Assembly (NCBI GenBank): GCA_023256355.1
Contig: JAGDXJ010000008.1
Location: 1-44,007, forward strand
DNA from: Nitrososphaerales archaeon
GTDB taxonomy: Archaea > Thermoproteota > Nitrososphaeria > Conexivisphaerales > UBA164
DNA length: 44,007 nucleotides
Direction: 5' to 3'
Made by a program: the position numbers and the translations under genes. Positions within the stretch are counted from its first letter, which is position 1. The number at the start of each line of letters is the position of its first letter. The notes below the pieces were generated by a model. That model was not told the origin of the DNA, searched no databases, and was given only the letters and a program-made list of their open reading frames with translations. Below, one piece after another: positions 1 through 44,007 of this stretch.

Positions 1-1102
1 CGTAAATTATAAAAACATACCTGAAACCCAACAAATATGCAAGCGGGATCAAAAGGAGGGGAACTATGATATGCCCAGTGCTTCCTATGAAAGAAAATTC
101 CCACGTAGCGTTTGCATAGTTCAAATCCCCAAAGAGTTCCCTAGGAATTGAATAAATTATACCTATGCACGTAGCTTCGACATTGATCAACAAAATTGCT
201 TCAAGAAGGTAAAGCGTTCCGCTAAAAATTATGATCAAAAACCCTAAAGCTGTAAAGATGTATGCCCCAACAGGGATCAAGAAGGCTGCGGATTCTTTTT
301 TAATTCTTTCATAGATAAAATATGCTAGTATTCCACCAACAAAGGTGAAAATTGCTGCTGAATAACCAAATACGTTCATTGCTGAAATGATCAACCCGGG
401 GTTTTTACGTATCAAATAAAGCGGTAGTATAACTGCCAGGCTCAGATTAAAACCAGCTATTGACATCCAAATCAATCCCATGAACCAAGTTAACGGATTT
501 TTAAAATTATGACCAGTTTTTATCTTTGTCTTTTGCTCAGCCCGGTTTTCATTTTTTATATAATTCATCACTAAAGAAAAAATAGTTCCCGTACACACGA
601 TTGCTAGATCAAGAATAAAGAGATTTTTAACTGATATGTACCTTACTAAAAAGCTTCCAAGAGCTACTCCTGTAGGAATACCGCCGATCGAAATTGTGGA
701 CGGGATTATTCTTTTTTCAAAATCTAGAATTTTAGAATATTCAATCGAAAAAATTTCCATTAGAAACGTTGATGTCCCCTGAACTGTTCTTAAAATAATC
801 AGCAGATAAAAGTTAGACGTCAGATAGGTAATGGGGATGGTTAACGCAATAAAAGCTATTATCAGAAAAACAGAAACCGATGAATGCCTGTGCAAGCCCA
901 AAGTCCTTCCGATTATCTTCCCAATGGGCATACCTGCAAAGTATGCTATAGTTATGACATAAGAAAAATAATTGAGGCTGATAGCCGGACGTACGTGGGC
1001 ATAAAGCTCTCCCGCAGTCAGCGTAAATAATGAGAGGGTTATGAAAAGCAGTGATGAAAGAGTGAAACCAAACACAGAAAGCACTATTATAGAAGATTTC
1101 AT
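1..1102 (-). CDS. MFS transporter, 3' end beyond the window
   Basis: An open frame runs without a stop from an ATG at 1102 to the left edge, about 367 codons, so the C-terminus is missing. The translation starts MKSSIIVLSVFGFTLSS and is almost entirely hydrophobic helices, with a polar loop after about six of them (residues near 185-205, rich in K, N and E) and a further set after it, the two-bundle plan of the major facilitator superfamily. The loop after helix 2 carries GMPIGKIIGR, which matches the MFS loop 2-3 signature (G..D R.GRR-like). Substrate cannot be told. An in-frame ATG at 1114 would add four residues; 1102 fits better with the AT-rich TATA-like stretch around 1125-1135. It is divergent from the proline dehydrogenase gene, with repeat copy A between. 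Confidence 0.8.
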   Translation of the reverse strand, partial: MKSSIIVLSVFGFTLSSLLFITLSLFTLTAGELYAHVRPAISLNYFSYVITIAYFAGMPIGKIIGRTLGLHRHSSVSVFLIIAFIALTIPITYLTSNFYLLIILRTVQGTSTFLMEIFSIEYSKILDFEKRIIPSTISIGGIPTGVALGSFLVRYISVKNLFILDLAIVCTGTIFSLVMNYIKNENRAEQKTKIKTGHNFKNPLTWFMGLIWMSIAGFNLSLAVILPLYLIRKNPGLIISAMNVFGYSAAIFTFVGGILAYFIYERIKKESAAFLIPVGAYIFTALGFLIIIFSGTLYLLEAILLINVEATCIGIIYSIPRELFGDLNYANATWEFSFIGSTGHIIVPLLLIPLAYLLGFRYVFIIY

Positions 1103-1191
1103 TCCACAGAGCATTTATCTAAAAAGCATATTAATGTTTTCTGAACGGCTTTTGCATTATTATGCGCTGCACGTTGAGCTTGTTTTTGATT

Positions 1192-1390
1192 GTGAACTAC
1201 CCTGAACTTACGGTTAAAGCTTCCCGTTCATCGCTGCGCTTTTGAGCTGTAATTTTTCTATAATCTTGCATTATTTTCAGAGTTAGCATCAGCCTGTAAA
1301 GATCTCGTGCTGAAGCATTTAAAAACATTTGTATAAAGAGCTGTCCAAAGCTTGAGGAAGGGGCTTCTGGCAACTTAACCACTATAAAGC
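1192..1390 (+). repeat. Dispersed repeat family, copy A
   Basis: Begins GTGAACTACCCTGAAC, continues with a TTCCCGTTCATCGC block and ends in a tail (roughly 1310-1380) that aligns with copies C and D: CTGAAGC, AAACATTT, an AGCTGTCTAAAGCTT-like segment, GAAGGGGCTTC, then CTTAACC. The head hairpin is weak here (AAC/GTT). It fills most of the gap between the MFS gene and proline dehydrogenase. A 61-codon frame on the minus strand inside it is not a gene. Likely a decayed non-autonomous mobile element or structured RNA element. Confidence 0.65.
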
Positions 1391-1402
1391 TAAAAACACA
1401 AA

Positions 1403-1420
1403 TAAACGATTTTTCGTTTA
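1403..1420. terminator. Hairpin TAAACGA-TTTT-TCGTTTA with following T-run
   Basis: A perfect 7-bp inverted repeat with a 4-base loop is followed on the + strand by ATTTTTAG. The shape resembles an intrinsic terminator, but it may equally be a regulatory palindrome. The rest of 1421-1505 is AT-rich with no feature I can name. Confidence 0.3.
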
Positions 1421-1539
1421 ATTTTTAGTATAATTAATAAATCGTACTTATTTAAAAAACGTTAAGCCGTTTCTGAAAAAAGAATTTTGTTATCATAAAA
1501 AACTTAATTATATGGTTTAATTAAATATTAAATTGTAAA

Positions 1540-2379
1540 TTGTTTGAAAATATAGAAAGAATTTTTGCGAGAAAATGGATAGCAGGTCCAACTATTGATG
1601 ACGCTGTAAAGGTCGCAAAAAAGCTGAACGAAAAAAATGTTGGGGTTATACTCAACTATCTGGGAGAAGAGCTAAAAGAAGATAACGAAATAACAGCAAA
1701 CGTCGAAAATTATTTTGAGCTTATAGACGAAATAGCAGAAAAAAAGCTCATAGGCGATATAGCAGTCAAACCCACTCAGATAGGTTTGAGCTTAAGCTAT
1801 GAAAAGGCTAGAGAAAATTATATGAAAATATTAAGGTATGCCAAGGTTAACGATGTTTTTGTATGGCTGGATATGGAAGCTTCTAATTACGTGGAGCCGA
1901 CAATAAAGCTTTACTTTGAAGGCCTTCTGGTTTCGAGGGAGGGGATAGCCATACAGTCTTATTTAAAAAGAAGCAACAAAGACGTGGAAGAGATAGTAAA
2001 AAGAAACGGCATCATAAGGCTAGTTAAAGGAGCCTACAAAGAGCCCCCTGAGATAGCTTATACTACTTGGAAAGAAAAGACAGAAAATTACAGAAGAATA
2101 ATGCATTACCTGTTCGAAAACGCGCCAGAGTTTACCATTGCAACTCATGACCTGAAGCTTGTTAAAGAAGCTGTAGAACTGAACAAACAGTACAATAAGA
2201 AAGTTACTGTTGCCATGCTACTTGGAATAAAGAACAAATTCATCTTTAATTTAAACGAAGGCAATATAAAAAAAGCGCTTTATGTTCCTTATGGAGAAAA
2301 ATGGGTTGATTACGCGAGGAGAAGGTTCAGAGAAGCTAGCAATATAATCCTCGTCCTTAGGTCGCTTTTCGAACTGTAA
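1540..2379 (+). CDS. Proline dehydrogenase
   Basis: FAD-dependent oxidation of L-proline to pyrroline-5-carboxylate, normally the first step of proline catabolism. The 279-residue protein is a monofunctional, short-type TIM-barrel enzyme. Visible family blocks in order are IAGPTIDDA..A..LN near the N-terminus, VKPTQIGL (about residue 79), LDMEAS (about 109), IRLVKGAYKEP (about 159), ATHD (about 197) and the C-terminal substrate-binding block VPYGEKW..YARRR (about 249-262), whose paired arginines bind the proline carboxylate in known structures. The start is TTG at 1540: no usable ATG lies nearby, the frame begins MFENIERIF, and an AATTATATGG box sits at 1506-1515, the leaderless spacing. No P5C dehydrogenase is adjacent. 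Confidence 0.9.
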   Translation: MFENIERIFARKWIAGPTIDDAVKVAKKLNEKNVGVILNYLGEELKEDNEITANVENYFELIDEIAEKKLIGDIAVKPTQIGLSLSYEKARENYMKILRYAKVNDVFVWLDMEASNYVEPTIKLYFEGLLVSREGIAIQSYLKRSNKDVEEIVKRNGIIRLVKGAYKEPPEIAYTTWKEKTENYRRIMHYLFENAPEFTIATHDLKLVKEAVELNKQYNKKVTVAMLLGIKNKFIFNLNEGNIKKALYVPYGEKWVDYARRRFREASNIILVLRSLFEL

Positions 2380-2456
2380 AGTTTACCGCATTAGCAAATA
2401 GCTATAAAAACCTTTTTTATTATGAAAATTTTACCTATTATTTCGAAGGTTAAAAA

Positions 2457-3017
2457 TCACTTTTCTAAGAGATCTTTATACCCATGATAGGCTTTTTTAG
2501 CTATATCGATGTTTATTTGTATAACGTTTGAAGGTTTGTCGCTCAGTGCGTCTTGAATAGCTTTCTCCAGAAGGTTTTCATCACCGCCGAGTTCTCTCAC
2601 AAGGAATCCAAATACGGCTGAGTTTGAAGCAACCCTCGGTTCCCTCAACTTGCCCTTTGAAGCTTCTTCTGCAATCTTTGTAGCCGGCAGATAGAAGATC
2701 ATTCCGTTTGCTTCCACTTTTTCTCTTATTAGTGTAGAATTTATGATAACTTTACCTCCATTCTTTATCTTTTTTACCGCATAGATGCCAAGGCCGTCAA
2801 GTATGTTAGCTATATCAAAGTTGTGTGGAATAGGATTAAGGACTTCTGTATCGCTGGCGACAACAACGCTTTCAACGTAACCACCCCTTGTTTGTGGCCC
2901 GTAGTTCGGCACACTTGTAGCCTTGTAGCCAAGGTTTATAAAATACCATCCAAACATCTCGCCAAGCTCTACTACCCCAAGACCTCCCCTTCCAGAATTA
3001 ATTATCGAGGTCTTCAT
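2457..3017 (-). CDS. 2-oxoacid:ferredoxin oxidoreductase, gamma subunit
   Basis: Last gene of a four-gene operon reading right to left. The 186-residue protein matches the gamma domain of 2-oxoacid:acceptor oxidoreductases: an N-terminal SGRGGLGVVELGEM segment in the place of the usual GxGGQGV loop, then YGPQTRGGYVESVVV (about residues 39-53), typical of the family. The gamma subunit helps bind CoA and closes the active site in the assembled complex. Its ATG overlaps the stop of the TPP subunit by 4 bases (3014-3017), so the two are translationally coupled. Ends near an AT-rich gap facing proline dehydrogenase. Confidence 0.9.
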   Translation of the reverse strand: MKTSIINSGRGGLGVVELGEMFGWYFINLGYKATSVPNYGPQTRGGYVESVVVASDTEVLNPIPHNFDIANILDGLGIYAVKKIKNGGKVIINSTLIREKVEANGMIFYLPATKIAEEASKGKLREPRVASNSAVFGFLVRELGGDENLLEKAIQDALSDKPSNVIQINIDIAKKAYHGYKDLLEK

Positions 3018-3796
3018 TTTTTATCAACTCCAAAAGCATCCCTGCATAGACCTGGCGGGTAAACTTTTACTCCAACGTCGTGTACATATTTTTTGGAGTC
3101 AAGAATCGTCATCTTCCAGTTGACGTTGCATGTACCGATAAACTCTACAAAGCTGAAACCTCCCATGAGCTGCGTTTTTAAAGCGTTTAATACAGCTTTA
3201 TATGAATCCATAGCTTCTTTTGAAGAATACATGATCCTGTCCTTTGTGTATATCGGTTTGGGCGTTATAACGACCCTCTTCAGATAAGATATTTGTGGAA
3301 AAGCAGATAAAACTTTGCATACATCTAAAGGAGGTCCCATCTGCTTTATATCTCTTCCAAAAGGAGTTGTTGTAGTTTTCATGCCTTCTGGAGTTGTAGG
3401 AGCCATCTGACCTCCTGTCATTCCAAAGACCATGTTGTTATACATAAATACTGTTATAGGTATTCCTCTGTTAGCGGCATGTATGAGTTCAGCTATGCCG
3501 ATTGAAAGGGCATCTCCATCACCCTGGATGCTAAAGACAACTTTGTCCTTTTCAAGCAGTTTAATAGCAGACATTATAGCTGGTGCTCTGCCGTGTGGAG
3601 CCTGCACATAATCAACGTTCAAAAATTTATAGGCTAATGTGGAACAGCCGACGGACCCAACCATTATCGCCTTTTCTGTAATTCCAAGTTCATCTAATGC
3701 CATACCTATGAATTTCAAAAGAAGCCCGTGCTCACAGCCCGGACAGTAGGTCGTTACGCCGTTTTCATAAATGCTTGAAAACTGTTTTACTTCCAT
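3014..3796 (-). CDS. vorA: 2-oxoacid:ferredoxin oxidoreductase, TPP-binding beta subunit (VorA-like)
   Basis: Catalytic thiamine-pyrophosphate subunit (260 residues). Seen: CPGCEHG near residue 18, the VGCS segment, APHGRAPA, and the TPP/Mg motif GDGDALSIG followed by YNNMVFGMTGGQ (about 93-130). The run MTGGQMAPTTPEG.KTTTTPFGRD and the late FSFVEFIGTCNVNW block resemble 3-methyl-2-oxobutanoate (branched-chain) enzymes more than pyruvate enzymes. Overlaps the alpha subunit gene by 10 bases upstream and gamma by 4 downstream. It should decarboxylate a 2-oxoacid to an acyl-CoA and pass two electrons to ferredoxin. Substrate preference is inferred only; 2-oxoglutarate is the main alternative. 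Confidence 0.85.
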   Translation of the reverse strand: MEVKQFSSIYENGVTTYCPGCEHGLLLKFIGMALDELGITEKAIMVGSVGCSTLAYKFLNVDYVQAPHGRAPAIMSAIKLLEKDKVVFSIQGDGDALSIGIAELIHAANRGIPITVFMYNNMVFGMTGGQMAPTTPEGMKTTTTPFGRDIKQMGPPLDVCKVLSAFPQISYLKRVVITPKPIYTKDRIMYSSKEAMDSYKAVLNALKTQLMGGFSFVEFIGTCNVNWKMTILDSKKYVHDVGVKVYPPGLCRDAFGVDKK

Positions 3797-4824
3797 GCTT
3801 CAGCCACCTCCTCAACGTCAGGGATGTACCCGCCAAGATACGGCAGAACATCTACGTCCCTCCTCGTTATGCGCATTATTTCCTGCGCAAGCTGCCCTTC
3901 GTTCATCTCAACAGATACAATTTTTTCTGCGCGGGAAGAATATTTTAAAAGGTTATCCTTATCTAGAGGGCTTAAGGTTATCGGCCTGAAGAGCCCCGCT
4001 TTAACTCCGTTTTCTCTTAACCTTAAAACGGCTTCTTTCGATATTCTGGCTGAAATACCTATAGCTATGTAAAGGACGTCGAGATTCTCATCGCACATAA
4101 AGCATTCAGATTCGGCTATCTTGTCTATTTCTTTCTGTTTCTGAAGCAGCCTTTCTTTGTTTGCCTTAAGTTCTGGAGGATCAAGGTAGATGCTGTTTAT
4201 TATATGCCTTTGTCCATAGTTTCTCCCTCTTGCTGCCCAGTCAACTTTTGGTTTTACTATGTAAGGTGGTTCCCATTCTACGGTATCATACATGTGAACT
4301 ATAAGCGCGTCAGTGAGCAGGATAACCGGAGTTCTGTATGTAAATGCAAGCTCAAACCCCTTGTGAACATGTTCCATGGATTCCTGTACGGTGTGAGGGG
4401 TCAGAACAATCGGCTTTACGCCGCCGTGCCCCAGAGAATTTAAAACAAACGAAATATCGCTTTGTTCAGGCGCAACATTTCCCAAACCAGGACCACCCCT
4501 GTTAACATCTATAATCAAAAAAGGAGCCTCTGAGGCATATGCATAAGAAATGCCTTCTGCCATAAGGCTGAGTCCTGGGCCTGAAGTTGCTGTCATAGAA
4601 ACGTACCCCGCCGCTCCTGCACCAAAAAGCATGTTTACTGATTCTATTTCGCTTGCACTCTGCAAAAAAACCTTGAACCACGGGTATTTTCTTTCTCCGT
4701 AAAGTACAGATATATTTTCCATAATTTCACTACTAGGAGTTATGGGATAACCAAAATAAGCTTCAAGTCCCGAACTAACAGCCGCCTCGGCTATAGCTTT
4801 AGCTCCCATTATCAGCCTTTTCAA
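3787..4824 (-). CDS. vorB: 2-oxoacid:ferredoxin oxidoreductase, alpha subunit (VorB-like)
   Basis: The 345-residue alpha subunit carries the pyrimidine-binding domain with GYPITPSSEI near residue 20, then SASEIESVNM, MTATSGPGLSL, EGISYA and RGGPGLGN (about 60-120), and a C-terminal transketolase-like domain after about 240 (ARISKEAV..L). The combination EGISYA..E.P...RGGPGLG resembles VorB of branched-chain 2-oxoacid oxidoreductases; KorA of 2-oxoglutarate enzymes is the alternative. It is shorter than many KorA proteins and has no fused gamma domain, consistent with a separate gamma gene at 2457-3017. Overlaps the ferredoxin gene by 26 bases. Confidence 0.85.
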   Translation of the reverse strand: MKRLIMGAKAIAEAAVSSGLEAYFGYPITPSSEIMENISVLYGERKYPWFKVFLQSASEIESVNMLFGAGAAGYVSMTATSGPGLSLMAEGISYAYASEAPFLIIDVNRGGPGLGNVAPEQSDISFVLNSLGHGGVKPIVLTPHTVQESMEHVHKGFELAFTYRTPVILLTDALIVHMYDTVEWEPPYIVKPKVDWAARGRNYGQRHIINSIYLDPPELKANKERLLQKQKEIDKIAESECFMCDENLDVLYIAIGISARISKEAVLRLRENGVKAGLFRPITLSPLDKDNLLKYSSRAEKIVSVEMNEGQLAQEIMRITRRDVDVLPYLGGYIPDVEEVAEAWK

Positions 4825-5059
4825 TCTTTTTCACCTCCAAAATAGCGTATTCGGGACAAACCCACCAGCATATCTTACAACCAGTGCATTCTCCTTTTTT
4901 CCCCATTTCAGAAAACTCTACATAATGATAGCCTTGGGAATTTACATTTTCGCTAAGCGAAAGATTTTGTTGAGGGCATGCGTTTATGCATATTTCACAG
5001 CCTTTGCACCTTTCCCTATTGATGACAACTTCCCATTTGGAATGCACAACTTGGTACAT
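4799..5059 (-). CDS. Ferredoxin-type delta subunit, two 4Fe-4S clusters
   Basis: First gene of the oxidoreductase operon; 86 residues. Two cluster motifs are present: CKGCEICINACP (about 18-29) and CTGCKICWWVCP (about 58-69), giving eight cysteines for two [4Fe-4S] clusters. This is the electron-exit subunit that hands electrons from the TPP subunit to soluble ferredoxin. The ATG at 5059 sits about 28 bases after an AAATATTTATG box on the reverse strand. The order delta-alpha-beta-gamma is a common archaeal arrangement of four-subunit enzymes. Confidence 0.92.
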   Translation of the reverse strand: MYQVVHSKWEVVINRERCKGCEICINACPQQNLSLSENVNSQGYHYVEFSEMGKKGECTGCKICWWVCPEYAILEVKKIEKADNGS

Positions 5060-5373
5060 CTCTATGATTTATATGAAATGCTAAATATTTATGTGTTTTT
5101 AATAAAATTTCTTTTAAAAATGAAAATTTTTTTCAAAAAATTTCTCTAAATTATGAAAAAAATAATTTAATTAATTATATATATTAGTTTACACATTTTA
5201 AGAGCATATGTTTATTTTTGTAAAAAAATTTATAATAACTTTAATATTATAAAAAAATTTGCCTTAAATATAACTAAAATTAAACGTTGATTATTTTTAT
5301 TTTTTAAAAAATATATTAAATAAATTTATAAATAATATAATTTGGGTGCTTTGTTAACAAAATGAAAAGACCA
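5060..5373. other. AT-rich intergenic region without a gene
   Basis: About 310 bases, almost entirely A and T, with long A and T runs and ATATATAT-like stretches. It holds the promoter of the oxidoreductase operon on its left side (below). I see no frame, repeat copy or hairpin of note in the remainder; T-runs near 5110-5140 and 5300 could act as archaeal terminators on either strand. Confidence 0.5.
5083..5093 (-). promoter_or_regulatory. TATA-like box of the 2-oxoacid oxidoreductase operon
   Basis: On the minus strand the sequence reads CATAAATATTT about 28 bases before the ATG at 5059, the spacing of a leaderless archaeal promoter. Confidence 0.45.
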
Positions 5374-7410
5374 TCACTCAAAGTTTATTCTGAGATCTAT
5401 TATATGAGGCCCGTTTTCATTTATAATAAGAGGGTTAATTTCCAGTTCTATTAAATTTTCTTTATCATATACCCATTTAGAAAGTTCCGATATTGTTCTT
5501 GCAAACTTTTCAGGATCATAAATGGTTTTACTTCTGTAACCTTTTAAGAGATCAAATATCTTTGTTTCTTTAAGCATGTTTACAGCTTCATCAGATGTAA
5601 CAGGACAAACATAGTTTGATGTTATCCTGTAGAGCTCTGTCAGTGTTCCTCCAGCTCCAACGCTTACCACAGCTCCGAAAGATTCATCCTTTACAAAACC
5701 TAACCTTATTTCTTTACCGTTGATCATTTGTTGGTAATAAATCCTGCCATCTGGAAAGTTTTTGTTCAAATCTTCAATAGCGATCAATGCTTCTTGAGCG
5801 TTCAAAATATTTACCCTTACAGCGTTTTGTTCGGTTTTGTGAATTAGGTCTTTTCTGTAAACTTTTAGCACAATCGGATATGGCAATTTATTAAGATCAG
5901 ATTTATCTATCCATCCCCACGGAGGTGTAACAAACCCAAATTCTTTTAAAAATTCAGAACTTTCTGGATCTATAACTATACCTTTAAAACTTATTTCGGG
6001 TTCTTTTCTAACAGAAAAATGCCAGGTTGGTTGTACCTTTGATGATTTTACAAGATATGACATTGTAATTGAAGCTTCTTCGGGAGAATTAAAAGCAGGT
6101 ATACCTATTTGCCAGAAAGCATCTCTCAAATGTTCAGACCATTCAGTATTGCCTAGTTCTACCCCTATGTTAAAGTTTTTATAAATATCAGAAATCTGTT
6201 TTATGGCTTCTGGAAGTTTATCAGTAATTCCAGGAGGATAATGGGTACTTATTATTATAAAATTTGAAAAGCCGTTCTCGCTCAATTTTTTGTAAACCTC
6301 AATAATGCTTTCATCAGTTCCTGAAGCGCTAACATCTATAGGATTAGCAAGACTTGCAATTTTAGGAACTTTACCGGTTGCCTTTAATTCGCTTAAAATT
6401 CCTGATACATCAGGCACGTTTACTCCTTGTTTTGCAACATTATCTGCAGCAAGAACGCCCGCGCCTCCGCTATTGGTCAGCACAATAGCCTTATCAGACC
6501 TTGGTAAACCATTCATTTCATATGTTTTTATAACATCTATAAGTTCCCTGAGCGTATAAACCTGTATTATTCCTGTCTGCTTTAATGCAGACGAATATGT
6601 TTCATAGTCGCTCATCATAGAAGCGGTGTGAGACATCGTCGCTCTTTTTCCTACCTGTGTAACTCCGGCGAGCAGAGCGAAGGCTTTTTTCTTCTTTGTT
6701 AAATCAGAAGCTATTTTCATAAATTTTTTACCATCCTTGATTCCTTCAATGTACATAGCTATAGCTTCAGTATTTTCATCAAAAGATAAAAATTCCAGCG
6801 TATCTGAGATTGTAATGTCTTCAGAATTTCCCAAGCAAGTAAGAGAACTGATACCTATGTTGCTGGTTAAAAGTTCATCAAGAATAGAAACGCTGACCCC
6901 CCCGCTTTGAGTTATAATTGCCACTTTACCTTTTTTTAACTTTGGAAGCGATTCTAAAAATTTTCCATCTTTAGTTGCTTTTTTTTCCGGCAGAAACAGG
7001 GTATTTAACCCGTTATGTGTATTAACTATACCTATGGTGTTAGGGCCAAGCACTCTGATTTTCAGCTTTTCTTTGAGCAGTTTTCCAGCTCCAGATTCTG
7101 TAAAGCCTCCAGAAATAACAATGGCGGTTTTTGTTCCTCTTTTATCAGCTTCTTTTAGGTATTCCCACACCAGGCTTGATGGTACTGAAATTATCGTCAA
7201 ATCTGTTCCTGGTACTTCCTTCAAGCATTTATATCCCATACATTCTTCATATAGAGGGTTTACTGGATAAATTTCAGCATTAAGCGTTCTTTCATCTTTT
7301 GCCTTTATTAGATTTTTAAATATTATTGTAGCAAAATTGTCTTCACGTGGTGAAACGCCTATAACAGAAATAGATTCGGGATAGTAAAGCGGGTAAAGTT
7401 CTTTATTCAT
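5374..7410 (-). CDS. ADP-forming acyl-CoA synthetase, fused alpha-beta
   Basis: Converts acyl-CoA, ADP and phosphate to acid, CoA and ATP, an archaeal route for substrate-level ATP formation; the reverse (activation) is possible. The 678-residue chain has an N-terminal CoA-binding Rossmann domain (YPESISVIGVS; GPNTIG at about 122), a succinyl-CoA-ligase-like domain with ITQSGGVSVS (about 166) and the phosphohistidine site MSHTASMMSDYE (His near 261), then VLTNSGGAGVLAADN, and a C-terminal ATP-grasp domain (about 470-678) with LKVYRKDLIHKTE, VSVGAGGTLTEL and a final LEINPLIIN. Lies downstream-facing beside the oxidoreductase that would supply its acyl-CoA substrate, but has its own upstream region at 7411-7554. 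Confidence 0.9.
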   Translation of the reverse strand: MNKELYPLYYPESISVIGVSPREDNFATIIFKNLIKAKDERTLNAEIYPVNPLYEECMGYKCLKEVPGTDLTIISVPSSLVWEYLKEADKRGTKTAIVISGGFTESGAGKLLKEKLKIRVLGPNTIGIVNTHNGLNTLFLPEKKATKDGKFLESLPKLKKGKVAIITQSGGVSVSILDELLTSNIGISSLTCLGNSEDITISDTLEFLSFDENTEAIAMYIEGIKDGKKFMKIASDLTKKKKAFALLAGVTQVGKRATMSHTASMMSDYETYSSALKQTGIIQVYTLRELIDVIKTYEMNGLPRSDKAIVLTNSGGAGVLAADNVAKQGVNVPDVSGILSELKATGKVPKIASLANPIDVSASGTDESIIEVYKKLSENGFSNFIIISTHYPPGITDKLPEAIKQISDIYKNFNIGVELGNTEWSEHLRDAFWQIGIPAFNSPEEASITMSYLVKSSKVQPTWHFSVRKEPEISFKGIVIDPESSEFLKEFGFVTPPWGWIDKSDLNKLPYPIVLKVYRKDLIHKTEQNAVRVNILNAQEALIAIEDLNKNFPDGRIYYQQMINGKEIRLGFVKDESFGAVVSVGAGGTLTELYRITSNYVCPVTSDEAVNMLKETKIFDLLKGYRSKTIYDPEKFARTISELSKWVYDKENLIELEINPLIINENGPHIIDLRINFE

Positions 7411-7554
7411 ATCAATTATGATGATTTAAGTAATATTTATTTTTTATTTATTAAAGAAATGAAATTTAGAAAATATACAAACTATTTTTAAGAAATTTTT
7501 AACATTAGATTCGAAAAATAAAATTTAAATTCTTCTCCTTTTAATATATAATCA

Positions 7555-8757
7555 ATGTTCCCTTTTAGTGAGGTAATGGATTTTAAAATAGAAATGACGG
7601 ACGAGCACGAACTTTTCAGGAAATCAGTAAGAGAGTTTGCAGAAAGCAAGGTGAGGCCTTACGTTCAGAAGGTTGAGGAAACAAACGAAATACCGCAGAC
7701 TATTATAGATGGCGCAAGAGAACTGGGGCTTTACGGAGTAGGGGTTCCTGAAAAATATGGAGGACAAGGAGGTGATATGAGAACTTTAGCTATACTTACA
7801 GAAGAACTTTCGAGAGTTCTCCCATCTCTGGGTACAATGGTTACTGTAAACCATCTTTTTTTAGTTCCTTTGATGATTTTTGGAACGGAAGAACAAAAGC
7901 TCAAGTACATACCACCAGTTGCAAAAGGCGAAAAATTTGCTGCACATGCCAACACAGAACCAGGTGCAGGAAGCGATGTTGCAGGAATTCAGACTAGGGC
8001 AGAAAAAAATAATAACGGGTACACTATTAATGGAAGGAAAATATTTATCACAAATTCTGACAGAGCACAATATTTTATAATCTCTGCAAGAACATCGCCT
8101 CCTGAACAGGGCAAAAGATGGAAAGGTATAACAACCTTTATAGCAGAAAAAGGTATGCCCGGTCTTGAAATAGGGCAAAAGTTTAAGGTTATTGGACTAA
8201 GGGGAGAACAGCCTAATGAAGTTATCTTTAATAATCTTAACGTTCCTGAAGAAAACATAGTAGGAAGAGTAGGGGAAGGTTTCAAAGTTATTGTGACAAC
8301 ATATGATTATTCAAGAATAATCATAGCGGCTCAGGCTCTTGGTATCGCACAAGGGGTTCTTGAGCTGGCGTTTAATTATTCGGTAGAAAGAAAAGCTTTC
8401 GAAAAACCCATCATCGGGTTTGAAGGCGTAGCCTTCAGGATTTCTGACATGCTGATAAAGCTCGAAGCCGCAAGGCTTCTTGTTTACTGGGCAGCATACC
8501 TTGCAGATATGCAGAAACCGTTGTTTTTAATGGCATCTTCAATGGCAAAAACCTACGCTACTGAAGTTGCTGAAGAATTATCAGATATGGCTATAAAAAT
8601 ACATGGAGGTGCAGGGGTTGATTCAGCAACAGGCGTTGAAAGGTACCTTAGAGACTCAGTTATAACTACAATATATGAAGGTACAAACGATATTCAAAAG
8701 CTAACTATAGCTAAAACGCTTTTAAAGCTAGCATCAAGGAGCGTGGATATAGGTTGA
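7555..8757 (+). CDS. Acyl-CoA dehydrogenase
   Basis: FAD-dependent alpha,beta-dehydrogenation of acyl-CoA; 400 residues. Family blocks: LTD-type helix EHELFRKSVREFAE near the N-terminus, GVPEKYGGQGGD, EPGAGSDVAG (about 140, flavin side), GYTINGRKIFITNSD, KVIGLRGEQPNEVIF, ERKAFEKPI and the C-terminal KIHGGAGV and IYEGTNDIQKL, the last containing the Glu expected as catalytic base. The ATG at 7555 (MFPFSEV) is preferred to the in-frame ATG at 7576 because archaeal homologues commonly begin MFPF. Its stop overlaps the TTG start of the hydroxyacyl-CoA dehydrogenase, so the two form an operon. Chain-length preference cannot be read from the sequence. Confidence 0.92.
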   Translation: MFPFSEVMDFKIEMTDEHELFRKSVREFAESKVRPYVQKVEETNEIPQTIIDGARELGLYGVGVPEKYGGQGGDMRTLAILTEELSRVLPSLGTMVTVNHLFLVPLMIFGTEEQKLKYIPPVAKGEKFAAHANTEPGAGSDVAGIQTRAEKNNNGYTINGRKIFITNSDRAQYFIISARTSPPEQGKRWKGITTFIAEKGMPGLEIGQKFKVIGLRGEQPNEVIFNNLNVPEENIVGRVGEGFKVIVTTYDYSRIIIAAQALGIAQGVLELAFNYSVERKAFEKPIIGFEGVAFRISDMLIKLEAARLLVYWAAYLADMQKPLFLMASSMAKTYATEVAEELSDMAIKIHGGAGVDSATGVERYLRDSVITTIYEGTNDIQKLTIAKTLLKLASRSVDIG

Positions 8758-9881
8758 ATGAAAAAATAAGCATAATAGGGGCAGGAACTATGGGACATGG
8801 CATTGCGCAGATCTCTGCCATGTCAGGTTTTGAAGTGTGGATTTATGATATAAAAGAAGAAATACTTTTTAATGCGATAGAAAAGATAAAACAAAGTTTA
8901 GAGAAGTTCAAAACAAAAGGGGTTATCAGCGACATAAACCAAGTTTTATCAAGAATTAACAAAACCACTTCCTTGGAAGAAGCACTAAAAAATTCTAATT
9001 ATATGATAGAAGCGGTTCCTGAAATTTTAGACTTAAAGCTGCAAATATTTAAAAAAGCTGAAAGTATAATACCTGATGCTGAATTTTTTGGAACAAATAC
9101 CAGCAGCCTTCCCATCTCAGAAATTTCTAGACAATTAACTTTAAAACAAAAGGTTGTAGGTATTCATTTTTTTAATCCTCCGCAGCTCATGAAACTGGTT
9201 GAAATAATAAAAGGAAATTACACTTCAGAAGAAACTTTAAACAAAGCTGTTATATTTGGTAAAAGGCTAAATAAGGTACCTGTCATCGTAAAAAAGGACG
9301 TACCAGGGTTTATCGTTAACAGACTTTTAGCAAGACTCATGAATGCTTCATGCCAAATAGTAGAAAATAATGTAGCTAGTATCGTCGAAATAGATTCGGC
9401 TTTAAAGTACAAGTTGGGTTTCCCCATGGGGGTATTTGAACTAGCTGACTATAGTGGCATCGACGTGTTTTATCTTGTTTTTAGGGCCATGAAGGAAAGG
9501 GGCTTTTTAGGTGATTTTTGCAAGACCTTTGAAAAGATGTACGAAGATGGGAAATTTGGCGTGAAAACTGGACATGGATTTTACAACTATCCCGGCAAAT
9601 GGATTTACAAGAAACCAGATATACCACCTGAAGCAGGATCTAAATTTGATCCATGGTTAGTAGTTTCACCAGAAGTTGGTGAAGCACTTTGGCTTGTAAA
9701 AAATGATATAGCTTCCGAAAGTGACATAAATACGGCTTCAATGCTAGGGTTGGGCTATCCAAAAGGAATAATTCAGATGGGAAAGGAGTTTGGGCTTAGG
9801 AACGTAAAAGACATGATAAAGAAGCTCGCAGATATTACTGGCAAAGAGGAGTATACTTACCTACTGCAGTACTTCGAGTAA
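8754..9881 (+). CDS. 3-hydroxyacyl-CoA dehydrogenase
   Basis: NAD-dependent oxidation of 3-hydroxyacyl-CoA. The 375-residue protein starts with a Rossmann motif IIGAGTMGHGIAQ (about 7-19), has NTSSLP (about 115), the catalytic-His block GIHFFNPPQLMKLVEI (His138) and PGFIVNRLLARLMN, and then the C-terminal helical domain with LGFPMGVFELADYSG and a second C-terminal repeat (GYPKGIIQMGKEFGL near 330-345). It lacks the enoyl-CoA hydratase domain that is fused to many archaeal homologues of about 650 residues, so a separate hydratase would be needed. The TTG start at 8754 overlaps the stop of the acyl-CoA dehydrogenase; the first ATG lies inside the Rossmann motif and cannot be the start. Confidence 0.92.
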   Translation: MNEKISIIGAGTMGHGIAQISAMSGFEVWIYDIKEEILFNAIEKIKQSLEKFKTKGVISDINQVLSRINKTTSLEEALKNSNYMIEAVPEILDLKLQIFKKAESIIPDAEFFGTNTSSLPISEISRQLTLKQKVVGIHFFNPPQLMKLVEIIKGNYTSEETLNKAVIFGKRLNKVPVIVKKDVPGFIVNRLLARLMNASCQIVENNVASIVEIDSALKYKLGFPMGVFELADYSGIDVFYLVFRAMKERGFLGDFCKTFEKMYEDGKFGVKTGHGFYNYPGKWIYKKPDIPPEAGSKFDPWLVVSPEVGEALWLVKNDIASESDINTASMLGLGYPKGIIQMGKEFGLRNVKDMIKKLADITGKEEYTYLLQYFE

Positions 9882-9882
9882 A

Positions 9883-10158
9883 GTGAACTACCCTGACAAC
9901 AAGCTCAGGGCTTCTTAGTTTAACGCCACGCTTGCTTTCACATGAACGCCTAATTTGAAAACCTGTTTATATCTAGCTTTTTATGTTCTTATTTTTTGAT
10001 CTTTATTTAATATATATTCTTCAAACCAATCCTTTTTTGTTTTAATAATTGCTCATTATTCTAACTAAAAATCATACACCAAAGGCTTTTTAAAAAGCAT
10101 TCATGAGTGGCGATGTCTACAGTTTGCTGAGGGATTTCTCGTCCTCCTTAACCATTAA
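9883..10158 (+). repeat. Dispersed repeat family, copy B
   Basis: Head GTGAACTACCCTGAC with a perfect 6-bp hairpin CCCTGA (9891-9896) / TCAGGG (9905-9910), then CGCTTGCTTTCACAT shared with copies D and E. The middle is AT-rich (TTATGTTCTTATTTTTTGAT resembles copy E), and the tail has CATTCATGAG, TCTACAG, a GAGGGA/TCCTC hairpin and CTTAACC. It occupies most of the 360-base gap before isocitrate dehydrogenase. No coding frame is apparent. Confidence 0.65.
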
Positions 10159-10240
10159 GGTTAAAATTCTATTTTCAAAAATAAATTGCTAACAAGGTAT
10201 AAGTATAAAGGTTAAATTTTTCTGATTTAATTAGATTGCC

Positions 10241-11479
10241 ATGGAAAAAATCAGAATGTCAAATCCTGTAGTGGAAATTGACGGAGATGAAATGACAAGA
10301 ATCATGTGGGCATGGGTCAAAGAAGAACTTCTTTTACCTTATGTTGATCTTAAAACAGAATATTATGACCTGCACGTAAAGAAAAGAGACGAAACTAATG
10401 ATCAGATAACTATACAGGCAGCGGAAGCCATAAAAAGATGGAAGGTCGGTGTCAAGTGCGCTACTATAACTCCCAATGCAGAAAGAGTTAAAGAATATAA
10501 CCTTAAAAAAGAATGGCCAAGCCCGAACGCAACCATAAGGAAAATACTTGATGGGACTATTTTCAGAGCACCAATACTTGTAAACAACGTAAAACCTGCT
10601 ATAAGATTCTGGAAAAAACCAATAATAATAGCAAGGCACGCTTTTGGAGATATTTATGATGCGGTAAGTGCAAAGTTTGAAGAAGGAAGTGAAGCAGAGC
10701 TTATAATAAAGAAAAAAGACGGAAACGTTGCTAACTACAAATTCCCTAAATTTAATGGCTCAGGTATTATAGAAGCAAAGTACAACATAGATAGATCAAT
10801 CATGGGTTTTGCAAGAGCTTCATTTTCTTATGCGTTAATGGTTAAACTAGATCTGTGGTTTGCCTCCAAGGATACAATATCAAAGGTTTATGATGCTCGG
10901 TTTAAAGAAATTTTCAACGATATATATGAAAAAGAGTATAAAAATCTTTTTGAATCAAGTGGGATACACTACAATTACTATCTTATCGATGATGCGTTGG
11001 CAAGGGCTGTCAGGTCAGAAGGAGGTTTTGTATGGGCATGCAAAAACTATGAAGGGGACGTTTTCTCAGATTTTGTTTCAACAGCTTTTGTTGGAACGTT
11101 GGCATTGATGACATCAGAACTTATGTCACCAGAAGGATATTATGAGTCTGAAGCAGCGCATGGAACCGTTCAAAGGCACTATTACAGGTATTTAAAAGGC
11201 GAAAAAGTTTCAACCAATCCTACCGCCATAATATTTGCTTGGACAAGAGGTCTAAAGAGAAGAGCCGAGTTGGATGGAAACCAGGAGTTATATAAATTCT
11301 CAGAATTACTGGAAGAAGCTGTTAAGAAAACGATTGAAACTGATAAAATAATGACCCAGGATGTTGCAAACGTTGCAGATCCTCCAATAAGTGCGGTTGT
11401 AGATACTCAGACCTTTATCAAGGCTGTTAAGAAAAACTTGGAAAATTCGCTTATAAAAACAGGGCTGTTGAAAATTTAA
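10241..11479 (+). CDS. icd: NADP-dependent isocitrate dehydrogenase, eukaryote-like type
   Basis: Oxidative decarboxylation of isocitrate to 2-oxoglutarate; 412 residues, the length of the homodimeric enzymes. Very close to the eukaryotic/type II subfamily in plain reading: VVEIDGDEMTRIMW at the N-terminus, KCATITPNAERV, SPNATIRKILDGTIFR (about 92-107), IIIARHAFGDIYDA, LIDDALARAV with metal-binding Asp, SEGGFVWACKNYEGDV, EAAHGTVQRHY and STNPTAIIFAWTRGL. The ATG at 10241 has a GGTTAAATTTTT box about 27 bases upstream. Its stop codon shares a TTAA with the stop of the convergent gene at 11476. It may feed 2-oxoglutarate and NADPH into metabolism alongside the NfnAB pair. Confidence 0.93.
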   Translation: MEKIRMSNPVVEIDGDEMTRIMWAWVKEELLLPYVDLKTEYYDLHVKKRDETNDQITIQAAEAIKRWKVGVKCATITPNAERVKEYNLKKEWPSPNATIRKILDGTIFRAPILVNNVKPAIRFWKKPIIIARHAFGDIYDAVSAKFEEGSEAELIIKKKDGNVANYKFPKFNGSGIIEAKYNIDRSIMGFARASFSYALMVKLDLWFASKDTISKVYDARFKEIFNDIYEKEYKNLFESSGIHYNYYLIDDALARAVRSEGGFVWACKNYEGDVFSDFVSTAFVGTLALMTSELMSPEGYYESEAAHGTVQRHYYRYLKGEKVSTNPTAIIFAWTRGLKRRAELDGNQELYKFSELLEEAVKKTIETDKIMTQDVANVADPPISAVVDTQTFIKAVKKNLENSLIKTGLLKI

Positions 11480-12228
11480 AGTTTAATATAAGAAGCAGCG
11501 AGCATGCTGTAGTAATTTTTTATGGTATAAGCTATTTTTTCGGGTTTTGCGTTAACAACGCTTAATATTCCTGCTAAAATTAACAGCTGCCAAAAGCTGT
11601 CAGGCTTTGCCCTTTCTATTATTTCTTTATCTAAATACATTAAATTCTTAAGATCGTTTTCTTTAACTAATTTTTTAGCAATTTTATCATACATCTTTGC
11701 AAAAAATGAGAATCCATAAGGGCCATTATATGAATGCGTATGAGCTTGATCGGCACTTATTATTACCGAAAATTCATTTTTAAGCTTTCCAATAAAAGAA
11801 CCAAATTTGAAAAGTTCCCGTCTTTTAACTTGTCTTCCTGGTCCTATTATAAGAACTTTATTCGCTTTTAAAAAGAAGCTCAGAGGGATTTCCGATCCCC
11901 AATCCAGGGGTAATGAAGAAAGTTCTCCTGAATCTGTACCATAATTAACTTTTATGACAGGTAAATTATTGCTCTTTGAGATATTGTAAAGTTCATCGGC
12001 AAGACTTCTATCTGTAATGTAGCATTTGCTGTTTTTACATATTCTTTCAGCATATAATAAAGAAATTTGATCTGGTACCCGTATGGAGTGAGGGGACACA
12101 ACGATAAGTGTTTCTCCATGATGTCTATTGCCACATTCTATCATTATTTTTCTTATTTCCTTAACATCTTGATCATCGGTTTTTAAAACTTCATCGCCAT
12201 GAGGTAGTAAACATATTTGCTTTATCAT
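11476..12228 (-). CDS. LigB/Memo-like extradiol dioxygenase superfamily protein
   Basis: 250 residues. Resembles subunit B of class III extradiol ring-cleavage dioxygenases and the related Memo family. Possible metal-site histidines are in LLPHGDE (His10), VSPHS (His47) and the late block SADQAHTHSYNGPYG (about 170-185). The segment SLPLDWGSEIPLSFFL stands where LigB proteins have LDHG..VPL, so one usual His position is Trp. Whether it cleaves aromatic rings is not known; several archaeal relatives have no proven activity. It is convergent with isocitrate dehydrogenase (4-base overlap of the stops). It starts at an ATG at 12228. Confidence 0.65.
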   Translation of the reverse strand: MIKQICLLPHGDEVLKTDDQDVKEIRKIMIECGNRHHGETLIVVSPHSIRVPDQISLLYAERICKNSKCYITDRSLADELYNISKSNNLPVIKVNYGTDSGELSSLPLDWGSEIPLSFFLKANKVLIIGPGRQVKRRELFKFGSFIGKLKNEFSVIISADQAHTHSYNGPYGFSFFAKMYDKIAKKLVKENDLKNLMYLDKEIIERAKPDSFWQLLILAGILSVVNAKPEKIAYTIKNYYSMLAASYIKL

Positions 12229-12294
12229 TATTGTTTATTTAAACTGATTTTTTATTTAACTATTTATGATGTGAAGGTTTTAAAACAGAAAAAC

Positions 12295-13512
12295 TTATTC
12301 TTTTTTAGAAACGTTTGAAAAGAATTTATAATAAACTATTGCAGATACATAATAAAATACTGCACAAATAAAGAAAGGAGCGTTTAAAGATTCTTTAATT
12401 AGCAAAGCTCCAAATATAACCGTTAGTGAATTCATTGCGTTCCAGGTAAGGGTTTCTATGCTGGAACCTATGCTTTTATATTCGTCATTTAGAAGGGAAA
12501 GCTCGAAAGATGACTGCACAGGGCTTATCGCGTTCATCATTACGGTCCTTATAAGATAAAACGCCGAAAAAAATGTTACAGCTAAAATACCGTTTCCAAG
12601 AAATCCAACAATCGGCATAAATACCATAAATGTGGTAGCAGTTACCCACGAACCTATTATGGATCTGAGAGATCCTCTTTTTCTTTCAATCTCTGGCATG
12701 TATAAAGCAAGAAAGGCCATGAACAGGTTTGTAATGGAAAATATAACCGATATGACGGTCATGCTTAGATTGAATCTGTATTTAAATTGAAGCGGAAAAT
12801 AAGGGATCAAAAACCCAGCACCTGCGCCAATTAGACCTGCAGGAATTGCTAGCTTGTAGATTATGCGAAGATTTTCGTTCTTTAAATCTATTTTTGGCGG
12901 GAGTGGTTTAAGATCTGTCTTAACTTTGTAGATAATGTAAGATGAAGAAAGGAATACACCCATAGAAATCAAATAAATTAACTTATATGATGCATAGTAA
13001 CCTAAATAATTTTTGAGAATGTCAACAATAGAACCTGAAAAAGCTGTTCCTATAAATGCGCCTATGGAATTTAAAAAATAGGTTAAAGAAAATGCTTTTG
13101 TTCTGTTTAATAGCGTCTCGCTTTTAGATATAAGAGGGTTTAGAGCTGCGGAATTCATACTTGAACCTGCTGAGCCAATTATAGAAGATACTAAAAAAGT
13201 TGTTTTTGATGGATAAAGAAATATAATAGTGTATGAAATTGCCTGAAAAATGCTGCCTGTTAAAACCGTATGCTTGGAACCTCTAACATATGTTAATATC
13301 GAAGATGGTATCAACAAAAAAACAAAGGTAAATCCTCCTATAGCGCTTAAGATACCGTAGAAAACTACACCATAACCTAGGTATATTACGTAAAAAATCA
13401 TTATAAATCCGCCTAAATTAGATGCTAAACTGTTTGCAAAGCTATAAAAAGCAAGCCTCCTTGTATCTTCCCTGAGATTTTTGTATTCATTTAAAGCCCT
13501 GCGTATTTCCAA
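12295..13512 (-). CDS. MFS transporter
   Basis: 405 residues with about 12 predicted membrane helices. The first helix region begins near residue 20 (LAFYSFANSLASNLGGFIMIFYVIYL), and a charged central loop near 200-215 (KVKTDLKPLPPKIDLKNE) separates two six-helix halves, as in the major facilitator superfamily. No substrate-specific motif is recognisable. It lies between two genes on the same strand with gaps of about 65 and 135 bases; the 13513-13648 gap is AT-rich and probably holds its promoter. Confidence 0.8.
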   Translation of the reverse strand: MEIRRALNEYKNLREDTRRLAFYSFANSLASNLGGFIMIFYVIYLGYGVVFYGILSAIGGFTFVFLLIPSSILTYVRGSKHTVLTGSIFQAISYTIIFLYPSKTTFLVSSIIGSAGSSMNSAALNPLISKSETLLNRTKAFSLTYFLNSIGAFIGTAFSGSIVDILKNYLGYYASYKLIYLISMGVFLSSSYIIYKVKTDLKPLPPKIDLKNENLRIIYKLAIPAGLIGAGAGFLIPYFPLQFKYRFNLSMTVISVIFSITNLFMAFLALYMPEIERKRGSLRSIIGSWVTATTFMVFMPIVGFLGNGILAVTFFSAFYLIRTVMMNAISPVQSSFELSLLNDEYKSIGSSIETLTWNAMNSLTVIFGALLIKESLNAPFFICAVFYYVSAIVYYKFFSNVSKKE

Positions 13513-13648
13513 TTTTACATTTACACAATCAATGGAGTTTATAAAATATAATTATAACTTTTTTTATGTTTAAATCAAACCGATTATCTTTTAAAATGTA
13601 ATAAATGAAGTAAATTTATATCATAAAAATTTTTTATTTAAATGCATT

Positions 13649-15106
13649 TTAAATTTTACAGCAATTTACGGCAGCTCTATCTATCGATTCAAATATTGTT
13701 GGGTGCTGATGCGCAAGCAAGCCTATGTCTTTTACTCTTGCGTTAACTGAAACTGCTAACGCTATTTCGTTTATTATCAACGATGCAGCTTCACCAACGA
13801 TCAGGCCTCCTATAATTCTCTGAGTTTCTTTTTCAACTACTATTTTGACCCAGCCTTTTCTCATTTTCATGATTTGTGCATAAGCATCATCTTCTAAATG
13901 ATATGAAACTACTTCATGCGGTATACCAAGTTTAATGGCTTCTGCAGGTGTGATCCCAACACTTGCTACCTCAGGCTCTGTAAATACAGTAATAGGTATA
14001 CTTCTGAAGTTTACTTCATAAAGCGGTCTTTCTGCAATTATATTCCACGCTGCTATGGTAGATTCCTTAACAGCAGAATGAAATAGCATGTATTTTCCTA
14101 TAACGTCGCCAGCAGCATAAATATTTGGTATCTTTGTTCTCATGTGGCTATCAACTGCAACCTTTCTGTCTTCGACTACTCCTAAATTATCGAGTCCTTC
14201 TACATATGGAGACCTTCCAACAGCCATGATAACTTCGTCTGCGGTTATTGATCTGGTTTCTCCAGAGTCATCAACGTAATAGACAGTTTTTTGGTTCCCT
14301 GCTTTTTCTATAAGTGTTACCTTTGCATTGGTTTTTATTTTTACATTGTTTTCTTCTAAAGTTGATTTTATTTCTTCTACTGCATCTTCGTCCCAACCGT
14401 TCATTATATGAGGCAGCATTTCAATGATTGTTACGTCAGTTGAAAGCCTGCTGATTGCAGATGCAGCTTCCACTCCTATATAACCTCCTCCTATTATAAC
14501 GAAGGATTTTTTTAATCTTTTATAATCAGTGTTGTATCCAAAAAGTTCTTCAGATCCTATTGTGAGTTCAGATCCTTTAATTGGAGGTTTAACCGGGACT
14601 GAACCAGTTGCTAAAAGCATGTACTTTCCTTTTACAGTTTTTTTCCACGAACCGTCCAAACTTTGAACTTCAACCTCACAGCATTTTGTAGGTTTTGCAA
14701 TAGCTTTTACAAATTCAAGATTTTCGTGTTCAAGTATTTCTTTTATATGTTGCTGATACCTAATGCTTTGTACCCAATCTTTATGTTCAACAGCTTTTTC
14801 CCAGATATCCTGGATTAAGCGTATATTAACTGAACCGTTAAGCTCTGCTATCTTTTTTGTTTTTTCCAACAAATATATCGTCATATATACAGCTTTTGAA
14901 GGTATGCAACCTTCATACAGGCAGTTACCCCCCAAGTTGCCTTTATCGTCTATTAAAATTGCACTTTTTTTGCTGTCGGAGAGTTGGAAGCCGCCGTGAT
15001 ACCCACCGCCACCGCCTCCAACTATGATTGTTTCATAAAAATCTTTAGATGGCGCATCTGTAAAAGAATCGTGAGTTGGTGGAAAGTGATGATATTTTGC
15101 AAGCAT
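13649..15106 (-). CDS. Class I pyridine nucleotide-disulfide oxidoreductase (lipoamide dehydrogenase / mercuric reductase-like)
   Basis: 485-residue FAD enzyme. N-terminal dinucleotide loop IIVGGGGGGYHG (about 27-38) replaces the usual GxGxxG; the redox disulfide is in GGNCLYEGCIPSKA (Cys62/Cys67). The NAD(P) domain has VIIGGGYIGVEAAS, then AVGRSP, and a second FAD block IYAAGDVIG. The C-terminal active-site dyad is HPTIFE (His468, Glu473). The chain ends NCCKI, a vicinal cysteine pair at 482-483 reminiscent of the C-terminal pair of mercuric reductases, but there is no MerR or heavy-metal domain nearby. No lipoyl-acyltransferase genes are adjacent. It is divergent from the ferritin-like gene across 120 bases, so an oxidative-stress or metal role is plausible. 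Substrate unresolved. Confidence 0.85.
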   Translation of the reverse strand: MLAKYHHFPPTHDSFTDAPSKDFYETIIVGGGGGGYHGGFQLSDSKKSAILIDDKGNLGGNCLYEGCIPSKAVYMTIYLLEKTKKIAELNGSVNIRLIQDIWEKAVEHKDWVQSIRYQQHIKEILEHENLEFVKAIAKPTKCCEVEVQSLDGSWKKTVKGKYMLLATGSVPVKPPIKGSELTIGSEELFGYNTDYKRLKKSFVIIGGGYIGVEAASAISRLSTDVTIIEMLPHIMNGWDEDAVEEIKSTLEENNVKIKTNAKVTLIEKAGNQKTVYYVDDSGETRSITADEVIMAVGRSPYVEGLDNLGVVEDRKVAVDSHMRTKIPNIYAAGDVIGKYMLFHSAVKESTIAAWNIIAERPLYEVNFRSIPITVFTEPEVASVGITPAEAIKLGIPHEVVSYHLEDDAYAQIMKMRKGWVKIVVEKETQRIIGGLIVGEAASLIINEIALAVSVNARVKDIGLLAHQHPTIFESIDRAAVNCCKI

Positions 15107-15198
15107 GATAAAAGGTAATAAAACGATAGCTTTAAAACTTTTCTAATTTTGCAGACGAATTCAAATTTTAGAATAAATGAAAATTATTCAAAGTTTTT

Positions 15199-15208
15199 AA
15201 ACCGGTTT
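15199..15208. promoter_or_regulatory. AAACCGGTTT palindrome in a divergent promoter region
   Basis: A perfect 10-base palindrome lies 19 bases before the ATG at 15227, between a GTTTTTAAA stretch (about 15193-15201, a possible TATA box for the ferritin-like gene) and the start codon. A repressor there would block initiation. Only one copy is seen, and short palindromes occur by chance. Confidence 0.3.
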
Positions 15209-15226
15209 TTTAATATATAAATATAA

Positions 15227-15679
15227 ATGGGCAAAGCTATTTTTGCATTAAGAAAATTAGAAAGCAGTTTAGCGGGATTATATTCAACTTTGTTTAAACT
15301 AAGTTATTTTGGTATAAACGCTAAAACAGCATTTCAAAAAATAGCAATGGATTCAATGGAACACGAAGAACTTTTAAGATTGCTTGAGAATAAACTCGAT
15401 GAATATGAAGTCTTGGTTGATGATGAAATGATAACTTTATGTAACTCTCTTTCTGAAGAAGCAGTAAAATTAAGTGAAAGCATTAAAAATATGTCTGTAG
15501 AAGCCATTTTTGAAAAGCTCAGAGAACTAGAGAAGGGCGAAGAATTAGCGTACCAGATATATGAAAAATACATAAAAGAAGCCGCTAATAAAAAAGATAA
15601 TGTTTTGGTTCTGATACTAAAAGGCATTGCTGAAGATGAAGAACTCCATGATAAATTGTTATCTGCTGTAATAAAATAA
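15227..15679 (+). CDS. Ferritin-like / rubrerythrin-like helical protein
   Basis: 150 residues, predicted almost wholly alpha-helical in four segments, as in ferritin-like diiron proteins. Glutamates that could ligate metal are placed on each helix: RKLESS (Glu12), DSMEHEELL (Glu45, His46), EKGEELAYQIYEKY (105-113) and a clean ExxH in EDEELH (Glu138, His141). The second-helix ligand pair is not a perfect ExxH, so metal binding is likely but not certain. No C-terminal rubredoxin domain is present. Divergent from the disulfide-oxidoreductase-like flavoprotein. A cytoplasmic role in peroxide or iron handling is an inference. Confidence 0.6.
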   Translation: MGKAIFALRKLESSLAGLYSTLFKLSYFGINAKTAFQKIAMDSMEHEELLRLLENKLDEYEVLVDDEMITLCNSLSEEAVKLSESIKNMSVEAIFEKLRELEKGEELAYQIYEKYIKEAANKKDNVLVLILKGIAEDEELHDKLLSAVIK

Positions 15680-15798
15680 ACGACAGGCCTGTGCAATTTT
15701 ACGGTATGAGATGCCATGGGCTTAAAAAATCTGCCAAATTAAAGCTAACACATGTTTAAAATTTGCATCTAACATTTTTAATAATAAACAATTAAAAA

Positions 15799-16845
15799 TC
15801 ACATCTCAAACGGGTAGTTGGTTATGAACTTTCTGCCGGATGCCTTTCTAATTCTGTTCATTATTGCCAAACCTATACCTTCTTCTTTAAAGGATTGTAT
15901 GATCGCAAACTCTACGTCTAGCTTATCTATCTTCCTTAACGATTCAAACAAATTTCTAGCTACGGTATAAAGATTATATTCTGTTCCCAATATTATGAAA
16001 GTTACATTTTTTGAAGCTAAATTTTTTATTTTTTCATAATTTTCTTCTGTAACCAAAACAGCGACGCGTTTATCGATTTTTCTAACTATTTCTGGTAAAG
16101 ACGAATTATCTAGAAGTAAATAAAGGTCTTTTTCAGGTGCGTAGTGTTTATATTTCATTCCAGGCGCTAAGGGTTTTTCAAAATCATGCAATCCGGAAAC
16201 TTCAGGTGGCACTTTAATTGTAGTAAATACGCTACGCAGTTCTTCAATAGTAAAAGGGCCCGGTCTTAGCAATACGGGAGGGTTTCTGGTAATATCAACT
16301 ATAGTGGACTCTACTCCAAAAAATGTTTCGCCCGCATCTATTATGACATCTACCTTACCGTTTAATTCTTCTATAACTGTGCTACCGTTAGTTGGGCTTG
16401 GTTTGCCTGAGATATTAGCGCTAGGTGCTGCTATTGGTGTTTCAGAAATTTCTATGAGCTTTAATGCTATCGGATGAGCCGGCATTCTTACAGCTACTGT
16501 ATCAAGACCTGCAGTAACCTCGTTCGGTACTCTTTTGTTTTTCTTCAGTATTACAGTCAATGGCCCAGGCCATATTTTTTTTAGAATATCTTCCATTACT
16601 ATTTTTTCTGCAACCGCATAAAGCTGTTCAAAAGAATTTATATGGACTATCAGCGGGTTGTCTGGCTGTCTCTTTTTTATTTGGAATATTTTCAAACAAC
16701 TCGGTCCATTAAAAGCATCCGCCCCCAGTCCGTATACTGTTTCTGTAGGAAACGCTACAGTTCCTCCATCTTTTATAGCATTGCCTGCTGGAAATATATC
16801 TTCAGTTTTAAAATTTATTGGGTCGGTATTAATTATTATTGTCAT
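15799..16845 (-). CDS. Threonylcarbamoyl-AMP synthase (Sua5, with C-terminal domain)
   Basis: Makes threonylcarbamoyl-AMP from threonine, bicarbonate and ATP for t6A37 modification of ANN-decoding tRNAs. The 348-residue chain has the YrdC domain (about 1-210) with GGTVAFPTETVYGLGADA (near 27-44), KKRQPDNPLIVHI, AVRMPAHPIA, APSANISGKPSPT and a substrate-binding STIVDIT, followed by KPLAPGMKYKHYAP and the separate Sua5 C-terminal domain (about 240-348). That makes it the long Sua5 form. Its ATG overlaps the stop of the FAH-family gene (ATGA), so the two are co-transcribed. Confidence 0.93.
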   Translation of the reverse strand: MTIIINTDPINFKTEDIFPAGNAIKDGGTVAFPTETVYGLGADAFNGPSCLKIFQIKKRQPDNPLIVHINSFEQLYAVAEKIVMEDILKKIWPGPLTVILKKNKRVPNEVTAGLDTVAVRMPAHPIALKLIEISETPIAAPSANISGKPSPTNGSTVIEELNGKVDVIIDAGETFFGVESTIVDITRNPPVLLRPGPFTIEELRSVFTTIKVPPEVSGLHDFEKPLAPGMKYKHYAPEKDLYLLLDNSSLPEIVRKIDKRVAVLVTEENYEKIKNLASKNVTFIILGTEYNLYTVARNLFESLRKIDKLDVEFAIIQSFKEEGIGLAIMNRIRKASGRKFITNYPFEM

Positions 16846-17726
16846 TCTTCTACTATTTTATTTGAAATTTTACCTATACCTTCTATTTCTACGGTTACGA
16901 CATCTCCAGCTTTAAGATATCGTTCGCCAGTAAAAGCAGCAACCCCTTCCGGTGTTCCTGTCGATATTATATCACCCGGATAAAGAGTTATACCCTGAGT
17001 TAAGTATGATACTATCTCCTCTATCTTAAATATCATATCGGAAGTTGAACCGTTCTGTCTGATTTCACCGTTAACAGCTGTTCTTATGTTAAGGTCATAA
17101 AGATCTTCTATTTCGTCTGTTGTAACAAGCCAAGGTCCAATGGGTAACGCGTCATCCAGCATTTTACCCATAACCCAGTTAAATCCGTATGGCGTCTGAA
17201 CTCTGGGCCAGTCTGCAGGAAATTGCCAGTCTCTGAAGCTTATATCATCAGCTACTGTATAGCCAGATATACATGATCTGGCCTCCTGCGCAGATATGTA
17301 CTTGCACTTCTTACCTATAATAACCGCAAGTTCTCCTTCGTAATCCATTTTGTTTGATGATCGAGGCTTCCTTATTTCGTCATATGGACCTTTAAGCGCG
17401 TTTGTAAACTTTGTAAACAGATATGGTTGCAAAGGTTTTGCAAGATTCCCTTCTTTTGAATGAGAATAATAATTTACAGCCGCCAAAAATATTTTTTGAG
17501 GGTTTCTAATGGTTGGGTCAACCTTCACATCCTGCAGTTCATACACTTCAGAGGATTCGTTTATGGCATCATCCAGCTCATCTAAATAACCCATTGCCAG
17601 TATATCTTCTACAGATTTTATGTCTGAACCGTATTTAGATAAAGCAGAAGTTAAATCATAAACTTTTCCGTCAACATACATACCAACTTTTTTAAGCCCT
17701 TTTACTCTGTAGTTTAATATCTTCAT
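16842..17726 (-). CDS. Fumarylacetoacetate hydrolase (FAH) family protein
   Basis: 294 residues. A small N-terminal domain precedes the FAH fold, with FLAAVNYYSHSKE (about 78-90), the metal-binding glutamates in DYEGELAVIIGK (about 124-136), YTVADDISFRDWQ, and the end motif SYLTQGITLYPGDIISTGTPEGVA (about 240-263). Family members include fumarylpyruvate and acylpyruvate hydrolases, 2-hydroxyhepta-2,4-diene-dioate isomerases and archaeal 2-keto-3-deoxy-pentonate dehydratases; nothing here decides between them. It starts at a TAATG junction with the upstream unknown gene and ends in an ATGA overlap with sua5. Confidence 0.88.
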   Translation of the reverse strand: MKILNYRVKGLKKVGMYVDGKVYDLTSALSKYGSDIKSVEDILAMGYLDELDDAINESSEVYELQDVKVDPTIRNPQKIFLAAVNYYSHSKEGNLAKPLQPYLFTKFTNALKGPYDEIRKPRSSNKMDYEGELAVIIGKKCKYISAQEARSCISGYTVADDISFRDWQFPADWPRVQTPYGFNWVMGKMLDDALPIGPWLVTTDEIEDLYDLNIRTAVNGEIRQNGSTSDMIFKIEEIVSYLTQGITLYPGDIISTGTPEGVAAFTGERYLKAGDVVTVEIEGIGKISNKIVEE

Positions 17727-18181
17727 TACTCTAAACCTAGTTGTCTCATATCTTTAAACTTTAACGTTATCATTTTAAGGGCTTCCATAACGCTTTCAAC
17801 ATACTCATCGATTTCATCAGGCTGAACCCCATTCTTTTTTGCTTCTTCTTTGACTTTTTCTTCAACTTTTTTGTAACTCTTTAAGCTCTCGTTAAGATCT
17901 GCCCAAGGGATGCCCTTTATAGCCTCTCCTATTTTTTCGTTCTTTGGGAGAATTCCTTCAATCATCAAAGCTGCTATTATTGGGTAACCTATGTATCCTT
18001 TAAAAATTGTTCCGTTGTCATCGCTGTAAGCAGTACTGTTTTTGATTATAACTATGTACTCTTTTTCCCCTCTTGAAGATCTGATTTTATATACTCCATT
18101 GCTTTCCTTTTTTATTCTACCTGCTGATATCGAAGATATCGCTTCTAAAACCTTAATCCTCGGAGGCAACCTTAACTTCAT
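17726..18181 (-). CDS. Unknown archaeal protein, first gene of the sua5 operon
   Basis: 151 residues from the ATG at 18181 (MKLRLPPRIKVLEA). The same frame is open up to 18262, but the extra 27 residues are low in charge, rich in Ser/Cys and lack a promoter, so I take the inner start. Visible: a basic N-terminal segment (SAGRIKKESNGVYKIRSS) that may be a small beta fold, GYIGYPIIAALMIEGIL (about 75-91), KGIPWADLNESLKSY, and a C-terminal acidic-basic helical segment (KKVEEKVKEEAKKNG onward) likely to be a coiled coil. No membrane segment or catalytic motif. I do not recognise the family. The TAATG junction with the FAH gene and the ATGA junction to sua5 make it part of one operon; function unknown. 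Confidence 0.7.
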   Translation of the reverse strand: MKLRLPPRIKVLEAISSISAGRIKKESNGVYKIRSSRGEKEYIVIIKNSTAYSDDNGTIFKGYIGYPIIAALMIEGILPKNEKIGEAIKGIPWADLNESLKSYKKVEEKVKEEAKKNGVQPDEIDEYVESVMEALKMITLKFKDMRQLGLE

Positions 18182-18274
18182 ACCATGATAAGCTGACAAT
18201 CCGGATGATCTAGAACAACTCAAATTAATAAGTTTTTGTTTACCAGCTAAAATGCAACGCATCCAAACATATAA

Positions 18275-18490
18275 GTGAACTACCCTTTACCTTGCGTTCA
18301 TGGCCTCCAGTTCATCCCCGCGATTGCTTTCGCGATGCATCGCGGATTTCCCCGACCGAATTCTGCACGGCTTTCGGGGCAGTGTATGTCTGCAAGGATC
18401 ATGCGCTAAAAGCTTCAAAAAACATTTCCATAAGGGGCTATCTAAAACTTGTGAAAGGGGACTTCCGCCCCTTTAACCTCCATATAATTA
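18275..18490 (+). repeat. Dispersed repeat family, copy C
   Basis: Head GTGAACTACCCTT, then GTTCATCCCCGCG and a local hairpin CGCGATGCATCGCG. The tail carries ATGCGCTAAAAGCTTC, AAAAAACATTTCCATA, TATCTAAAACTT and a perfect 7-bp hairpin AAAGGGG (18454-18460) / CCCCTTT (18468-18474), followed by AACCTCCATATAATT. It is the shortest copy, about 215 bases. The 76-codon frame across it is not considered coding. It separates the sua5 operon from the CDF promoter. Confidence 0.65.
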
Positions 18491-18512
18491 AAATTCTTAG
18501 GAGTATATCGTT

Positions 18513-18530
18513 ATATCGATAAATCGATAT
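18513..18530. promoter_or_regulatory. Inverted repeat ATATCGAT-AA-ATCGATAT, candidate operator
   Basis: Perfect 8-bp arms with a 2-base spacer, directly abutting the TATA-like GTTTATAAGC (18531-18540) of the CDF gene. A third partial half-site ATATCG is at 18505-18510. The position over the BRE/TATA region suits a metal-responsive regulator of the transporter, but no regulator gene is adjacent. Confidence 0.5.
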
Positions 18531-18540
18531 GTTTATAAGC
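18531..18540 (+). promoter_or_regulatory. TATA box of the CDF transporter gene
   Basis: GTTTATAAGC centred about 27 bases before the ATG at 18562, giving a leaderless transcript. Confidence 0.55.
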
Positions 18541-18561
18541 AAAACTTGAAACTTTAAGTTG

Positions 18562-19761
18562 ATGGAAATAAAGCACAAGATCGGAGTTGCAGCTTCAAGG
18601 ACTCTTATAAGCGCTTTTGTATTTCTTGTATTTTCTCTTGTGAAGATATTCTTTGGTTACTTTAGCGGGCTTCCGATCCTTGTAGCTGATGGTGTTCATA
18701 ATTTTGCTGATTTTCTCATGTTCATTGCGGCATATGTTGGCCTTAGGCTCTCTCTGTTAGGCCCAACAAAAAACTTTAGATACGGGCTTTACAAAGCTGA
18801 AAATCTTTCAGCATTTGTAATGAGCCTTTTCATTATTTATGCAGTTTACGAAATATTTATAGAAAGCATCAAGTTTACCATCCCCAAATATCCAGTCATA
18901 GGGATAACTGTTCAATGTTTTAGCATAGTTGTTGATTTTGCTCTTGCTGTTTGGATGGGCAACATGAAATTAAAACAGGTAAGCTTGATAAACGCAGAAA
19001 CTTTGCATAACTATGAAGATTCAATTTTAAGCTTTATAGTTCTTATAGGTATTGTCATGCTTAATTTCGGTCTAAAATATCCTTATTATGTTGTTCTTGT
19101 GGTCACGATTTTAATAATACTTTATCAGGTCATCGTTATTTTGAAAGATTCAACCTTAGCCTTACTAGACGCTACAGATAAACGTTTGGAAAAAATAGTA
19201 GATGAATCGATTAAGGAGATCAAAGAAATAAATGGTTATCACGATTTAAGGGTGAGAAAAGCAGGACCTTATTATTTTATTGAGCTGCACCTTGAATTAC
19301 CACCAAACGTAAGCGTGAGAAAAGCAGATAAGATAACCGATGAGTTAGAAAAAAAGATTAAGGAAAAAGAACCCTTAGTAGTGTTATTTAATCCCCACGT
19401 TGAACCTAGTGAAATTAAGAAACTAACGCGTATAATAATACCGGTCAACGCAAATAATGAAGTTTCAAATTTTGCTCAGGCGCCAACGATCGTTTTATCA
19501 GACATTGAAAGCGAAAAGATTTCAACTTTTGATAACCCCATAGTAAAGGTTGAGAGAAGAAAGCTACCAGCGTTGGTAAACTTTATCAAAGAACATAACG
19601 CAAGTATAGTGATAACTAACAGAATAGAGACCCCTATGTTACTTGCACTTTTTGGAGCAGGGGTCGAGGTCTATTTATCGGATGATAAAGATTATAAGAT
19701 CGCTCTTCAGAAGCTCAAAGAAGGTCAACTTAAACCTGTTGAATTAGAAGAAAATTTTTAA
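18562..19761 (+). CDS. Cation diffusion facilitator transporter fused to a NifX/NifB-like domain
   Basis: 399 residues from the ATG at 18562; a TTG directly before it is possible. The first 205 residues hold about six membrane helices with the metal-site motifs ADGVHNFADF (near residue 43) and ETLHNYEDS (near 150), the paired D/H sites of CDF zinc, iron or manganese exporters. Residues about 205-285 are the cytoplasmic dimerisation domain (KEINGYHDLRVRKAGPYYFIELHL). Residues about 290-395 resemble the dinitrogenase iron-molybdenum cofactor (NifX/NifB C-terminal) domain: RIIIPVNANNEVSNFAQAP, LVNFIKEHNASIVITNRIE, LALFGAGVEVYLSDD. The usual His of the SxHFG segment is missing. Exports divalent metal in exchange for protons by family analogy. 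The inverted repeat at 18513 suggests metal-controlled expression. Confidence 0.88.
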   Translation: MEIKHKIGVAASRTLISAFVFLVFSLVKIFFGYFSGLPILVADGVHNFADFLMFIAAYVGLRLSLLGPTKNFRYGLYKAENLSAFVMSLFIIYAVYEIFIESIKFTIPKYPVIGITVQCFSIVVDFALAVWMGNMKLKQVSLINAETLHNYEDSILSFIVLIGIVMLNFGLKYPYYVVLVVTILIILYQVIVILKDSTLALLDATDKRLEKIVDESIKEIKEINGYHDLRVRKAGPYYFIELHLELPPNVSVRKADKITDELEKKIKEKEPLVVLFNPHVEPSEIKKLTRIIIPVNANNEVSNFAQAPTIVLSDIESEKISTFDNPIVKVERRKLPALVNFIKEHNASIVITNRIETPMLLALFGAGVEVYLSDDKDYKIALQKLKEGQLKPVELEENF

Positions 19762-19787
19762 ACGCGTTTACGTTCGTAATCTAATAG

Positions 19788-20246
19788 TTGAACCAGTTAG
19801 ATCTTAAAAAATATTTAGAGAACAAAGGAATAATATTTGAAATAATACAGCATGGTTCTTCTTACAGAGCTGACGAAGCTAGCAGAGAGCTGAACATAGA
19901 TATTAAAAATATAGTCAAAACTATACTTTTTATAGCTGACAATAAAGATCCTGTAATCATAATAGTTAGAGGAGATAAGAGAGTTGATCAAACCAAGATG
20001 GCAAAGGTGCTAGGGTATAAAAAGCTGAGACTTGCTACCGCCGATGAACTTCGAAACATAACAGGCTACGAACCGGGAACTTTGCCGCCTGTAGCTCATA
20101 AGCAAAAGATAAAGACCATAATTGACGATGATATAATGGACTCTGATTACATTTATGCTGGGGGAGGATCTCTGGGATCTTCTCTTAAAATATCACCAAA
20201 AGATATTGCTACTTTGCAGGATGCATTAGTAATAAAAATAAATTGA
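19788..20246 (+). CDS. YbaK/ProX-type aminoacyl-tRNA deacylase
   Basis: 152 residues covering the whole YbaK/prolyl-tRNA-synthetase-associated domain. Family features: HGSSYRADEASRELNI (about 22-37), NIVKTILFIAD, VIIIVRGDKRVDQTKMAK with the conserved Lys, AGGGSLGSSLKISP near the C-terminus. Such proteins hydrolyse mischarged tRNAs (for example Cys- or Ala-tRNA-Pro); the exact target is not decidable. TTG start at 19788, 24 bases after the CDF stop, suggesting co-transcription. Confidence 0.85.
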   Translation: MNQLDLKKYLENKGIIFEIIQHGSSYRADEASRELNIDIKNIVKTILFIADNKDPVIIIVRGDKRVDQTKMAKVLGYKKLRLATADELRNITGYEPGTLPPVAHKQKIKTIIDDDIMDSDYIYAGGGSLGSSLKISPKDIATLQDALVIKIN

Positions 20247-20284
20247 TTTGTTTTGAGTATTTGTTTAAAGTGTCATTTTAAATT

Positions 20285-20537
20285 ACTAAGGTTAATCGGA
20301 GGAACTCTTTTTTTGTAAGCCGATGGTTACTTACAGGATATCTTTCTGAGTTCTCAGTGCTGACATTGCAGGCTTAGAACTTGAAATTCAAAAAAAGTAA
20401 CCCCAAAATGAGAAATATCAAAAAACCAGAACGTATTGGCTGAAGTTTGATAAAACAGGATCTAAAAGCATTCCTTATGTGAAAGCAAGCGGGACGATGA
20501 ACCGGGAAGCTTCAACCGCGAGGTTGGAGTAGTTCGC
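20285..20537 (-). repeat. Dispersed repeat family, copy E (reverse orientation)
   Basis: On the minus strand it starts GCGAACTACTCCAACC, has a 5-bp hairpin CAACC/GGTTG with a 4-base loop at 20513-20526, then CTTCCCGGTTCATCG and CGCTTGCTTTCACAT. A 24-base block (20439-20462, GATCCTGTTTTATCAAAC...) is identical to copy D 27431-27454. The tail is diverged (GTAACCATCGG ... CCTCCGATTAACC). It lies in the 510-base gap before rnhB. Confidence 0.6.
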
Positions 20538-20757
20538 GAACACATTGAGCATCTTGCGTTAATAAAATACCCTGCTCTTATGAGCTATACATCCTTGTTT
20601 TGCTACGAAGTTTTACACTTCCTTCATTAAGCTAACTTTAAATCCAATGATATAAAACCTTCACCATTTTTTGATTAAGTTAAGAATTAATACCTGTATT
20701 TTTATCCATAATTTAGCAACGCAAATGAACTGTATAAAGCTTCAAAAGATTCAAGAA
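20538..20757 (+). other. Intergenic leader before rnhB, with TATA box
   Basis: No gene seen. TGTATAAAGC at 20731-20740 sits about 25 bases before the ATG at 20758, the usual leaderless spacing, which decides that start over the longer frame open from 20671. The remainder holds short AT-rich runs only. Confidence 0.5.
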
Positions 20758-21390
20758 ATGGTGATCGGCATAGATGAGGCTGGACGAGGCAGCTTTATCG
20801 GGCCTCTGGTGATAGCTGGATTTTCTATTCCATACATTTTTATATCACGACTTAAAGAGCTGGGGGTTAAAGATTCCAAAAAGCTAACCCCTGCCAAAAG
20901 GACAGAGCTGTACGTAAAGCTTAAAAAACTTGAGTGTTCGTCGGTTTTAATTTATAAACTGAGTCCTCAGCTGATAGATTCTTATGTTTGGTCAAACGTT
21001 AAGAGCATAAACTTAAACTACCTTGAGGCTTTTTACATGGCAAAGATCATCAACAGACTGCCTGGCAATTATACAGTTGTTGATGCGGCGGATGTAAGCG
21101 AATCTCTTTTCTTAAAAAATGTTCTAAAAAACGTAAGAAGAAATGTAATCTTGATAAGTTCTCACCATGCAGATGATCTTTACTCAGTTGTATCGGCTGC
21201 AAGCATTGTGGCTAAAGTAGTAAGAGATAAAGAAATCGAAAAACTTCACAGTGTGTATGGTAATTTTGGTTCTGGATATCCTTCAGACCCTAAAACTTTG
21301 AAATTTTTAAAAAGTTTAAAAGACAAGCCTGACATGTTTCATGCTATTCGATTAAGTTGGAAAACATTAAATAAGCTAAATAACATATAA
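20758..21390 (+). CDS. rnhB: Ribonuclease HII
   Basis: Removes ribonucleotides and RNA from RNA-DNA hybrids by cutting 5' of the ribonucleotide. 210 residues from the ATG at 20758, matching archaeal RNase HII length. Motifs: IDEAGRGSFIGPLVIAG at the very N-terminus (Asp, Glu of the DEAGRG site), LGVKDSKKL (about 38), VDAADVSE (about 118), HHADDLYSVVSAASIVAKVVRD (about 137-158) with the catalytic Asp and the Ser-rich helix, and GSGYPSDPKT. Six bases before the aminotransferase ATG, so it heads the rnhB-ilvE-pheA-aldolase-DUF72 operon. Confidence 0.95.
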   Translation: MVIGIDEAGRGSFIGPLVIAGFSIPYIFISRLKELGVKDSKKLTPAKRTELYVKLKKLECSSVLIYKLSPQLIDSYVWSNVKSINLNYLEAFYMAKIINRLPGNYTVVDAADVSESLFLKNVLKNVRRNVILISSHHADDLYSVVSAASIVAKVVRDKEIEKLHSVYGNFGSGYPSDPKTLKFLKSLKDKPDMFHAIRLSWKTLNKLNNI

Positions 21391-21395
21391 TTTTT

Positions 21396-22313
21396 ATGAG
21401 CAAAAGCTTTGAGAGTAGTTTTATCTGGCAGAACGGCTCATTTGTCCCGTGGCAGGAAGCAAAGGTTCATGTTATGACAAACGCTCTGCACTATGGTACC
21501 GGTGTTTTTGAAGGGATACGGGCTTACTGGAACGGTAAGCAGCTTTACATCTTTCGCTTACAGGATCATGTAAACAGATTTTTCAATTCTATAAAAATCT
21601 ACAACTTCGGAATAGACTTCAGTAAAGACCAGATTTCAGAAGGAATAAAGGAAACTCTGAGGAAAAATGAGCTAAGGACAGATGTATACATTAGACCACT
21701 AGCAATAAAGGGCTATGGTCCCATAGGCCTTGATGTCAGGAAGCTAAAAACTGACGTCTTTATAATAGCAATGCCTTATGGCAGGTACTTTGAAAAAGAA
21801 GGTATAGAAGTACTTGTGTCTTCTTGGAGAAGGATAAGTTCTCAAACTTTACCGGTGTTAGCAAAAGTTACTGGTCATTACTCTAACAGCGTCCTTGCAA
21901 AGCTTGATGCTCTGAACAAAGGTTATGACGATGCAATTCTTCTTAATGAAGAAGGAAAAGTTTGCGAAGGAACCGGCGAAAACATTATGATGATTAAAGA
22001 TGGTATAATCTATACGCCTCCTATTTCTGCAGGAATACTTGATGGGATAACCAGGAGAAGCATAATAGAATTCGCTCCGGATCTTGGATTGAAAGTTATT
22101 GAAAAAGATATAGATCGCGGAGAGCTTTATACAGCAGACGAGCTGTTCTTTGTGGGAACAGCCGCAGAAATAACCCCGATATTGAAGGTTGATGGAAGAC
22201 AGATTGGGGATGGAAAGGTTGGTCCTATTTCTAAAAAATTAAAAGAATACTTCTTTTCAGTAACCCAGGGAAAAGTTGATAAGTATCTTAAATGGCTTGA
22301 AGCTGTATGGTAA
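21396..22313 (+). CDS. ilvE: Branched-chain amino acid aminotransferase
   Basis: PLP enzyme transferring the amino group between branched-chain amino acids and 2-oxoglutarate; 305 residues, normal size. Motifs: VHVMTNALHYGTGVFEGIRAY (about 25-45), the lysine region LAKVTGHYSNSVLAKLDA (PLP lysine in AKVTG, about residue 155), GKVCEGTGENIMMIKDG, PPISAGILDGITRRSI and DELFFVGTAAEITPI. Overlaps pheA by 7 bases. It would interconvert the amino acids whose 2-oxoacids the Vor-like enzyme (2.4-5.1 kb) can oxidise, though the two operons are separate. Confidence 0.94.
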   Translation: MSKSFESSFIWQNGSFVPWQEAKVHVMTNALHYGTGVFEGIRAYWNGKQLYIFRLQDHVNRFFNSIKIYNFGIDFSKDQISEGIKETLRKNELRTDVYIRPLAIKGYGPIGLDVRKLKTDVFIIAMPYGRYFEKEGIEVLVSSWRRISSQTLPVLAKVTGHYSNSVLAKLDALNKGYDDAILLNEEGKVCEGTGENIMMIKDGIIYTPPISAGILDGITRRSIIEFAPDLGLKVIEKDIDRGELYTADELFFVGTAAEITPILKVDGRQIGDGKVGPISKKLKEYFFSVTQGKVDKYLKWLEAVW

Positions 22314-23125
22314 GAGTGAGCTTTCAGGGGGAAAGAGGAGCTTACAGCGAGGAAGCTGTCATAAATTTTTTCGGAAATGACGTTGAGTTTTTACCATTAC
22401 CTTATCTTTCAGACGTTTTTAAAAGTGTTGAATCAGAAAAGGCAGACTATTCTGTGGTACCCATAGAAAATTCTTTAGAAGGAAGCGTAAGCGAAACATA
22501 TGATCTTCTTTTAAAAAGCGACGTAAAGATAGTTGGAGAGTCCATTCTTAGAGTCAGACATTGCTTTATGATTCATCCAGACGCAGAACTATCTAAAGTA
22601 AAAGAAGTATGGTCTCACCCTCAGGCCCTTTCTCAATGCAGAATGTTCATAGAAAAAATGAAACTAAAACCAGTACCTTTTTACGATACGGCAGGAAGCG
22701 CAAAGGTAATTTCAGAAAAAGGTGTGCTCACAGCTGGAGCCATAGCATCATGTAGGGCGGCATCATTTTATAACCTAAGGGTAATAAAAGAAGGAATTGA
22801 AGACTCAGAAAACAACTTTACAAGGTTCATCGTGCTTGGCAAGACTGAAGTAAAAAGAACTGAAAAAAGCAAAACATCTATAATATTTGGAACACCCCAC
22901 AGCCCTGGGTCCCTTTATAAAGCTCTAAAGGTTTTTGCTGACAAAGAAATAAACCTAACCAAAATTGAAAGCAGACCAACAAAGGCAAAACCTTGGGAAT
23001 ATTATTTTTTTGTTGATTTTGTTGGACACATAAACGATCAAAAGGTAAAAGGTGCTATAGAAGATTTAAAAAAGGTTACAACTTTTATTAAGCTGCTCGG
23101 ATCATATCCTGCTGAGCTGATATGA
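22307..23125 (+). CDS. pheA: Prephenate dehydratase
   Basis: Converts prephenate to phenylpyruvate in phenylalanine synthesis. 272 residues: two periplasmic-binding-like lobes with SFQGERGAYSEEA near the N-terminus, ADYSVVPIENSLEGSV (about 45-60), SHPQALSQC (about 103), the catalytic TRF in ENNFTRFIVLG (about 172), then an ACT regulatory domain (about 190-272) with GSLYKALKVFADKEINLTKIESRPT containing the ESRP element that senses phenylalanine. No chorismate-mutase domain is fused. Overlaps ilvE by 7 bases and the aldolase by 4. Confidence 0.94.
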   Translation: MVRVSFQGERGAYSEEAVINFFGNDVEFLPLPYLSDVFKSVESEKADYSVVPIENSLEGSVSETYDLLLKSDVKIVGESILRVRHCFMIHPDAELSKVKEVWSHPQALSQCRMFIEKMKLKPVPFYDTAGSAKVISEKGVLTAGAIASCRAASFYNLRVIKEGIEDSENNFTRFIVLGKTEVKRTEKSKTSIIFGTPHSPGSLYKALKVFADKEINLTKIESRPTKAKPWEYYFFVDFVGHINDQKVKGAIEDLKKVTTFIKLLGSYPAELI

Positions 23126-23679
23126 CTGGTTATGATCTTGCTAAAATCGGTCAGTACTTGGCATCAATGGGTTACGTAGAAGGTAGAGAAGGCAATTTAA
23201 GTGAAAGGGTTGGTAACGGTGCCCTCATAAAGGCAACAAACGTATTTATGGCGTTTGCGACTCCAGAAGATTTTTCATACATTGACTTGGAAGGTAACCT
23301 GATCTACGGCAAACCTCCTTCTTCAGAATTTAGGTTGCACACAACGATATACAAAAATGTTAAGAATGTAAACTTTATAGTTCATACACATCCTGTTTAC
23401 ACTCTTGCTTTATCTCAACGCTATAGTTTTATACCGATAGTTATTACAGAAGGAAAACTTTATTTTTCAAAGGAAGTTCCAGTTCTACCTCTCATAGAAC
23501 CCGGAACTCAGGAACTGGCCGATAAAGTTACTTCATACATACAAAAGGGTTATGAAGCTGTGGTTTTGAAGGATCATGGACTTGTAAGCGTCGGAGAAAC
23601 TTTAGACGTTGCCGTTATGAGGACAATTTCGGTTGAAAAAAGCGCAAAAATTATTTTGCTCTCGAGGAACCTTATATGA
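23122..23679 (+). CDS. Class II aldolase/adducin family protein
   Basis: 185 residues with the zinc-binding pattern of fuculose-1-phosphate aldolase-like proteins: REGNLSERV (about 23), PSSEFRLHTTIYK with the catalytic Glu (about 69-81), the metal His pair FIVHTHPVYTLAL (about 90) and the third His in VVLKDHGLVSVG (about 150). Known relatives cleave sugar phosphates or act in methionine salvage (MtnB); the substrate is unknown. It lies in a Phe/branched-chain operon (ATGA overlaps on both sides), which is an uncommon place for a sugar aldolase. Confidence 0.88.
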   Translation: MTGYDLAKIGQYLASMGYVEGREGNLSERVGNGALIKATNVFMAFATPEDFSYIDLEGNLIYGKPPSSEFRLHTTIYKNVKNVNFIVHTHPVYTLALSQRYSFIPIVITEGKLYFSKEVPVLPLIEPGTQELADKVTSYIQKGYEAVVLKDHGLVSVGETLDVAVMRTISVEKSAKIILLSRNLI

Positions 23680-24392
23680 TAAAAACAGGGATCTGCGGTT
23701 TTTCTGCTAAAAAGGAGCTTATCTACAGCACGCTTGACGCGGTTGAACTTCAGGAAACCTTTTACAGTATGCCAAACACTGAAAAAATGAAAAAATTACG
23801 TATCGAAGCGCCCGAGAATTTTGATTTTTCGGTAAAAGTTTTTCAGGGTATAACTCATGGCTTTAATTCTCCTACTATGAAAAAGGCAAAAAATTTCACA
23901 CCAAATGCAAATGTTGGCCTGCTTAAGGACACAAAAGAAAACCTAGAACTTTGGGAGAATTTTAAGAAACAGACTTCTGTACTTAACCCGGTCATATATG
24001 TTTTTCAAACGCCTCCTAGCTTTGGAAGTGAAGACCAGCTTAAACAGGCATACAGTTTTTTTAAAGAAATAAACGGCGAAGCAAGAATTGGATGGGAACC
24101 AAGAGGAAAGGCTTATGAAAATCTACAACTGCTTTTAAAAATATTTGAGGATCTAAGCTTAATTCATATAGTTGATCCTTTTAAAAAGAAGCCAATAAAA
24201 GCCTTTGGATTGCAGTACTTCAGATTGCACGGGAAAGGTTCTGGCGAAGTTAACTATGGCTACAATTATACAGACAACGATCTTTTTGAGCTTTACAATA
24301 TAGTAAAAAATTATGATCGTGTTTACGTAATGTTCAACAACATAAAAATGTTTGAAAACGCAAAAATATTTAAAGAAAAGTTTGTTGGTTAA
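23676..24392 (+). CDS. DUF72 (YecE-like) protein
   Basis: 238 residues, TIM-barrel-like family of unknown activity. Signature segments: GICGFSAKKELIYSTLDAVELQETFYSMP (about 5-33; here GICGFS stands for the usual GTSGW), FDFSVKVFQGITH, WEPRG (about 148) and YFRLHGKG (about 184), then YDRVYVMFNN. The last gene of the rnhB operon; its stop codon shares TTAA with the convergent ferredoxin gene. Confidence 0.88.
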   Translation: MIKTGICGFSAKKELIYSTLDAVELQETFYSMPNTEKMKKLRIEAPENFDFSVKVFQGITHGFNSPTMKKAKNFTPNANVGLLKDTKENLELWENFKKQTSVLNPVIYVFQTPPSFGSEDQLKQAYSFFKEINGEARIGWEPRGKAYENLQLLLKIFEDLSLIHIVDPFKKKPIKAFGLQYFRLHGKGSGEVNYGYNYTDNDLFELYNIVKNYDRVYVMFNNIKMFENAKIFKEKFVG

Positions 24393-24814
24393 GGTGGAGT
24401 TATTTTTATAGCTCCAACTGGGCAGGCCGTTTCGCAAGCCATACAGAATATACAGTCTTTTTCTCTTAAGGGGTCAGCTTTATCAGTATAATATTTTGGC
24501 TGTTCTTCTGAACTAAGTGGCCATTTATCATTTCCAGATCCGGATTTTCCAGGATTTAACAACCATTCGAAAACGTTAACAGGGCATACATCCATGCACG
24601 CACCATCAGCTATGCAACAATCAAAGTCTACAGCTACTATACTTCCGTGAATGCCAAGTTTGGTAGGATACGGTTTTCCATCAGCATCTAACCTTTGCTT
24701 ACCTTCCGCAAAAACTTTGTGCCCAGCGTGTTCACCAGTTACTGGATATTCATCGGGTTTTTTCTGAAAATCAGGATCTATTGGTTTTGATTTAAAAGGT
24801 ACAGGTCTCACCAT
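24389..24814 (-). CDS. zfx: Zinc-containing ferredoxin
   Basis: 141 residues, the length of the Thermoplasma/Sulfolobus dicluster ferredoxins. An N-terminal extension holds the zinc-site residues (GEHAGHKV, His29 and His32; GIHGS, His56; an Asp in DKADPL near 111-114). Cluster I is C-x2-D-x2-C-x3-C (Cys67, Asp70, Cys73, Cys77), where Asp replaces one Cys and favours a [3Fe-4S] form; cluster II is CIFCMACETACP (Cys121-Cys131) for [4Fe-4S]. This soluble carrier takes electrons from 2-oxoacid oxidoreductases. Monocistronic; convergent with DUF72 with a 4-base overlap of stops. A promoter lies in the AT-rich 24815-24966 gap. Confidence 0.95.
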   Translation of the reverse strand: MVRPVPFKSKPIDPDFQKKPDEYPVTGEHAGHKVFAEGKQRLDADGKPYPTKLGIHGSIVAVDFDCCIADGACMDVCPVNVFEWLLNPGKSGSGNDKWPLSSEEQPKYYTDKADPLREKDCIFCMACETACPVGAIKITPP

Positions 24815-24966
24815 TTAAGATCACATATAGTATATAGATTATGGTATAAAACGTTTTTGCACAAGTTATTATTTTTGTTCTGCAATTATACATCTAATAC
24901 ATGCAATTTTTTAACGTGCTAAAAATTTAACAATGTTTAAATTTAATCTGAATCGTGAAATGTTAG

Positions 24967-26151
24967 TTGAGTGAAGACCTAAAGAGATTTCTTAGTGTCT
25001 TTGGACCTGCTTGGCTCGTTATGATAGCAGATGTTGACGTAGCTTCTATAATAGAAGGTATTGAAGCTGGCGCAGTATCTGGCGCCATAATGGTTTTGAT
25101 AATGCTAGTTTTGATACCCCCTTTATTTTTTATACAGGATGCAGCAGGCAGGCTGGGCTCTGTTGCTAATGTGGGATTTGGCGAAGCTATAAGAAAGAAA
25201 TATGGGAAAAAATTTTCTATAATACTTTCGCTGCCAATGGCTTTAAGCGACTTTTTAGAGTATCTTGCAGAGTTTGCGGGAATAGCTATAGGGCTCACTC
25301 TTCTGGGATTTCCAGTATGGTTAGGCTTGCTCATCTTTTACTTTATTCATTTAACAGTAGTATTTACAAAAAAGTACCGAGATGCCGAAATAATACTTTT
25401 GCCGCTAAGTTTTCTTCTGGTTGCTACCCTTTTTGTTGAACTTTTTCTTTTTAGACCGGATTTTTCTCTTTTATCGCGTTCACTTCTAACTTTTAAACTA
25501 AACCTTTCATTTTTCTATCTGATAGCTGCAAGTATAGGCGCTGTTATAATGCCGTGGATGCTTTTTTTCCACAGCGGGGCCGATGCAAGGAAAAAGATAG
25601 GTATAAAAAACATGAAATATGAGTCGCTTGAAACTCTAATAGGTTCAATAGTTTCAGAAGTGCTCATGGCGGTAGTTGTTATATACGGCTGGGTTATTTC
25701 TTTCAGAGATCCAAACGCTTCACTGGCTGGAATTTTGTTGTATATACAAAACATGAATTATCTGTTGAAATTGCTTATGGGAATAGGATTTATAGCTTCA
25801 GGCCTTCTGGCCCTAGTTGTAATCTCCATGGCTTCTGCATGGGGTGTTGTTGAAGCTGCAGAATTAAACTCAAAACATTATGCTATAATTTACATAATAG
25901 AGTCTGTCCCTGCATTGCTAATAGCTATCTTGATTAGGGATTACTTGCAACTTATTCTAGGCCTTATGATAATTTATTCTGTACTTTTAATCCCGCTTCT
26001 TATAGTTCTCGGGAAAATTGCTTCAGATTGCAGTTTTATGAAAGGTTTTGCGCTAAAAGGTAAAAGGTTAAGGGTATACTGGATTATGGCTGGTGCAATT
26101 TCAATCGGTGGGATTGTTGGGTTTGCATCTTTTATTTTGAGCTCTTTATAA
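24967..26151 (+). CDS. NRAMP-family divalent metal transporter, atypical metal site
   Basis: 394 residues, about 11 membrane helices. The start is TTG at 24967. NRAMP architecture: helix 1 GPAWLVMIADVDVAS (residues 13-27) and helix 6 IMPWMLFFHSGADARKKIG (about 196-214), the two unwound helices that bind metal. Helix 1 normally reads DPGN and here reads DVAS (Asp24 kept, Asn replaced by Ser27); helix 6 normally reads MPHN and here MPWM. The Met ligand is kept. Proton-coupled manganese/iron import would be the family role; the changed site may alter selectivity. Same strand as coaD, 50 bases upstream of it. Confidence 0.85.
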   Translation: MSEDLKRFLSVFGPAWLVMIADVDVASIIEGIEAGAVSGAIMVLIMLVLIPPLFFIQDAAGRLGSVANVGFGEAIRKKYGKKFSIILSLPMALSDFLEYLAEFAGIAIGLTLLGFPVWLGLLIFYFIHLTVVFTKKYRDAEIILLPLSFLLVATLFVELFLFRPDFSLLSRSLLTFKLNLSFFYLIAASIGAVIMPWMLFFHSGADARKKIGIKNMKYESLETLIGSIVSEVLMAVVVIYGWVISFRDPNASLAGILLYIQNMNYLLKLLMGIGFIASGLLALVVISMASAWGVVEAAELNSKHYAIIYIIESVPALLIAILIRDYLQLILGLMIIYSVLLIPLLIVLGKIASDCSFMKGFALKGKRLRVYWIMAGAISIGGIVGFASFILSSL

Positions 26152-26201
26152 AAGATCAAATATCCAGAAAAAATATTAAGCCATTAAAAGAAAATAAAGG
26201 C

Positions 26202-26672
26202 GTGAAAGTAGCTGTAGGGGGAACTTTCGAAGCTCTGCATGCGGGGCACGTTAAATTATTAAAAAAAGCTCTGGAAATTGGGGATGAGATAATTATAGGA
26301 GTAACATCCGATCAGTTCGTTACAAAAATGGGTAAAAAGATAGAAACGCCGTATCTGGACAGGATACTAAGGGTAAAAGAAAAAATAGATGAAATTTCGC
26401 AAAAAAGCTACAGATTTTACATAGCTTTGCTGGATGATCCATATGGGCCTGTGCTTAAAGAAGAAATAGATTTCATAGTAGTAAGTCCTGAAAGCTTTAA
26501 AAACGCGCTTATAGCAAATATATTAAGGAAAAAGAGCGGGTTTAAACCGATGAATATATATGTAATAAATTTTGTAAAAGCAGAAACAGGAGATAAAATT
26601 TCATCTTCAGACATAAGGAGAGGGAAAATATTACCTGATGGAAAGTCGGTAAGATTAAAGGTTAATCCTTAA
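26202..26672 (+). CDS. coaD: Phosphopantetheine adenylyltransferase, archaeal type
   Basis: Makes dephospho-CoA from phosphopantetheine and ATP. 156 residues, nucleotidyltransferase fold: VGGTFEALHAGHVKLLKKAL (about 5-24) with the HxGH motif, VTSDQFVTKM and the late ISSSDIRRGKI (about 138) matching the ISSTxIR motif. The GTG start at 26202 gives MKVAVGGTF, the expected N-terminus. Convergent with spt5 ten bases downstream. Confidence 0.93.
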   Translation: MKVAVGGTFEALHAGHVKLLKKALEIGDEIIIGVTSDQFVTKMGKKIETPYLDRILRVKEKIDEISQKSYRFYIALLDDPYGPVLKEEIDFIVVSPESFKNALIANILRKKSGFKPMNIYVINFVKAETGDKISSSDIRRGKILPDGKSVRLKVNP

Positions 26673-26682
26673 AATTTCGCTT

Positions 26683-27123
26683 TTAACTTATTGGTTTCAG
26701 GTAAGATGCATCAACGTTTATCTGTATAGGTACGGCTGTTTCTAAAAGCATTATTGTTGCTTCCCTTTTCTCTTTATTAAATCTAAGCACTTTAGCTTTC
26801 ATTCCTTTGAACGGGCCATTTATAACTTCCACTACCTGTTCATTCTGTAAAGATATTTCTTCAGTTTTAGCCTTTATCAACGGTGCTACATCGTTAATGC
26901 TTAGTACTCCTGGTACAATAGACTTGACATTCTTGACATCGCTTATGAGCTTGCTTACAGCTGCCTGATTATCGGCTTCAATGATTAAATATCCTTTCAT
27001 GTTTTCGCTGTGTATTATAGAATATACAGGCAGACTATTCATTTTAGCTCTGCTTAACAAAAGCACAGCTATACTTGATTCTTGTCCACCAACAACCTTT
27101 ACTGCATAAAATTTAGGGCTCAT
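26683..27123 (-). CDS. spt5: Transcription elongation factor Spt5 (archaeal NusG)
   Basis: 146 residues. NGN domain at the N-terminus (MSPKFYAVKVVGGQES; LLLSRAKMNSLPVYSI; GYLIIEADNQAAVSKLI) and a KOW domain at the C-terminus (VVEVINGPFKGMKAKVLRFN, about 95-115). Spt5 binds the RNA polymerase clamp and raises processivity. The frame stays open upstream to 27228, but that stretch is secE in another frame; the ATG at 27123 overlaps the secE TGA (ATGA), so this is the start. Confidence 0.95.
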   Translation of the reverse strand: MSPKFYAVKVVGGQESSIAVLLLSRAKMNSLPVYSIIHSENMKGYLIIEADNQAAVSKLISDVKNVKSIVPGVLSINDVAPLIKAKTEEISLQNEQVVEVINGPFKGMKAKVLRFNKEKREATIMLLETAVPIQINVDASYLKPIS

Positions 27124-27290
27124 CTTAAACTCAGCCAGAAAGCTACCAAGTGTATTATTGTGCCTATTCCGCCTATTAAAAATAAAGCAAGTAGAAAGAG
27201 CTTCAGATAAGCAGATAGTTCTTTCCATGAAGACTTCTTACTGTAGCTTAAAATTTCCTTTACGCTTTTAATAAATTGTGATATACCCAT
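27120..27290 (-). CDS. secE: Protein translocase subunit SecE (Sec61 gamma)
   Basis: A 56-residue protein, MGISQFIKSVKEILSYSKKS then SWKELSAYLK and one C-terminal membrane helix LFLLALFLIGGIGTIIHLVA (residues 31-50), ending FWLSLR. This is the single-helix archaeal SecE of the SecYEG/Sec61 channel: an amphipathic helix with K-rich turn followed by one transmembrane segment. The gene was read directly from the reverse strand, ATG at 27290 to TGA at 27120. The ATGA overlap with spt5 and the order secE-spt5 are conserved in archaea. A TATA-like CTTAAAAAT lies on the minus strand at 27317-27325, about 31 bases before the ATG. Confidence 0.92.
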   Translation of the reverse strand: MGISQFIKSVKEILSYSKKSSWKELSAYLKLFLLALFLIGGIGTIIHLVAFWLSLR

Positions 27291-27354
27291 TAGCCCAACA
27301 ATACTACAAAAATGTAATTTTTAAGCTTTATTAAATAACTTAGAGGATTTATAG

Positions 27355-27640
27355 GTGAACTACCCTGACTGTAAGGCTAGGACTTCCCGGTTCATAGCCG
27401 CGCTTGCTTTCACATTAACCTGCTATTTGAGATCCTGTTTTATCAAACTTCAGCTCGTAAGTTTTTATATCCCGATGTTTTCTCCTGAGAAGCATGTCTT
27501 TTCTTTTAGTCGTACATTATTTCTAGGATTTGGACATCTGTATGTAAAAATAATGCGCTGAAGTCTTCAAAAAACATTTTCATAAGCTATCTACAGCTCA
27601 CGGAAGGAAACTTTCGCCCCCTTAACTACATAAAATTAAA
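27355..27640 (+). repeat. Dispersed repeat family, copy D
   Basis: The longest and best-kept copy. Head GTGAACTACCCTGACTG, CTTCCCGGTTCATAGCCGCG and GCTTGCTTTCACATTAAC; a 24-base block at 27431-27454 identical to copy E; tail ATGCGCTGAAG, AAAAAACATTTTCATAAG, CTATCTACAGCTC, then GGAAGG and CCCCTT arms of the terminal hairpin and TTAACTACATAAAATT. Lies downstream of the secE promoter and ends about 20 bases from the nnrE stop. The 68-codon frame inside is not taken as coding. Confidence 0.7.
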
Positions 27641-27658
27641 GGCTTTTTAAAATAAACT

Positions 27659-28291
27659 TTAAGATTGTTTACTGCTTATCAGAGGTATGCCTATTTCTTT
27701 AACGACTAACTTTCCAACATATTTGTTGTTTAAAAGCCCTGGCTTTACATCGTGTAAAGTTACGGTTATATCAGCTTGAATAGTTTCATTTGCAGCTCTT
27801 CCATTATCTGGGTCCAACCCGCTAGGTACATCAACAGATACTATAAACGCTTGGGATTGATTAATCATTTGAATTGCTGAAGCAAAAGGCTCTTTTACTT
27901 CGCCCTTAATGCCTGTTCCAAAGATTCCATCTACGATTATTTCGCAACCTTTTAATTCGTTTAAAGATAGCTGCTCAGTATGAGCTTTTTTAAGCAACTC
28001 ATAGAGCTTCAGCATCAATACAGCATCTCCTTCTTTTACAGTTCCTCCAATTATATATGTTTCCACATTAAAACCTGAAAGTAACAAATGTCTTGCGGCG
28101 GCTAAAGCATCTCCTCCATTATTTCCTTTTCCGCATATCACGCATATTTTGCCAGTAGTTTTTGGGTCAAATCTTTCTAGAATTACTTCAGAAATAGCTC
28201 TACCTGCATTCTCCATCATCAGTGTTGTCGAAAAACCTTTTTCAGCAGACCACTGTTCAATCTTTCTCATTTCTTCGGTAGTAACAGTCAT
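27659..28291 (-). CDS. nnrE: NAD(P)H-hydrate epimerase domain protein, stand-alone
   Basis: Repairs damaged NAD(P)HX by interconverting its epimers. 210 residues; only the YjeF N-terminal domain. Seen: LMMENAGRAI (about 23-33), ICVICGKGNNGGDALAAARHL (about 47-67; GGDA where GGDG is common), VDGIFGTGIKG (about 119-129) and VSVDVPSGLDPDNG (about 151-164), the substrate-site Asp. The ADP/ATP-dependent dehydratase domain that is fused in many prokaryotes is absent here and would have to be elsewhere. Two bases of spacing place the minus-strand start at 28291 near an AT-rich gap. Confidence 0.9.
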   Translation of the reverse strand: MTVTTEEMRKIEQWSAEKGFSTTLMMENAGRAISEVILERFDPKTTGKICVICGKGNNGGDALAAARHLLLSGFNVETYIIGGTVKEGDAVLMLKLYELLKKAHTEQLSLNELKGCEIIVDGIFGTGIKGEVKEPFASAIQMINQSQAFIVSVDVPSGLDPDNGRAANETIQADITVTLHDVKPGLLNNKYVGKLVVKEIGIPLISSKQS

Positions 28292-28356
28292 ATAATATTA
28301 TAAGAGAATAGTAGAAATTTAAAGATATCTTTAAACAGAACTAGAAAGCGAGGTTT

Positions 28357-29616
28357 TTAAACAGATATTTTGGCATAGTATCCAGAGCCGAATATCTCTT
28401 TTATTGTTTTTTCTGCCGCTTCTCTGTATTCTTTTCTTGAATAAATTCTCATGATGTTATAATAGCCTTGTATGCTTTCAATAACAGGTATATCTGTAAT
28501 TGACATTTCTCTTATTCCTTCTTTTGTCATGATAAGAATGTTTTTTAAATCTTCTCTGTCAAATGACCTAGGAACAGAAGGAACCGTCGGTAGATCTATA
28601 AAAATATTTCCATGCGGAATAGATGCTTTTTCTTCAATCTGTGTAATTAACCGCTCTCTCAGGATTTCTTGATTGAACAGCTTTTCTAAAAACGCGTCCT
28701 TTCCTATGAACGATTCTTCATAAACCAGCTTTAAAAGATTCCTTGCTAGGTAATCTTTTACAAAATTCCTTGCATTTTGTGCTTCTTTTTCTTCAGATTT
28801 AAGAATGGTTACTATAAGCATGTCATCCGTAAGTTCTATATAATTTTTTAAATCCTTTGGATCAGCAAATCCTGTTATGCTGTCATAAAGCTCGATAGCG
28901 TGTCTTAACATTACATCAGCAGCTCTAGATGTTTTATGAAAGTACACTTCTTTAAACATTTCATATCTGGCTATCGTCATGCCTTCAAATGCAGATACCG
29001 CATCTTTTTCGATAGAAAGCTGATTGGTGTATACATGCATTGAATTTATTATTTTCGTGACATTAACTCTGCCATAAATTGCTCCTGTATAATAAGAATC
29101 TCTTTGAATGTAATCCATCAGATCAGCGCTCAACGGTCCTGCTACTATAGCGTTCATGAACGGCTTGTTAGGGTATATGCCATTTGCCAATTGCGCTACT
29201 TCAACTGGGTCATAACCGTATTTTTTTATAACGTCAGATATAGCGCTCTCAGTTATGATCCTTCTGCCTATTTCTTCATGATTTGTTTTGTATTTTTTTG
29301 AAACGGCATCTTCAAACAGATGTGAAAAAGGACCATGCCCAACATCATGTAACAAGCCAGCCACTCTTAATTTTTGTATTTCATCAGATGATATATAACC
29401 CTTGTTTGTTAAAACTTCACCCATTATACCTGCTAAATGCATCGCTCCAAGCGAATGCTCAAAACGCGTATGATTTGCGCTCGGATAAACAAAGTTTGCT
29501 GATGAGAGCTGTTTTATTCTCCTTAATCTTTGAAATTCTGCAGTATCTATGATTTCTCTTTCCATATCGTTAAGCTTAAGCAAACCATAAATTGGATCCA
29601 TTATTTCTATTATCAT
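28357..29616 (-). CDS. HD-domain phosphohydrolase (dGTPase/SAMHD1-like)
   Basis: 419 residues. The HD signature is complete: FVYPSANHTRFEHSLG (His about 49-54), LRVAGLLHDVGHGPFSHLFED (HD about 91-95), and SADLMDYIQRD, the distal Asp. The block LKLND..EREIIDTAEFQRLRRIKQL at the N-terminus is typical of the archaeal/bacterial HD phosphohydrolases related to dGTPase and SAMHD1. Substrate (dNTP or another nucleotide) unknown. The C-terminal 150 residues are helical and charged. It stands alone between nnrE and an MFS gene on the same strand. Confidence 0.88.
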   Translation of the reverse strand: MIIEIMDPIYGLLKLNDMEREIIDTAEFQRLRRIKQLSSANFVYPSANHTRFEHSLGAMHLAGIMGEVLTNKGYISSDEIQKLRVAGLLHDVGHGPFSHLFEDAVSKKYKTNHEEIGRRIITESAISDVIKKYGYDPVEVAQLANGIYPNKPFMNAIVAGPLSADLMDYIQRDSYYTGAIYGRVNVTKIINSMHVYTNQLSIEKDAVSAFEGMTIARYEMFKEVYFHKTSRAADVMLRHAIELYDSITGFADPKDLKNYIELTDDMLIVTILKSEEKEAQNARNFVKDYLARNLLKLVYEESFIGKDAFLEKLFNQEILRERLITQIEEKASIPHGNIFIDLPTVPSVPRSFDREDLKNILIMTKEGIREMSITDIPVIESIQGYYNIMRIYSRKEYREAAEKTIKEIFGSGYYAKISV

Positions 29617-29673
29617 TCGCTTGTAAATATAAAATACGAATTAATATATAAACTAATACAAAAATATTTGCAA

Positions 29674-30882
29674 CTATTTAACACTTAAGGGCTCTGTTTC
29701 AACTTTTCTTGTTTTAGGAAGAAAGATCAAAAGCAAGGAAGAAACTACGCCTAGCATGCCATAAGTTAGCATGGCATAAAAAAACCCAAAAGAGCCGGCA
29801 ATCGGTCCACCTATAATCATCCCTAAAGCTCCACCAAGCATGTTTCCATAACTCCAAACGACGCCGTTTGCTCTGGCAAAAACCTTTTTATCAACGACTT
29901 GGGATACATAACCAAGCAAGTTTGGAAAACCGCTAAAAGCAAAAAAGGCAAAAAGCGCAAAAGATAATAACTGAACATAATAATTCTTTAAATATACAAA
30001 AATAAGGTAAAAAACAGTAGACAAAGACGTAGTCAAAATTACAACAAACCTTCCACCCTTCTGTGATGTTAACCTGCCAAAGTAAGGCTGGCCTATTATT
30101 GCAGTTGCATATGAAATCGTCAGGAAAACTCCTGCAACGTAATGTGATTTATAAAGCTCGAAGAGATAAGTCGGTGCAAAAAGTTGAACCCCTGCAATGA
30201 ACATGGATCTTACAAAAATTATTACAGTAAGAGGAAGCAAGATGTACATGTAAGGCTTTAATGAAGCCATTTCACCCTCGTGGACTAAATTTTTTTCTTG
30301 TTTAAAACTAAACTCTTTTAATCCGTAATATGTAATAAAGCTTAACATTAGCGTAACAATAGATACAGCAAAAAGTCCTTTAGAAACTCCAAGATCGTCG
30401 AAAAGCACAACCAAAACATAAGGAGCAATAGCTCTACCCAGACTTCCCATGGATCCGTTAATGCCTAAAGCTTTAGGAGCTTCATCCTTATCGTATGAAA
30501 GTTGCAAAATAGCGCCTCCTAAAGGATGGTAAAAAGCAAGTCCACTACCCAAGAATAAGGAAGCTATAGAAACGGTCACGTATTTTATAAGAAGACCTGA
30601 AGTGAAAAAAGACAAGATAAAAAATATACCCGATAAGAAAATAAGTAAAAACCCCATAAACATTAATTCAGCATGCTTACCTGTTCTGTCACTTATCCTT
30701 CCTATGGGGGCTCCAAGAAAACCAGATAAAAAGTTGTATACAGCGCCTAGTATACCAATAGCCGTTGCGTTGATCCCCAGACTTAGATAATACATTGAGA
30801 GAACGGGGAAAAGAACGAGAAAGCTATCGTTGATAAAGTGTCCTAAAGATGTAAAGATCAGGATTCTGTTATTTCCTTTCAT
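29674..30882 (-). CDS. MFS transporter, fosmidomycin-resistance-like
   Basis: 402 residues with about 12 helices. N-terminus FTSLGHFINDSFLVLFPVL fits the group of bacterial/archaeal MFS proteins typified by Fsr, where an H-x3-D-motif lies in helix 1. The conserved loop 2-3 motif is present as GAPIGRISDRTGKHAEL (about 55-72). Central charged loop near 190-205. Substrate unknown. A homologue group is also seen at 12295, with a different helix-1 sequence. Confidence 0.85.
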   Translation of the reverse strand: MKGNNRILIFTSLGHFINDSFLVLFPVLSMYYLSLGINATAIGILGAVYNFLSGFLGAPIGRISDRTGKHAELMFMGFLLIFLSGIFFILSFFTSGLLIKYVTVSIASLFLGSGLAFYHPLGGAILQLSYDKDEAPKALGINGSMGSLGRAIAPYVLVVLFDDLGVSKGLFAVSIVTLMLSFITYYGLKEFSFKQEKNLVHEGEMASLKPYMYILLPLTVIIFVRSMFIAGVQLFAPTYLFELYKSHYVAGVFLTISYATAIIGQPYFGRLTSQKGGRFVVILTTSLSTVFYLIFVYLKNYYVQLLSFALFAFFAFSGFPNLLGYVSQVVDKKVFARANGVVWSYGNMLGGALGMIIGGPIAGSFGFFYAMLTYGMLGVVSSLLLIFLPKTRKVETEPLSVK

Positions 30883-30928
30883 TTATGTTATCACTTTTTA
30901 TGAATAAATTACTTATCTATTTATATAT

Positions 30929-31399
30929 TTATAAAAAATTAAAAAGACATCTTTTAAAAAAATCATGATACCTTAATTTTCCTTGGTTGTAAAGAGCATA
31001 CGCTCTTCTTGTTAAAGAATCGGCTTCTTCATTTTCTTCTCTTGGTATCCATTTAAATTCTAAGCTAGAATATTTAGCAATAAGATTATTTGCAGCTTCA
31101 TAATACGGCAAAAGCTTTTTTGACCTGATTTTATATTCTTTTTTGAGCTGTTTTATTACAAGAGCAGAGTCTCCTAAAACGGTTGCATCCTTAGAATACT
31201 TTAATCCTTCTTTTAAACCACAGACAACCCCAGCGTACTCAGCTACGTTGTTCGTGCTCTGTTCCGAGAACGGCCTTGCAGCCAGTCCAAACCCTTCCTC
31301 CAGCTTTTTTCCAGAAGTTTCTTTTATTATATAAGCGTAAGTTGCTATACCACGAGGATTCTTTGGCTCACACAAGCCATCAAAGAATATTAAAATCAA
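30929..31399 (-). CDS. rnhA: Ribonuclease HI
   Basis: Degrades RNA in RNA-DNA hybrids. 156 residues, type 1 RNase H fold. Acidic residues in expected places: LIFFDGLCEP (Asp7), NNVAEYAGV (Glu about 54), LGDSALV (Asp about 77) and ENEEADSLTR (Asp about 127). The first segment has Pro-rich GLCEPKNPRG in place of the usual DGS..N.GP.G, as in archaeal/Sulfolobus-type enzymes. Its ATG overlaps the polB stop (4 bases), so it is coupled to DNA polymerase. Confidence 0.9.
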   Translation of the reverse strand: MILIFFDGLCEPKNPRGIATYAYIIKETSGKKLEEGFGLAARPFSEQSTNNVAEYAGVVCGLKEGLKYSKDATVLGDSALVIKQLKKEYKIRSKKLLPYYEAANNLIAKYSSLEFKWIPREENEEADSLTRRAYALYNQGKLRYHDFFKRCLFNFL

Positions 31400-33936
31400 A
31401 AGCTGAAAAAATCCTCCAGCTTGGTCGCGCCTATAATTTCATCGAAGCTGAAACCCAGGGCGTCTAAAAGCTGTTCAAACGTGCTTTCCATGAACTCTAT
31501 ATATTTATCAACGTCTATTTCGTCCTTTCTTGCCATTTCGACTGGCTTTACTCCATCTTTGGTCGTGGTTTTTACAAACGCAATTATATCGCCCGGCTTA
31601 ACTTCCTTTTTCTGCGCCAAGAGCATCGCCGCTTTAACGTGCTGTGGCGTCGTGTCGGTATATTTTTCAATAGGTTTGTTCAGCATGACTTTAAACGCAA
31701 GTTCTTCTAATGGAACGTTTCTGTTCTTTATGTCATTGTAAGCTTTTCTTATCCTTTTTCTGATTTCTTCTTTTGCGATTTCAAAATCCTGTGGAGATTT
31801 TACCTTTCCAAGTATATTTATAACATCGAAAAATACGTTCTTTATAAAATCTGGAACGTGGCTCTTCTTACCAGAAAGACCTTTAACTTCAACAGAACCA
31901 TCCTCGTAAACTCCGATATAGTTTTTCTTTCTTTGGCTAAAAGCAACATATCTGTATACCTTATCTACTTCTAGATCAATACCAAGCTTTTCTTTTGCAA
32001 AATCTACGATTTCTTTTACCTGATCTTCTGTTGGATTTTTTAAGAACAGGCTATCAGTATCTCCATAAATTACAGTAACGCCGAGCGACTTTGCCTTTTC
32101 TATAGTTTGTTGAATGGAATATCTTCCCAAAGCCGTTGTTGATTCTGCTACAGGCAAACAGTAAAAAGGAAAGTTTTCGAACCCCATAACGCCGTAAGAA
32201 GCATTAAGGACAACCTTTAATGCCTGGGATATTACGTTGTAGAATTCTTTTTCTTCTTTGCTTTTTGCTTTTTTGCTTAGTCTCTTAAAGTAATTTACCC
32301 TTATATCACGCAATGCCCCTATTAATAATGACGTCATACCTCTCATCTTGGTACATACCCAGTATGCCGTATTGGGTAGTATGTTGGTCTTGCACTCCTC
32401 ATGAGGGCATTTGACAGTCTCGTAACTCAGGTTAAAAACTTTAATTATGCTCGGATACAGGCTTGCAAAATCCAGCACTACTACGTGGAAATGTACTCCT
32501 GGTAATGGTTCTACAACAAAGCCCCCCTGATATTTTTTACCTTTAATTATAGCCTTAGAAGATGCTTCCTGTCCTTTTTGTTCTATTTCTTCTTTCCTCG
32601 GGATTAAAGCGTTTCTTCTTCGGTGTTCGTTTATGAGCATGCTTCTTATCCAGTTAGAAACGCTTAGCCTCGAAGTATCCTCAATATTCATTCTTGCTAT
32701 TCTAGAAAGGGTTATCAATAGTTTCATGAGAAGATCGTTATCGTAGCTTGTCAGTTCAAGAGTCAATTTGGCGTCTGTATAGTTGTAAAAAGCCAGATTC
32801 ATCATGGGAAGGTCGTTTATTGAACCTTCAACCTCAACTTTTTCTTCGCCCAGTATACCTTCGCTTATTGCGTTCAAAGTGTGTTCGTTATATCTGTTTC
32901 CAAAAGCATAGCCCTGTATTGATTTGTTTACAAAAGTCTTGTAGAGATCAATGTGAATACCATGTACAATACTGGCTATTTCCCTTCCTAAAACAATAGG
33001 AATCGCATCCCTCGGAATCTTTAAGTTCTGAGCCCTGTGATAAAGATATGGCATATCAAAAGAATCACCGTTGAACGTAACAATTATCGGATAATTTGTT
33101 ATTTCTTTAAAAAATTCTATAAGCATTTGTTTTTCGTCATCAAAAAATTTGAGCTCCACGTCTTTTGGCATCTCAGGTGCTGATCCTGTTTCTACGTCAT
33201 TCCTTCTGATAGCAAAAACAACCTTTTTGCCATCATTTCCAGCCAGAGCTATACTTATTATTGGTTGTGTTGCCTTTTCAGGGTCTGGTAATCTGTTTTC
33301 AACCTCTGTCAAAACTTCTATGTCTATTGCTGCCCTTTTTATTTGAGGGAAAGGCTGAGAAAGTAATGCTGCATATTCTTCTATGTATTTTTTTAAATAT
33401 TCGTCTGACTCTCGCATGGCTTCCTTTAGAGCAGTCTGCATTTCTTCTGAAAATTCGTTCAGTATTTCCTGTACTTTGTTGTTTTCTAACTTAACAAAGG
33501 TTCCGGGTATCAAACCTAAGTCATAAAGATAATTTTCATAGTACTTTATGTCTGCCTCATAGCACGTTTCTATGTTTCTTATACTTTTCTCACTTGGATG
33601 TCCTCCAACGGCTAGCGGATCCTTTGTAATTATTTTAGAAACTTTAATCATACTGTCTGTTAGTGGATCCCATTTTTCTTCAACAACGATATCCTCAACA
33701 TCGTCTCTCTTTCTCAAATACGCAAGCTCGGATGGTGACTTTTTGCTAAAACAATAAGGTTTGTGAAACGTTTTGTCATAGTAATAATAAACTTTCTGAG
33801 TATCTGGATCAAGTATTTTTAAATATGCGACTTTTTTATCGCCATCATAACCAGCCCCCAACAAGAAGCCGCGCTCTAAATTTGACGTATCAACAACCAC
33901 TCCGTTTACGAACTGGATTAACTCATTAACCGTCAT
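31396..33936 (-). CDS. polB: DNA polymerase family B
   Basis: Replicative-type B-family polymerase, 846 residues. Exonuclease motifs: Exo I AAIDIEVL (about 202), Exo II FNGDSFDMPYL (about 288), Exo III YTDAKLTLEL (about 386). Polymerase motifs: A DFASLYPSII (about 489), B KVVLNASYGVMGF (about 574), C YGDTDSLF (about 624) and KKNYIG (downstream). A cysteine-containing CPHEEC plus later CTKMRG lies between A and B, as in archaeal PolB. Proofreading residues are intact. Coupled with rnhA by a 4-base overlap and divergent from the unknown gene at 34088. Confidence 0.96.
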   Translation of the reverse strand: MTVNELIQFVNGVVVDTSNLERGFLLGAGYDGDKKVAYLKILDPDTQKVYYYYDKTFHKPYCFSKKSPSELAYLRKRDDVEDIVVEEKWDPLTDSMIKVSKIITKDPLAVGGHPSEKSIRNIETCYEADIKYYENYLYDLGLIPGTFVKLENNKVQEILNEFSEEMQTALKEAMRESDEYLKKYIEEYAALLSQPFPQIKRAAIDIEVLTEVENRLPDPEKATQPIISIALAGNDGKKVVFAIRRNDVETGSAPEMPKDVELKFFDDEKQMLIEFFKEITNYPIIVTFNGDSFDMPYLYHRAQNLKIPRDAIPIVLGREIASIVHGIHIDLYKTFVNKSIQGYAFGNRYNEHTLNAISEGILGEEKVEVEGSINDLPMMNLAFYNYTDAKLTLELTSYDNDLLMKLLITLSRIARMNIEDTSRLSVSNWIRSMLINEHRRRNALIPRKEEIEQKGQEASSKAIIKGKKYQGGFVVEPLPGVHFHVVVLDFASLYPSIIKVFNLSYETVKCPHEECKTNILPNTAYWVCTKMRGMTSLLIGALRDIRVNYFKRLSKKAKSKEEKEFYNVISQALKVVLNASYGVMGFENFPFYCLPVAESTTALGRYSIQQTIEKAKSLGVTVIYGDTDSLFLKNPTEDQVKEIVDFAKEKLGIDLEVDKVYRYVAFSQRKKNYIGVYEDGSVEVKGLSGKKSHVPDFIKNVFFDVINILGKVKSPQDFEIAKEEIRKRIRKAYNDIKNRNVPLEELAFKVMLNKPIEKYTDTTPQHVKAAMLLAQKKEVKPGDIIAFVKTTTKDGVKPVEMARKDEIDVDKYIEFMESTFEQLLDALGFSFDEIIGATKLEDFFSF

Positions 33937-34087
33937 CGGTTTTTATTTTACGTTCTGTCTTATTATGTTTTATGCATAAGAAAAAAGTCTTACGCCTGTC
34001 GATTTTTTTAATTTTTTAATTGCTGCACAGTTAAATCAACAAATAAATGTTCTATGAGCAAAGGTTTTATATTTCTTTTGTAAAAAA

Positions 34088-34456
34088 ATGTTCATGTCTT
34101 CCGGCGATGAAATAGAAGAAATGCTTCTTAAAAAGAAACTTTTAGAGTTAATGAAAAAACAGCAGCAGAAAAAAGACGATGATGATCCTGTAAAGTTAGT
34201 TAAATCATACCTATATGATAGGGGAAATGAAGTTTTAGATGCAGCTTTATCTCAATTTCCAAACGAAACAAATCTTTTTGTCAAAAAGCTTGCAGAACTT
34301 ATCAAAAAAGGGGTTATAAACGAAAAGATAAGCGGAAGCGAACTGCTTTATATATTAAGAAACATAGGAATACCAGTAAGCTTAGAGACAAAGATAACCA
34401 TAGTAAAAGATGGAAAAAGTTTGTCGCTTTCTGACATGCTAAAAGAAAAAGACTAA
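34088..34456 (+). CDS. Unknown small acidic/basic helical protein divergent from polB
   Basis: 122 residues from ATG at 34088 (a second ATG is at 34094). The first 35 residues form a charged helix (EEMLLKKKLLELMKKQQQKK, then DDDDP), followed by KSYLYDRGNEVLDAALSQFP, VKKLAELIKKGVINEKI and SGSELLYILRNIGIPV, then a lysine-rich tail with a beta-like KITIVKDGKSLSL. The N-terminal K/Q/D pattern recalls PDCD5-like DNA-binding proteins, but the core does not clearly match. I do not recognise the family. Shares 150 bases of promoter region with polB; stop overlaps the convergent NfnB gene by 4 bases. DNA metabolism is a guess from position. Confidence 0.65.
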   Translation: MFMSSGDEIEEMLLKKKLLELMKKQQQKKDDDDPVKLVKSYLYDRGNEVLDAALSQFPNETNLFVKKLAELIKKGVINEKISGSELLYILRNIGIPVSLETKITIVKDGKSLSLSDMLKEKD

Positions 34457-35832
34457 ATTTTCTGAAGATCTTTATCGATTGTTCTTGCGACCCTTCTACC
34501 CCAGCCCATAGCTTCGATCACGGTTGATTCTCCTGTAACTATATCTCCTCCGGCGTAAACGTGAGGAATAGAGGTTCTGCCTTCTATATCCACGACAACC
34601 CTGCCATGATCATCAACTTTAAGGTCCGGTGTCATTTGAGGAATAAGAGGATTGGGATAAAATCCTATTGCTGTTATGACCATATCAGTATCAAAATCAA
34701 ATGTTTCTCCTGTAGGAACTGGTCTGGGCCTTCCACTCCTGTCAGGTTCGCCGGGTTTCATCTTCATGAGCTTAATATTGGAAACGTTTACGCCATCGTT
34801 TGATTGAAATTCAGCAGGCGCTGCCCAGAAAATAAATTTAACTCCTTCCTCTTCTGCATGTTTAAATTCAACGGCTCTTGCAGATACTTCATTTCTTCCT
34901 CTTCTGTAAATTACATACACATCGGCTCCTAACCTCAGTGCAGACCTAGCAGCATCCATAGCTGTATTTCCTGCACCAATTACTGCAACTTTTTTGCCCA
35001 CATGTATAGGCGTATCGTATTCTGGGAACATATAAGCCTTCATGAGATTAACCCTTGTCAAAAATTCATTAGCAGTGTATATTCCAGCCAGATTTTCTCC
35101 AGGTATGTTCAAAAACATGGGTCTTCCAGCTCCGACTCCAAGAAATACAGCATTATAATCCTTTAACAGTTCGGGAATAGTATATGTAGTCCCTACAACG
35201 ACTCCAAGTTCTATGTCCACTCCCATATTCTGAAGTCTTTCAAACTCTTTTCTCAGTATCCTTTTTGGCAGTCTGAATTCCGGGATTCCATATGCCAGAA
35301 CGCCGCCAGGTATGTGGAAGGCTTCATACATCGTCACGTCATAACCCATTCTAGCGAGATCCGCTGCAGCTACAATTCCAGAAGGACCAGAACCCACTAC
35401 GGCTACTTTCTTGTGTTTCTTTTCGGCAGTTACCGGGATTTCTATGTTGTTGTCTAGGGCCCAGTCCCCGACAAACCTTTCAACAGCACCGATTGCAATT
35501 GGTTCTCCAACCCTACGTAGAACACATTGACCTTCACACTGAATTTCTTGCTGGCATACCCTTCCTGTTATAGAAGGCACTGGAGTGTTTTGTATCAGTA
35601 TTTTGTACGCTTCTTTAAAGTCCCCCTCACTTACTTTTTTAAGAAAACCTGGTACATTTACGCTCACGGGGCAACCTCTAACGCTGCAAGGAGCTGCACA
35701 GAACTTGATGTCTCTTGAAGCTTCTTTCATCGCTTCTTCTGGTGATACTGTGAGCTCAACCTCTTCGAAGTCTTTCTTCCTTATCTCAGGAGGCCTCGTC
35801 TTTGGTTCTAACCGGTGACCTATCTTGCTCAT
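34453..35832 (-). CDS. NADPH-binding flavoprotein, GltD/NfnB (SudA)-like subunit
   Basis: 459 residues. N-terminal Fe-S domain with cysteines at about 45, 49, 54 and 93, 99, 103 (CSVRGCPV and CQQEIQCEGQC), an FAD-site VVGSGPSGIVAAADLA (about 145), IPGGVLAYGIPEFRLPK, and an NAD(P)-site VIGAGNTAMDAARS (about 284) with YRRGRNEV. This is the large subunit of NADH-dependent ferredoxin:NADP oxidoreductase (Nfn) or sulfide dehydrogenase; related to GltD, but GltB is absent nearby. The gene starts at an ATG 4 bases within the downstream end of the partner NfnA gene (overlap 35829-35832). Confidence 0.9.
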   Translation of the reverse strand: MSKIGHRLEPKTRPPEIRKKDFEEVELTVSPEEAMKEASRDIKFCAAPCSVRGCPVSVNVPGFLKKVSEGDFKEAYKILIQNTPVPSITGRVCQQEIQCEGQCVLRRVGEPIAIGAVERFVGDWALDNNIEIPVTAEKKHKKVAVVGSGPSGIVAAADLARMGYDVTMYEAFHIPGGVLAYGIPEFRLPKRILRKEFERLQNMGVDIELGVVVGTTYTIPELLKDYNAVFLGVGAGRPMFLNIPGENLAGIYTANEFLTRVNLMKAYMFPEYDTPIHVGKKVAVIGAGNTAMDAARSALRLGADVYVIYRRGRNEVSARAVEFKHAEEEGVKFIFWAAPAEFQSNDGVNVSNIKLMKMKPGEPDRSGRPRPVPTGETFDFDTDMVITAIGFYPNPLIPQMTPDLKVDDHGRVVVDIEGRTSIPHVYAGGDIVTGESTVIEAMGWGRRVARTIDKDLQKI

Positions 35833-36671
35833 ACTTTACCAGCCCCCTTTAACATTTCAAGAGAAATCATTTCTTCTTTCTTGTATGCCTGAAGTCTTAT
35901 TGCGAGCTCTTTCCAGTTAACTTGATAAGAATCAAATTCAGGACCATCAACACACGTGAGGACCGTTTTGTGTCCTACAGTAACCCTGCACGCTCCGCAC
36001 ATACCAACGCCGCAGACCATAAGAGAGTTCAAGCTTGAGTAAGATACAGGTATTTTACCGTTTGTAACTTCTGCAACAGCTTTCATCATCAATGCAGGTC
36101 CAACAGCCCAAACAGCATCGAACTTTTCACCCTGATTTAGCAAAAGCTTTACTGCATCAACGGTAAACCCTTTAAGTCCTTTTGAGCCGTCATCAGTTGT
36201 TATGCGAACTTCATCGCTGACTTCAGACATTTCTTTTTCATAAATAAGGGCATTCGAGGTCTTGGCTCCTATTACTGTTATTACTCTGTTTCCAAGCCTT
36301 TTCAACTCCCTCGCTATAGGATAAAGCGCAGGAATGCCCACGCCCCCACCAACCATCAGAACGTTCCCAAATTTTGAAACCCTAGAAGGATGGCCGAGAG
36401 GCCCCGCAACATAGTAAATCTCATCACCAACGTTCTTCATAGATAGCTTTATAGTGGAAGTTCCTACTTCCTGATAAACCATCTTGATCCATCCTACTTC
36501 AGGGTTCCAGTCTACAAGCGTCATTGGAATTCTTTCACCTTTTTCCTCGACCATGATAAGCACAAACTGTCCTGCATGCGCAGCCCTGGCAACTTTTGGA
36601 GCTTGAACAAGTATTTCGTAAATGTTGGTAGCCAGCTCTTTTTTGTATATGATTTGCCTTTCTTCTATCAA
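35829..36671 (-). CDS. Ferredoxin-NADP reductase-like subunit, NfnA (SudB)-like
   Basis: 280 residues. FAD domain with AGQFVLIMVEEKGERIPM (about 33-50), NAD-binding GGGVGIPALYPIAREL (about 108-123), and a C-terminal [2Fe-2S] site CGVGMCGACRV...C (Cys220, 225, 228, 240). Together with the partner at 34453 it forms a two-subunit enzyme of the Nfn type, which in characterised anaerobes couples ferredoxin, NADH and NADPH by electron bifurcation, or a sulfide dehydrogenase. TTG start at 36671; a GTTAATAAAG box lies on the minus strand about 30 bases upstream (near 36700). Links to the zinc ferredoxin and the Vor-like enzyme are inferred. Confidence 0.88.
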   Translation of the reverse strand: MIEERQIIYKKELATNIYEILVQAPKVARAAHAGQFVLIMVEEKGERIPMTLVDWNPEVGWIKMVYQEVGTSTIKLSMKNVGDEIYYVAGPLGHPSRVSKFGNVLMVGGGVGIPALYPIARELKRLGNRVITVIGAKTSNALIYEKEMSEVSDEVRITTDDGSKGLKGFTVDAVKLLLNQGEKFDAVWAVGPALMMKAVAEVTNGKIPVSYSSLNSLMVCGVGMCGACRVTVGHKTVLTCVDGPEFDSYQVNWKELAIRLQAYKKEEMISLEMLKGAGKV

Positions 36672-36977
36672 CCTAATTCAAATAATAAGGATAGATTCGC
36701 CTCTTTATTAACATGAGCTTTATAATTTTACAAATAAACGCTATATTTTTTAAAATTTTTTAAAAAATTACAGTTTATTTATTCATATCTTCTAAAAAAA
36801 CAAGTTCAAACAGGCAACATATTTTTACAAAAATACGTTTTTTATCACATTTTAGGCAAAATCAATACTAAAATCGCAAACAGTAATTTTATTCCGGCTT
36901 ATAACTGAAAATAAAATCTTTTTAACTTTTTGAGGTATGTTTTTAACCAAAAAATCTAATCAGTTTCGTCTAACTGA
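36672..36977. other. Divergent AT-rich promoter region
   Basis: About 306 bases between the NfnA-like gene and Lhr. It holds promoters for both. Nothing else stands out: no repeat copy, no open frame of note, only A/T runs. AACTTTTTGAGGTATG near 36925-36940 is a possible Lhr promoter segment. Confidence 0.4.
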
Positions 36978-39599
36978 ATGATAAAATACGCTGAAAGACA
37001 TTCTCAGGAAGAAGCCGAAAAGATACTTGATCCTATAGTCCTTGAATGGTTCAAAAGCAAATATAAAAAGTTCAGTCCACCACAGATCGATGCAATATAT
37101 CATATTCATCATAAAGAAAATGTCCTGGTGTCTTCACCAACAGGTACCGGCAAAACGTTTGCCGCTTTCTTGGACATAATCAGTCAGCTCATACAGCTTT
37201 ATAAAAACGGAAATAATGATAAAGGTATTAAAGTTATTTATGTTTCCCCTTTAAAAGCTCTGATAAACGATATCAAGAAAAACCTTCTTGTGCCCCTGGA
37301 AGAGATGAAATCAGGTCCTGAAAGAGATTGGCTCTCGCAAATAAATGTTGGCATAAGGACAAGCGACACCACAAGCTCTGAAAAGGCAAAACAGCTGATC
37401 AAGCCTCCTGCAATTCTTTGTACAACGCCCGAAAGCCTAGCCATAGCTGTAACAGCCCCGAAGTTCAAAGAAAACCTCAGGACTGTAAAATGGGTTATAG
37501 TCGATGAAATTCATGCCCTTGCAGAATCAAAAAGAGGTTCCTATCTTTCGTTAACGCTTGAGCTTCTGCAGGAGCTTGCTGAATTTCAGAGAATAGGGTT
37601 GAGCGCAACTACTGCGCCCATAGAAGAGATAGCTAAGTTTCTTGCTGGAAGTAACAGGGATGTTACGATTATCGATGCAAGGTTTGAAAAGAAAACGATG
37701 ATAGAGGTCCTTTCGCCTGTTAAGGACATAGTCGGAGTCAGCGAAACGAAGCTAACAGAATCAACCTATTCATTGCTGTACGGCCTTTTAAAGAAGAGCA
37801 AGACTGCCCTTATATTTACAAATACCAGGAGCGGCACAGAAAGGGTTGTTGCGAACCTGAAGAAAAAGTTTCCTGACATTTTCACAGATGAAACAATAGG
37901 GGCACATCACAGCTCGGTGAGCAGGGACCTGAGGCTGGATTTTGAAGACAAGCTCAAGAATGGGCAGCTTAAAGCCATAGTGAGTTCAACATCCCTTGAG
38001 CTCGGGATTGACATAGGATATATCGACCTTGTAATCCAGCTTGGGAGCCCTAAGAGCATAATCAGGCTTCTCCAGAGGGTCGGCAGGTCTGGACACAGCA
38101 TAAACAGCATTTCAAAGGGGGTTATAATTGCCAGCGATAATGACGATATAGTTGAAACGTCCGTAATGGCGTACTACGCTTTAAAAAGGGAGCTTGATAA
38201 AATAAAGATAATAAAGAACGCCCTTGATGTCCTTTCGCAGACTATAGTTTCCATGTCGTTGATAAAAAGGTGGAACGTTTCTGAAGCTTACAGCGTAATA
38301 AAGAGAAGTTACAGTTATGAAAGCTTAGAATGGAACGATTTTATAGATGTCATAAATTACTTGGCTGGCGCTTATCACAGCCTTGAAGAAAGGGGGGTTT
38401 ATTCAAAGATCTCGCTCTATAAGAACGGAGAAAAGGTTGAAAGCTTAAGCTATGAGGATCGAGAAGCAGAGTTTGGAAGAAAGAAATCTGCGAGAATGAT
38501 ATTTTACCTTAATCAGGGAACGATACCAGATGAAACAAAGATAGTTGTTTTTGAAGGAAAAAGGCCAATAGGAACTCTAGAAGAAGAGTTTGTTGAACGT
38601 TTAGGCCCCGGCGACAGGTTTGTTCTTGCCGGAAAAATATATGAATTTATGAGCTCTAAAAGGATGAGGGTATACGTAAAGAAAGCTGATGACTCAAAGC
38701 CAACTGTGCCGGCCTGGTTTTCGGAAGAGTTACCGCTAAGCTATGATCTGGCTAACAAGATACAGGCTTTCAGGGCTTCTCTGCTGGGGCTTCAAAAGTA
38801 CGAAGTGCTTGATAAAATAAGAAATTATCCTGCAGACGAAAATGCAAAAAATGCAATAGCTGAATACATGACGCTTATGACAGGCTTTCTAAAAAGCAGA
38901 AAGCTAGAAAAGCTAGATCAAAAAGACTATCTTGTTGAGCAGTACAAAACAGATAAGTTCAACCTTGTATTTCATACTCTGTTAGGAAGGAAAGCTAACG
39001 ATGCGCTTTCAAGAGCTTTTGGATACATGCTTTCCGAAATGGTAGGCTCATCAGTAGGGGTGATGGTATCTGACAATGGCTTTGTGCTTTCGGTTGATAA
39101 CGATGTTAAAGTAAACGTCAAAAAATTGCTAAAAAGCGTGAGCTCTGAAAACATAGAACAAATTCTTCATAAAGCTGTAAGTAACACGGAGCTTTTCAGG
39201 AGAAAGTTCAGACAGGTAGCCGCTAGGAGCTTCATGATACTTAGAAACTACAAGGGACATTCGATAAGCGTTGGAAAACAGCAGTTTAATTCTGACCTTC
39301 TTGTAAAAGTTGTTCAGAAAGTTGAAGGATTCCCCCTTTTAAAGGAAACATACAGGGAAATCCTGCAGGACTATATGGACATTTCAGCTGCAAAGGAGTT
39401 CCTGAAAAAGTTGGAATCCGGGGAACACAGATTTTTGGTTCTTGAAAAGTCAAACGTTCCTTCTCCGTTTTCTTTCAAGATGCTGGCATGGGGGTCTTCG
39501 GACGTAATACTCATGGAGGACAGAAGAAAGCTTATACTAAAACTGCATCAAAAGTTATTACAGTTTTTAAAGAATAAGAAAAAGGATGCAGATATTTAA
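36978..39599 (+). CDS. lhr: Lhr-type superfamily 2 helicase (Lhr-core)
   Basis: 873 residues; DNA/RNA helicase of the Lhr family, implicated in archaeal repair and replication-restart. Motifs: Q-like FSPPQIDAI, Walker A SPTGTGKT (53-60), VSPLKALINDI, the box VDEIHALAESKRGSYL (about 176-191), GLSATTAP (motif III), TNTRSGTER, SSTSLELGIDIGYIDLVIQLG and LQRVGRSGH (motif VI, about 370). After the two RecA domains come a winged-helix region and the Lhr-specific beta domain with the C-terminal helical DUF-like part (about 500-873), the size of Lhr-core proteins. The coding region overlaps the metallophosphoesterase gene by 14 bases, a pairing recurrent in archaea and bacteria. Confidence 0.93.
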   Translation: MIKYAERHSQEEAEKILDPIVLEWFKSKYKKFSPPQIDAIYHIHHKENVLVSSPTGTGKTFAAFLDIISQLIQLYKNGNNDKGIKVIYVSPLKALINDIKKNLLVPLEEMKSGPERDWLSQINVGIRTSDTTSSEKAKQLIKPPAILCTTPESLAIAVTAPKFKENLRTVKWVIVDEIHALAESKRGSYLSLTLELLQELAEFQRIGLSATTAPIEEIAKFLAGSNRDVTIIDARFEKKTMIEVLSPVKDIVGVSETKLTESTYSLLYGLLKKSKTALIFTNTRSGTERVVANLKKKFPDIFTDETIGAHHSSVSRDLRLDFEDKLKNGQLKAIVSSTSLELGIDIGYIDLVIQLGSPKSIIRLLQRVGRSGHSINSISKGVIIASDNDDIVETSVMAYYALKRELDKIKIIKNALDVLSQTIVSMSLIKRWNVSEAYSVIKRSYSYESLEWNDFIDVINYLAGAYHSLEERGVYSKISLYKNGEKVESLSYEDREAEFGRKKSARMIFYLNQGTIPDETKIVVFEGKRPIGTLEEEFVERLGPGDRFVLAGKIYEFMSSKRMRVYVKKADDSKPTVPAWFSEELPLSYDLANKIQAFRASLLGLQKYEVLDKIRNYPADENAKNAIAEYMTLMTGFLKSRKLEKLDQKDYLVEQYKTDKFNLVFHTLLGRKANDALSRAFGYMLSEMVGSSVGVMVSDNGFVLSVDNDVKVNVKKLLKSVSSENIEQILHKAVSNTELFRRKFRQVAARSFMILRNYKGHSISVGKQQFNSDLLVKVVQKVEGFPLLKETYREILQDYMDISAAKEFLKKLESGEHRFLVLEKSNVPSPFSFKMLAWGSSDVILMEDRRKLILKLHQKLLQFLKNKKKDADI

Positions 39600-40344
39600 G
39601 GGCGTAAAGACTGTTGACGGAAGGAGGGCAGTTTACTTTGAAGAACTTGACCTTGTAGCAATTTCTGATCTGCAGCTTGGTGAAGAAACATATCTGGCTG
39701 AAGAAGCAAAGCTTTACCTGCCCCAGGTACAGCTAAGCATCATACTCGAAGAAATAAGATTCATAAAAGATGTAACAAAAGCTAAAAGAATACTTATAAA
39801 CGGAGATCTAAAGCACGAGTTTAAAACGGCAACTTATCAAGAATGGAATGAGGTTAAAAAGCTTAGCGAGGAGCTAAAAAAGCTCTTCTCTGAAATAATA
39901 ATAATAAGAGGAAATCACGATAACTTTCTCCTTACAATTTCAAACAAGATAGGGCTTAATGTGATCGAAGAGTACAGAGAGAAAGGTTATCTGTTCCTTC
40001 ACGGGCACAGGCTTCCTGATGATTATAATGGCGTGCAAACTGTTGTAATAGGACACGAACAGCCAGCAGTAGTCTTAAGGAGCGGGTATGACAGAGTTAA
40101 GGTACACGTAATACTGTATGGCAAGGATAAATTAGGACATAAGTTCATATGTCTTCCAGCTTTTTCTCCTATAGCTTCGGGAGTTGAAGTAAACATAACA
40201 CCAAAGGAGGAGCTGCTCTCGCCTTTCTTTCATTCAACAGTAGACATAGATGAACTCAAAGCTATTGCTGTAGATCCAAGTGCAGGAGCTTTTAGGCTGC
40301 CAAAGGTCAAGCTGCTCAGGAGCTTTTTAACAGAAAATGTATGA
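39586..40344 (+). CDS. Lhr-associated metallophosphoesterase
   Basis: 252 residues of the calcineurin-like fold. Motifs: VAISDLQLGEE (about 24-34), LINGDLKHEF (about 70-79), IRGNHD (about 107-112), FLHGH and VVIGHEQP (about 148). Catalytic metal ligands Asp28, Asp74, Asn110-His111 and late His are present, but the canonical DxH of motif I is DLQ, so Gln30 replaces His. This is the PdeM-like protein commonly paired with Lhr; the enzyme may be a phosphodiesterase acting on nucleic acid ends, unproven here. Overlaps the Lhr gene by 14 bases. Confidence 0.85.
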   Translation: MQIFKGVKTVDGRRAVYFEELDLVAISDLQLGEETYLAEEAKLYLPQVQLSIILEEIRFIKDVTKAKRILINGDLKHEFKTATYQEWNEVKKLSEELKKLFSEIIIIRGNHDNFLLTISNKIGLNVIEEYREKGYLFLHGHRLPDDYNGVQTVVIGHEQPAVVLRSGYDRVKVHVILYGKDKLGHKFICLPAFSPIASGVEVNITPKEELLSPFFHSTVDIDELKAIAVDPSAGAFRLPKVKLLRSFLTENV

Positions 40345-40392
40345 TTTTTAAGGGAACAGAAACGCTTTTATTGACAATGTATATTTAAAGTT

Positions 40393-41262
40393 GTGCTTAA
40401 AGGAAAGATTATCAGTATAATAAGTGCTGAACACGAAGAGGCTGAAAGCTTCGCTGAAAGCCTTGGAAAGAAGAAGGAAGAGGGTAAGTTTTACAAGAAA
40501 TCAGGCGAAGAGCTCATAAGCGTGCTCGTACCTAAAGCGGACGAAATTTTTTCTTTAGCTGAAGCTGTTTCTATTTCAGACTATTTTTGCTTTCTAAATA
40601 GAGAAGTTAACAAAAACGAAGCTGAGATGGCTCTTTTGCTTGAAAGCTCAAACAAAGACGGTTGTGTTGTATCTCAGGATGATGACACCTTTAAAAAATA
40701 TTTTGCGACGTTTAACATTATCAATAAACTTTCTGATAAAAAAGTTCAGGAGGATAGAGTCCAATACACGAAGGACTTAGGTTTTGCTTTCATAGATAGT
40801 GCATTTATAGTAAAAGGCGTTGGCCCGGTAATTCTAGGTTTTTCTTTTTCTAACTTTAAGGTCCATCAGAAGATAAGGCTTTTACCATCTTTAAAGGAAG
40901 CTGAAATAAAATCTATACAGGTTCTCGATGAAGATTATGAAGACGTTGGGCCAGGTATAAGGTTCGGGTTCGCTCTAAAAGGTATAGAAGAAAAGGATCT
41001 AAAAGCTTCTTATGCAGCTGTAACCGAGGGCGTTGGCTCGCTCAGCTCAAAGTTAAAAGTGCACAGGCTCAGCATAGCTCAGGAGGCGCAGAGCCTGCAT
41101 GCGTTTTTATATGGAATGAAGATTTTTGGGGAACTTAAAAACGATACGCTTGTACTATCAAACGAGGTACCGTTCGTAAGCGGTAAAGCTATACTTTTGA
41201 ACGTAAACGCACAGCCGAACAAGCTCAGGGTTTATGGCTGGGGTGAACCGGTACCAAGCTGA
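40393..41262 (+). CDS. EF-Tu domain-2-like protein with a degenerate G domain
   Basis: 289 residues. Residues about 135-220 look like the beta-barrel domain 2 of EF-Tu/SelB: LGFAFIDSAFIVKGVGPVIL, KVHQKIRLLPSLKEAEIKS, EDVGPGIRFGFALKGIEEKDL. The N-terminal 130 residues sit where the GTPase domain should be but have no GxxxxGK[ST], DxxG or NKxD; ISIISAEHEEAESFAESL fills the P-loop place. The C-terminal 60 residues (LSNEVPFVSGKAILLNVN) may form domain 3. A GTPase-free relative of archaeal SelB-like factors is the best description. GTG start at 40393; overlaps endonuclease V by 29 bases. Function unknown. Confidence 0.75.
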   Translation: MLKGKIISIISAEHEEAESFAESLGKKKEEGKFYKKSGEELISVLVPKADEIFSLAEAVSISDYFCFLNREVNKNEAEMALLLESSNKDGCVVSQDDDTFKKYFATFNIINKLSDKKVQEDRVQYTKDLGFAFIDSAFIVKGVGPVILGFSFSNFKVHQKIRLLPSLKEAEIKSIQVLDEDYEDVGPGIRFGFALKGIEEKDLKASYAAVTEGVGSLSSKLKVHRLSIAQEAQSLHAFLYGMKIFGELKNDTLVLSNEVPFVSGKAILLNVNAQPNKLRVYGWGEPVPS

Positions 41263-41887
41263 ATGGTTCTTGATAGCTCTGGATTTGAACAAAGCAGCAT
41301 ACGCACAGGATCTTTTGTCCAAGAAGCTTAAGCTTGAGAGTGAAGCTGAAGAATATTCGGTTGTTGGCGGGTTTGATGCTTCTTATTATAATGATATTGC
41401 AGCTGGATGTTACTTTGCAACGATTTGCTGTTCGGATAAAAGGATTAGTTTTGAATTTTCAGTTGTAAAAGGTATCCCCCCTTATATCCCGGGTTTTTTC
41501 TACCTAAGGGAATCAAAGGTATTTTTTAAAACTGTAAAAGAAAAGCCTGACCTTATCTTTGTTAATGCTCATGGCATCATACACCCACGAGGTTTTGGTT
41601 TTGCTTCACATGTTGGAACGGTGCTTAATATCCCCAGCGTAGGGGTTGCAAACAAGCTTCTAAAGGGCTTTATAGAAAAAGATGATAAAGTATTCTTTAA
41701 AGAAAGACATGTCGGTTGGAGAGTTAATTTAAAAGGCAAAAAATTTTACGTGAGTCCAGGTAACTATATAAGCATCGATGATTCTTTGAAAGTTTTTATA
41801 AAAAACGCATCAGAAAACGGTTTGCCGTGGCCTCTTTACTACGCAGATAGATGTTCTAGGGAACTTTTAACAAAAACAAGAAAATAA
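41234..41887 (+). CDS. nfi: Endonuclease V
   Basis: Cuts DNA near deaminated bases (hypoxanthine). 217 residues. Motifs: VGGFDASYYN (Asp48), PPYIPGFFYLRES (about 82-94, Glu93, the YxPGF wedge) and VNAHGIIHPRGFGFASHVG (about 110-128), then VGVANKLLKG and YVSPGNYIS. The Asp48 and Glu93 metal ligands are kept, but the canonical DGHG reads NAHG, so Asn111 replaces the second catalytic Asp (position 110 of the Thermotoga enzyme). ATG at 41234 chosen; GTG at 41243 is an alternative. Completes a Lhr-MPE-EF-Tu-like-EndoV operon. Confidence 0.88.
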   Translation: MAGVNRYQAEWFLIALDLNKAAYAQDLLSKKLKLESEAEEYSVVGGFDASYYNDIAAGCYFATICCSDKRISFEFSVVKGIPPYIPGFFYLRESKVFFKTVKEKPDLIFVNAHGIIHPRGFGFASHVGTVLNIPSVGVANKLLKGFIEKDDKVFFKERHVGWRVNLKGKKFYVSPGNYISIDDSLKVFIKNASENGLPWPLYYADRCSRELLTKTRK

Positions 41888-41889
41888 AT

Positions 41890-42210
41890 CTAGAATGCAC
41901 CCGGAGATTCTTCTTTTGCTACTGCATCTTTCAAAAAGCTTACTGTTACATGATGGTTCATGTTTAAGTGTTTCTTTAGCTCTTCTTCATCGAATATAGG
42001 CTTTTTACAGTCCGAGCAGTAGACCCACCCCCTTTCTTTTAATATCTTAAACAGATCTTCAACTTTTACTTCCTTAAACTCATCACAGTAAAAGTCCTTA
42101 TCAACGACCTTTTTATGAATTTTGCAAAACCCAATGTTAGAATAAATGGGATGAACGTAAAAGAATGTACAATCGTAACATCTTTTCATGTTTTTTACTG
42201 AATGCATCAA
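41890..42210 (-). CDS. Small zinc-finger protein
   Basis: 106 residues; an ATG seven codons in (MKRCYDC, 42189) is an alternative start. The N-terminal part has CYDC...C (CYDCTFFYVHPIYSNIGFC) with KIHKKVVDKDFYC, four cysteines and histidines for one zinc. The second is C2H2-like: YCSDCKKPIF..EELKKHLNMNHH. Archaeal proteins with this pattern are usually of unknown function; nucleic-acid binding is possible. Convergent with endonuclease V two bases away. Confidence 0.7.
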   Translation of the reverse strand: MMHSVKNMKRCYDCTFFYVHPIYSNIGFCKIHKKVVDKDFYCDEFKEVKVEDLFKILKERGWVYCSDCKKPIFDEEELKKHLNMNHHVTVSFLKDAVAKEESPGAF

Positions 42211-42255
42211 TTATATAAACCTAACACAGAAAACCCTTTAGAGTTAATTTTTGAT

Positions 42256-43326
42256 TTAGATGGTGATCAATGACCTAGAAGATCTCGTAAGCCTTTCAGC
42301 TCTGTTTTTCAATATTACATCGTCCTCTATCCTGACGCCAAATTTTCCTTCTATGTAGATTCCAGGTTCGACTGTAAAAACCATACCATTTTCTATCTTA
42401 AGGGTGTTGTAAGAATCTAGAAAAGGCTGTTCGTGTACCTCTACGCCGATTCCGTGGCCAGTCCTGTGTGTAAAGTTTGGACCATAACCGTTAGCTTCTA
42501 TAACAGACCTCGCGGCTCTATCTATTTCTCGCGCTTCAACTCCGGGCTTTGCAAAGTTTACTGCTGCTTCCTGAGCTTTTTTTACAGTTTCATAAACCTC
42601 TAAAAACTTTGTATCAACGCTTCCAAAATATACTGTTCTAGTTATGTCAGAAACATAGCCCCTGTATCTAGCACCATAATCGATGATTATCGCATCCCCT
42701 TTTCTTATCTTTCTTTTCCCGGTTAGATGGTGAGGTTCCGCAGAGTTAGGGCCTGAGGCAACAATCGTTTCGAAAGCCAAACCATCTGCCCCATAGTACA
42801 TCATATATTCGTTTAAAACTTGTGCAAGTTCATTTTCAGTTATTCCCGAATAGATCTCCTGAACTATTTTTTTGAACGATTTGTCGACAATGTTTGTTGC
42901 TTTCTTTATAAGCTCGACTTCCTCTTCGCTTTTAACAGCCCTGAGTTTTGATATTATAGAAGATAGCAGGTCAAACGAGTAGCCGTCAAGGTTCATCTGT
43001 ATCCTTAAAGCGTGTGACGCTGTCATTATGTCGTCAATGAGCACAATTCCTTTTTTGAGCCTTTTTGCTAATATTGAAAACGGATTCTCGCCATCCTTGT
43101 AGAGTATTTTTTCTACTTCTATATTTTTTATGTCAGGGGTGTACAACTCTGGTGCGACGATAAATGGTTCATTGTCTGCAGGTACTACTAGGAAAAAAGG
43201 CCTTTCCATTGAAGCAAGGGGCCAAACGCCGGTTAGGTAAAAGAAGTTAGGACCAACGTTAACTATGGCATAATCAGCGACTCCTTTTAGAGCGTTTTGT
43301 AGCTTCTTTATTTTAAGCTCGCTCAT
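42256..43326 (-). CDS. Xaa-Pro dipeptidase/aminopeptidase (M24)
   Basis: 356 residues. Releases N-terminal amino acids next to proline. N-terminal creatinase domain (about 1-125) and catalytic pita-bread domain with metal ligands: IIDYGARYRGYVSDITRTVYFG (about 213-235; Asp, Asp), GHGIGVEVHEQPFLD (about 289; His) and VFTVEPGIYIEGKFGVRIEDDV (Glu about 318, Glu about 332). This archaeal prolidase-type enzyme would feed peptide catabolism, consistent with the proline dehydrogenase and Vor-type genes. TTTATAAG box on the minus strand about 33 bases before the ATG. Confidence 0.93.
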   Translation of the reverse strand: MSELKIKKLQNALKGVADYAIVNVGPNFFYLTGVWPLASMERPFFLVVPADNEPFIVAPELYTPDIKNIEVEKILYKDGENPFSILAKRLKKGIVLIDDIMTASHALRIQMNLDGYSFDLLSSIISKLRAVKSEEEVELIKKATNIVDKSFKKIVQEIYSGITENELAQVLNEYMMYYGADGLAFETIVASGPNSAEPHHLTGKRKIRKGDAIIIDYGARYRGYVSDITRTVYFGSVDTKFLEVYETVKKAQEAAVNFAKPGVEAREIDRAARSVIEANGYGPNFTHRTGHGIGVEVHEQPFLDSYNTLKIENGMVFTVEPGIYIEGKFGVRIEDDVILKNRAERLTRSSRSLITI

Positions 43327-43603
43327 CTCAGATATAAATTTTTAATGGGAGCTTATAAATTCTTGTAAGCTTCCTCGCACTAAAAGTCATTATTCCCGTT
43401 GACTATCTTGCTGTCAAGCTTTTGCTAATATGTTTATGATACCCGAGCTTGATTTTTCAGGTTTAAAATATAAAGATAAAAAATCATGCTCTGTGAGTTT
43501 TGAAAACTCAGTAAGTAATTATAGCTTTTCCTTGCATAATGGGACTTAAGCCCTGCAATATTCATCGAGTTAAAAATATTTTTATTAATGAAGATGAAGA
43601 AAA
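43327..43603. other. Intergenic region with an odd palindrome
   Basis: About 275 bases without a supported gene. It contains TGAGTTTTGAAAACTCA (43494-43510), 8-bp arms around a single G. A short + strand frame near 43428 (39 codons) has no further support. The pepQ promoter lies at its left side. Confidence 0.35.
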
Positions 43604-44007
43604 TCAAAAAACATGTTCTGATTTGAGCATCTGGAAAAGCTGTTCAGGAATCTCATCTCTGTTTGATTCTGTGACTTCGATTTTAGCTTTGGCTGATTTT
43701 AAAACTTCTTTCATAAGATCGTGAGAAAATGATTTATGAACAACTGCAATTATAACTTTATCTGTCTTTAGCAGATCCCCAACGGCTTTCCTGAAAGAAT
43801 TGCTAAAAAGCTCCATGGGTCCTATTTCATCTATAACTATAACCTTTGAGTATTCTGCAGCCCTTTTAATTACCCAGGGGACAAAATCATCGATGTTTTT
43901 TATTTTAACCCTGTAACGTCCAAACCTGATGCCGTCACCATTTACGGAAGCTAGTTCAACGGTATCGCCGGTCCTTATATCAACAAAGGAAAAGCCCTTC
44001 CTTTCAC
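43604..44007 (-). CDS. THEP1-type nucleoside-triphosphatase, N-terminus beyond the window
   Basis: The frame enters from the right edge without a start; the first visible residues are ERKGFSFVDIRTGD. Then FGRYRVKIKNIDDFVPW, the Walker B VIVIDEIGPMEL, VIIAVVHKSFSHDL and the C-terminus ends at the stop near 43604. This is the C-terminal two-thirds of the archaeal/eukaryotic NTPase family of which Aquifex THEP1 is the type: it hydrolyses NTPs with no proven cell role. The P-loop lies outside this window. The ATG at 43816 inside the frame is not the start, since homology continues upstream to the edge. Confidence 0.85.
   Translation of the reverse strand, partial: ERKGFSFVDIRTGDTVELASVNGDGIRFGRYRVKIKNIDDFVPWVIKRAAEYSKVIVIDEIGPMELFSNSFRKAVGDLLKTDKVIIAVVHKSFSHDLMKEVLKSAKAKIEVTESNRDEIPEQLFQMLKSEHVF

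Follow-up and report, generated by a model that had tools for sequence, protein, structure and literature searches.

The locus and its product

The window, that is, the whole stretch of DNA analysed here, comprises 44,007 nucleotides of contig JAGDXJ010000008.1 from a Nitrososphaerales archaeon of the Conexivisphaerales, an order that the NCBI taxonomy places in the class Conexivisphaeria of the Nitrososphaerota; the families (f-numbers) and class referred to below follow the genome collection's own kinship scheme. An intact open reading frame on its forward strand (positions 40393 to 41262, GTG start) encodes a protein of 289 amino acids which is assigned here to the archaeal SelB-like family aSelBL, or aEF-X, and whose first residue coincides in alignment with the first residue of the proteins of two genus relatives. 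Among close relatives, protein identity to the window aSelBL amounts to 84% for L006 and 76% for L007. On the same strand, and separated by short gaps, lie an Lhr-type helicase gene (36978 to 39599) and a gene for a calcineurin-like phosphoesterase of the SbcD_rel_arch type (39586 to 40344), both recognized by Pfam and NCBIfam, and downstream a Pfam-recognized endonuclease V gene (41234 to 41887). As listed, the latter frame overlaps that of aSelBL by 29 bases; since the endonuclease V of two genus relatives matches only from residue 13 onwards, translation may in fact begin at TTG 41270.

The preliminary description had regarded a location beside repair genes as odd for a translation factor, and as a description of the window this holds. 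The four-gene arrangement recurs in two genus relatives (L068, and L069 as far as its contig reaches), and such conservation might be taken to indicate that aSelBL works in DNA repair together with the helicase, the phosphoesterase and endonuclease V. None of the three was found near aSelBL at E 1e-4 in any of 13 further loci, however, 5 of these being represented by stretches shorter than 9 kb. Owing to this confinement to one genus the neighbourhood says little on function and looks like a local arrangement, and a repair role, which we consider highly improbable, was rejected.

Domain 2 is the most readily recognized part of the protein (approximately residues 132 to 208; 40786 to 41016). 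GTP_EFTU_D2 is the sole Pfam domain matched (E 5.5e-4), at 20.7 bits against a cut-off of 30.3, while the comparison with SelB models that the preliminary description had called for gave an NCBIfam selB match at residues 132 to 206 (E 2e-9) of 36.7 bits, below the cut-off of 242.25 that marks a selenocysteine-specific SelB. The NCBIfam EF-1 alpha models match weakly, at most over residues 54 to 205, and a phmmer search of the PDB returned MM1309 of Methanosarcina mazei (3wnb) as its top entry at E 4e-8. These sub-threshold profile matches, combined with the PDB match, point to a genuine yet divergent domain 2 and bear out the EF-Tu/SelB-like character first attributed to the protein. Two elements were added to that first picture, namely a domain 3 (approximately residues 209 to 289; 41017 to 41259), into which the profile match to 3wnb runs as far as profile position 269, and a degenerate G domain in residues 1 to 125 (40393 to 40767, boundary approximate). 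The frame stops after domain 3, and the C-terminal extension involved in SECIS recognition is absent. A structure prediction made from an alignment of just the window protein, L006 and L007 reached a mean pLDDT of 33.8 and a pTM of 0.30, and the model was discarded. Viral contigs were scanned for further relatives and none were found.

Family membership and the state of the G domain

A profile built from 22 relatives matched MM1309 (3wnb) in the PDB at 5.2e-46 over profile positions 6 to 269 of 311, that is, from the degenerate domain 1 into domain 3, and archaeal SelB (4ac9) at 5.2e-29. When the profile was restricted to the first domain (residues 1 to 125 and their equivalents, 22 rows), MM1309 was the sole significant entry at 5.5e-18, the next entry standing at 0.16. 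The corresponding profile of the window's own clade (nine rows) yielded no significant match in the PDB, so the first-domain link to MM1309 runs via intermediates. This link was probed with a 13-row profile lacking the window's clade (f1 and f3 rows) and consisting of f7/f10 rows plus three f2/f11 rows, with which the window N-domain scored 29.7 bits as compared to 7.6 for the best of 1800 shuffled sequences. The other eight clade members scored between 1.9 and 37.5 bits, the lowest (L012) falling below the best shuffle, so that 8 of the 9 members exceeded it. With a profile of f7/f10 rows only, three members, the window among them at 15.9 bits, exceeded the best shuffle of 10.7, and six fell below it. 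On the strength of the 22-row match and of the cross-scoring against shuffles, residues 1 to 125 are best read as a decaying G domain and not as a novel domain.

MM1309 is the structurally solved representative of the aSelBL family, which was described by Atkinson et al. (2011; PMC3037878) and named aEF-X by Yanagisawa (2015; PMC4329189); disruption of the G domain in 'divergent' members has been published (PMC3037878). The window protein agrees with the 'divergent' subgroup in being SelB-derived, in its disrupted G domain, in the absence of a C-terminal extension, and in the presence of a pocket Asp and Arg and of a Phe/Tyr lid. Homology to aSelB and MM1309 extends across domains 1, 2 and 3 in the profile alignments, the G domain is shortened and its motifs are degenerate, the pocket residues Asp191 and Arg247 correspond to D135 and R190, and the lid, at positions 67 and/or 68 of the alignment, is represented by F33 and Y34, which align with the F51 region of aSelB. 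The pocket His192 is replaced by Ser136; this residue is dispensable for membership, as members lacking it are counted as aSelBL in PMC3037878. The gene is thus to be placed, by alignment, among the aSelBLs of the 'divergent' kind, and what was seen in the window is accounted for by a family already described. It differs from that subgroup in that the Conexivisphaerales are not named in the portion of PMC3037878 available to us, in its Ser at position 192 and in its replaced switch I KGT. Literature searches for work since 2015 on archaeal SelB-like proteins, Cys-tRNA and elongation factors, and for Conexivisphaer combined with SelB, returned nothing, with subscription journals thinly covered.

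The preliminary description had noted the absence of the P-loop, DxxG and NKxD, and alignment with MM1309 confirmed that none of them is recognizable; the motifs of an active translational GTPase (P-loop GxxxxGK[ST], DxPGH and NKxD), as read from the alignments, are lacking. In MM1309 the residues at the phosphates are K11, S12, G13, R14, T15 and S16 (PMC4329189). In alignments read by hand, in which the loops are uncertain, these fall on H14, E15, E16, A17, E18 and S19 of the window protein, within a stretch (residues 11 to 19, SAEHEEAES; 40423 to 40449) that aligns with GTEKSGRTS of MM1309 and is poorly kept among nine close relatives. D46 of MM1309 falls on V46, and its G4 stretch, which includes the G4 Asp, falls in a four-column gap, the alternative by eye being that SQDD of the window (residues 94 to 97) aligns with TRSD of MM1309. 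Two genus relatives carry Arg or Lys at position 15, where the window has Glu, and relatives from the order share little of the loop, so that its acidic, Glu-rich character is a trait of the window protein and not of the family. The switch I remnant (residues 25 to 36; 40465 to 40500) has lost the KGT sequence, as in the other rows lacking His192, and retains K26, present in 50 of 50 rows. Across 22 rows the first domain shows a mean column identity of 40% and two invariant columns.

In sequence alignment no intact nucleotide pocket of divergent sequence was found in the window protein, which we infer not to bind GTP. It could nevertheless be imagined that nucleotide is still bound in a re-made pocket, making this an unconventional GTPase, a possibility left standing in PMC3037878; MM1309 itself binds GTP despite several altered motifs (PMC4329189), and the loop is unshortened in the window's clade as compared to the f7/f10 rows, where it is shortened. 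Against this, just one Ser remains of the side chains that line the phosphate site of MM1309, three contact positions are occupied by Glu, the equivalent of D46 is Val and the loop varies among the nine close relatives, and we regard such an activity as unlikely. By profile alignment the window protein and MM1309/aEF-X (PDB 2ELF, 3WNB-D; PMC4329189) share the same domain order. Part of the P-loop and the G4 Asp survive in MM1309, which binds GTP, whereas neither is recognizable in the window protein. Relative to archaeal SelB (4AC9) the D191 and R247 of the domain 2 pocket are kept, whereas the C-terminal domain and the G1 to G4 motifs are missing and H192 has become Ser; EF1A shares domains 2 and 3 but has an intact G domain, which the window protein does not.

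The aminoacyl-tRNA pocket and the two types of aSelBL

The pocket was located by hand count on an alignment in which D205, H206 and R261 of the 4ac9 chain correspond, after an offset of 14, to D191, H192 and R247 of the aSelB of M. maripaludis. In the window the first two positions are occupied by D135 and S136 (40795 to 40800) and the third by R190 (40960 to 40962). Among the 50 aligned rows, 47 of which differ from one another, the Asp is present in 49 and the Arg in all, and Phe or Tyr stands at the lid positions 33 and/or 34 in 49. The position of His192 is variable (H in 23 rows, R in 18, S in 5, K in 3 and Q in 1). Absence of His192 has been reported for Sulfolobales and M. acidiphilum (PMC3037878). 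The replacement of this residue by Ser136 means that specificity may have changed.

A maximum-likelihood tree of the 50 rows, its columns including that of His192, is divided into two sides by a branch with support of 100/99. The window's side comprises f1, f2 and f3 of its own order, f11 of its own class, and f29, f32, f20 and f22 of the phylum, of which f29 may be Sulfolobaceae; f7 and f10, which likewise belong to the window's class, lie on the opposite side with f12, f14 and f34. The pocket His is missing from all 27 rows of the window's side and present in all 23 rows of the other, the exception to this clean split being an f7 row from outside the 50-row set, L036, which has Gln. Within the tree f1 and f3 do not form a single clade (3 changes). 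It was also observed that one class holds two well separated types of aSelBL, of which the f7/f10 type has His192, while the window's type lacks it and groups with other phylum families. This separation within a class suggests, as judged from the tree, a transfer or an old duplication.

The split bears on whether the branch lacking His192 has acquired a changed ligand, which might be another aminoacyl-tRNA, an uncharged tRNA or rRNA, as in a ribosomal stress or storage factor. Such a change would fit with the 27 of 50 non-His residues at position 136 lying on one side of the 100/99 branch, in a tree built with that column, and with neighbouring genes that differ by branch. The retention of the pocket Asp and Arg and of the Phe/Tyr lid argues instead for a similar kind of aminoacyl ligand, and we view a changed ligand as possible but doubtful.

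Distribution within the Conexivisphaerales may be patchy, in line with the disjunct distribution published for aSelBL. In G011 and G015, which are 99 and 95% complete, the only match lies in a longer, EF1A-sized frame, in a search with a single-sequence query that can miss distant members. Frames of approximately 430 to 490 amino acids that match over domain 2 are also carried by relatives and were taken as EF1A by size only, and the window's genome contains four other domain-2 matches.

Proposed function and gene neighbourhoods

According to PMC4329189, MM1309 binds GTP with a Kd of 0.43 uM and shields Cys-tRNACys from hydrolysis, the half-life being about 300 min as compared to 80 min. Atkinson et al. 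(PMC3037878) proposed that, once the aminoacyl-tRNA partner had changed, the GTPase cycle became uncoupled and the G domain was free to decay; the window protein, as aligned, agrees with the most advanced stage of such a process. By analogy with MM1309 we favour, at a probability of roughly 0.55, nucleotide-independent binding and protection of an aminoacyl-tRNA, with Cys-tRNA as the best candidate and the G domain as a scaffold. Under this reading a translational GTPase ancestor of the SelB/EF1A type would have kept its G domain as a scaffold while losing the nucleotide-binding motifs, and would have retained domains 2 and 3, the aminoacyl-tRNA side. The aminoacyl-tRNA would be held in the SelB-type pocket without use of GTP, its ester bond and side chain being shielded, and the tRNA would then be handed on passively or delivered via a GTP-free route. 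The initial suggestion that tRNA may be bound without GTP is in keeping with what has been published on the family, and the conserved pocket residues fit it; the accompanying idea of a partner to another GTPase found no support in this analysis, the protein having a degenerate G domain of its own.

The Cys-tRNA reading draws on the rest of the window's genome, where CysRS is over the cut-off (C65:18382-19743, 497.5 bits) and where neither SepRS (best 59.3 as compared to a cut-off of 380.65 bits) nor a true SelB (best 113 as compared to 242.25 bits) is, both absences being provisional owing to an assembly that is 82% complete. Several points weigh against the favoured explanation: the biochemistry comes from one 'conservative', GTP-binding member, MM1309; Ser stands at the position of His192; the Glu-rich loop is not family-wide; and aSelBL does not adjoin CysRS in the window's own genus. 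Binding of tRNA, specificity for cysteine and a guardian role would be attributes that we infer, next to the family membership, motif loss and kept pocket residues read directly from the alignments. A more tentative extension is that the elongation-factor branch which the Conexivisphaerales share with further families of the phylum might be a wholly nucleotide-free aminoacyl-tRNA carrier with a G domain that is mere scaffold; delivery or storage of a specific aminoacyl-tRNA would then proceed with no GTP switch. aSelBL, widespread, patchy and with a damaged GTPase, is a puzzle of archaeal translation for which we found one tRNA assay in the literature, on the GTP-binding member, and the window protein, its nucleotide contacts seemingly lost, would be a clean subject for the study of GTP-free aminoacyl-tRNA carriage by an elongation-factor body.

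Gene context was compared in 42 neighbourhoods chosen for the presence of aSelBL, mostly one per genus and mostly of about 20 kb (4.2 kb for L092, about 13 kb for L068 and the window slice). An open reading frame of the CysRS family, identified by profile for some loci and by blastp cluster for the rest, lies near aSelBL in 10 loci from three families, the largest number of loci among clusters found in at least two families. Its distance from aSelBL ranges from 1.9 to 12.9 kb, and in 6 of the 10 loci it is on the opposite strand. MetRS was found near aSelBL in 6 of the 42 loci and a LysRS-like gene in 4 (names assigned by eye), so the context is not cysteine-specific. Of the 12 loci from family f7, 6 have MetRS and an AdoHcyase-like gene close to aSelBL and 6 have an NMNAT-like gene there, these names likewise being assigned by eye. 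MetRS was reported before as an aSelBL neighbour in Thaumarchaeota (PMC3037878). The neighbourhoods lend mild support to a link with sulfur amino-acid tRNAs. As a separate argument the CysRS neighbourhood was downgraded, 8 of the 10 loci coming from a single family, while the 19 loci that represent other families of the phylum contributed none.

A HerA-like ATPase gene, recognized by eye, occurs no more than 7 kb away from aSelBL in L107, L115, L100, L102 and L105; with five families represented it is the broadest recurrent neighbour by family. A further recurring set comprises a truncated CysRS paralogue (386 to 406 amino acids) and a GNAT acetyltransferase, at L101:6256-9293 (G010) and L104:16689-19599 (G014), where a glutaredoxin-like protein (Pfam match below cut-off) is added, and in part at L093:1010-2871 (G048) and L124:17213-19064 (G078), the membership of L124 being by blastp cluster only. 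For the three paralogues tested the mycothiol ligase MshC ranked second or third among the curated families, without reaching its cut-off, and the acetyltransferase matched mycothiol synthase MshD weakly (E 0.007) in two of three tested. Judged by these matches, the set could be a mycothiol-type low-molecular-weight thiol pathway in these archaea; a literature search combining mycothiol, MshC and Thaumarchaeota returned nothing. In G010, G014, G048 and G078 the truncated paralogue lies 1.9 to 7.2 kb from aSelBL; in G031 the distance is about 20 kb, and in other genomes such as G006, G009 and G016 the two are on separate contigs.
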